Source of the DNA: Alphaproteobacteria bacterium
Lineage (GTDB): Bacteria > Pseudomonadota > Alphaproteobacteria > Rs-D84
Length of the DNA: 36,986 nt
Reading direction: 5' to 3'
NCBI GenBank assembly: GCA_017962125.1
Contig: JAGCVZ010000004.1
Span: 1-36,986 of the forward strand
Shown: positions 1-36,986 of the stretch, in pieces
Numbering within the stretch: the first letter of the stretch is position 1
How the letters are laid out: the number at the start of each line of letters is the position of its first letter
Notes under the pieces: model-generated
What the model saw: the letters and a program-made list of their open reading frames with translations, nothing else
Database searches by the model: none
Told to the model about the DNA's origin: nothing
Position numbers and translations under genes: made by a program

Positions 1-7
1 ATTAAAT

Positions 8-35
8 TTGACATTATCGAATTTTATGATATTTT
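8..35 (+). promoter_or_regulatory. candidate sigma70-type promoter
   Basis: TTGACA at 8-13 and TATTTT at 30-35 are separated by 16 bp. The predicted start at about 42 leaves a short leader with an AAAAGG Shine-Dalgarno (48-52 area) before the ATG at 60. Confidence 0.6.
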
Positions 36-59
36 TTGCATAAAATAAAAGGTTGACCA

Positions 60-590
60 ATGGCAGACACTAATAAAAAAATAATAGAAGCGGAACAAAG
101 AGATTTGTCTGTATTGTTATTACAAAAAGTGGTTCAAATAAATGAAACGATACCTTTGGAAATCGGAGATTACTACGATTTGGGTGAACATGTTGTACAT
201 GCTCACATAAAGAATAACAAAAGTTTTAACCAATTGTATTACATTTTTCATAAACAGCACACAGATGAGTACTATATAAGATTTGATGTCCCAAACAAGA
301 TTATCAGAATTGGCGATGCATATAGTTTTTGGGGAAACACAGACAAAGGCGTATTTTTCAGGGATGAAGAGCGTGGTTATAATTATTTGTCTGCATTACA
401 TTTCTTTACACGCAGCAGCGGTTTTAAATTTTTGACTGGTTTCAAAGAGCGTACAGCAGAGGCAAAACAAACCATAAATTATTTAATGACTTTAAAACCA
501 AAACCAAATTTAGAAAGTGCTTTTGCTTGGCCTGCGGAAAGAATGAATCTGTTCCCGTATTTGGATACCATTTTGTCGAAAACAAAATAA
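60..590 (+). CDS. hypothetical protein (176 aa)
   Basis: I do not recognise this 176-residue protein. It has no signal peptide or obvious membrane segment and looks soluble. The middle part (about residues 55-120) is rich in aromatic residues, with alternating Tyr/Phe and charged residues that suggest a beta-rich fold; the N-terminal 30 residues look helical. The start is supported by an AAAAGG Shine-Dalgarno 7 nt upstream of the ATG and by a consensus-like promoter at 8-35. It is monocistronic: it is followed by a hairpin and then by the convergent tRNA-Glu gene. Function unknown. Confidence 0.75.
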   Translation: MADTNKKIIEAEQRDLSVLLLQKVVQINETIPLEIGDYYDLGEHVVHAHIKNNKSFNQLYYIFHKQHTDEYYIRFDVPNKIIRIGDAYSFWGNTDKGVFFRDEERGYNYLSALHFFTRSSGFKFLTGFKERTAEAKQTINYLMTLKPKPNLESAFAWPAERMNLFPYLDTILSKTK

Positions 591-593
591 AAA

Positions 594-645
594 AGTTCGA
601 GAATTGACATAAGGAGTGCGTTTTTACGGCTGATAATCTCGAACT
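594..645. terminator. hairpin after the first gene, possible terminator
   Basis: A 9-bp perfect inverted repeat (AGTTCGAGA at 594-602, TCTCGAACT at 637-645) starts four bases after the stop codon. The loop is 34 nt and there is no clear T-run, so termination is only one possibility; it may protect the mRNA 3' end. Confidence 0.35.
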
Positions 646-702
646 GTTATGTTGATGGTGGAAAGGCAAGGTTTTCTTTGAAAAAATCGCTTTCTTTGTT
701 CG

Positions 703-727
703 TAAAAACGCCAAATATGAACATTTG
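703..727 (-). terminator. terminator of tRNA-Glu
   Basis: On the minus strand, starting within the encoded CCA, CCAAAT-gttcat-ATTTGG forms a 6-bp stem followed by CG and five T. It lies directly downstream of tRNA-Glu and is a plausible weak intrinsic terminator. Confidence 0.5.
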
Positions 728-800
728 GCAGTCCCAACGGGAATCGAACCCGTGTTACCGGAATGAGAATCCGATGTCCTAACCGCTAGACGATGGGACC
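726..800 (-). tRNA. tRNA-Glu (anticodon CTC)
   Basis: The minus strand folds into a full cloverleaf. The acceptor stem pairs GGTCCCA with TGGGACT, the T-arm holds GTTCGATTC, and the D-arm holds the AGCGGTTAGGA stretch. The anticodon loop TTCTCAT places CTC at positions 34-36, decoding GAG as glutamate. The 3' end GCCA is encoded (CCA at 726-728). It has its own promoter at 817-844. Confidence 0.93.
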
Positions 801-816
801 AACGAAAAGCAGATTG

Positions 817-844
817 ATTCTAACCGATTTATTTTTTTTTTCAA
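817..844 (-). promoter_or_regulatory. promoter of tRNA-Glu
   Basis: Minus strand: TTGAAA (-35, 839-844) and TAGAAT (-10, 817-822) with a 16-bp A-rich spacer. The expected start lies about 10 nt before the mature tRNA 5' end. Confidence 0.65.
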
Positions 845-868
845 TAACTTTTCTTGGTCTGGGTTGGT

Positions 869-934
869 ATGTGATCACATGTCTGTAAATTATAGAAAAT
901 GTTCTTGCCGATATAAGTTTGCTGTGATAAACTT
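869..934. promoter_or_regulatory. two palindromes upstream of the ABC transporter gene
   Basis: A perfect 12-bp palindrome ATGTGATCACAT (869-880) and an inverted repeat AAGTTT-8 nt-AAACTT (915-934) lie in the only intergenic space before the transporter gene. Either could bind a dimeric regulator. The first resembles CRP-type half-sites without the usual spacer, so a CRP assignment is not justified. I could not identify a convincing -35/-10 pair here. Confidence 0.35.
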
Positions 935-963
935 CAATCGTTGTTTGCAATAGAGATAAAATC

Positions 964-2751
964 ATGAAAGTCAATCAATCAAATATTTCAATGCCAAAAA
1001 CATTGTTAGGTTTTTATGCGAAAAATGTTTTCGGAAAAATGCGGTGGTTGATTGTTGGTATTGTTATAACCAAAATCATTGTTAGTTTGGACAATATCTT
1101 GTGGCCTCTGTACCAGCGTTGGATTGTTGCAATGTTAGAAGATGCACCGTCTGGGGTGAATTTGATAAAGTGGTGCATGCCGACAATCTTGTTGATACTG
1201 GGGTTGGATATGGGGTTGAATGTATTCTCGACATTGCGAACGTGGTTTGTGGATATTTTCCGACCGCGTTCTTCCCGTGCAATATCTGAAGTTTTAACTG
1301 ATTATGTACATGCCCAGTCGTTATCTTTTTGGACAGGCCGCATGGCGGGGCAGATTCATTCGCGTATCACAGATATAGCAAGGGGCGTAGATGATATAAT
1401 TTACGATGTTTTGAATACTGTTATGTTGTTCATAATGGCGATTATAAATTCAATCGCATTGTTTTCGGTCAATAAATATGTCGCGATAATATTTGGTTTT
1501 ATCTTTGTTTTGCGCGCAGTATTTGTTTGGTATATGCGAAATCCCATTAAAAGGACAGCTAAAAATTATGCAGATATAAATTCACAGTTAAATGGTAAAT
1601 TGGTGGACAGTTTTTCTAATGCAAACACCATAAAGCTATTTTCTGGTGTGAGTCGTGAACATAATTATCTTAGTCCAATACGCACAGAGCATATTATTAA
1701 AAAACGTAAGTCAACATTTTGGCAGCGTGTCTCTTTACAGGTGCCGTTGTTTGTCTGGTCTGGGATGTTTGTGCTGACGATACTGCTCTGCGTTTACCTG
1801 TATTCAAAAAATCAAATGACCGTTGCTGATGTAGTTTATGCAATTTCTGTATATATTACGGTTGTGGGCAGTATTGGCGCAATAATGGATGTTATTCCAA
1901 GTATTATCGAAGGTCTTGCGGCGGCGAATAGGGCGTATTCAGATTTGATTGTGCCGATTGAAGTTATGGATAAACCAAATGCAAAGGCGTTGATGGTTCC
2001 TCATGCAAAAATAGAATTAAAAAATGTTTCTTTTAAATATAAAAATAAATATGTCTTGCGTGATTTGACACTTACTATAAAAGCTGGTGAGCGAGTTGGA
2101 ATTGTTGGTCCATCGGGCGCGGGAAAAACAACGCTTGTGAATTTGCTGATGCGTTTTTATGATGTAAAGCGAGGTTCTATTTTAATAGACGGCACAGATA
2201 TTCGTGATTGCACCCAAGAATCTTTGCGTGAAAATATTTCGTTCATTCCTCAAGACCCCGCGATGTTCAATCGGACAATTCGTGAAAATATCGCATACGG
2301 TCGGCCTAATGCAACTCTCGCAGAAATAAAAAACGCGGCGCGTTTCGCATCGGCGGACAAATTCATTAATGGCACGGAAAAGAAATATGACACACTGGTC
2401 GGCGACCGCGGAATAAAAATGTCTGGCGGCCAACGGCAACGCATCGCGATTGCACGCGCGTTCTTGAAAGATGCACCGATTTTGATATTGGACGAGGCGA
2501 CATCCGCTCTGGACAGTGAAACCGAGGTCGCAATACAAAAATCTTTTGAAAAACTTTCGCATAACCGCACGACAATCGCGATTGCACACCGACTTTCGAC
2601 ACTGCGCAATATGGATAGAATCGTTGTTTTGGATAATGGCAGGATTGTTGAATCTGGCACACACTCGGCACTATTGAGACGTCGTGGCGAATATGCCCGG
2701 CTTTGGAAGTTGCAATACGGCGGATTTTTACAGGAAGATAAAAAAGCATAA
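964..2751 (+). CDS. ABC exporter, fused membrane and ATPase domains (MsbA/multidrug type)
   Basis: This 595-residue half-transporter has the type I exporter layout. The N-terminal half (about residues 25-320) holds six predicted membrane segments. The C-terminal nucleotide-binding domain (about 345-580) shows Walker A GPSGAGKTT near residue 382, the signature MSGGQRQR near 486, Walker B ILILDEATSALD near 508, and the switch His in AIAHRLS. It should act as a homodimer exporting a lipid or hydrophobic compound at the expense of ATP. The substrate cannot be read from sequence; MsbA-like lipid A export and drug efflux are both possible. It is the first gene of a + strand group with dacA-like, recR and rsmA, although the next gene has its own promoter. 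Confidence 0.92.
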   Translation: MKVNQSNISMPKTLLGFYAKNVFGKMRWLIVGIVITKIIVSLDNILWPLYQRWIVAMLEDAPSGVNLIKWCMPTILLILGLDMGLNVFSTLRTWFVDIFRPRSSRAISEVLTDYVHAQSLSFWTGRMAGQIHSRITDIARGVDDIIYDVLNTVMLFIMAIINSIALFSVNKYVAIIFGFIFVLRAVFVWYMRNPIKRTAKNYADINSQLNGKLVDSFSNANTIKLFSGVSREHNYLSPIRTEHIIKKRKSTFWQRVSLQVPLFVWSGMFVLTILLCVYLYSKNQMTVADVVYAISVYITVVGSIGAIMDVIPSIIEGLAAANRAYSDLIVPIEVMDKPNAKALMVPHAKIELKNVSFKYKNKYVLRDLTLTIKAGERVGIVGPSGAGKTTLVNLLMRFYDVKRGSILIDGTDIRDCTQESLRENISFIPQDPAMFNRTIRENIAYGRPNATLAEIKNAARFASADKFINGTEKKYDTLVGDRGIKMSGGQRQRIAIARAFLKDAPILILDEATSALDSETEVAIQKSFEKLSHNRTTIAIAHRLSTLRNMDRIVVLDNGRIVESGTHSALLRRRGEYARLWKLQYGGFLQEDKKA

Positions 2752-2781
2752 AGTTTCAATCATCATATCGAGAAATTCTTA

Positions 2782-2811
2782 TTGACCCCGGAGGCAATTT
2801 TTTAATAACAT
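2782..2811 (+). promoter_or_regulatory. promoter implying a leaderless mRNA for the carboxypeptidase gene
   Basis: TTGACC (2782-2787) and TAACAT (2806-2811) are separated by 18 bp. The expected start, 7 nt after the -10 box, falls at 2818, one base before the ATG at 2819. A GGAGG lies at about 2790, inside the spacer and too far upstream to act as a ribosome binding site. Confidence 0.55.
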
Positions 2812-2818
2812 AAAAAAC

Positions 2819-3943
2819 ATGAGAAAACTTTTATCTTGTATCATTGCATTTTTATTCTGTGCTGGTGCGTTTGCGGCGGATTATCGTGCGGCATTGGTTG
2901 CCGATATGGATACGGGGCGCGTGATTTTTTCGGAACATGCGAACGATGCGAATTACCCCGCGAGTCTTACAAAAATAATGACATTATATTTGACATTTGA
3001 TGCGTTGGAACATGGACGACTGCATTTAGATGATTATTTAATTGTCTCGCAAAGTGCCGCCGCTGCACCATCGGTAAAACTTGGACTTACTGCGGGTTCA
3101 AAGATTCGTGTTGAAGATGCGATAATCGCCCTTGCGGTATACAGTGCGAATGATGTCGCACGCGTGCTTGCCGAAAATTTAAAAGGCGGAAAGGAGGGGA
3201 CATTCGCATCGCTTATGACACGTGTCGCGCGTGAAATTGGTCTTTCGCATACGAATTTTGAAAATTCTTCGGGATTACCAGATGATGAACATCTTTCGAC
3301 TGCGCGTGATATTGCGTTATTGTCGATGGCGGTTTACAAACATTTTCCCCAGTATTGGAAGTATTTTGGCATAAAAACTTGGACATATAACGGCAAAACA
3401 TATACGAACGGAAATCGGCTATTGGAAACATATCCTGGTTGCGATGGTATGAAAACAGGGTATACGAATAAATCAAAATATTCGCTGGTTGCAACGGCGG
3501 CGCGTGGCGGACATCATCTGCTGTCTGTTGTGCTGGGGGCGGAAAATAAAGATGTTCGTGCGGCGGTGTCAACACGCTTGTTGAATCATGGTTTTGAATC
3601 ATATGGTATTGGAACACCGACAAATTATACTGTGGAACCCGCACCGGTAACTTCACCAATTGTTCAAAAATATGCGGACGATGCACCGCAGGTTGCACCA
3701 GTAGCCGCAATCCCAAGCTATGCAACCGGTGGTGTTGGTGTTCAGTTTGGCGCGTTTAGTAGCACTGATTCCGCAAACGCAATGATTGCGCGTGTTAAAA
3801 ACGCGACTGGTGCGGTGGCGCATTTGGAACCGAATGGCTCGGGGCTTTATCGTGTGCGTGTAACAGGACTTTCTGAATCGGCGGCGCAAGACCTAAAAAA
3901 TCGCGCATCGTCCTCTGGAATTGATTGTTATGTATTTCATTGA
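2819..3943 (+). CDS. D-alanyl-D-alanine carboxypeptidase (PBP5/6-like) with C-terminal SPOR domain
   Basis: A 374-residue exported penicillin-binding protein. Residues 1-19 form a signal peptide ending AFA|AD. The serine peptidase S11 motifs are present: SLTK near residue 49 (nucleophile Ser, general base Lys), SAN near 108 and KTG near 211. It should trim the terminal D-Ala from periplasmic peptidoglycan stem peptides. The last 70 residues (about 303-374, beginning GVGVQFGAFSS) match the SPOR fold, which binds denuded glycan at division sites, so the enzyme may be recruited to the septum. S11 enzymes usually carry a different C-terminal domain and an amphipathic anchor; the S11-SPOR fusion is known in Alphaproteobacteria. 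recR follows after 16 nt. Confidence 0.92.
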   Translation: MRKLLSCIIAFLFCAGAFAADYRAALVADMDTGRVIFSEHANDANYPASLTKIMTLYLTFDALEHGRLHLDDYLIVSQSAAAAPSVKLGLTAGSKIRVEDAIIALAVYSANDVARVLAENLKGGKEGTFASLMTRVAREIGLSHTNFENSSGLPDDEHLSTARDIALLSMAVYKHFPQYWKYFGIKTWTYNGKTYTNGNRLLETYPGCDGMKTGYTNKSKYSLVATAARGGHHLLSVVLGAENKDVRAAVSTRLLNHGFESYGIGTPTNYTVEPAPVTSPIVQKYADDAPQVAPVAAIPSYATGGVGVQFGAFSSTDSANAMIARVKNATGAVAHLEPNGSGLYRVRVTGLSESAAQDLKNRASSSGIDCYVFH

Positions 3944-3959
3944 TTGGTGTGATTTGAAC

Positions 3960-4556
3960 ATGAATCCGAAAATTGAAAAACTTGTTAAACAATTTGCAAA
4001 ACTGCCACGCGTTGGGAACCGGGCGGCACAGCGTATTGTGCTTTCGTTGCTGCAGGATAAAACTGGTCGCATAGAAAAACTTGTTGATGCATTGGTTGAC
4101 GCAAATGAAAATGTTCACGCTTGCCCGATTTGTGGTGTTTTGACCGATCGCAGTGCAGAACGTTGCGAGTATTGTAGTGATATAGCACGCGCGAATAGTA
4201 TGCTGTGCGTGGTGCGCGATTTATCAGATGTTTGGACATTTGAAAAGTCGGGTGTTTTCGGTGGTCGCTATCATATTATTGGTGGTTTGTTGTCTGGGGT
4301 TGCGGGTGTTACGCCTGAAGATTTGAATTTAGCAAATTTGCCCGCGCGAATTGCAAATGAAAAAATTTCGGAAATTATTTTTGCATTGCCAAACACTATT
4401 GAAGGTAAAACAACGCAACAATACATTATGTCAATAATTGATAACGCGAACATAAGGTTTTCCGAACTTGCGTCGGGCGTACCATTGGGTGGCGAATTGG
4501 ATTACATTGATGACGGCACTTTGTCGTTGGCGTTTGGGGGGCGGCGCACGATATGA
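3960..4556 (+). CDS. recR: recombination mediator protein RecR
   Basis: At 198 residues it has the usual RecR length. It has the N-terminal helix-hairpin-helix region (FAKLPRVGNRAAQR), a four-Cys zinc finger (CPIC...CEYC, about residues 54-73) and a Toprim domain (MLCVVRD to about residue 170, with the GGLLSGVAGV stretch). RecR acts with RecO/RecF to load RecA on gapped DNA. The ATG at 3960 is chosen because the family starts with an MxPxIEKLVxQ-like stretch; upstream in-frame codons overlap the preceding gene and look non-homologous. Its stop overlaps the rsmA start (ATGA), so the two are probably translationally coupled. Confidence 0.95.
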   Translation: MNPKIEKLVKQFAKLPRVGNRAAQRIVLSLLQDKTGRIEKLVDALVDANENVHACPICGVLTDRSAERCEYCSDIARANSMLCVVRDLSDVWTFEKSGVFGGRYHIIGGLLSGVAGVTPEDLNLANLPARIANEKISEIIFALPNTIEGKTTQQYIMSIIDNANIRFSELASGVPLGGELDYIDDGTLSLAFGGRRTI

Positions 4557-5380
4557 CAGATAAAATTTCATCTTTGCCGCCGGTCTCCGAAATGATGCGC
4601 GATGCGGGATTGGAACCAAAGAAACAATTTGGTCAGAATTTTTTGTTCGATTTGAATTTAACGGGTCGTATTGCACGCAGTGTCCCAGACATAGAGTGCG
4701 CAACAATCATAGAAATCGGACCTGGCCCTGGTGGGCTTACGCGCGCATTGTTATTGGCTGGGGCGCAGCGTGTTATTGCAATTGAAAAGGATAAAACTAC
4801 TGAACCAATTTTGTCGCAGATTGAATCTGTATCTGATGGGAAATTACAAGTTGTTTACGATGATGCGTTGCGTGTGGATATGAAAAAAATTGCAGGTGGT
4901 AAATTTTCAATTTGTGCAAATTTGCCTTATAATGTTGGTACAGAACTTCTTGTAAATTGGTTGCAAGATATTGCGAATGGTGTGCCGATTAAATCAATGA
5001 CATTGATGTTTCAACGTGAGGTTGCGGAAAGAATCGTTGCAAAAACTGGTGATGATGCGTATGGGCGTTTGTCTGTTTTAACATCTCTTGTAGCGGATGC
5101 GAAAATTTTGTTTGGTGTTCCGTCAACGGCGTTTGTACCGCGACCAAAAGTTGAAAGCGCGGTTGTTCAAATAATCCCAAATCCTGGGAAAATAAAGGAA
5201 ATAAAAGATATTTCTGTGCTCGAAAAATTAACTGCGAAACTTTTTGGTATGCGACGAAAAATGATTCGTGGTATTATGCGCGATGTTGATTGGGAAAGTT
5301 TTGGTTTATCGGGAACGGAACGCGCCGAAGATTTAACGGCGGAAAAATTTCTTGAACTTTCGAAAAAACTTGTTGCGTAA
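4553..5380 (+). CDS. rsmA: 16S rRNA dimethyladenosine transferase RsmA (KsgA)
   Basis: This 275-residue protein dimethylates the two adjacent adenines in the 3' terminal helix of 16S rRNA using S-adenosylmethionine. Visible motifs: KKQFGQNFL near residue 22, the SAM-binding IEIGPGPGGLT near 52-62, and the catalytic NLPYNV near 122-127. The C-terminal domain contains FVPRPKVESAV, also typical of the family. It overlaps recR by 4 nt and ends just before the promoter of the antiporter gene. Confidence 0.96.
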   Translation: MTDKISSLPPVSEMMRDAGLEPKKQFGQNFLFDLNLTGRIARSVPDIECATIIEIGPGPGGLTRALLLAGAQRVIAIEKDKTTEPILSQIESVSDGKLQVVYDDALRVDMKKIAGGKFSICANLPYNVGTELLVNWLQDIANGVPIKSMTLMFQREVAERIVAKTGDDAYGRLSVLTSLVADAKILFGVPSTAFVPRPKVESAVVQIIPNPGKIKEIKDISVLEKLTAKLFGMRRKMIRGIMRDVDWESFGLSGTERAEDLTAEKFLELSKKLVA

Positions 5381-5397
5381 CCACCACAATTTTTTGT

Positions 5398-5424
5398 TAT
5401 AATATCTGCGAGTCGTACGGAGAG
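5398..5424 (+). promoter_or_regulatory. -10 box and Shine-Dalgarno of the antiporter gene, deciding a TTG start
   Basis: A perfect TATAAT lies at 5398-5403; the -35 region is weak (TTGCGT at 5373-5378, 19-bp spacer). GGAGAG at 5419-5424 precedes a TTG at 5429. No ATG is suitably placed, so TTG is the likely start codon. Confidence 0.5.
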
Positions 5425-5428
5425 AGAA

Positions 5429-7138
5429 TTGTCTTTATCGGTCCTGATATTTTTTGCGATGATTTTTGTGCTGGTGTTCTTGCTGCGCACGTTGCGTGTT
5501 GGGGCATTGGTTGCATTTTTGGTCGCCGGTATGATATCAGGACCATATATTTTGGATTTGTTTCAACTGAATTCTACATGGACATTCCTTGGCGACCTTG
5601 GGATTTTATTTTTGTGGTTCACCATCGGTTTGGAAATAAATATAAAACGCCTTTGGAACATGCGGCGAACAATTGTTGGTTTCGGCGCGACCCAGGTTTT
5701 AATGGTTGCGATAATGTTGTTTCCGATTCTGTTTGGCATGACAACATGGTCGGTGATTGGCACAATTACGATTTCACTTTTGTTCGCAATGTCCAGTACG
5801 TCCGAAGACCTGCAATTACTAACCGACCGTAATCAGTTAAATACGACCATGGGACATCAAACTTTTTCGATTTTGTTGTTCCAAGATTTATTGTCGATTC
5901 CGCTTCTCGCCATGTTGCCGGTGTTTGCCGGACGTTCATTCAACCTTGGGGCAACATTGATTGATGTCACAGTGACATCGGTCACATTGATTTTTGGTGT
6001 TGTTGTAATCGGTCGGTTTGTTTTGAATCCGGTATTAAAACGCGTGGCAAAATTAAAATCCAAAGAGGCATTTTTACTTGCCATCATGTTAAACATCGCA
6101 CTTTGGGCGGTGTTGATGAACCTTTTGGGATTGCCGACGGGACTCGGCGCGTTTTTGGCGGGTATGCTAATGTCTGAAACGATATACAGTCATCAAGTTC
6201 GTGCAGAAATTGATCCATATGCGCTCCTATTTTTATCTTTGTTTTTTATATCACTCGGTATGGGATTAAACCTGAATATACTTGCAGAAAATTGGTATAT
6301 TGTTGTCGGTGGTATGGTCGGGTTGGTATGTATAAAGTTTATTGCTTTATTTATGGTTGCACGCGTTCGCCAGGTACCACTTTTTGATGCGCGCCTTATT
6401 GCGTTGATGTTGAGTCAAGGCGGCGAATTCGCGTTGCTGATGTTTCAAACAATGAAAACCAGTGGCATTTCCGCCGTGCCCCCCGCGGACCAGGAAATTT
6501 TGACCGCGATAATAATCTTGTCGATGGTGTCAACGCCGTTCTTGCTAACATTGCACGATAAAATTTTCCGTTCGAAAAAAATGTTTGCGCGTTCGCGTAT
6601 GCGCCAATTAAACGCAACCGACAACGAAACAAAACCCGAAGTTTTAATATGTGGTTTCGGGCGTGTGGGTCAAATAATTGCACATGTTTTGCGCGCGCAG
6701 AAAATACCATACATTGCGCTTGATTTGGATGTAAATGCGGTCATGCTTGGGCGCGAACATGGGTACAATGTATTTTATGGCGACAGCACGAATCACACGG
6801 TTTTGCGTGAATTTGGTTTGGCGTCGCGTCGCGTGCGTGCGGTTGTTGTTGCACTTGATAACGCGGCAACCGCGCGTAATGCGGTTTTGACAATAAGGGG
6901 CATCGCACCAAAGGTGAAAATTTTTGCACGTGCGCGCAATTTGTGTGAATCACGCGCACTGACCAACGAAGGCGTTGAAGAAGCATGGCCGGAAACGGTG
7001 GAATCTTCGTTGATGTTGGCGCATGGGGTTTTAGAAAAACTTGGTGTATCCGATGAAATAATTTCCCGCACATTGCAAGAAATGCGCAGTGAAAATTATT
7101 CGAAACTTGATAACGCAATCGCTGATAGAAATAATTAA
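5429..7138 (+). CDS. monovalent cation:proton antiporter, KefB/CPA2 type with RCK domain
   Basis: A 569-residue membrane protein of the CPA2 family. Residues 1 to about 375 contain 11-13 hydrophobic segments typical of the Na/H exchanger fold. An RCK_N (TrkA-N) domain follows from about residue 408, with the Rossmann motif GFGRVG and a downstream acidic residue (LDLDVN) for dinucleotide binding. KefB/KefC proteins exchange potassium for protons and are gated by glutathione adducts; whether this one senses glutathione cannot be seen. It starts with TTG and is convergent with the gene at 7166-7747, sharing a terminator. Confidence 0.88.
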   Translation: MSLSVLIFFAMIFVLVFLLRTLRVGALVAFLVAGMISGPYILDLFQLNSTWTFLGDLGILFLWFTIGLEINIKRLWNMRRTIVGFGATQVLMVAIMLFPILFGMTTWSVIGTITISLLFAMSSTSEDLQLLTDRNQLNTTMGHQTFSILLFQDLLSIPLLAMLPVFAGRSFNLGATLIDVTVTSVTLIFGVVVIGRFVLNPVLKRVAKLKSKEAFLLAIMLNIALWAVLMNLLGLPTGLGAFLAGMLMSETIYSHQVRAEIDPYALLFLSLFFISLGMGLNLNILAENWYIVVGGMVGLVCIKFIALFMVARVRQVPLFDARLIALMLSQGGEFALLMFQTMKTSGISAVPPADQEILTAIIILSMVSTPFLLTLHDKIFRSKKMFARSRMRQLNATDNETKPEVLICGFGRVGQIIAHVLRAQKIPYIALDLDVNAVMLGREHGYNVFYGDSTNHTVLREFGLASRRVRAVVVALDNAATARNAVLTIRGIAPKVKIFARARNLCESRALTNEGVEEAWPETVESSLMLAHGVLEKLGVSDEIISRTLQEMRSENYSKLDNAIADRNN

Positions 7139-7140
7139 AA

Positions 7141-7162
7141 AACCGACCAAACGGTCGGTATA
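7141..7162. terminator. bidirectional terminator between convergent genes
   Basis: ACCGACC (7142-7148), loop AAAC, GGTCGGT (7153-7159). The minus strand reads into six T and the plus strand into TATAGTTTTA, so it should end both the antiporter and the opposite gene. Confidence 0.75.
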
Positions 7163-7165
7163 GTT

Positions 7166-7747
7166 TTATCGTGCCTGGCGGTTTAATAGATTTGTCACGC
7201 ATTGTGGCGACAAAGATATATGATACGGATGTGTGGGCGTTATCTTTGGCCTATCTAAACGCCAGTTGCCATACTTATCCTTTGATATGCAAAATTTCCA
7301 TTTTTGCCTATAATAAACATCAATAGAATTGCCGAACTGTTTCACTTCATATTGTCCGATATGTTTGAAAGTTAAATCATCCAAAGCATGAAGGTGTTTG
7401 TTCATTAGTTTATCCATTTTTGCCATGGCGATGGCACAATTTTTTGCCACTGGACAGGCTGGACCAAATAATTCGCCATTCACATACACATTATAGTATT
7501 CTTTTGTGCGTTCATCACATATCCCGGTAATAATGAACTTTTCCTCACCAATTGGTTCGATAAAGTGGTTTATTACATTGCGCGGGTTTTCATAAATAGC
7601 GAACTCGATGAATGGGTGACCAAGATAATCTTTGTTGGGACGACGTATAAAACTGTATCTAAAATAAGGTGACGTAGCCATGTGCAATATAATATCCCCA
7701 ATGGTGATGTTTTGTCCGTTCATTGTGATGATTTTTTCTAGTTCCAT
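7166..7747 (-). CDS. hypothetical protein (193 aa)
   Basis: I do not recognise this 193-residue soluble protein. It has no signal peptide or membrane segment. The middle is beta-rich (repeated short strands such as KFIITGICD and YYNVYVNGELFGPA) with several Cys residues (CDER, GPACPVAKNCAIAM, KFCIS), but no clear metal-binding arrangement. AAAGGA sits about 11 nt upstream of the ATG. It is downstream of the 112-residue unknown gene on the same strand (90-nt gap) and may be cotranscribed with it. Function unknown. Confidence 0.75.
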   Translation of the reverse strand: MELEKIITMNGQNITIGDIILHMATSPYFRYSFIRRPNKDYLGHPFIEFAIYENPRNVINHFIEPIGEEKFIITGICDERTKEYYNVYVNGELFGPACPVAKNCAIAMAKMDKLMNKHLHALDDLTFKHIGQYEVKQFGNSIDVYYRQKWKFCISKDKYGNWRLDRPKITPTHPYHISLSPQCVTNLLNRQAR

Positions 7748-7822
7748 ATTCTACTATTCCTTTTATATTGCCACTCTCGCGCACCCGCTACTCTGGGCAT
7801 ACTAACACACAAAATAGAAAAA

Positions 7823-7843
7823 TCAAACATTTTGCGTTTACTT
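7823..7843 (+). repeat. 21-bp direct repeat, copy 1
   Basis: Begins TCAAACATTTTGCGTTT and matches 8226-8246 at 20 of 21 positions (one A/G difference). It covers the stop codon of the 7838-8176 gene. The two copies bracket that gene. Confidence 0.7.
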
Positions 7844-8176
7844 GTGTTTTACCCTTAATTCACGTGCTATGGCCGTCATACGCATCAAATCATAAATATG
7901 TTTGGCTAAATCGGTAGCCTCTGCACGCCATATAAAGTCTTCATTTACGGTCACGCCTAAATGTGCGTAGATATATGCTTGCACCGCACGGACACGTTCT
8001 AAATTTTCCTTAGGACAGTATGTCCCAAGAGTTTGCCAACCTGTACACCATGGAAATTCTAGTCCATTAAAAGAATTTTCCAAACAAGCATAGTAGATTA
8101 CACTAATTATTTTTTGCATTCTTGCTTTATCACCTTTACATGGTTTCGGCCAATAGCGATTTGGGTTCATATACAA
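7838..8176 (-). CDS. hypothetical protein (112 aa) between direct repeats
   Basis: An unrecognised 112-residue, probably helical and soluble protein, rich in Trp and Tyr. It contains Cys residues in the stretch CLENSF...PWCTGW...YCPKEN (about 30-56). AAAGGA lies 5 nt before the ATG at 8176; a second ATG at 8170 is possible but worse spaced. The gene is enclosed by a pair of 21-bp direct repeats, and its stop codon lies inside the left copy. Function unknown. Confidence 0.65.
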   Translation of the reverse strand: MYMNPNRYWPKPCKGDKARMQKIISVIYYACLENSFNGLEFPWCTGWQTLGTYCPKENLERVRAVQAYIYAHLGVTVNEDFIWRAEATDLAKHIYDLMRMTAIARELRVKHK

Positions 8177-8225
8177 TCCTTTGTCTTATCATCTTTTCGA
8201 AAGTTTAATCGCAAAAATTCAAATG

Positions 8226-8246
8226 TCAAACATTTTGCGTTTGCTT
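8226..8246 (+). repeat. 21-bp direct repeat, copy 2
   Basis: Second copy of the repeat at 7823-7843, 20/21 identical, same orientation. Its right end supplies the -35 hexamer TTGCTT of the lspA promoter. Confidence 0.7.
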
Positions 8247-8269
8247 TTATTTATCTATCTTGCTATATT
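8241..8269 (+). promoter_or_regulatory. promoter of lspA-yidC
   Basis: TTGCTT (8241-8246), a 17-bp spacer, then TATATT (8264-8269). The predicted transcript start near 8276 excludes upstream in-frame codons and fixes the lspA start at the ATG 8298, which has AAAGGA at 8285-8290. Confidence 0.65.
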
Positions 8270-8297
8270 GTGCAAAACCTTTACAAAGGAAAGAAAA

Positions 8298-8828
8298 ATG
8301 AAAAAAGCACTGTGGGCAATTGTCGCGATAATCGCAATCGTTATGGTTGACCAAATTACCAAGGGCGCGTTATTGTATTTAATAACTGGTTCGGCATTTG
8401 TTTGGGGCGCGGCGTGGACCGTTGTGCCTGTGCCGTATCTGATGCGACACGTTACAAATTTTTTTAATGTTGTATTCACATGGAATCCGGGGACGGCGTT
8501 TTCACTGTTTCGGAATTTCGGTGATAACTTGCCGGCGATAATGACAATCGCAACTGGTGCAATAATCGCACTAATTTTGTATTACTTGTTTGCGCGCGCA
8601 AAAAATTATGAACGTGTTCCACTTATTTTAATTGCGGGTGGCGCGCTTGGAAATTTTGTTGATAGGTTGCGTTTCGGTGCGGTGATTGATTTCCTCGATT
8701 TTCATATAGGTGGCGCGCATTGGCCGGCGTTTAATGTTGCAGACAGCTTTATTACACTTGGTGTTTTGCTTTACATTTTGAATTGGTGGTTGGCGCGCCG
8801 TCGTTGTATGCGTAATTTAAAAGGATAA
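8298..8828 (+). CDS. lspA: lipoprotein signal peptidase LspA
   Basis: A 176-residue inner-membrane aspartyl protease that removes signal peptides from prolipoproteins after diacylglyceryl transfer. It has four hydrophobic segments. Family motifs present: VDQITKG near residue 15, FNVVFTWNPGTAFSLF near 55, and the two catalytic-Asp boxes ALGNFVDRL and FNVADSFI in the C-terminal half. The start at 8298 is supported by the promoter and AAAGGA; starting further upstream would add 39 residues unlike the family. yidC follows after 3 nt. The lipoprotein at 21263-21703 is a likely substrate. Confidence 0.94.
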   Translation: MKKALWAIVAIIAIVMVDQITKGALLYLITGSAFVWGAAWTVVPVPYLMRHVTNFFNVVFTWNPGTAFSLFRNFGDNLPAIMTIATGAIIALILYYLFARAKNYERVPLILIAGGALGNFVDRLRFGAVIDFLDFHIGGAHWPAFNVADSFITLGVLLYILNWWLARRRCMRNLKG

Positions 8829-8831
8829 AAA

Positions 8832-10412
8832 ATGGTAAAATTTCTTGAGAATAATAATTCAGGCTTTGCGGCGTGGAATGCTAATAGGAATACAACCGCA
8901 AAACCAAAATCAAAGTTAGGCTCCTTTTTATGGTGGTTTATTTTATTCCTAGGTTCATGGTGGCTGATTAGTATGTGGACTGCACCAAAAAATGTGCCCA
9001 CGCCAACAGATGCGGATATTGCTATTATTTCATCGGGGGCAATCGATATGCCGTCGCATGAAATTTCTTCGGATAAAATAAGTGCGGATGTGCGGGGGCT
9101 GCGTATTTCAAATGTTGCTTTGATAGATTATGCAGCAAAGTCCAATGATGATGCAGAACGTGTAAAATTACTTGGTGCGGAAAACGATTTCTTGGAAATC
9201 GGATTAAACGCAACTGGCACGACTGCGCCTGATGCAAATACTGTATGGCAAGATACCGCGGGTAAAATGACCTGGCGTAATTCCGATGGTGTTGTATTTA
9301 CGCGCGACGTAACGGTTGATGGGTATTTAGTTACGATTACCGACAGTGTCGAAAATAAAACATCACGCGATATTTCTTTTGCACCGTATGCGCGCATCGT
9401 ACGCGGTGGTTCGCAATCTTCGGCTGGTGTTGCGACGGGCGCGGTGACGAATACGAATTCCCGGATTCACTATGTTGATTGGGGAAAGATGGCCAAGAAA
9501 TCTTATGTTTATTCGACAACAAATGGTTTTGTTGGGTTTGCTGACCAATATTGGCAAACAATCGCGAATATAAAATCGCCGGACCAAACAATGCGCACGA
9601 AATCAATTGCAGATAAATATGTTGCAGATTCTGTGGCGGCACCAATTGTTGTCAAACCAAATGATACGGGTATTTTCACAACAACGGTTTTTGCCGGACC
9701 GCGTGAACAGCGCATTTTGGATACGGCGGAAACAACAATTCCTGGAATTGCCGAGACGGTGGATTATGGTTGGTTTTGGTTCTTTGCGCGACCATTGCTT
9801 TGGGCGTTAAACATTTTGAATTCATTTGTGATGAATTATGGGGTTGCGATAATCTTGCTGACGATTTTGTTGCGCTTGTTGATGTGGCCACTTACGCGTA
9901 AATCTTATGTGTCGTCAATAAAGATGCAACAGATGCAACCGGAATTAAAACGCATACAGAAACTTTACGCGAATGACAAGGCGCGCCTGCAAATGGAAAT
10001 GATGAATTTGTATCGCACGCATAAAACTTCGCCTATGTCGGGTTGTTTGCCGATGCTGATTCAGATTCCGATTTTCTTTGCGCTTTATAAAGCACTGCTT
10101 GTTTCTGTGAATATGAGAAATGCGCACTTCCTTTGGATAAATGATTTGGCGGCGATGGACCCATACTTTATCTTGCCGATACTTATGGGTGCGACAATGT
10201 GGTTGCAACAATACTTGCAATCAGGGCGTACTAAAAACACAGATGGTAATGATGCGATGGCGCAAACAGGGCGCATGATGAAGTGGTTGCCGATAATCTT
10301 TACTATAATGTTTGCATGGATGCCCGCGGGATTGGTTCTGTATTGGACGGTATCGAACATATTCGGCATAGTCCAAACATACATCATCAAACGCCGATTA
10401 AATGGTAAATAG
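8832..10412 (+). CDS. yidC: membrane protein insertase YidC
   Basis: A 526-residue YidC/Oxa1 insertase. The N-terminus has a membrane anchor (about residues 33-50), then a large periplasmic domain (about 55-310) of the Gram-negative type. The conserved core (about 325-520) holds five membrane segments and the cytoplasmic hairpin (KMQQMQPELKRIQKLY), with the typical SPMSGCLPMLIQIPIFFALY stretch. It inserts inner-membrane proteins alone or with SecYEG. It is transcribed with lspA and is followed by a strong terminator. The Shine-Dalgarno AAAAGGA overlaps the lspA end. Stop codon is TAG. Confidence 0.95.
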   Translation: MVKFLENNNSGFAAWNANRNTTAKPKSKLGSFLWWFILFLGSWWLISMWTAPKNVPTPTDADIAIISSGAIDMPSHEISSDKISADVRGLRISNVALIDYAAKSNDDAERVKLLGAENDFLEIGLNATGTTAPDANTVWQDTAGKMTWRNSDGVVFTRDVTVDGYLVTITDSVENKTSRDISFAPYARIVRGGSQSSAGVATGAVTNTNSRIHYVDWGKMAKKSYVYSTTNGFVGFADQYWQTIANIKSPDQTMRTKSIADKYVADSVAAPIVVKPNDTGIFTTTVFAGPREQRILDTAETTIPGIAETVDYGWFWFFARPLLWALNILNSFVMNYGVAIILLTILLRLLMWPLTRKSYVSSIKMQQMQPELKRIQKLYANDKARLQMEMMNLYRTHKTSPMSGCLPMLIQIPIFFALYKALLVSVNMRNAHFLWINDLAAMDPYFILPILMGATMWLQQYLQSGRTKNTDGNDAMAQTGRMMKWLPIIFTIMFAWMPAGLVLYWTVSNIFGIVQTYIIKRRLNGK

Positions 10413-10418
10413 AAAAAT

Positions 10419-10443
10419 GCCCGTCATAAAGACGGGCTTTTTT
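10419..10443 (+). terminator. terminator of lspA-yidC
   Basis: GCCCGTC (10419-10425), loop ATAAA, GACGGGC (10431-10437), then six T. On the minus strand a shorter T-run follows, so it may also serve the convergent gene ending at 10442. Confidence 0.88.
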
Positions 10444-10777
10444 ATTCCGCAATCGCGCGATACAGTGCATCGGGTGTTTGTATAAACGGCGCACGCAGTT
10501 GAATCGCATTTTTTGCCATATTGACACAGGTCCAATTTTTTCGTGGAAAATTTCGTGATAATTCGCATGGCACGTAAACAAAGCACCAACCGTATTGTTG
10601 CAATACTTTCATGTCTTTTGCCCTTAGGTGAATTTTTTCAATATGTCCATGCGATACGAATTGATAGAGCGTAAATTCCGTTGCGTTACGTACAATAACT
10701 GCACAGTGTTTGAACTTTTTACAAAATATGTTTGGTAAAATTTTAGAAGATTGTTGTGCAAAACCAATAATAACCAT
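10442..10777 (-). CDS. small protein, possible permuted NlpC/P60 (papain-like) fold
   Basis: A 111-residue protein without signal peptide. A His in FKHCAVIV (about residue 23) followed by a strand, and a Cys in WTCVNMAKNAI (about residue 85) at the start of a helix, recall the permuted papain-like families (LRAT/YiiX type), in which His precedes the catalytic Cys. The C-terminus (APFIQTPDALYRAI) fits the helix that follows in some of these. This is recognition by motif layout only, and the protein could be something else. AAAAGGA lies about 7 nt before the ATG. It lies 17 nt downstream of the 114-residue gene, presumably one operon. Confidence 0.55.
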   Translation of the reverse strand: MVIIGFAQQSSKILPNIFCKKFKHCAVIVRNATEFTLYQFVSHGHIEKIHLRAKDMKVLQQYGWCFVYVPCELSRNFPRKNWTCVNMAKNAIQLRAPFIQTPDALYRAIAE

Positions 10778-10794
10778 ATCAAAATCCTTTTCTT

Positions 10795-11139
10795 TTATTC
10801 AATCCAACCTTTTACACGCGCGGCATTTTCTATGACCTGCATAGCCGAATCCCATACAGCGGCGGCATGATTTTCGCGCCATATATATTGATGTGGTGCG
10901 CGATGCCGATCACCGAATTCTTTGATAATGGCTAATTGTTCATCGTTTAATTTCCCAGATAGGTAAAGTTTTGTAATCATTGTTTCTACGTCGACCAATT
11001 CGCAAACACGTCGCGTTGCCACGCCACCACGATATTGACCAATATCGTTACGCACAGATTTAGAATACAAAAACCAAAACCATAGTTGTTCCGCGTTTTG
11101 AAATTTTTCTGGGATTATATTTATTTGTGATTGATTCAT
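10795..11139 (-). CDS. hypothetical protein (114 aa)
   Basis: An unrecognised 114-residue, mostly helical, soluble protein. Aromatic clusters (AEQLWFWFLYSKS near residue 17, HQYIWRENHAAAVWDSAMQ near 85) suggest a compact helical bundle. The start at 11139 is chosen because a strong AAAGGAG lies 6 nt upstream; the in-frame codons before it look non-coding. It precedes the putative papain-like gene by 17 nt, so the two probably work together. Function unknown. Confidence 0.65.
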   Translation of the reverse strand: MNQSQINIIPEKFQNAEQLWFWFLYSKSVRNDIGQYRGGVATRRVCELVDVETMITKLYLSGKLNDEQLAIIKEFGDRHRAPHQYIWRENHAAAVWDSAMQVIENAARVKGWIE

Positions 11140-11302
11140 TATAGTTTCTCCTTTTTTTCTTGTTATGTTGAATATATAAAAGTTGGATTGATTAAAGTGA
11201 ATAGTTACAACCATAAATTGAAACTAAGTTTGATATATCGATTCGTTTTTGGTTTATGAAAAATGTTTTGCGAATCGAAAAAAACTTTGTTTTTTAATAA
11301 AA

Positions 11303-11325
11303 GGCGATGCATAAACAGCATCGCC
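11303..11325 (-). terminator. second terminator-like hairpin downstream of virB10
   Basis: GGCGATGC, 7-nt loop, GCATCGCC; on the minus strand it is followed by TTTTATT. It lies 58 bases beyond the first terminator of the vir operon. No gene is visible between the two, so it is either a back-up terminator or the end of a small RNA. Confidence 0.55.
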
Positions 11326-11382
11326 TCTCTCCATATGGTCATAATAAATTTTTATGTCATAATTAAATCCTTTTGGTTAAAA

Positions 11383-11402
11383 AAACCGCCGTACGGCGGT
11401 TT
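11383..11402. terminator. terminator of the virB8-B9-B10 operon
   Basis: A fully palindromic 20-bp stretch, AAACCGCC-GTAC-GGCGGTTT. On the minus strand it is followed by T residues, 24 bases after the virB10 stop. The rest of 11140-11426 contains no gene I can support. Confidence 0.8.
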
Positions 11403-11426
11403 CGTTATTTCTTATGATTGTTCGCA

Positions 11427-13877
11427 CTAGAACGTAATCGGCGGGAAACAATCACCACCCGCGTTCGGACAGCAATTAAACCCGGCTTCGCCCATATCTG
11501 TATACGTTTCGCCTGGACAGCAGCCATTTGCATCAGGATTTGCCCCGCCATCACATGTAATAACAGAAGTATTTTGTTGCGGTGCGGATGTTGCCGCCGG
11601 TGCTTCTTTCTTGAACGGATTCTTTATGGTTTCCCCGTCTTCTTTGTATTCAAGTCCAAGAACCTGTGTATTATATTCCTTGGTATTTGGTCCGCCGTCG
11701 TATTCAGACTTTTGTACGGCGTTGGCTTGTTGATTTTGAAACACCGCTTTCTGTTTTGCATTGTTTATCGCATCATATGTTGCAAACGAACGACAATAAA
11801 AGTCAAGTGTTGCAAAACTGTAATTTTTACATGTAGAATTATTCTGCCAGTCAGCAATAGCTCTACACGCTGCATTCTTGTCATCACATTTACAACAATC
11901 TGCTCTTAATGATGATTCCAGCATCGAACGAACTTGACCAATAAGTTCAGAGATATCGCCGGAGGTTGTAAACTGATCTTCGCTTGTAGGTTTTCCTGAA
12001 GTATCGCGTTCCTCGTCTTGTTTATAAGCTTTTATTGCGCATTTTTTGCCAGGATTATCCGCCGGGTCGCCACATGTTACAAATAAATCAACCGGCGAAA
12101 ATACAGTTATACGTGTCCCCGCGGCAATTGAAAAAGGTGGCGTTGTGTTATCCATAACATCAACCAACAATTTTGTTGCGACATTATTCCATGCCGTAAT
12201 AATTTCATTCTTGGCAAGTTCAGAGGAACGCACGGTTCCACTTTGCACAACAGTATTATTATCCAAATCAATTTGATTCACGAATGCATCAGAAATTGGT
12301 GCAATCAAATTCACCGCCGCCGGCACAATTGCGGTAAGCATCGGCATGATAAATTGTTGCAAATAATCCGTACTGCCATGACCGGGAACACCCTTGCGCC
12401 CTTGGGAATCAGCGGAAAATGGCAACGAACCGCGTTCAAAATTAAACTCTACGCCATCTGGGCGAATAAATTGATACCATTCTATCTGCATACGTCCAAC
12501 TGCCTTGTATGGTCCCGGTAATTCACCAGTGACATACCCAAGCATCAAAGTTCCTGTTGGAATAATAACTGTGCGACCATTGTCAGAATAAACATTCCTG
12601 TCTACGGTTGCACGCACTGGTAAACCGTTGGCTAACAATTTAGCATCCGCCTGGATATCGGAAACAATTGTTGCCGGAATAGGTTTATATTGACGCAGGA
12701 CAAACGACCTGTCATATGGCATAGATGAGAACACGCCACCTTGTTGCCCAGAACCCAAATAGCGTTGTTTGCCTAACTTATCTTTATTTAATGTCACACC
12801 AGGTTTAAAAGTGTTATCCCCTTGACCTGACTTGTTTAGCAAATCCATTGCCAGAGCTTCAAGTTCTGTATCTTCCAACTGTCGTGCGTGGCTGCCACGG
12901 GTGCGCACAGTCCGTCCTTCTAGATTAGGCAGCAGATTTTGAGCAATTATGCGAATATGTTCTGCATCCGACCCAATTCGCCGCGCCGGATTTGAAATGT
13001 CCATAATATAGCCTGTATCTGGATTATAAGTTCCAGTTGGTGACACACAATTTATATCTGAAAAAGGATGATAATAATATGCGCCACCCGACGGTTTAAT
13101 CCAACCACTTTGTACACCCGCCATGTTGTAACCAGGAAAAGAAAATTCAGAGCACGCCGAACCAAACGCTGGTTTAATTGGTGCCGCCTTTTGTGGTGTC
13201 GCAGTTTCGGGCCAATCGTATTCCGGCATAGAGACATCATCAAAATTAAACTCTGGTGCAACATCATCAACATCTTGTTCAAAATCATATGTTGGTTCAG
13301 GTTCCAAGGACGGTTCTGGTTCGGGTTCTGGTTCGGATTCGCTTTTTGAAACTGGCTTAGGTTTCGCGGTTTCTTTGGCACCTATAACAATTTCTATCGC
13401 TTTTGGCATATCTGTTTCCATACCAGTAGTCAAATCAGTCCACTTAATTGCGACATTTACAGCCGTCATCGAAAGAGGGTGCTTTGGCTGATACTTTAAC
13501 CGTATATAACAAGATATATTCTCGTCAATAATAGTATTTTCATTGGTACAGGTTTCTGACGCGGAAATACCCGCCGCATCGTTTGTATCGCCATCAACTA
13601 CCACATCGACACCAGTTATTTGTGCTTGAACATTTGCGGATACCGTATATTCAATCTCTTGCGTGTCGCCGACATAAGTATCAACCCAATCTACTGGGGC
13701 ATTCGGCGATATAATCAGTTCTGGCGTTACAGGCAAAGGTGATTCAACAATAGACACCTTCTTGGTTTGCTTCCCCCTTGTTAGTATGACAAACAAGACA
13801 ACCACAACAATGATTGCAACAATCAATAAAATCCAATGCAACGTGCGTGGCGAAGATTCTTTTGATTCAATGCTCAT
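11427..13877 (-). CDS. virB10: VirB10/TrbI-like T4SS core protein with extra N-terminal domain and Cys-rich tail
   Basis: An 816-residue protein. Residues 1-12 are cytoplasmic, followed by one membrane segment (about 13-33). Then comes a beta-rich domain (about 45-160), an acidic Glu-Pro repeat linker (about 170-235) and an unassigned segment. The TrbI/VirB10 domain spans about 370-605, with IPATIVSDIQAD, VIIPTGTLMLG and GHGSTDYLQQF typical of the outer-membrane-complex fold. VirB10 spans both membranes and transmits energy to the outer pore. The last about 210 residues extend beyond the normal end and hold about 13 Cys, including CC pairs, so disulfides are likely. AGAAGGA lies upstream of the ATG. 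Normal VirB10 is about 380-480 residues; DotG/IcmE-like relatives are longer. Confidence 0.87.
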   Translation of the reverse strand: MSIESKESSPRTLHWILLIVAIIVVVVLFVILTRGKQTKKVSIVESPLPVTPELIISPNAPVDWVDTYVGDTQEIEYTVSANVQAQITGVDVVVDGDTNDAAGISASETCTNENTIIDENISCYIRLKYQPKHPLSMTAVNVAIKWTDLTTGMETDMPKAIEIVIGAKETAKPKPVSKSESEPEPEPEPSLEPEPTYDFEQDVDDVAPEFNFDDVSMPEYDWPETATPQKAAPIKPAFGSACSEFSFPGYNMAGVQSGWIKPSGGAYYYHPFSDINCVSPTGTYNPDTGYIMDISNPARRIGSDAEHIRIIAQNLLPNLEGRTVRTRGSHARQLEDTELEALAMDLLNKSGQGDNTFKPGVTLNKDKLGKQRYLGSGQQGGVFSSMPYDRSFVLRQYKPIPATIVSDIQADAKLLANGLPVRATVDRNVYSDNGRTVIIPTGTLMLGYVTGELPGPYKAVGRMQIEWYQFIRPDGVEFNFERGSLPFSADSQGRKGVPGHGSTDYLQQFIMPMLTAIVPAAVNLIAPISDAFVNQIDLDNNTVVQSGTVRSSELAKNEIITAWNNVATKLLVDVMDNTTPPFSIAAGTRITVFSPVDLFVTCGDPADNPGKKCAIKAYKQDEERDTSGKPTSEDQFTTSGDISELIGQVRSMLESSLRADCCKCDDKNAACRAIADWQNNSTCKNYSFATLDFYCRSFATYDAINNAKQKAVFQNQQANAVQKSEYDGGPNTKEYNTQVLGLEYKEDGETIKNPFKKEAPAATSAPQQNTSVITCDGGANPDANGCCPGETYTDMGEAGFNCCPNAGGDCFPPITF

Positions 13878-13903
13878 AACCCATTCCTTCTACAATGTAA
13901 CCG

Positions 13904-15436
13904 TTATTGAATACGCACAACTTGGCAACTTGCACCACTGAATTTCAGCAACTGGTCACACAATTGTTGTGCGGTATCAATATCTGGCATAGGCCCAATA
14001 CGCAACCGATACAAACGTGCTGCCGAAGATGTCGCACCAAGTTCGCCTACACCTTCTTCATCAACGGCATAAAACACGCTATCTTTGTATTTATTTAGCA
14101 ACCCTTTACCATCATTACCACTAAACTTTGCAACAAGATTTGCCCAATATTCATCTAACGCTTTTATGCTACTATCAGACCGTAATTCAACGGCAACCCC
14201 ACTTTGATTGCTTGTAATCAGCGGTATGTTTGATTGTGGAAGATAAGAGCCGGCTGTTACACGTTCTGTGGGTAGCATGTTTATTCCTTGGGTACCACCA
14301 CTAACCACTGGTGCATTGTATGTTCCATACATATTCACCATTGCCCCAGGATTATTTAATACTTGGGCGTTTGGAACATTACTAATATATGTCGGACTGG
14401 CGGTCAAATTTCCATAATCCGCATTTATTGCGGTCATATCTGCAGAATAAACCATATTATTCAGAGATTGCCCTGACATCATGCTTTGTGCAACATTTGC
14501 TTCTGCTAATGCCATTACGCTTGCAGTGTCCGCAATCAAGAACGGTTTTGCACGTTTCTTTATACATACAATTCTTTGCCCGCTGCGCAGAACCATGTCG
14601 CCTACGGCTTCTACAATCAGCAATCTGCCATCTTGACCATCTGTGCGAAAACCAACAGGTGATTCACCGCCTTCTACTAACAGCGACACAACTGGTCGTT
14701 GAGTCATAGAAATAACTTTGTCACCAAAATCAATATATGTGAACACTCTGTCGCGCCACACGCGTTCCGGAGCAATTACATAGTCATCTGGGTTTGGAAC
14801 AAAGATATCTAAGTCAAAACGAAATTCCGACGGATCTATCTTCATTGTTTTAATCCAGTCGTAATCTTCGCCGTCAACCCCTACTGTTCCAGTCTTTGTA
14901 CCACTGGACTTAAATATAGAATTCATAGCACCACCGGTTGGCGCACTTGCAGCGCCCGCCATAGGTAACCGTGCATTTCCGTCCAAGACAACATCAACCT
15001 GAGAATAAGTAATTTCTGATGCGTTTGAAGGTTCGCTACGCAGATAGAATGTATAAATGTTTCCAGATTTTCCGGTTACAATCAAATTTGTATCCGAACC
15101 CATATTGTCCGGTGCAGGCGTAATATAAAGTGTGCGACCACCTTGGTTTCCCTTGATTTCAAAGAAACCTTCATTTCCAACGATTGCATCTTCAATTTGT
15201 TCGCCACGTGGCAGATTTACCATCGTCACCATTCCATTGCGCAATTTTACAGGTAATACAGTTCCAGCACTCCATGCAAGCTGTGCGTATCCAGGTTTTA
15301 AACTGCCACTTGCCATATTTGCATTTGGATTATCCCATGCCTCTTGAATGCCCCAATCGGTTCGTGCCACAGCACCCATTATAGGACAAAGTATCGTCAC
15401 ACAGAGTGCAAAATTAAAAATCCAAAACGCTTTCAT
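13904..15436 (-). CDS. virB9: VirB9-like T4SS outer-membrane-complex protein with C-terminal SPOR-like domain
   Basis: A 510-residue exported protein. The signal peptide covers about residues 1-24 (cleavage near AVA|RTDW). The N-terminal VirB9/CagX-type domain shows alternating strands (GQGGRTLYITPAP, IYTFYLRSEP). A second VirB9-like beta domain (about 215-300) contains VWRDRVFTYIDFGD and DMVLRSGQRIVCIKK. A Gly/Asn-rich linker (about 310-410) follows. The final about 40 residues (LYRLRIGPMPDIDTA...) look like a SPOR domain, suggesting peptidoglycan binding. VirB9 forms the outer-membrane ring with VirB7 and VirB10. The family is usually under 300 residues, so this one is nearly doubled. AAGGAAGGA precedes the ATG. 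Confidence 0.85.
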   Translation of the reverse strand: MKAFWIFNFALCVTILCPIMGAVARTDWGIQEAWDNPNANMASGSLKPGYAQLAWSAGTVLPVKLRNGMVTMVNLPRGEQIEDAIVGNEGFFEIKGNQGGRTLYITPAPDNMGSDTNLIVTGKSGNIYTFYLRSEPSNASEITYSQVDVVLDGNARLPMAGAASAPTGGAMNSIFKSSGTKTGTVGVDGEDYDWIKTMKIDPSEFRFDLDIFVPNPDDYVIAPERVWRDRVFTYIDFGDKVISMTQRPVVSLLVEGGESPVGFRTDGQDGRLLIVEAVGDMVLRSGQRIVCIKKRAKPFLIADTASVMALAEANVAQSMMSGQSLNNMVYSADMTAINADYGNLTASPTYISNVPNAQVLNNPGAMVNMYGTYNAPVVSGGTQGINMLPTERVTAGSYLPQSNIPLITSNQSGVAVELRSDSSIKALDEYWANLVAKFSGNDGKGLLNKYKDSVFYAVDEEGVGELGATSSAARLYRLRIGPMPDIDTAQQLCDQLLKFSGASCQVVRIQ

Positions 15437-15459
15437 TTTTTTCCTTCCTTTTTTGCATA

Positions 15460-16122
15460 TTATCTATAAGTCTGTATCCAATTAAGTGGATCCGAACCAT
15501 TTAATACCTTGTATTCCTGAACTTTTAAACCTAATGGATTATTCAGTCTTTCTATCCATCGAATTACCGCATCATTATCTTCGGACAGTACAATCTGAAT
15601 CTTATAATCTTTTTTATTTGTTGGACCATTGTTTGAATCACAATAGTATCGCATAGTTACCGTATAGGTGTTTTTACTAAGCACCAGTGGTGAACCAATA
15701 AACGTTACCGGGCATGTAAATTCAAGCTCAGGGTAATCATCTTGGATTGCATTATACATATCTGTCTTTGTAAAAGCATTGTAAACCTCTGGTGAAGACC
15801 ATGTTGCAACCACGCCACCATCGCTGTTCCATTTGCGACGCATTATAGACGTATTCCGTTCGACTTCGTTCCTGGCGCGCACATATTCCATAACAAAGGC
15901 TTTTTTATAATTTTCAATACTTCCAGAATCCGCCGGCAAATCAGTAATCTGAATACTAGATGAATTTGCAGGTTTTGTCGTTATAAAGAAAACTTCCGGT
16001 CGGTTTAGCGGGAACATTTTACCAAGTGTCATAAACAAAACGAACACCACCACCACCATTCCGGCGAATACAAAGACGATAAGTCTTGATAACAAAACTG
16101 GCGGTTCTATGCGGTGTTGCAA
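15460..16122 (-). CDS. virB8: VirB8-like T4SS inner-membrane protein
   Basis: A 220-residue bitopic protein with a short cytoplasmic N-terminus, one membrane segment (about 12-35) and a periplasmic NTF2-like domain. Family marks include YVRARNEV near residue 80, the WSSPEVYNAF helix, and the C-terminal NPLGLKVQEYKVL. VirB8 is an assembly factor linking the inner-membrane complex to VirB9/VirB10. The start codon is probably TTG: GGGAGGA sits 7 nt upstream and no ATG fits. It is the first gene of the operon, 23 nt before virB9. No virB7, virB6, ATPase or coupling-protein gene is present here. Confidence 0.85.
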   Translation of the reverse strand: MQHRIEPPVLLSRLIVFVFAGMVVVVFVLFMTLGKMFPLNRPEVFFITTKPANSSSIQITDLPADSGSIENYKKAFVMEYVRARNEVERNTSIMRRKWNSDGGVVATWSSPEVYNAFTKTDMYNAIQDDYPELEFTCPVTFIGSPLVLSKNTYTVTMRYYCDSNNGPTNKKDYKIQIVLSEDNDAVIRWIERLNNPLGLKVQEYKVLNGSDPLNWIQTYR

Positions 16123-16133
16123 GGCAAAATCCT

Positions 16134-16179
16134 CCCTTTACTTAAAGGGATTGTAGAAAAAACATTGCATTCAATGCAA
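16134..16179 (-). promoter_or_regulatory. virB operon promoter with palindromic operator candidate
   Basis: Minus-strand -35 TTGCAT (16174-16179) and -10 TACAAT (16150-16155) are separated by 18 bp. A perfect 15-bp palindrome, TTGCATTGAATGCAA (16165-16179), covers the -35 box. A hairpin CCCTTT-loop-AAAGGG (16134-16149) then abuts the GGAGGA Shine-Dalgarno of virB8. This suggests control by a dimeric repressor at transcription and possibly by the hairpin at translation. Confidence 0.55.
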
Positions 16180-16311
16180 GGGAAAAATAAACATGTTTTG
16201 AAATAAAATATGAAAAAAATTTTTACAAAAAAAGACTTGCGTTGAAAAGGCTATTTTTGCAAAAACAAATTTGAATCGACGACACGATTTTTTAAAGCCC
16301 CAACACGACGG

Positions 16312-16335
16312 ATGTTCCTGTTTACATAGGAACAT
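16312..16335. repeat. 8-bp inverted repeat upstream of the virB promoter
   Basis: ATGTTCCT (16312-16319) and AGGAACAT (16328-16335) with an 8-nt loop. No T-run follows on either strand. The rest of 16180-16411 holds no gene. A short plus-strand open stretch at about 16347-16408 (ending DDTVDVVE) just before the terminator may be a gene remnant, but I cannot support it. Confidence 0.4.
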
Positions 16336-16410
16336 TATACAAAATAAAAGCCAATATCAACGGTGAGGTTTATTCTGTGTATGACGATACGGTTGATGTG
16401 GTGGAATAAT

Positions 16411-16443
16411 AAAAAAAATCCCCGAAAATTCGGGAATTTTTTA
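16411..16443. terminator. bidirectional terminator after the small membrane protein gene
   Basis: CCCGAA-AA-TTCGGG (16421-16434) is flanked by A-rich sequence on the left and a T-run on the right. On the minus strand it ends the gene at 16463-16699; on the plus strand it would also function. Confidence 0.8.
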
Positions 16444-16462
16444 TATGGCGCAAAGCCAATGT

Positions 16463-16699
16463 TTAACGACGGCGTGCGCCACCGTTGAATCCTGGTTTTT
16501 GTTGGGCAACGCCACTGCGACGTGACAAATAACGTGCGGCAATCAGAACTAACCATTCAACCGCCAACGCAGCCAAGAATGCCAATTTGCCTTCTTCCAT
16601 AGATATCCAACCCAACACATAAACAAACTGTGCGATAAATGAGATATACAATGCACAGAATATACCACCAAAGAACACTCTTTTCATTTTTCCTAACAT
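16463..16699 (-). CDS. small membrane protein (78 aa)
   Basis: A 78-residue protein with two hydrophobic segments (about 8-30 and 38-58) and a basic tail (RRSGVAQQKPGFNGGARRR). The ATG at 16699 is chosen because AAAAGGG lies 7 nt upstream. The reading frame stays open upstream to an ATG at 16819, but that part has no Shine-Dalgarno and lies inside the tmRNA coding piece, so I do not count it as protein. A terminator follows. Function unknown; it lies right behind ssrA on the same strand. Confidence 0.65.
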   Translation of the reverse strand: MLGKMKRVFFGGIFCALYISFIAQFVYVLGWISMEEGKLAFLAALAVEWLVLIAARYLSRRSGVAQQKPGFNGGARRR

Positions 16700-16730
16700 T
16701 TTTTTACCCTTTTTTCTTGTTTGTTTTACT

Positions 16731-19284
<2,554 letters not shown>

Positions 19285-19289
19285 TTACT

Positions 19290-19318
19290 TTGCTTTTTTG
19301 CGCAACACCTGTTATCAT
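19290..19318 (+). promoter_or_regulatory. promoter of the rubrerythrin gene
   Basis: TTGCTT (19290-19295), 17-bp spacer, TATCAT (19313-19318). The AAGGAG Shine-Dalgarno follows before the ATG at 19348. Confidence 0.6.
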
Positions 19319-19347
19319 CGGTTCTGTTTTAACCCAAGGAGAAAAAT

Positions 19348-19974
19348 ATGTCCATATCATTAAAAGGCACACAAACTGAAAAAAATCTGCTTATTGCATT
19401 TGCCGGTGAATCCCAGGCACGCAATCGTTATTCTTTCTTTGCATCAAAGGCCAAAGATGAAGGTTTCCAGGCGATTGGTAAAATTTTTACGGAAACCGCA
19501 GAACAAGAACGTGAACATGCATCGCGTTTGTTTAAGTTTTTAGAAGGTGGCGCATTGGAAATAACCGCATCTTTCCCGGCGGGTAAAATTGGAACAACAC
19601 TTGAAAATCTGCAAGCCGCGGCATACGGAGAACACGAAGAGAATACGAATATGTACCCAAAGTTTGCGCAAATTGCCGCCGAAGAAGGTTTTGATTCTAT
19701 CGCATCAGTATTGAAAAATATAGGTCTTGCGGAACGTTATCATGAATCGCGTTTTCGTGCTTTGATTGATGCGATTGAAAATGGCACTCTGTTCAAGCAA
19801 GATAAAATTGTTATGTGGCGTTGCACGAATTGCGGTATGTGGCACATTGGAACCGAGGCGCCAACCGTTTGCCCGGCATGCCTGCACCCCCAGGGATACT
19901 TTATCAGCGAAGGAACAATTTCGCGTTGTGATACCAGCGAAGGGTTCTGCGAATATGCAAAAATAGATGAGTAA
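19348..19974 (+). CDS. rubrerythrin
   Basis: A 208-residue non-haem iron peroxidase. The N-terminal ferritin-like four-helix domain (about 1-150) carries the diiron ligands as Glu/ExxH motifs (FAGESQARNRY near residue 17, EQEREHASR near 52, GEHEENTNMY near 93, AERYHESRF near 130). A C-terminal rubredoxin-like domain (about 153-190) has CTNCG and CPAC for a single iron. It reduces hydrogen peroxide in the cytoplasm and is typical of anaerobic or microaerobic organisms. The tail after the second iron finger is about 20 residues longer than usual and has two extra Cys (CDTSEGFC). It has its own promoter and a very strong terminator. Confidence 0.93.
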   Translation: MSISLKGTQTEKNLLIAFAGESQARNRYSFFASKAKDEGFQAIGKIFTETAEQEREHASRLFKFLEGGALEITASFPAGKIGTTLENLQAAAYGEHEENTNMYPKFAQIAAEEGFDSIASVLKNIGLAERYHESRFRALIDAIENGTLFKQDKIVMWRCTNCGMWHIGTEAPTVCPACLHPQGYFISEGTISRCDTSEGFCEYAKIDE

Positions 19975-20013
19975 ATATGCAAGATAAAGCATGATTGTAT
20001 GTGCAAAAAGCAC

Positions 20014-20052
20014 AAAGATAAAAATGGCGCGAAATGCGCCATTTTTATCTTT
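20014..20052. terminator. strong bidirectional terminator
   Basis: A 17-bp perfect stem (20014-20030 with 20036-20052) and 5-nt loop GAAAT, with the core GGCGC/GCGCC. A/T-rich arms provide T-runs on both strands. It separates the rubrerythrin gene from the convergent gene, whose stop codon lies inside the right arm. Confidence 0.9.
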
Positions 20053-20608
20053 GCTTTTTTTCAAAGTCTGCTAATCTTTTCTTATATTTTTGTAATTTTT
20101 TATAAACTTTGGGGCAAACGTCGTCCTGTTTAAATTTATCAAGTATTTGTTGCGCTTTTTCAGAATGTTGTTTTAAGTATCCGCTAATAATATAACTCCG
20201 CATGTATAAATTTTTAACCGATTCTGGTTTTTTCATCAATTTGTCAAAAATTCCTGGATTGTGACGAACAGTGTATTCGGTCAGAATTCGCGCAAGGTTT
20301 CCATCCAAGATAGAAAAATCCAGTACATATTTATCATCGTGCAAATACTTGTTTAATTCATCTTGAATAACCTTAATATTAAATTTCATATCAGATTCCC
20401 GTATACTACTATTGATGGCACTGTATATAGTTGCAAGCAAAAACGCCATTGTCCATCCGCCGATAACCCAATCATTATTAAGTATTTCGACTTCCGGTAT
20501 TATCGGAAACATGCACAAAAGAACAAGTATGGGCCACCAATCTTTTAATAAACCTGAACGCACCATTAAAAACGGGGGTAGGGCTCTTTTATTTGATTTT
20601 TTATCCAT
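20045..20608 (-). CDS. two-TM membrane protein, paralogue A (187 aa)
   Basis: An unrecognised 187-residue protein with two hydrophobic segments (about 25-42 and 48-68) and a charged cytoplasmic-looking C-terminus. It shares with its upstream neighbour an N-terminal PFLMVRSGLL motif, a conserved middle (RHNPGIFDKLMKKPESVKNL versus NNPEIFKKMIEHPDTVKDI) and a basic C-terminal region. The two are tandem paralogues. The start at 20608 is chosen for the AAAGGA 7 nt upstream; the longer frame to 20659 lacks one. Last gene of the lipoprotein operon. Function unknown. Confidence 0.7.
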   Translation of the reverse strand: MDKKSNKRALPPFLMVRSGLLKDWWPILVLLCMFPIIPEVEILNNDWVIGGWTMAFLLATIYSAINSSIRESDMKFNIKVIQDELNKYLHDDKYVLDFSILDGNLARILTEYTVRHNPGIFDKLMKKPESVKNLYMRSYIISGYLKQHSEKAQQILDKFKQDDVCPKVYKKLQKYKKRLADFEKKQR

Positions 20609-20675
20609 TTGACGGTCCTTTATCTCTATGAGATTTGCCAAAAACACAACAAAAGTCAAGTCTTTTCTTGTGTTG

Positions 20676-21260
20676 TCAACGGGATGTTAACCGTTTTGCG
20701 CGCCGATAAACCCGCTTTGATACAAATTCTATATTTTTAAAATCTTTCAGAATTGTGATTGCATCTTCGGGATGCGATTGGAGGTGCCCCAAGGAAATGG
20801 CCTCGGCGTTTCGGATGTCTTTGACGGTGTCAGGGTGTTCAATCATCTTTTTGAAAATCTCAGGATTATTTTTTGCCGAATACTTTGTCCAAACATACGC
20901 CGCTCTTTTACGATTGTACTCGGATATAGGTTTTAGTTGTGCAACTTCTTTTGGGTTACAATATGCTTTTAAATTTTGAGTCACATTTCCTTTCACATCA
21001 TCTATACAATATCCTTCAATTGTAAGAGATGCCAAAGGAGCCACCCAACACACCAAATCAAGTATCCCCACAACGATAGAATTTTCGATGTATCTGTTAA
21101 AAACGAAGTAATCCAAAGGAAGCGTAATCAACGCGATACAAATAGGTTTATCAAGTACACCGGCACGCATCAATAAAAAAGGGGACACCCAGTTTTTATG
21201 GGCTGCTTCTTTTTTCTGCTTTCTTGCCAAAGCTTCATCGTACCCTGGAAAATTTTGCAT
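20676..21260 (-). CDS. two-TM membrane protein, paralogue B (194 aa)
   Basis: An unrecognised 194-residue protein with an N-terminal charged stretch, the PFLLMRAGVL motif, two hydrophobic segments (about 38-55 and 62-82) and a soluble tail containing NNPEIFKKMIEHPDTVKDI. It is clearly related to the following gene. AAAGGAG lies 7 nt before the ATG, inside the end of the lipoprotein gene; only 2 nt separate the stop and start codons, so coupling is likely. Function unknown. Confidence 0.75.
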   Translation of the reverse strand: MQNFPGYDEALARKQKKEAAHKNWVSPFLLMRAGVLDKPICIALITLPLDYFVFNRYIENSIVVGILDLVCWVAPLASLTIEGYCIDDVKGNVTQNLKAYCNPKEVAQLKPISEYNRKRAAYVWTKYSAKNNPEIFKKMIEHPDTVKDIRNAEAISLGHLQSHPEDAITILKDFKNIEFVSKRVYRRAKRLTSR

Positions 21261-21262
21261 GC

Positions 21263-21703
21263 TTACTCCTTTATTTCTAATTCATCTAAGAATCTGTCGA
21301 GTTTACGCAATGAACTATTCTGACAACCGCGTCCCCGCCATGAAAGAATTTCTGTTCCTGTTTTCTGGTCAGCGATTGAAACATTAAACCGCCACCACCA
21401 AAATCCATTGAATATACACCAATATGGCATAAATGTTTCCGCCTGTTCACTAACGCGAACGATATAACGTGTATTTTTCGGAATTGTAAATTTATCAACA
21501 TCAATCGAAGATTCATTTTTTAAATTGCCGACATTTACGGTAAAACCGTGTTCTTCCAGTTTTTCTTTTATGCCACGTGTCATAGTGTTCCCACCACGTG
21601 ATGCATATACCGTTGTTCCCGGTTGCATTGTGTTTGGTTTAAGATAAACACTGTTACAGGCGGTCAGGGAAAGAATGAAAAACAAAGACAGAATTTTTAA
21701 CAT
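21263..21703 (-). CDS. putative lipoprotein (146 aa)
   Basis: A 146-residue protein with a lipoprotein signal peptide: MLKILSLFFILS then the lipobox LTAC, with Cys16 as the acylation site, so LspA should process it. The mature part looks like an alpha/beta domain: a Gly-rich region (ASRGGNTMTRGIKEKLEEHG), then strands (RYIVRVSEQ) and a Trp-rich turn (GFWWWRFNVSI). It recalls periplasmic lipoproteins of the DUF4136/LptE-like size class, but I do not assign one. First gene of a three-gene operon with two paralogous membrane proteins. Confidence 0.75.
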   Translation of the reverse strand: MLKILSLFFILSLTACNSVYLKPNTMQPGTTVYASRGGNTMTRGIKEKLEEHGFTVNVGNLKNESSIDVDKFTIPKNTRYIVRVSEQAETFMPYWCIFNGFWWWRFNVSIADQKTGTEILSWRGRGCQNSSLRKLDRFLDELEIKE

Positions 21704-21808
21704 TTGATGTTGACCGATTGATTAGATTTTTTAGCTATATGCGCGTTCAAATCGCGGGGATGCCCATGATAAATACAAACTGTTGCATTCTGCACCACTT
21801 TGTATTTA

Positions 21809-21885
21809 TGGTGCACCCGGCGCGATTCGAACGCGCAATCCCCGCCTTCGGAGGGCGATGCTCTATCCAGTTAAGCCACGGGTGC
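21809..21885 (-). tRNA. tRNA-Arg (anticodon CCG)
   Basis: Minus-strand cloverleaf: acceptor GCACCCG pairs with CGGGTGC, discriminator A, CCA encoded (21809-21811). The T-arm holds GTTCGAATC and the D-arm GGCTTAACTGGATAGAGC. The anticodon loop CTCCGAA gives CCG, decoding CGG. The promoter is at 21900-21927. Confidence 0.93.
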
Positions 21886-21899
21886 ATGCATCGCCTGCG

Positions 21900-21927
21900 A
21901 TTATATTAGTTTTATGTCGAAAAGCAA
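21900..21927 (-). promoter_or_regulatory. promoter of tRNA-Arg
   Basis: On the minus strand, TTGCTT (21922-21927) and TATAAT (21900-21905) with a 16-bp spacer. The left target-site duplicate of the mobile element begins only two bases upstream of the -35 box (21930). Confidence 0.7.
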
Positions 21928-21929
21928 GC

Positions 21930-21937
21930 GTAAAAGA
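21930..21937. repeat. 8-bp target-site duplication, left copy
   Basis: GTAAAAGA directly abuts the left terminal inverted repeat. The same octamer abuts the right repeat at 24315-24322, in the same orientation. Confidence 0.85.
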
Positions 21938-21969
21938 GGTAATTATATGGCTACTCGACCCATTTTTGT
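21938..21969 (+). repeat. left terminal inverted repeat (32 bp)
   Basis: Starts GGTAATTATATGGCTACTCG. It matches the reverse complement of 24283-24314 except at positions 23 and 25. The first 22 bases are identical. Confidence 0.88.
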
Positions 21970-22032
21970 AAAAAGGTTAGATTTATGGGTGTTTCAGAAT
22001 GGTTTTTATTTAAAAAATGTTAGCAAATAAAT

Positions 22033-22067
22033 AAAAACACCATTTTTCACAAGAAAATGGTGTTTTT
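22033..22067. terminator. strong hairpin near the left end of the element
   Basis: A 14-bp perfect stem, AAAAACACCATTTT (22033-22046) with AAAATGGTGTTTTT (22054-22067), and a 7-nt loop. T-runs on both strands make it a bidirectional terminator. It should shield the element's genes from outside transcription and block transcription running out to the left. Confidence 0.8.
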
Positions 22068-22110
22068 GAATAAGTTTGGCGACATATCGCATTTTATAAT
22101 CCAAATAAAT

Positions 22111-22155
22111 CATATAATTACCTTGAATTTGCTTGTTTTTTGCATATTTTATGAT
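22111..22155 (+). promoter_or_regulatory. promoter region of the ATPase gene with an internal TIR-end copy
   Basis: CATATAATTACC (22111-22122) is identical to the outermost 12 bases of the right TIR (24303-24314), same orientation. It directly abuts a -35-like TTGAAT (22123-22128) with TATTTT at 22145-22150 (16-bp spacer); TTGCTT/TATGAT (22129-22155, 15-bp spacer) is an alternative. A protein that binds the TIR could also bind here and control the cargo genes. Confidence 0.5.
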
Positions 22156-22203
22156 AGCATCTGGCTAATCAATCGGTATGAATTCAAAACAAAAAGGTTT
22201 ATG

Positions 22204-23145
22204 ATGTCTGAAAAAACAAACGAAAAATACGATTTGTGGGAAGAATACCTGAGAGGAATTGTATTGGGTATTCCTAATATGACAACAACCGAAAGAAACG
22301 AAATAAAGGAATTAGAACAAAAGATTCTGCCGGAAATCAACGAAAAAAAATCAACGGATTTACAATCGCATCCTGATGGTACGCACAAAGTGTTTGCAAG
22401 TGTGTTAAACGATGTAAAATTGAATATACCGGTTATGTTGGTGGGACCTGCAGGCAGCGGAAAATCAACAATGTTAGACCAAGTCGCAGAAAATTTAAAT
22501 TTAACATATTACCCAATGTCTGTGAATGGTCAAACAGCCGAATATCATATTGTTGGATATAAAAATGCAAATGGTGATTATATTGGAACGTCTTTCCGTG
22601 ATGCGTATGAAAAAGGCGGATTATTTTCGTTTGAAGAAATTGATGCGGGAAATCCAAATGTTTTGACCGTTATCAATAATGCACTTAGTCAGAATTTTTA
22701 TTTGTTTCCCGATAAAATCGTTCAAAAAAACGAACGCTTCAGATTATGCGCTTCGGCGAACACATATGGATACGGTGCAACCAGACAATACGTTGGACGC
22801 AATCCCTTGGATGCCGCAACATTGGACAGGTTTGCGATGACCTATATAGATTATGATGAAGATCTGGAAAAGCAAATTGGTCCTGTAAAGGAATGGACAT
22901 TTTTTGTTCAGGCTTTGCGAAGAGTTGTATCTTGTTGGGATGATCGTGTACCACCAATTGTAATAAGTACCCGTGCAGTAGTTCTGGGGGGACGTGATGT
23001 GCAATCAGGAACAAATTGGGACAATGTGTTGCATAAATTTGTTTGGCGTGGTGTCGCTTTAAAGCCAGAGGTTATAGGTGCTATGAAACGAGAAGCATTC
23101 AAATCGTTTATTAAAAACTATTTTACATATAAACGGACAAAATAA
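22204..23145 (+). CDS. MoxR/CobS-type AAA+ ATPase, transposon cargo
   Basis: A 313-residue AAA+ ATPase. Walker A GPAGSGKST lies near residues 80-88, Walker B FSFEEID near 141-147, sensor 1 ASANTYG near 183, and an Arg-finger-like segment RNPLDAATLDRF near 198-210. The lid region lies beyond about 225. The arrangement matches the MoxR/CobS/CbbQ clade, whose members remodel partner proteins and usually work with a von Willebrand A (vWA) protein. The N-terminal about 55 residues are helical and charged. AAAGG lies 6 nt before ATG 22204 (an ATG three bases earlier is also possible). The partner gene starts 3 nt after its stop. The substrate is unknown. Confidence 0.85.
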   Translation: MSEKTNEKYDLWEEYLRGIVLGIPNMTTTERNEIKELEQKILPEINEKKSTDLQSHPDGTHKVFASVLNDVKLNIPVMLVGPAGSGKSTMLDQVAENLNLTYYPMSVNGQTAEYHIVGYKNANGDYIGTSFRDAYEKGGLFSFEEIDAGNPNVLTVINNALSQNFYLFPDKIVQKNERFRLCASANTYGYGATRQYVGRNPLDAATLDRFAMTYIDYDEDLEKQIGPVKEWTFFVQALRRVVSCWDDRVPPIVISTRAVVLGGRDVQSGTNWDNVLHKFVWRGVALKPEVIGAMKREAFKSFIKNYFTYKRTK

Positions 23146-23147
23146 AT

Positions 23148-24050
23148 ATGAAGGTGTTCGAAAGATATTTTTTGTGGGATGATTTTTTGAACTATGTTGA
23201 TTGGCAACCGTCAAATTCTCAAGAAAGTAGCCATGCAGCTGATTTTTCACCACATGATTTGCCTGTCTCTTTGGATTTAGAATATAAAAAACAAAGATGG
23301 TACGGAACATCTTCGTTCGAAGAAGCAATGTTTATGGGGCGTAATGGATGGCCAGAAATGGCGAAAGAAGTAAAAGATGCTGTTGTAAATCCTTGGGATA
23401 CCCTTATCGATGGTCGTCCATGGAATCCAATACACTCAATTGCGGGGTCTAGCATAGATATAAACGGTTATATCGTTGGTGTCCCAGAATGTATGTTTCG
23501 ACAAAATGATTCTGTTACCAAGGCTGTGAATATTGTTATAAATGTGGGGCATCAATACAAAATTAGACCATCTGAGATCGTGAAAAACGGCAAAGAGATA
23601 GTTAATATGGTAAATGCATTTGAAATAAATAATATACGGACGCGATTGGTTGTTATGGTGGCTGTATCAGATGATGACAGTGATGTATTTCGGACTTTTG
23701 TTGTTTGTAAAGACCTTTATGATAATTTTGATTTAAAACGCGTTATGTTTGCGATTGCACACCCCAGTTTTTTACGCAGATTATGGTTTTCTATGGCAGA
23801 ACGGGAACCAAAGGAAATTCGTAGTAAATTTGGTTTTGAATTAGGTTGGGGCTATGGGGAGTGTGTACACGATTTTGAATATAAAAATGATAAAAATCTA
23901 CTGTATTTTGTTGTGAAAAAAGACCCTTCAACGATCAAGAACAAGATATTCGATATTGCGAAATCAAATTTTTTTGCATATTCTGAATTTAACCAGAATT
24001 TGCAAGACCTGACTTTAAAACGTTTTATAAAAACAGAGAAATCATATTAG
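23148..24050 (+). CDS. partner of the MoxR-type ATPase, possible degenerate vWA-like fold
   Basis: A 300-residue soluble protein translated right after the ATPase. I do not recognise a named family. The N-terminal 100 residues include SFEEAMFMGRNGWPEMAKEV. A central alpha/beta region (about 122-200) starts with the strand VNIVINVG, then a helix with IVNMVNAFE, then the strand TRLVVMVAVSDD. This order resembles a vWA domain, but the MIDAS site DxSxS is replaced by NVGHQ, so metal binding there is not expected. MoxR ATPases are typically paired with vWA proteins, which supports the guess. It ends with TAG; hairpins follow at 24059-24075 and 24092-24131. Confidence 0.75.
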   Translation: MKVFERYFLWDDFLNYVDWQPSNSQESSHAADFSPHDLPVSLDLEYKKQRWYGTSSFEEAMFMGRNGWPEMAKEVKDAVVNPWDTLIDGRPWNPIHSIAGSSIDINGYIVGVPECMFRQNDSVTKAVNIVINVGHQYKIRPSEIVKNGKEIVNMVNAFEINNIRTRLVVMVAVSDDDSDVFRTFVVCKDLYDNFDLKRVMFAIAHPSFLRRLWFSMAEREPKEIRSKFGFELGWGYGECVHDFEYKNDKNLLYFVVKKDPSTIKNKIFDIAKSNFFAYSEFNQNLQDLTLKRFIKTEKSY

Positions 24051-24091
24051 GTATTATTTTCTTACGTTGTAAGAATGATAATAACATAAAT

Positions 24092-24131
24092 ATCAAAAGA
24101 TCTGCCAATCGGCGGATTAGTAGCTTTTGAT
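24092..24131 (+). terminator. composite hairpin after the cargo genes
   Basis: The outer stem ATCAAAAG/CTTTTGAT (24092-24099, 24124-24131) encloses an inner stem ATCTGCC/GGCGGAT (24100-24117) with one G-U pair. A smaller hairpin, TTCTTAC-gtt-GTAAGAA, lies at 24059-24075. They probably end the cargo transcript, although no long T-run follows. No gene is visible from 24132 to the right TIR. Confidence 0.55.
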
Positions 24132-24282
24132 TTGGGCTAACATTTGTTCAAATTCATGTGATAATCATAAAAATTATTTTTCTCGTAAATCGTTGAAAAA
24201 ATATTTTTGGAGTTTTTACAAAATTTATGCATATTTATTTAGTAAAAACAATGTATTATATGCGTCTAGATATAATATTCAA

Positions 24283-24314
24283 ACAAAAACGAGTCGAGTA
24301 GCCATATAATTACC
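24283..24314 (-). repeat. right terminal inverted repeat (32 bp)
   Basis: Reverse complement of the left TIR with two mismatches; the outer 22 bases are identical. Confidence 0.88.
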
Positions 24315-24322
24315 GTAAAAGA
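24315..24322. repeat. 8-bp target-site duplication, right copy
   Basis: GTAAAAGA, identical to 21930-21937 and directly abutting the right TIR. From here to 24481 I see no gene. Confidence 0.85.
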
Positions 24323-24481
24323 AAAACGAAGTGGCTTTTTTGAATAACATAAAATGTTTTATTGTTTTTTTATTCCTGTGTTTTGATAAAAAAATCTACA
24401 TCAAACTTAGTAATGTCTGCAAAAATGATGATACAATTTAATATCAGAACGGTTGATGTGGCGGAACAGCATAAAAAACAC

Positions 24482-24511
24482 TTGACCCGATTCAGTGAAA
24501 TTTAGTATCAT
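24482..24511 (+). promoter_or_regulatory. promoter of the secreted protein gene
   Basis: TTGACC (24482-24487), 18-bp spacer, TATCAT (24506-24511). The leader of about 68 nt ends with AAGGAAGGGA before the ATG at 24586. Confidence 0.6.
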
Positions 24512-24585
24512 TATACAACGAAAGAGAAAAATTTCACAAAGGGATATGTACAGTGAGATTTTGGTAAAAAGGAAGGGAAGTCAAT

Positions 24586-25053
24586 ATGAGATTCTTTGTA
24601 TCAAAGACTTTGTTTGGGGCGTTGGTTTGCTTTTTCGCGGGTGTTGTTGTTGCTTATGCGGATCCAACGTTAGCGGATTATAAAACCGTTACTTCCAAGG
24701 CTTATGTCGATTCGTTGATAACGGGGGCGGCACCATCAGAAATGACGGTTGCCGAAGGACGTACTGGGACTGCAACTACGGGACGGTCTGAAACTGCTAA
24801 AAATTTAAAGGCTATTATCCAAGGAACTGGTCTTGACACAGTTACGATGACCGAAACCGGGGTGGCGACGTTGGCGCTGGACACAACACAAACGGGTGCT
24901 ATTGCATCGACGGATACTATAATTGGTGCTCTGGGCAAGGCTCAGGGCCAATTAAACAATAAACAAACTAAAAAAACGTGCTATCAATATCGGCCGGATG
25001 CGCCAAATAATCCAACTGCGGCGGATTGTTGGTTATGGAGTTTGGCGGACTAA
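24586..25053 (+). CDS. secreted protein of unknown function (155 aa)
   Basis: A 155-residue exported protein with a clear signal peptide (about 1-25, cleavage near AYA|DP). The mature part is rich in Thr, Ala and Gly with low hydrophobicity: KTVTSKAYVDSLI, then a TGTATTGRSETAKN stretch and repeated Thr-rich strands (DTVTMTETGVATLALDTTQT). The SKAYVDSLI and GALGKAQGQL pieces recall phage tail-fibre and surface-appendage repeats. It ends with a short Cys-containing module (TCYQYRPDAP...DCWLWSLAD), which could form a disulfide. A good promoter and a terminator make it a single-gene unit. Surface exposure is inference. Confidence 0.75.
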   Translation: MRFFVSKTLFGALVCFFAGVVVAYADPTLADYKTVTSKAYVDSLITGAAPSEMTVAEGRTGTATTGRSETAKNLKAIIQGTGLDTVTMTETGVATLALDTTQTGAIASTDTIIGALGKAQGQLNNKQTKKTCYQYRPDAPNNPTAADCWLWSLAD

Positions 25054-25074
25054 GAAATTTTGGGTTTATGAAAG

Positions 25075-25102
25075 ACGGCTGCACATCAGTAGCCGTTTTT
25101 TT
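25075..25102 (+). terminator. terminator of the secreted protein gene
   Basis: ACGGCT (25075-25080), 10-nt loop, AGCCGT (25091-25096), then a run of T. Confidence 0.85.
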
Positions 25103-25154
25103 GTTTCAACTTTTTGCTTGCATAAAAATGATAAAAAAATTATAATATTTCCAC

Positions 25155-25182
25155 TTGATTTTTTGCGATTGTGTGCTAACCT
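25155..25182 (+). promoter_or_regulatory. candidate promoter of the tRNA-Trp-secE-nusG unit
   Basis: TTGATT (25155-25160), 16-bp spacer, TAACCT (25177-25182). Position is right for tRNA-Trp, but the -10 box is imperfect. Confidence 0.4.
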
Positions 25183-25236
25183 ATCGCGGGATATCGGAAT
25201 GCTTTCGAACCGCAACGGCGGATTTCTGGGCAATAA

Positions 25237-25310
25237 AGGGGCATGGTTCAATGGTAGAACATCGGTCTCCAAAACCGCGGATGAGGGTTCGATTCCTTCT
25301 GCCCCTGCCA
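25237..25310 (+). tRNA. tRNA-Trp (anticodon CCA)
   Basis: The acceptor stem pairs AGGGGCA with TGCCCCT, discriminator G, CCA encoded (25308-25310). The anticodon loop CTCCAAA gives CCA. The T-arm holds GTTCGATTC with one G-U pair in the stem. It stands directly before secE, the common bacterial order. Confidence 0.95.
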
Positions 25311-25362
25311 AATGTTGTGGGGCGAGCATTGCGATAAAATTAACCAAGGGATTGTGCGTCTT

Positions 25363-25542
25363 ATGAAGAAAATGCTGGAATTTGTACGTGGTGTGCGGGC
25401 TGAGTGGTTTAAGATTGTGTGGCCTACGCGGGCGGATGTTGTGCGTGCGACAATCATGATAATCGTGTTTTCTGCGATTGCGGCGTTGTTCTTTTTTGTG
25501 GTGGACAGTATTTTAAACGCACTTGTTGGATGGATTTTCTAA
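25363..25542 (+). CDS. secE: preprotein translocase subunit SecE
   Basis: A 59-residue single-spanning SecE, the short form common in bacteria. It has the amphipathic helix with VRAEWFKIVWPTRADV (about residues 8-25), then a membrane segment (about 30-52). It clamps SecY in the SecYEG channel. The ATG at 25363 is chosen because the protein then begins directly before the conserved amphipathic helix; the Shine-Dalgarno is weak (AAGGGA about 12 nt upstream). It sits between tRNA-Trp and nusG. Confidence 0.95.
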   Translation: MKKMLEFVRGVRAEWFKIVWPTRADVVRATIMIIVFSAIAALFFFVVDSILNALVGWIF

Positions 25543-25567
25543 ACACGTTTGCCAAGGGGAATGCATA

Positions 25568-26101
25568 ATGGATGATAAAATGCAATGGTTTGTTGTAAAT
25601 GTTCACACCGGGTGCGAAGATAATGTTGCCCGAAACTTGCGTGAACAGATTGATAAACGGCGTCTTAACGCGTTTTTTGGTGAAATTATGGTGCCGACAC
25701 GCGAAATCACTGAAATCAAAGGTGGAAAACGCGTCAAAGTGGACAAGAAATTTTTCCCGGGTTATATCGTTGTGCAAATGGTTATGAATAACGAGACTTT
25801 TTCTTTGGTAAAGTTATTGCCGCATGTAATTATGTTCCTTGGGGCGCGTCAAAAGCCGATTGCGGTATCTGAAGATGAAGCGCGTCGTTTGTTGAAACAG
25901 GTTGAAGAAGGCAGCACTGTTCCTGATGATATTACTTACGATGTTGGGCAAGAAGTGCATGTTATTGATGGACCCTTTGCGAACTTTAATGGTGTCGTAT
26001 CCGAGGTTGATAATGTGAAACAAAAAATGACTGTGACCATATTAGTATTTGGTCGTGAAACAAGTGTTGCACTTGATTTCGAACAAGTCGAACGAGTTTA
26101 A
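25568..26101 (+). CDS. nusG: transcription termination/antitermination protein NusG
   Basis: A 177-residue NusG. The N-terminal NGN domain begins WFVVNVHTGCEDNVARNL and contains KKFFPGYIVVQM. The C-terminal KOW domain begins around DGPFANFNGVVSEVD (about residue 134) and ends FEQVERV. It binds RNA polymerase and couples it to Rho or the ribosome. The ATG at 25568 is supported by AAGGGGA 8 nt upstream and by alignment to the family start. Confidence 0.96.
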   Translation: MDDKMQWFVVNVHTGCEDNVARNLREQIDKRRLNAFFGEIMVPTREITEIKGGKRVKVDKKFFPGYIVVQMVMNNETFSLVKLLPHVIMFLGARQKPIAVSEDEARRLLKQVEEGSTVPDDITYDVGQEVHVIDGPFANFNGVVSEVDNVKQKMTVTILVFGRETSVALDFEQVERV

Positions 26102-26181
26102 CCGATTTTGTAAAATCGGCGGGCGTGTGCAAGGCACGTAAAAAAAGAACTCGTGGTAGATGCGCCACATCGGACCACGAA
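26102..26181 (+). promoter_or_regulatory. structured leader between nusG and rplK
   Basis: CGATTTT-gta-AAATCG (about 26103-26118) directly follows the nusG stop. A second inverted repeat, TCGTGGT/ACCACGA, spans about 26151-26180. Positions fit either an internal terminator/attenuator or the autoregulatory leader often found before rplK-rplA. I cannot match it to a named motif. Confidence 0.4.
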
Positions 26182-26204
26182 TCCAAAAACAAAAAGGATG
26201 AAAA

Positions 26205-26636
26205 ATGGCAAAAAAAGAACTAAAGGGGATTGTTAAACTTGTTGTCCCCGCAAAACAGGCAAATCCTGCGCCTCCGATTGGGCCGGCGTTGGGTGCGGCG
26301 GGTGTAAATATCGCCGAATTCTGCAAACAATTTAATGATAAAACGTCTGATAAAGAACCGGGCATGCCGATTCCATGCATCATTACCGTTTATACGGACC
26401 GCAGTTTCGAATTCATTATGAAATTGCCACCGGTTTCTTACTATATCAAAAAGGCGTTGAAACTGAAAATTGGTTCACATAAACCGGGTCGTGATTTCGT
26501 TGGTACTATCACCAAGGCACAAATCAAAGAAATTGCGGAAAACAAGATGCCAGACTTGAATTGCTCTACCATTGAATCTGCAATGAATATCGTTGCGGGT
26601 CAGTGCCGTTCAATGGGCGTAAAGGTGGAGGATTAA
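26205..26636 (+). CDS. rplK: 50S ribosomal protein L11
   Basis: A 143-residue L11 of normal length. It starts [29 protein letters not shown], with the Pro-rich N-terminal signature, and ends with the 23S-rRNA-binding domain ([17 protein letters not shown]...GQCRSMGV). It binds the GTPase-associated centre. AAAAGGA lies upstream. rplA follows after 3 nt. Confidence 0.97.
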
Positions 26637-26639
26637 GCC

Positions 26640-27308
26640 ATGAGAATTACAAAAAGACAAAAAACGTGGTCTGAATTAGATACTGCAAAAACGTATTCTT
26701 TCGCGGATGCAATTGAAGCATTACGTCCATATTGTTCGAAAAAGTTCGACGAAACTTGCGAATTATCTGTGCGTCTGAATGTTGATGTGACCAAGGAGAA
26801 TATTCGTGGAATGTTGTCTTTGCCGAATGGTACTGGTAAAAAGGTACGTGTTGCTGTTTTCACAAATGACAAGGCGGACGAAGCGAAAAAGGCTGGTGCC
26901 GATGTTATTGGTGGCGAAGACCTTATTGAAAAGGTTGCGGCTGGTAACATTGACTTTGACCGTGTAATCGCAACACCTGAAATGATGCCAAAGATGTCAA
27001 AAGTTGCACGTGTTTTGGGTCCAAAAGGTTTGATGCCGAATCCAAAACTTGGAACGGTGACGAACGATGTCGCGGCGGCTGTTAAAATGGCAAAGGCTGG
27101 TCAGATTGAGTATCGTACCGATAAAAGTGGCATTATTCATGCGGGTATTGGTAAAATGTCGTTTGCAACCGAAAAATTGGTCGAAAATGCGAATGCGCTG
27201 GTCGAACAATTGAAAAAGGTTAAGCCGGCATCGGTCAAGGGTCAATACATTGTTGGAATTGCTGTTTCGACAACCCAAGGTCCGGGGCTGCATGTGGATG
27301 CAAAATAA
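26640..27308 (+). CDS. rplA: 50S ribosomal protein L1
   Basis: A 222-residue L1 of the L1 stalk. Typical segments: LSVRLNVDVTKENIRG, VLGPKGLMPNPKLGTV and YRTDKSGIIHAGIGKMSF. It follows rplK closely in the same transcript. L1 usually represses its own operon by binding a leader mimic of its rRNA site. Confidence 0.97.
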   Translation: MRITKRQKTWSELDTAKTYSFADAIEALRPYCSKKFDETCELSVRLNVDVTKENIRGMLSLPNGTGKKVRVAVFTNDKADEAKKAGADVIGGEDLIEKVAAGNIDFDRVIATPEMMPKMSKVARVLGPKGLMPNPKLGTVTNDVAAAVKMAKAGQIEYRTDKSGIIHAGIGKMSFATEKLVENANALVEQLKKVKPASVKGQYIVGIAVSTTQGPGLHVDAK

Positions 27309-27507
27309 TTCTTGTTGTTTGGTGCGGGCGCACCAAACAGCAAACAAAGTTTTCTGTCCAAGACTGATGGTGCGGTAACGCTTAATTCCCATCATAGACA
27401 AAGAAGATTTCTTTGGGGCAGGAAGTGGTCCCATCCCGGGGAAACCTGGATGGAAAGTTGAATTGGTTCGTGCGATTTTCAATCGAACCAGAAGTAAGGG
27501 TAAAAAG
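27309..27507 (+). promoter_or_regulatory. rplJ (L10) leader region
   Basis: About 200 nt with strong structure: GTTTGGTGC/GCACCAAAC at about 27319-27340, then a longer G-rich region up to the AAGGG Shine-Dalgarno before ATG 27508. Position and size match the ribosomal-protein L10 leader, where the L10(L12) complex binds and represses translation. The bipartite kink-turn is not proven by eye. Confidence 0.6.
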
Positions 27508-27987
27508 ATGAAACGCGAAGAAAAGTCAAACTTGATTTCTGCGTTGCAATCGTCCTTGAAAGAGGCGAACGGTGTTTTCGTCGTTGAAAATCATGGCCTT
27601 AGTGTAAAAGAAATGGAAGATTTGCGCAATGAATTGCGCCCGCACGTTTCTTTGTTCAAGGTTGTGAAAAATCGCCTTATGAAATTGGCTCTTAAGGGGA
27701 CCAGTTTTGAACCCGTATCAGACCTTATGAAACATCCGACCGCTGTTGCGATTGCAACCGATGCGTTGGCCGTAACCAAGGTTTTGGTAAAATTCGTCGA
27801 TGGACATCCTAATATCACAATACATGGTGGTAAGATGGATGCCGATGTTTTGGGTTTGGACGATATTGTGCAATTATCCAAGCTTCCTTCTCAGTTAGAA
27901 ATTCGTAGCACGATTGCGCGTATCTTGGTCGAACCAGGTTCGCGTCTTGCGCGTGTTTCTGCGGAGTATGGAAAAAAGAATCAATAG
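27508..27987 (+). CDS. rplJ: 50S ribosomal protein L10
   Basis: A 159-residue L10. It starts MKREEKSNLISALQSSLKEA and contains NELRPHVSLFKVVKNRLMKLAL and the C-terminal helix that binds L7/L12 dimers. The ATG at 27508 is chosen for the AAGGG upstream and for family alignment. Stop codon is TAG. rplL follows after 42 nt. Confidence 0.96.
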   Translation: MKREEKSNLISALQSSLKEANGVFVVENHGLSVKEMEDLRNELRPHVSLFKVVKNRLMKLALKGTSFEPVSDLMKHPTAVAIATDALAVTKVLVKFVDGHPNITIHGGKMDADVLGLDDIVQLSKLPSQLEIRSTIARILVEPGSRLARVSAEYGKKNQ

Positions 27988-28029
27988 TTATTGGAATAAC
28001 TTTCCAGTAAGAATCTAAGGAGCAAAAAA

Positions 28030-28398
28030 ATGGCAGACATTCAAAAATTAGTTGAAGAATTGTCAAAATTAACCGTTTTGGAAGCCGTAGAGTTGTCCAA
28101 AGCATTGGAAGAAACATGGGGCGTTAGCGCCGCCGCAGCGGTTGCAGTTGCTGCGGGTCCGGCCGCGGGTCCAGCCGCTGAAGAAAAGTCCGAATTTGAT
28201 GTCGTTTTGACAGATATCGGTGCGAACAAATTAGCGGTTATCAAGGCGGTGAAGGAAATCACAGGTCTTGGACTTAGTGAAGCCAAAGCATTGGTTGAAT
28301 CAGCGCCAAAGACAGTAAAAGAAGCTGTTGCAAAAGATGAAGCAGAAAAAATGAAAGCTTCTATCGAAGCCGCAGGCGCAAAGGTCGAATTGAAATAA
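28030..28398 (+). CDS. rplL: 50S ribosomal protein L7/L12
   Basis: A 122-residue L7/L12. It has an N-terminal dimerisation domain (about 1-30), an Ala/Gly/Pro hinge (about 36-52), and the C-terminal factor-binding domain with [20 protein letters not shown] and [18 protein letters not shown] strong AAGGAG precedes the ATG. Confidence 0.97.
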
Positions 28399-28555
28399 TT
28401 CGGTCTAAAAGAACCCAAAGGTTCAAAAATAATGTCACCGGTTTGGTGACGGGGGTCCATGCCCGCATTGATGTAAGTATCTCTGCGGGCAATGGGCAAA
28501 AAAGGTATATGTAATAGTTTCGTTTGCAAAACGCATAAAAAAAGGATTGATACCC
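28399..28555 (+). promoter_or_regulatory. rplL-rpoB intergenic region with successive hairpins
   Basis: Hairpins: GAACC/GGTTC (about 28413-28426), GTCACC/GGTGAC (about 28434-28450) and GCCCGC/GCGGGC (about 28461-28490). This spacer commonly holds a partial terminator or RNase processing site adjusting rpoBC to ribosomal protein output. No T-run follows the first two. Confidence 0.45.
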
Positions 28556-31500
28556 ATGGCAGTTATCCAAAAATTAAGAAAGTCTTTTGGTAAAAGTTTT
28601 TTGCAAACTCCGCTTCCTGATTTGATAGAAATACAATACAATTCTTACAAGGAATTCTTGCAAGCCGATGTTGCACCACAAAATCGCAAGAACAAAGGGT
28701 TGCAAAGTGTATTTACTTCTATGTTCCCAATCAAGGATTATGCGGGGGCCGCTGAATTGGAATTTGTAGAATACAATTTGGAAAAACCGGCATATAACGT
28801 CAAAGAGTGCCTTGCGCGGAAAATGACGTATTCAAGCAAGTTAAAACTTAAATTGAAACTGATTTTGTGGGATGTCGCCGAAGATGGTAAAAAGTCTTTG
28901 CGTGATATCAAAGAACAAGAAATTTTTATGGGCGAAGTGCCACTTATGACCGAACGGGGCAGTTTTATTGCATCGGGGGTTGAACGTGTCATTGTTTCGC
29001 AAATGCATCGTGCCCAAGGTGTTGTTTTTGCAACAACCAAGGAGGCCAAGATTGCTGGTAATCCTATTACATATACTGCGCGTATCATCCCAGAACATGG
29101 TTCTTGGATTGATTTTGAAGAATCCAAAGGCGTGATTTATGTACGTATTGATCGTCGTCGCAAGATTCCTGCAACGGTTTTATTGCGTTGCTTGCCTTGC
29201 GCCGAAGATGAAAAGAAATGGATTGCTGAACCACGTAAGCCAACAATTCGCGGAATGTCGGATACGGAAATTTTATCGGTATTTTATAAACGGATTGCGC
29301 TTAAAAATAATGGTAAGATGTGGGTTGGCGATGTATCTGTATTCGAAGGATTGGATAAATATCGTTTGAATTATGATTTGTTGAATCCCAAGGATAAAAA
29401 GGAACTTGCTGCTAAAGGTGACCGTTTGAATGCAAAGCGGTTAAGCAAGATTATGACCGCATCAAAGCAGTTTGGTATTTTGCCAGATGCACTTGTTGGT
29501 GAATACTTGTTTGACGCAATTACATCGGCAGGGGAAGTGATATATCCATCTGGGACTGAAATCACCGAAGAAGTTTTGGCTGATATTGAAAAACTTGGTA
29601 TCAAAGAAATATCCTTGATTTCAATCGATAATACAACGATAAGCGCGCACATGCGTAACACGTTGGTCGCGGACAAGACAGCAAATCGTGAAGACGCGTT
29701 GATTGAAATTTATAATATCATTAGACCAGGTGAACGCCCAACATTAGAAGCGGCAATAAATCTGTTTATGCGTCAAGGGTTTGAAGCGGCATATTATGAC
29801 CTGTCGCCGGTTGGTCGATTCAAGATGAACAAGCGTTTAAAGATTGATTCTGGGAAAAAACCTGAAGATGAACGTTTGCTTACCAAGGCCGATTTCCTTG
29901 CGGTGTTGAAAACATTGACTAACATCATCGACCACAAAGATACGATTGACGATATTGATAACCTTTCAAATCGTCGTGTTCGCACGGTTGGCGAATTGTT
30001 GGAACAAAACTTCCGCACCGGTATGGTTCGTATTGAACGCCTTGTCCGTGAAGCGTTATCTTCGCCGAACATTGCAACAATGCAACCCCAAGATGTCGTG
30101 AACGTGAATCCTTTGATGTCGTTGGTTGCGGAATTCCTTGGAACAAGCCAGTTATCACAGTTTATGGATGCGTATAACCCGCTTTCGGAATTGGAACACA
30201 AGCGTCGTATATCTGCATTGGGACCTGGGGGATTAAATCGTGAACGTGCTGGTATCGATGTTCGTGACGTGCATCCGACACACTATGGTCGTCTTTGCCC
30301 AATTAACACACCCGAAGGTGCAAATATAGGTTTGATTAACCACCTTGCATCCTATGCGCGGGTCAATCCGTATGGGTTTATTGAAACACCGTATTATGTT
30401 GTAGAAAACAGCAAGATTACCAATAAAATGGTTTATCTTACTGCGGACGAAGAATTGGGACATAAAATTGCCCAAGGAAACACACCAACAAATGATAAAG
30501 GTGTTCTAACCGAAGAAATGGTTACTGCGCGTGTTGATGGTGAATTTACTCGTGTTCCGCGTGGCGAAATTGACTTGATTGACGTTGAACCGCGCCAGGT
30601 TGTGTCTATTTCAACAGGACTTATTCCGTTTGTTGAAAATGACGACGCGAACCGCGCGTTGATGGGTTCAAACATGCAACGCCAGGCTGTACCGTTGATG
30701 CGTGTGCAAACGCCGCTTGTCGGAACGGGTATTGAACGTGAGGTTGCGCGTGATTCCAGAACGGGTAAGGTCGCGAAGCACAGTGGTATTGTTGAATCTG
30801 CGGACGCAAATCGTATCGTTGTAAAATGTATGAACAGCCGCAATGTTGTGACAGGTGTTGATATTTACAATTTGGAAAAATATGAACGTTCTAATAATGA
30901 TACAATTTTGCATCAAAAACCGTTGGTACATGCGGGGGATCGTATCTCTGCGGGCGATATCATCGCGGATGGTTCGTCAATGAACTATGGTGAATTGGCG
31001 TTAGGGCGCAATGTATTGGTTGCGTTTGTGCCATGGCGCGGATACAACTATGAAGATTCCATTGTAATTTCTGAACGTATTTCACGCGATGATGTTTTCA
31101 CATCGGTTAAGATTGTGGAAAAAGAAATCAAGGTTCGTGATACTCAGTTGGGGCCAGAAAGTTTGACCCGCGATATACCGAACGTCAGCGAAGAAGCGTT
31201 AAAGAACTTGGATGAATCTGGTATCATCTATATCGGTGCGCGCGTAAAGCAGGGTGATATTTTGGTTGGTCATGTATCTCCAAAATCTGAAACTTTGCTT
31301 ACCCCTGAAGAGGCGTTGTTGCGTAACATCTTTGGTGAAAAGGCGCTGAATGTCAAGGATACGTCATTGCGTGTTGGCCCAAACGAAGAAGGAACTGTTA
31401 TTGGTGTAAATGTTCTAACAAGACATGGTGTCAAAAAAGATGAACGTACCCAGATGATTGAATTGGAAAAAATCGCCAAGATAAACAAAGATCGTGACGA

Positions 31501-32692
31501 AGAAGTTCAAATAATGGAAAAGGGTTTCGCAGACCAGATTTTCCAGATTGCTGAAGGTTATACTATTGAATCTGGTACAGGTAGTTTGAAACCGTTTATT
31601 GGTAAGAAACTGAATCAGGAAGTGTTTGAGGGTATCAAGCCGGCTGACTTTAAGAAAATAGTTATTTCTAATAAGGAAGCACAAGCAAAAATCGAAGAAA
31701 TTCGCGATCAACACCTTCTCACATTGAAACAGTTGAATGAAAATGCGGATCGTGAAATTGAAAAGGCAACCGAAAGCAACTCGTTGAATGCCGGTGTTTT
31801 GAAAGAGGTCAAGGTTTACATTGCTCATAAAATGAAGTTGCAACCGGGTGATAAAATGGCGGGTCGTCATGGAAACAAAGGTATTGTTTCTCGCGTTGTT
31901 CCAATTGAAGATATGCCACATATGGAAGATGGGACACCGGTTGATATCGTGTTGAACCCACTTGGTGTACCAAGCCGTATGAATTTTGGGCAGATTTTAG
32001 AAACCCATCTTGGTATGGCGGCAAGAACACTTGGTGAACAGATTGGCGCTGTGCTGGATGAAGTAAAGCAGAAACGTGCGGTAACTGATGACTTGCGTGC
32101 AATAATGGGCAAAATTTACGGTAAAGACATGGCGGAAAAATTGGCCAAGATGACCGATACTGATGTTCGTGCTAATGCTGCATTGTTACGTGACGGTGTG
32201 CCGATGGCGACCCCAACATTTGACGGTGCAAATGCCGAAGATATTCGTCGCATGTTGAAATTGGCAAAATTGCCTGAAACCGGTCAGTTCACATTATACG
32301 ACGGTGTGACGGGCGAAAAATTCGCGCGTCCGGTTACCGTTGGTGTGATGTACATGTTGAAACTTCATCACTTTGTGGACGAAAAGATTCACGCACGTTC
32401 AACCGCAAGTTATTCACTTGTAACGCAACAGCCGTTGTCAGGTAAGGCGCATATGGGTGGTCAGCGTTTGGGTGAAATGGAAGTATGGGCGCTTGAAGCA
32501 CATGGTGCTGCACACTTGTTGCGTGAAATGTTAACGGTAAAATCGGACGATATTGTTGGCCGTAACAAGATGTATGAATCCATCATTTCCGGCAGTGACG
32601 ATATTCAAACCGGTACACCAGAGGCGTTTAACGTGTTCGTTCGTGAGTTGCGTGGACTTGGGCTCGCAATGACACCAAAGAAAATTGACTAG
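28556..32692 (+). CDS. rpoB: RNA polymerase beta subunit
   Basis: A 1378-residue beta subunit, normal for Alphaproteobacteria. The rifampicin region reads GTSQLSQFMDAYNPLSELEHKRRISALGPGG, with the usual Asp/His/Ser positions but Ala in NPLSELEHKRRISALG as in sensitive enzymes. HYGRLCPINTPEGANIGLI, KMAGRHGNKGIVSRV and the C-terminal clamp-facing region are present. The ATG at 28556 follows AAAAGGA by 9 nt; a TTG nine bases upstream is less likely. Stop codon TAG. A palindromic repeat separates it from rpoC. Confidence 0.98.
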   Translation: MAVIQKLRKSFGKSFLQTPLPDLIEIQYNSYKEFLQADVAPQNRKNKGLQSVFTSMFPIKDYAGAAELEFVEYNLEKPAYNVKECLARKMTYSSKLKLKLKLILWDVAEDGKKSLRDIKEQEIFMGEVPLMTERGSFIASGVERVIVSQMHRAQGVVFATTKEAKIAGNPITYTARIIPEHGSWIDFEESKGVIYVRIDRRRKIPATVLLRCLPCAEDEKKWIAEPRKPTIRGMSDTEILSVFYKRIALKNNGKMWVGDVSVFEGLDKYRLNYDLLNPKDKKELAAKGDRLNAKRLSKIMTASKQFGILPDALVGEYLFDAITSAGEVIYPSGTEITEEVLADIEKLGIKEISLISIDNTTISAHMRNTLVADKTANREDALIEIYNIIRPGERPTLEAAINLFMRQGFEAAYYDLSPVGRFKMNKRLKIDSGKKPEDERLLTKADFLAVLKTLTNIIDHKDTIDDIDNLSNRRVRTVGELLEQNFRTGMVRIERLVREALSSPNIATMQPQDVVNVNPLMSLVAEFLGTSQLSQFMDAYNPLSELEHKRRISALGPGGLNRERAGIDVRDVHPTHYGRLCPINTPEGANIGLINHLASYARVNPYGFIETPYYVVENSKITNKMVYLTADEELGHKIAQGNTPTNDKGVLTEEMVTARVDGEFTRVPRGEIDLIDVEPRQVVSISTGLIPFVENDDANRALMGSNMQRQAVPLMRVQTPLVGTGIEREVARDSRTGKVAKHSGIVESADANRIVVKCMNSRNVVTGVDIYNLEKYERSNNDTILHQKPLVHAGDRISAGDIIADGSSMNYGELALGRNVLVAFVPWRGYNYEDSIVISERISRDDVFTSVKIVEKEIKVRDTQLGPESLTRDIPNVSEEALKNLDESGIIYIGARVKQGDILVGHVSPKSETLLTPEEALLRNIFGEKALNVKDTSLRVGPNEEGTVIGVNVLTRHGVKKDERTQMIELEKIAKINKDRDEEVQIMEKGFADQIFQIAEGYTIESGTGSLKPFIGKKLNQEVFEGIKPADFKKIVISNKEAQAKIEEIRDQHLLTLKQLNENADREIEKATESNSLNAGVLKEVKVYIAHKMKLQPGDKMAGRHGNKGIVSRVVPIEDMPHMEDGTPVDIVLNPLGVPSRMNFGQILETHLGMAARTLGEQIGAVLDEVKQKRAVTDDLRAIMGKIYGKDMAEKLAKMTDTDVRANAALLRDGVPMATPTFDGANAEDIRRMLKLAKLPETGQFTLYDGVTGEKFARPVTVGVMYMLKLHHFVDEKIHARSTASYSLVTQQPLSGKAHMGGQRLGEMEVWALEAHGAAHLLREMLTVKSDDIVGRNKMYESIISGSDDIQTGTPEAFNVFVRELRGLGLAMTPKKID

Positions 32693-32695
32693 GTG

Positions 32696-32835
32696 TTAGT
32701 GTAAGTGGTTAGTGGTTAGTGATAAAGTCGCCAACCACAACCACAGCCTGGCACTGAAAATCAACTGTGATTTGTGAAAGTGGCAATGTTCAGAAAAAAT
32801 TCTCGTTAACCACTAACACTAACCACTAGCACTAA
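32696..32835. repeat. palindromic TTAGTG-rich repeat between rpoB and rpoC
   Basis: The left arm (32696-32721, TTAGTG units) and right arm (32811-32835, CACTAA units) are inverted copies with about two mismatches and one indel. The loop is about 90 nt and itself has partly complementary CCAACCACAACC and GTGATTTGTG stretches. The 160-bp spacer contains no gene. Part of the left arm recurs after rpoC (36963-36986). Confidence 0.7.
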
Positions 32836-32852
32836 GTAAGGAGCTTAGAAAA

Positions 32853-35800
32853 ATGGCAAATATGTTGCAAAAGATATTTGGGCAAATTGAAACAAGGGAA
32901 CAGTTTGATGCACTGCGCGTGACAATTGCATCACCAGAGGAGATTCTTTCGTGGTCACATGGTGAGGTAACAAAACCCGAAACCATAAATTACCATTCTT
33001 TGAAACCAGAACCAGACGGATTATTCTGTCAAAAGATTTTTGGACCTGTTAAAGATTATGAATGCGCATGTGGAAAATACAAAAGAATCAAGTTCCGCGG
33101 TGTCATTTGTGAACGTTGTGGGGTTGAAGTTGGTTCGTCATCCGTTCGTCGTGAACGTATGGGACACATTAAATTGGCTATGCCTGTGGCGCATACTTGG
33201 TTCTTGCGTGAAGGTAAAATTGCAACACTTTTGAATAATCTGTCGCAAAAGAAATTAGAGCAGGTTATATCGTATGATGCGTATATTGTTATAGAACCTG
33301 GCCTTACAAATCTTAAACAGTATGATGTAATTAGCGAAGATGAATATCGTGTTGCAGTTGAAGAATTTGGTCCAGATGCGTTTCGTGTTGGCATCGGTGC
33401 TGAAGGTGTACGCAGTATAATTGCAAATCTTGATATGGGCGACGAAAGAACTCGTTTGCGTGCAGAATTGGCGGAAACAAAATCTGAAGCCAAACGTAAA
33501 TCTATTATGAAACAGTTAAAATTGGTCGAAGCCTTCTTGGATTCCAAGACAGAGCCTGCGTGGATGTTGCCGGATATTATTCCTGTGATTCCCCCGGATA
33601 TGCGTCCGTTGGTTACATTGGATGCGGGACGCGTTGCGGCATCTGATTTGAACGATTTGTATCGTCGTGTGATTATTCGTAACAATCGTTTGAAACGTTT
33701 CATGGAAATGCATGCGCCAGAGATTATTGTTCGTAACGAAAAACGTATGTTACAGGAAGCGGTTGACTCTTTGTTTGATAATGAACACAAAGCTCGCCCA
33801 ATGGTTTCGCAGAATCGTCGTCCGCTTAAATCGTTATCTGGGGCATTAAGTGGTAAGGCTGGACGTTTCCGTATGTATTTGTTAGGTAAACGTGTTGATT
33901 ATTCTGGGCGTAGTGTTATTGTGTCTGGTCCATCGTTAAAGATGCACCAGGTTGGTTTACCCAAGGCAATGGCTCTTGAATTATTCAAACCATTCGTTTT
34001 TGCGCGTTTGATGGCGGGTGATTATGCCAATACGTTGAAAACTGCACGTAAAATGGTTGAAAACGGCGAAGATGTCGTATGGGAAATCTTGGAAAAGGTT
34101 ATTCACGAACATCCTGTGTTGTTAAACCGCGCACCAACATTGCACAGGCTGTCATTGCTGGCGTTTGAACCTGTTTTGATTGAAGGTAAGGCAATCCGTT
34201 TGCATCCATTGGTCTGCAAGGGATTCAATGCTGACTTTGATGGTGACCAGATGGCTGTGCACGTGCCGATTTCATTGGAAGCCCAATTAGAAGCGCGCAC
34301 ATTGATGCTTTCAACAAACAATATTTTGTCGCCGGCGAATGGTGAACCTATGACTGTTCCGTCCCAAGATATGGTTTTGGGTATTTACTACATTTCGCTT
34401 ATGGATGGTGAACACAACGACAAATCGCCTCGGTTTAGCAATATGGACGAAGTCGAAATGGCGCTTGAAAACAAGACGATTACATTACACACACCGATTG
34501 TTGCACGTATTAATGGTAAAACGTACAAAACAACTGCGGGACGCATGATAATTGGTCAGTTATTACCAAAATCTGAAAATATGCCGTTTGATTTGGTGAA
34601 CAAAGTCATGGGCGAACCGGACATTCGTGCATTGCTTGCGACCACGTACGAACGTTGTGGTGACAAAGCGATGATTTTACTTGCTGATGCATTAAAGAAT
34701 ACTGGATTTGAACAGGCAGCGCGCAGTGGTATTTCAATTGGTTATGATGACGTTGTTATCCCAGAAGAAAAAGAAAAAATGATTGCAGATACCGAAGAAG
34801 CTGCGAAAGATATTGAAAATCAATATCAAAACGGTTTGTTGTCAGGTGGTGAACGTTATAACAAGTTGATTGACTTGTGGCAGAAAACAACCGATAGACT
34901 TGGTGATTTGTCGTTTGCTGCCTTGGGCAGAAATCATGGTAATGATTGGAATTCTATTTATATGATGGCGGATTCCAAGGCTCGTGGTTCTAAACGTCAG
35001 ATTCAACAGCTTGCTGGTATGCGTGGTATGATGTCAAAGCCCGATGGTTCAATTATAGAGGTTCCGATTATTTCGAACTTTAAAGAAGGTTTGACTATGG
35101 CGGAATACTTTACGTCAACTCACGGTGCTCGCAAGGGTCTGTCTGATACCGCTTTAAAGACCGCACAAGCAGGTTACCTAACTCGTCGTTTGGTTGATTT
35201 GGCATTAAATACTGTTATAACAGAACACGATTGTGGCACAAAAGAATATATTACTGCAAAACCTGTATACCAAGGTAGCACACTTTCTGTACCGCTTGGC
35301 AATGTGGTTTTGGGACGCACTGCGGCACACGATATTATTCACCCAATTACCAAGGAAGTTATCGTTCCGGCTGGTGAATTGGTAACCAAGGCCGCTGCAC
35401 GCAAGATAAACGAATCTGGGCTTCCTAGTGTTGATGTGCGCAGTGTTTTGACGTGTTGCAGCGATGGCTTGTGCGCAAAGTGCTATGGTATGGATTTGTC
35501 ACGTCAATCGTTGGTTCATGTCGGCGAAGCCGTTGGTGTGGTTGCAGGTCAATCTATTGGTGAACCTGGAACACAGTTGACGTTGCGGACCTTCCATATT
35601 GGTGGTATTGCATCTGGGGGAACAGAAAGTCATTATATCGAAGTTCCTGTTGCCGGTAAGATTAAACTTATTGGTGTAAACACAATTAAGAATTCTGCGG
35701 GTCGTGTGGTTGTTCTTTCGCGCAACGGCAAAATCGCCATCGTATCACCGTCTGGCGAAGAATTGTTTAGTTGTGGTTTGCCTTATGCATCTATGCTCAT

Positions 35801-36869
35801 TGTAAACGAAGGTGATACAGTTGAAAAGGGTGCCAAGGTTGCAGAATGGGATCCTTATTCCAACACAATCCTTGCGGAAAAAGACGGTATTGTAAACTTT
35901 AACGATTTGATTGAAAACGTTTCTTTCCAAGAAGAAGTTGATGCAACGACTGGTATAATTTCGCGTAAGGTTATAAATTGGAAACTGAACACGAAAAAAG
36001 CTTTACAACCTGCAATTCGTTTGGTTAACGAAAAAGGTGATATTTTGTCACTTGGTGGCAAAAAGGTTGCTGAATACCTGTTGCCGATACATTCTGTGTT
36101 GAATGTTGCAAATGGTGCGACGGTTGTGGCGGGCGATGTTTTGGCACGTATTCCGGTTCAGGCAAAGCGTACAGGCGATATTACTGGTGGTTTGCCGCGT
36201 GTAGAAGAATTGTTAGAGGTTCGTCGTCCATCCAACCCGGCATTGCTTGCAGAAATTGATGGAACGGTTGAATTGGAAGATGCAAAGTCAAAAATCATCA
36301 TTCATATCGAACCTGATGATGGAACTGCGCCGGTTGAATATGCGGTGCCAAAGGGAACAAACCTGCTGGTGCGCAGTGGCGATGTCGTCAAAAAGGCTGA
36401 TAAATTGGTCGATGGTGAGCCTGTTCCACAAGATATTCTGCGTATTTTGGGACAGAAGGCACTTGCGACCTTTATGGTGGAGCAGATTCAACAGGTTTAT
36501 CGTCTCCAGGGTGTGTCCATTAACGATAAGCACATTGAAATCTTGATTCGTGAAATGACGCGTCGTGTTGAGATTACTGACCCAGGCGACACAAGTTTCT
36601 TGACAGGCCATGTTGTTGACCGTGTTGATTTCGAAGAAGAAAACGCGCGTGTTATCCACGACGGTGGTCGTCCGGCAACATCGTCTCAGGTTTTGGTTGG
36701 ACTTACCCGCGCATCGCTTACCACACGTTCGTTCATATCAAACGCATCGTTCCAACAAACGACCAAGGTTTTGGTGGATGCGGCAATCAACGGTTCGACC
36801 GATAAATTGGTCGGTATAAACGAAAACGTGATTGTTGGTCGTCTTATTCCGATTGGGACGGGTGCATAG
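32853..36869 (+). CDS. rpoC: RNA polymerase beta-prime subunit, ending at an early TAG
   Basis: A 1338-residue beta-prime subunit. The N-terminal zinc finger CACGKYKRIKFRGVICERC lies near residue 70, the catalytic NADFDGDQMAVH near 459 (three Asp hold the active-site magnesium), and the second zinc site CCSDGLCAKC near 868. GTQLTLRTFHIGG and the trigger loop region are intact. AAGGAG lies upstream of the ATG. The protein stops at TAG 36867-36869 right after IPIGTGA, although the same frame continues for 30 codons with a family-like tail. The catalytic parts are complete, so the enzyme should work without the tail. Confidence 0.97.
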   Translation: MANMLQKIFGQIETREQFDALRVTIASPEEILSWSHGEVTKPETINYHSLKPEPDGLFCQKIFGPVKDYECACGKYKRIKFRGVICERCGVEVGSSSVRRERMGHIKLAMPVAHTWFLREGKIATLLNNLSQKKLEQVISYDAYIVIEPGLTNLKQYDVISEDEYRVAVEEFGPDAFRVGIGAEGVRSIIANLDMGDERTRLRAELAETKSEAKRKSIMKQLKLVEAFLDSKTEPAWMLPDIIPVIPPDMRPLVTLDAGRVAASDLNDLYRRVIIRNNRLKRFMEMHAPEIIVRNEKRMLQEAVDSLFDNEHKARPMVSQNRRPLKSLSGALSGKAGRFRMYLLGKRVDYSGRSVIVSGPSLKMHQVGLPKAMALELFKPFVFARLMAGDYANTLKTARKMVENGEDVVWEILEKVIHEHPVLLNRAPTLHRLSLLAFEPVLIEGKAIRLHPLVCKGFNADFDGDQMAVHVPISLEAQLEARTLMLSTNNILSPANGEPMTVPSQDMVLGIYYISLMDGEHNDKSPRFSNMDEVEMALENKTITLHTPIVARINGKTYKTTAGRMIIGQLLPKSENMPFDLVNKVMGEPDIRALLATTYERCGDKAMILLADALKNTGFEQAARSGISIGYDDVVIPEEKEKMIADTEEAAKDIENQYQNGLLSGGERYNKLIDLWQKTTDRLGDLSFAALGRNHGNDWNSIYMMADSKARGSKRQIQQLAGMRGMMSKPDGSIIEVPIISNFKEGLTMAEYFTSTHGARKGLSDTALKTAQAGYLTRRLVDLALNTVITEHDCGTKEYITAKPVYQGSTLSVPLGNVVLGRTAAHDIIHPITKEVIVPAGELVTKAAARKINESGLPSVDVRSVLTCCSDGLCAKCYGMDLSRQSLVHVGEAVGVVAGQSIGEPGTQLTLRTFHIGGIASGGTESHYIEVPVAGKIKLIGVNTIKNSAGRVVVLSRNGKIAIVSPSGEELFSCGLPYASMLIVNEGDTVEKGAKVAEWDPYSNTILAEKDGIVNFNDLIENVSFQEEVDATTGIISRKVINWKLNTKKALQPAIRLVNEKGDILSLGGKKVAEYLLPIHSVLNVANGATVVAGDVLARIPVQAKRTGDITGGLPRVEELLEVRRPSNPALLAEIDGTVELEDAKSKIIIHIEPDDGTAPVEYAVPKGTNLLVRSGDVVKKADKLVDGEPVPQDILRILGQKALATFMVEQIQQVYRLQGVSINDKHIEILIREMTRRVEITDPGDTSFLTGHVVDRVDFEEENARVIHDGGRPATSSQVLVGLTRASLTTRSFISNASFQQTTKVLVDAAINGSTDKLVGINENVIVGRLIPIGTGA

Positions 36870-36962
36870 GTCCGTCGTGTTCGCGAAATCGCCAAAGCCG
36901 AAGAAAAGGCTGAACGCATCGCTCGCGAAGGTGGCGAAAATCAACAATTGCTGGATTTGTAA
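36870..36962 (+). other. in-frame continuation of rpoC beyond the TAG codon
   Basis: After the TAG the rpoC frame stays open for 30 codons to TAA 36960-36962. The translated tail (VRRVREIAKAEEKAE, then RIAREGGENQQLLDL) has the charged, helical character of normal beta-prime C-terminal ends. The tail is either lost by a nonsense change, read through at low level, or cut off by a sequencing error. Confidence 0.6.
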
Positions 36963-36986
36963 AGTGTAAAAGTGGTTAGTGAACCC
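36963..36986 (+). repeat. partial copy of the TTAGTG repeat after rpoC
   Basis: AGTGTAAAAGTGGTTAGTG directly follows the TAA and matches the left arm of the rpoB-rpoC repeat (AGTGTAAGTGGTTAGTG) with a 2-base insertion. The window ends inside it. Confidence 0.55.

Follow-up and report, generated by a model that had tools for sequence, protein, structure and literature searches.

A probable non-autonomous insertion cassette with IS1595-type ends carries a phage-type AAA+ ATPase/DUF7192 gene pair in a rumen-type alphaproteobacterium

From our analysis of a 36,986-nucleotide stretch of DNA (hereafter, the window) from a rumen-type Alphaproteobacteria bacterium, we found an element of 2377 bp (21938-24314) which is very probably a non-autonomous member, or mobile insertion cassette, of a new IS1595-family branch, carrying an operon of a phage-type ATPase and a DUF7192 protein. 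The element is bounded by 32-bp terminal inverted repeats that match at 30 of 32 positions and is flanked by a perfect 8-bp target duplication [Table 1]. The original prediction had given these same figures and had placed them far beyond chance; all of them were exact on re-reading, and when the same 2.65 kb was shuffled 15 times under a first-order Markov model, with the dinucleotide make-up kept, the best inverted 32-mer reached 22-24 matches as against the 30 observed. Two genes, both on the plus strand and 2 bases apart, make up the gene content. A transposase domain was found in neither of them with Pfam, PHROGs, NCBIfam or PADLOC, so that the four family libraries agree with the earlier observation that both genes lack any transposase sign. 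To the right of the insertion, at 24586-25053 of the window, lies a gene for a 155-aa protein with a signal-peptide-like start and no Pfam match.

Table 1. Features of the window element and of elements with the same or related ends in the same genome and in relatives
Feature	Location	Strand	Basis or remarks
Left copy of 8-bp target duplication, GTAAAAGA	21930-21937	.	Direct reading
Left terminal inverted repeat, 32 bp	21938-21969	+	End-specific similarity to related elements reaches about 22013
Terminator-like hairpin (14 bp, perfect, flanked by A/T runs) outside the cargo	22033-22067	.	Inverted repeat; putative function
Probable left-end remnant of an older element, inside the present one	22106-22122	.	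Alignment to the decayed left end seen in relatives at alaS-glycosyltransferase
Cargo gene 1, AAA+ ATPase	22204-23145	+	AAA_5, phrog_249, PDB midasin and CobS, dN/dS
Cargo gene 2, DUF7192 protein, 300 aa	23148-24050	+	PF23822, phrog_1909, fold searches, dN/dS
Right end of the element (172 bp; of the transposase-side type), with its terminal inverted repeat at 24283-24314	24143-24314	-	84% identity to the G084 element
Right copy of 8-bp target duplication, GTAAAAGA	24315-24322	.	Direct reading
Second element in the window's genome (G000)	L010 3862-4690 = C13:33861-34689		829 bp; duplication AAAATTTA; no transposase
G084 element	L048 1070-10867		9.8 kb; duplication GTCTTTTT
G024 element	L049 2476-13364		10.9 kb; duplication CATTTTTT
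G052 element	L050		1.2 kb
G057 element	L051 1671-3870		2.2 kb; serine resolvase kept, no transposase; ankyrin-repeat protein
Second G084 element	L053		1.2 kb
G179 miniature element, other genus of the family	L063 5966-6192		227 bp; related ends; duplication TTATAAAA
G067, ninth end pair	L052 3193-4932		No duplication; serine resolvase kept, no transposase

A 20-base end probe, allowed up to three mismatches, matched five times in the whole 936-kb genome, and its reversed control did not match; the ends of two elements account for four of these sites. The second element adjoins a tRNA-like gene and encodes one 201-aa protein without a family match. A 24-base end pattern, scanned in 183 genomes of the same bacterial family, matched in 15 (the reversed control matched in one), and from these matches eight elements were recovered that have both ends and a perfect 8-bp duplication, range from about 0.2 to 10.9 kb and are unrelated in their contents. 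The original prediction had proposed a search for further copies and for a full IS with the same ends in this and related genomes; both copies and full-length IS1595-type elements were found. In another relative (G142), two contig ends each carry one element end next to the same octamer, GAATAAAT.

Each of the two largest elements, in G084 and G024, has a gene for an IS1595 transposase of 329 aa, which is 96% identical between the two elements and matches PF12762 (DDE_Tnp_IS1595; 3.9e-31) and the zinc ribbon Zn_ribbon_IS1595 (1.3e-7). Alongside it are genes for a 129-aa protein, a serine resolvase and another IS1595-like protein (552/556 aa; 27% identical). The catalytic-core D, D and E residues align in all four transposases. 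Both also contain genes for an FtsK/HerA-like ATPase and a penicillin-binding-protein-like transpeptidase, and the G024 element has an OGG-type DNA glycosylase match. The window element, the 829-bp element and the two 1.2-kb elements encode neither resolvase nor transposase. End sequences are nevertheless common to the window element and the transposase-bearing ones: the terminal 172 bp on the right of the window element are similar to that end of the 9.8-kb G084 element which lies on the transposase side, and the terminal 60-76 bp on the left are similar to the opposite end of that element type, with 83% identity over 60 bp to the right end of this autonomous element and 85% over 76 bp to an element end in G142. 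Judged from sequence, the ends are those of a previously unseen branch of the IS1595 family. Duplications of 8 bp are typical for IS1595 elements (PMC5704250, PMC10045372), and passenger genes are known in them (PMC5704250, PMC10045372, PMC3129680).

In the window's genome, which is 94% complete, an IS1595 transposase was found neither by family model nor by protein search, which is indicative that the element is a non-autonomous insertion cassette. The transposase occurs in a minority of relatives (12/173 in one search, 10/201 in another), and five of the 12 transposase-bearing genomes are among the 15 end-bearing genomes. One related IS1595 transposase gene (G022 C4:1764-2702, L232) is interrupted by in-frame TGA and TAG codons and is probably a decaying copy. 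An IS1595-type DDE transposase from a full-length relative, probably absent from the window's genome now, would bind the 32-bp ends and, acting in trans as the ends and the relatives suggest, would cut or copy everything between them and leave the 8-bp target duplication.

The start of the ATPase gene is best placed at 22204 (ATG TCT GAA), and the far-upstream mechanical ORF start at 22057 was set aside. Its product matches AAA_5 (1.2e-12), phrog_249 (7.9e-46) and, in the PDB, CobS and midasin, and the Walker A (GPAGSGKS) and Walker B (FSFEEID) motifs are intact as read in the translation. By these sequence matches it is an AAA+ ATPase of the CobS/NorQ/midasin (MoxR-like) clade, which bears out its earlier placement in the MoxR/CobS clade. 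The second gene product matches PF23822 (DUF7192; 7.5e-34) and phrog_1909 (1.2e-34), and our literature search found no mention of DUF7192. The DUF7192 profile had no match among PDB sequences. An AlphaFold model made with a 60-sequence alignment had a pLDDT of 79, and its five best Foldseek matches in the PDB were NorD VWA chains from NorQ-NorD complexes (best E 2.3e-4); a viral structure library returned DUF7192 proteins first and then phage CobT and VWA proteins. In VIA-align, the model scored Z 6.8 to NorD and 6.7 to the Rea1 MIDAS domain with low TM-scores, and Z values up to 6.8 lie where unrelated folds can also score. The VWA reading is favoured because the best eight rows, NorD VWA and Rea1/MDN1 MIDAS domains, are all VWA domains partnering AAA+ proteins of the same clade. 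The MIDAS motif DxSxS is not conserved in DUF7192: columns 132-136 are variable across the 60 sequences, and the window protein has N-V-G-H-Q there. The predicted structure of DUF7192 weakly resembles the NorD VWA domain. Structure prediction of the partner protein, which had been proposed at the outset, gave this VWA-like predicted fold.

The pair itself appears to be mainly a phage association. DUF7192 was found in 156 viral contigs with an alignment query (single-sequence patterns of the window protein had no match in viral contigs), and the window protein is 18-28% identical to phage DUF7192. Of the 85 phage loci examined, 79 have an ATPase gene and the DUF7192 gene as same-strand neighbours, with either one first. 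The phrog_249/phrog_1909 pair of mycobacteriophages, Tunturi_4, Stab23 and many uncultured phages comprises the same families, adjacent and on the same strand, whereas the window pair is bacterial and lies within a transposable element. Among bacteria, six of 183 genomes in the family carry the pair, and DUF7192 occurs in three of 385 genomes spread over the class, which indicates that it is rare in bacteria of this class. Distant copies of the pair with a longer DUF7192 and without matching ends were seen in G020 (L090 2785-5273, beside thrS) and G039 (L091 2901-4916). In G148, a 1024-aa frame on the minus strand (L092 7169-10243) fuses a CobS-like AAA+ domain to the last part of DUF7192, and the middle of the pair is missing. 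No convincing end-like sequences were found near the diverged copies in these three genomes.

We then compared the window with a second site. In G084 (MAG RUG13256) and G050 (RGIG8185, from water-buffalo rumen), the pair lies between alaS and a glycosyltransferase gene; the DUF7192 proteins there are 81-84% identical to that of the window, and the units have no intact ends. Gene homologues at another location, which had been named as a test of mobility, are therefore present in two genomes. The site is unoccupied in the window's genome and also in G072 (CCATATTTTGC), which is about 97% identical to G084 there. The filled site in G084 reads ATATTTTG (element) ATATTTGC, with end-like sequence at both borders; aligned to the empty genomes, it is CC ATATTTTG (unit) ATATTTG CGCCGCGG as against CC ATATTTTG C, and the duplication is 8 bp and near-perfect, with one T missing on the right. 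Scored as decayed ends, the borders have background p values of 8e-4 (left) and 6e-5 (right) in G084 and 7e-5 (left) in G050, with six offsets tried per border and an AT-rich background that weakens the scores; the right border of the G050 copy has no recognisable end. Homology between the window and the alaS unit covers 22113-24079 only, which is the interior of the unit and none of its flanks. We infer that an older element of this type was the first carrier of the pair, that a decayed copy of it persists at the alaS site of two related species, and that in the window its interior, together with remnants of its ends, is now enclosed by newer ends. Inspected by eye, the window showed no nested insertion in which this interior had an 8-bp duplication of its own.

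A search of 146 genomes with the joined flanks gave no exact unoccupied counterpart of the window insertion site; conservation was limited to the tRNA-Arg side and the adjacent gene on the left. The right flank is specific to the window's own genome, and other genomes of the genus had no match to it. The search for an empty site with a single octamer, which the original prediction had suggested, succeeded in one half: G095 has the left flank with one GCAAAAGC and no element, and its right flank differs.

At fourfold-degenerate sites, divergence between the window's genome and G084 is 0.31 for the pair; in the alaS region, three genes that are well conserved have values of 0.46-0.51, and the comparison with G050 points in the same direction. 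The fourfold-site G+C of the pair is 0.36 as against about 0.5, which accounts for only a small part of the divergence gap. The lower synonymous divergence of the pair than of host genes suggests horizontal movement. The dN/dS values of 0.23-0.33 for the ATPase and 0.19-0.24 for DUF7192 denote purifying selection, so that both copies have been kept as working genes.

The original prediction had left two alternatives, of which a non-autonomous element with a two-gene cargo is the one favoured by the IS1595-bearing full-length relatives and by the presence of the same pair at a second site. The other, that the two genes are themselves the transposition machinery, with the AAA+ protein as a target selector or activator in the manner of Tn7 or Mu and DUF7192 as the catalytic protein, draws on the pair being the sole genes between the ends and on the fact that AAA+ ATPases serve some transposons. 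It is nonetheless very unlikely, indeed hardly credible, as other elements with the same ends lack the pair and have unrelated contents, the full-length ones encode IS1595 DDE transposases, the pair is adjacent in phages and occurs in G020 and G039 without matching ends, and no conserved DDE-like triad was found in the 60-row alignment of DUF7192, which is a phage protein, is predicted to fold like a VWA domain and has an ATPase companion. We also consider it improbable that the unit is a relic of a decayed prophage which never moved whole and whose ends are two chance later insertions. The genes are of phage type, two insertions could give a left and a right end, and a remnant of an older end lies inside the element; however, the 8-bp duplication is common to the outermost ends, which argues for one insertion event of the whole unit, the same interior is found at the alaS site with its own duplication, and the flanks, with obg, nusG and ribosomal protein genes among the neighbours, showed no further recognisable phage genes.

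A further possibility would add to the insertion-cassette reading rather than replace it, namely that the cassette is a working anti-phage or superinfection block against phages that use a related pair. The phage-type pair, its patchy carriage (6/183 genomes), the divergence pattern of horizontal movement and the purifying selection would all fit this role, but in PADLOC the ATPase matched at P-loop level only, DUF7192 had no match and no defence model was matched over its length, and no defence genes were seen beside the element; we regard the role as rather unlikely. The cargo of the other elements gave only OGG-type, ankyrin and P-loop matches in PADLOC, which do not suffice for calling that cargo defence. 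Similarly tentative is the broader idea that the pair is a phage-derived, MIDAS-less AAA+/VWA machine that has become a portable bacterial system, perhaps one against superinfecting phages, spread from species to species in trans by this IS1595 branch with its exchangeable cargo.

As for the activity of the cargo, known pairs offer a guide. In NorQ-NorD, CobS-CobT, CbbQ-CbbO, RavA-ViaA and, in fused form, midasin, an AAA+ protein of the same clade stands beside a partner with a VWA fold, as the predicted VWA-like fold of DUF7192 would have it here; unlike those MoxR AAA+/VWA pairs, the present one has a partner of weak structural similarity, without a conserved MIDAS, and is mostly phage-borne. 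In NorQ-NorD, the VWA protein enters the pore of the AAA+ ring, and movement driven by ATP is relayed to the target (PMC13036017, PMC9976466). By analogy, the pair is most likely an ATP-driven remodelling machine with a VWA-like adaptor, a reading we hold with moderate confidence, in which an AAA+ hexamer would be the motor and DUF7192 would select the target.

Non-autonomous cassettes and passenger-carrying IS1595 elements are already known. MIC231 cassettes of IS231 in the Bacillus cereus group, thought to be mobilised in trans by a related IS (PMC3129680, PMC3281130, PMC2266710), likewise have IS-type ends, a target duplication, no transposase and passenger genes inside, although the ends in the window are of IS1595 and not IS4/IS231 type and the cargo is a phage-type AAA+/DUF7192 pair. 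The IS1595 transporter elements tISCpe8 and MTnSag1 share the IS1595 DDE family, inverted ends, 8-bp duplications and passengers (PMC5704250); they encode their own transposase and are conjugation-mobilizable, whereas the window element is without a transposase, and the full-length relatives described here differ from them in having two IS1595-like proteins and a serine resolvase. According to our literature and database searches, two things are new: an IS1595 branch that exchanges its cargo freely and encodes a resolvase as well as two transposase-like proteins, and the fact that a phage ATPase/DUF7192 pair has been taken up as a passenger. Few families are known to have gene-carrying non-autonomous cassettes, and phages commonly carry MoxR/VWA-like pairs; the element links the two in a small-genome clade, where one set of IS1595 ends accompanies many cargoes, one of them a phage gene pair under selection. 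In essence, it yields a testable set of transposase and ends, and a small two-protein machine for biochemistry.
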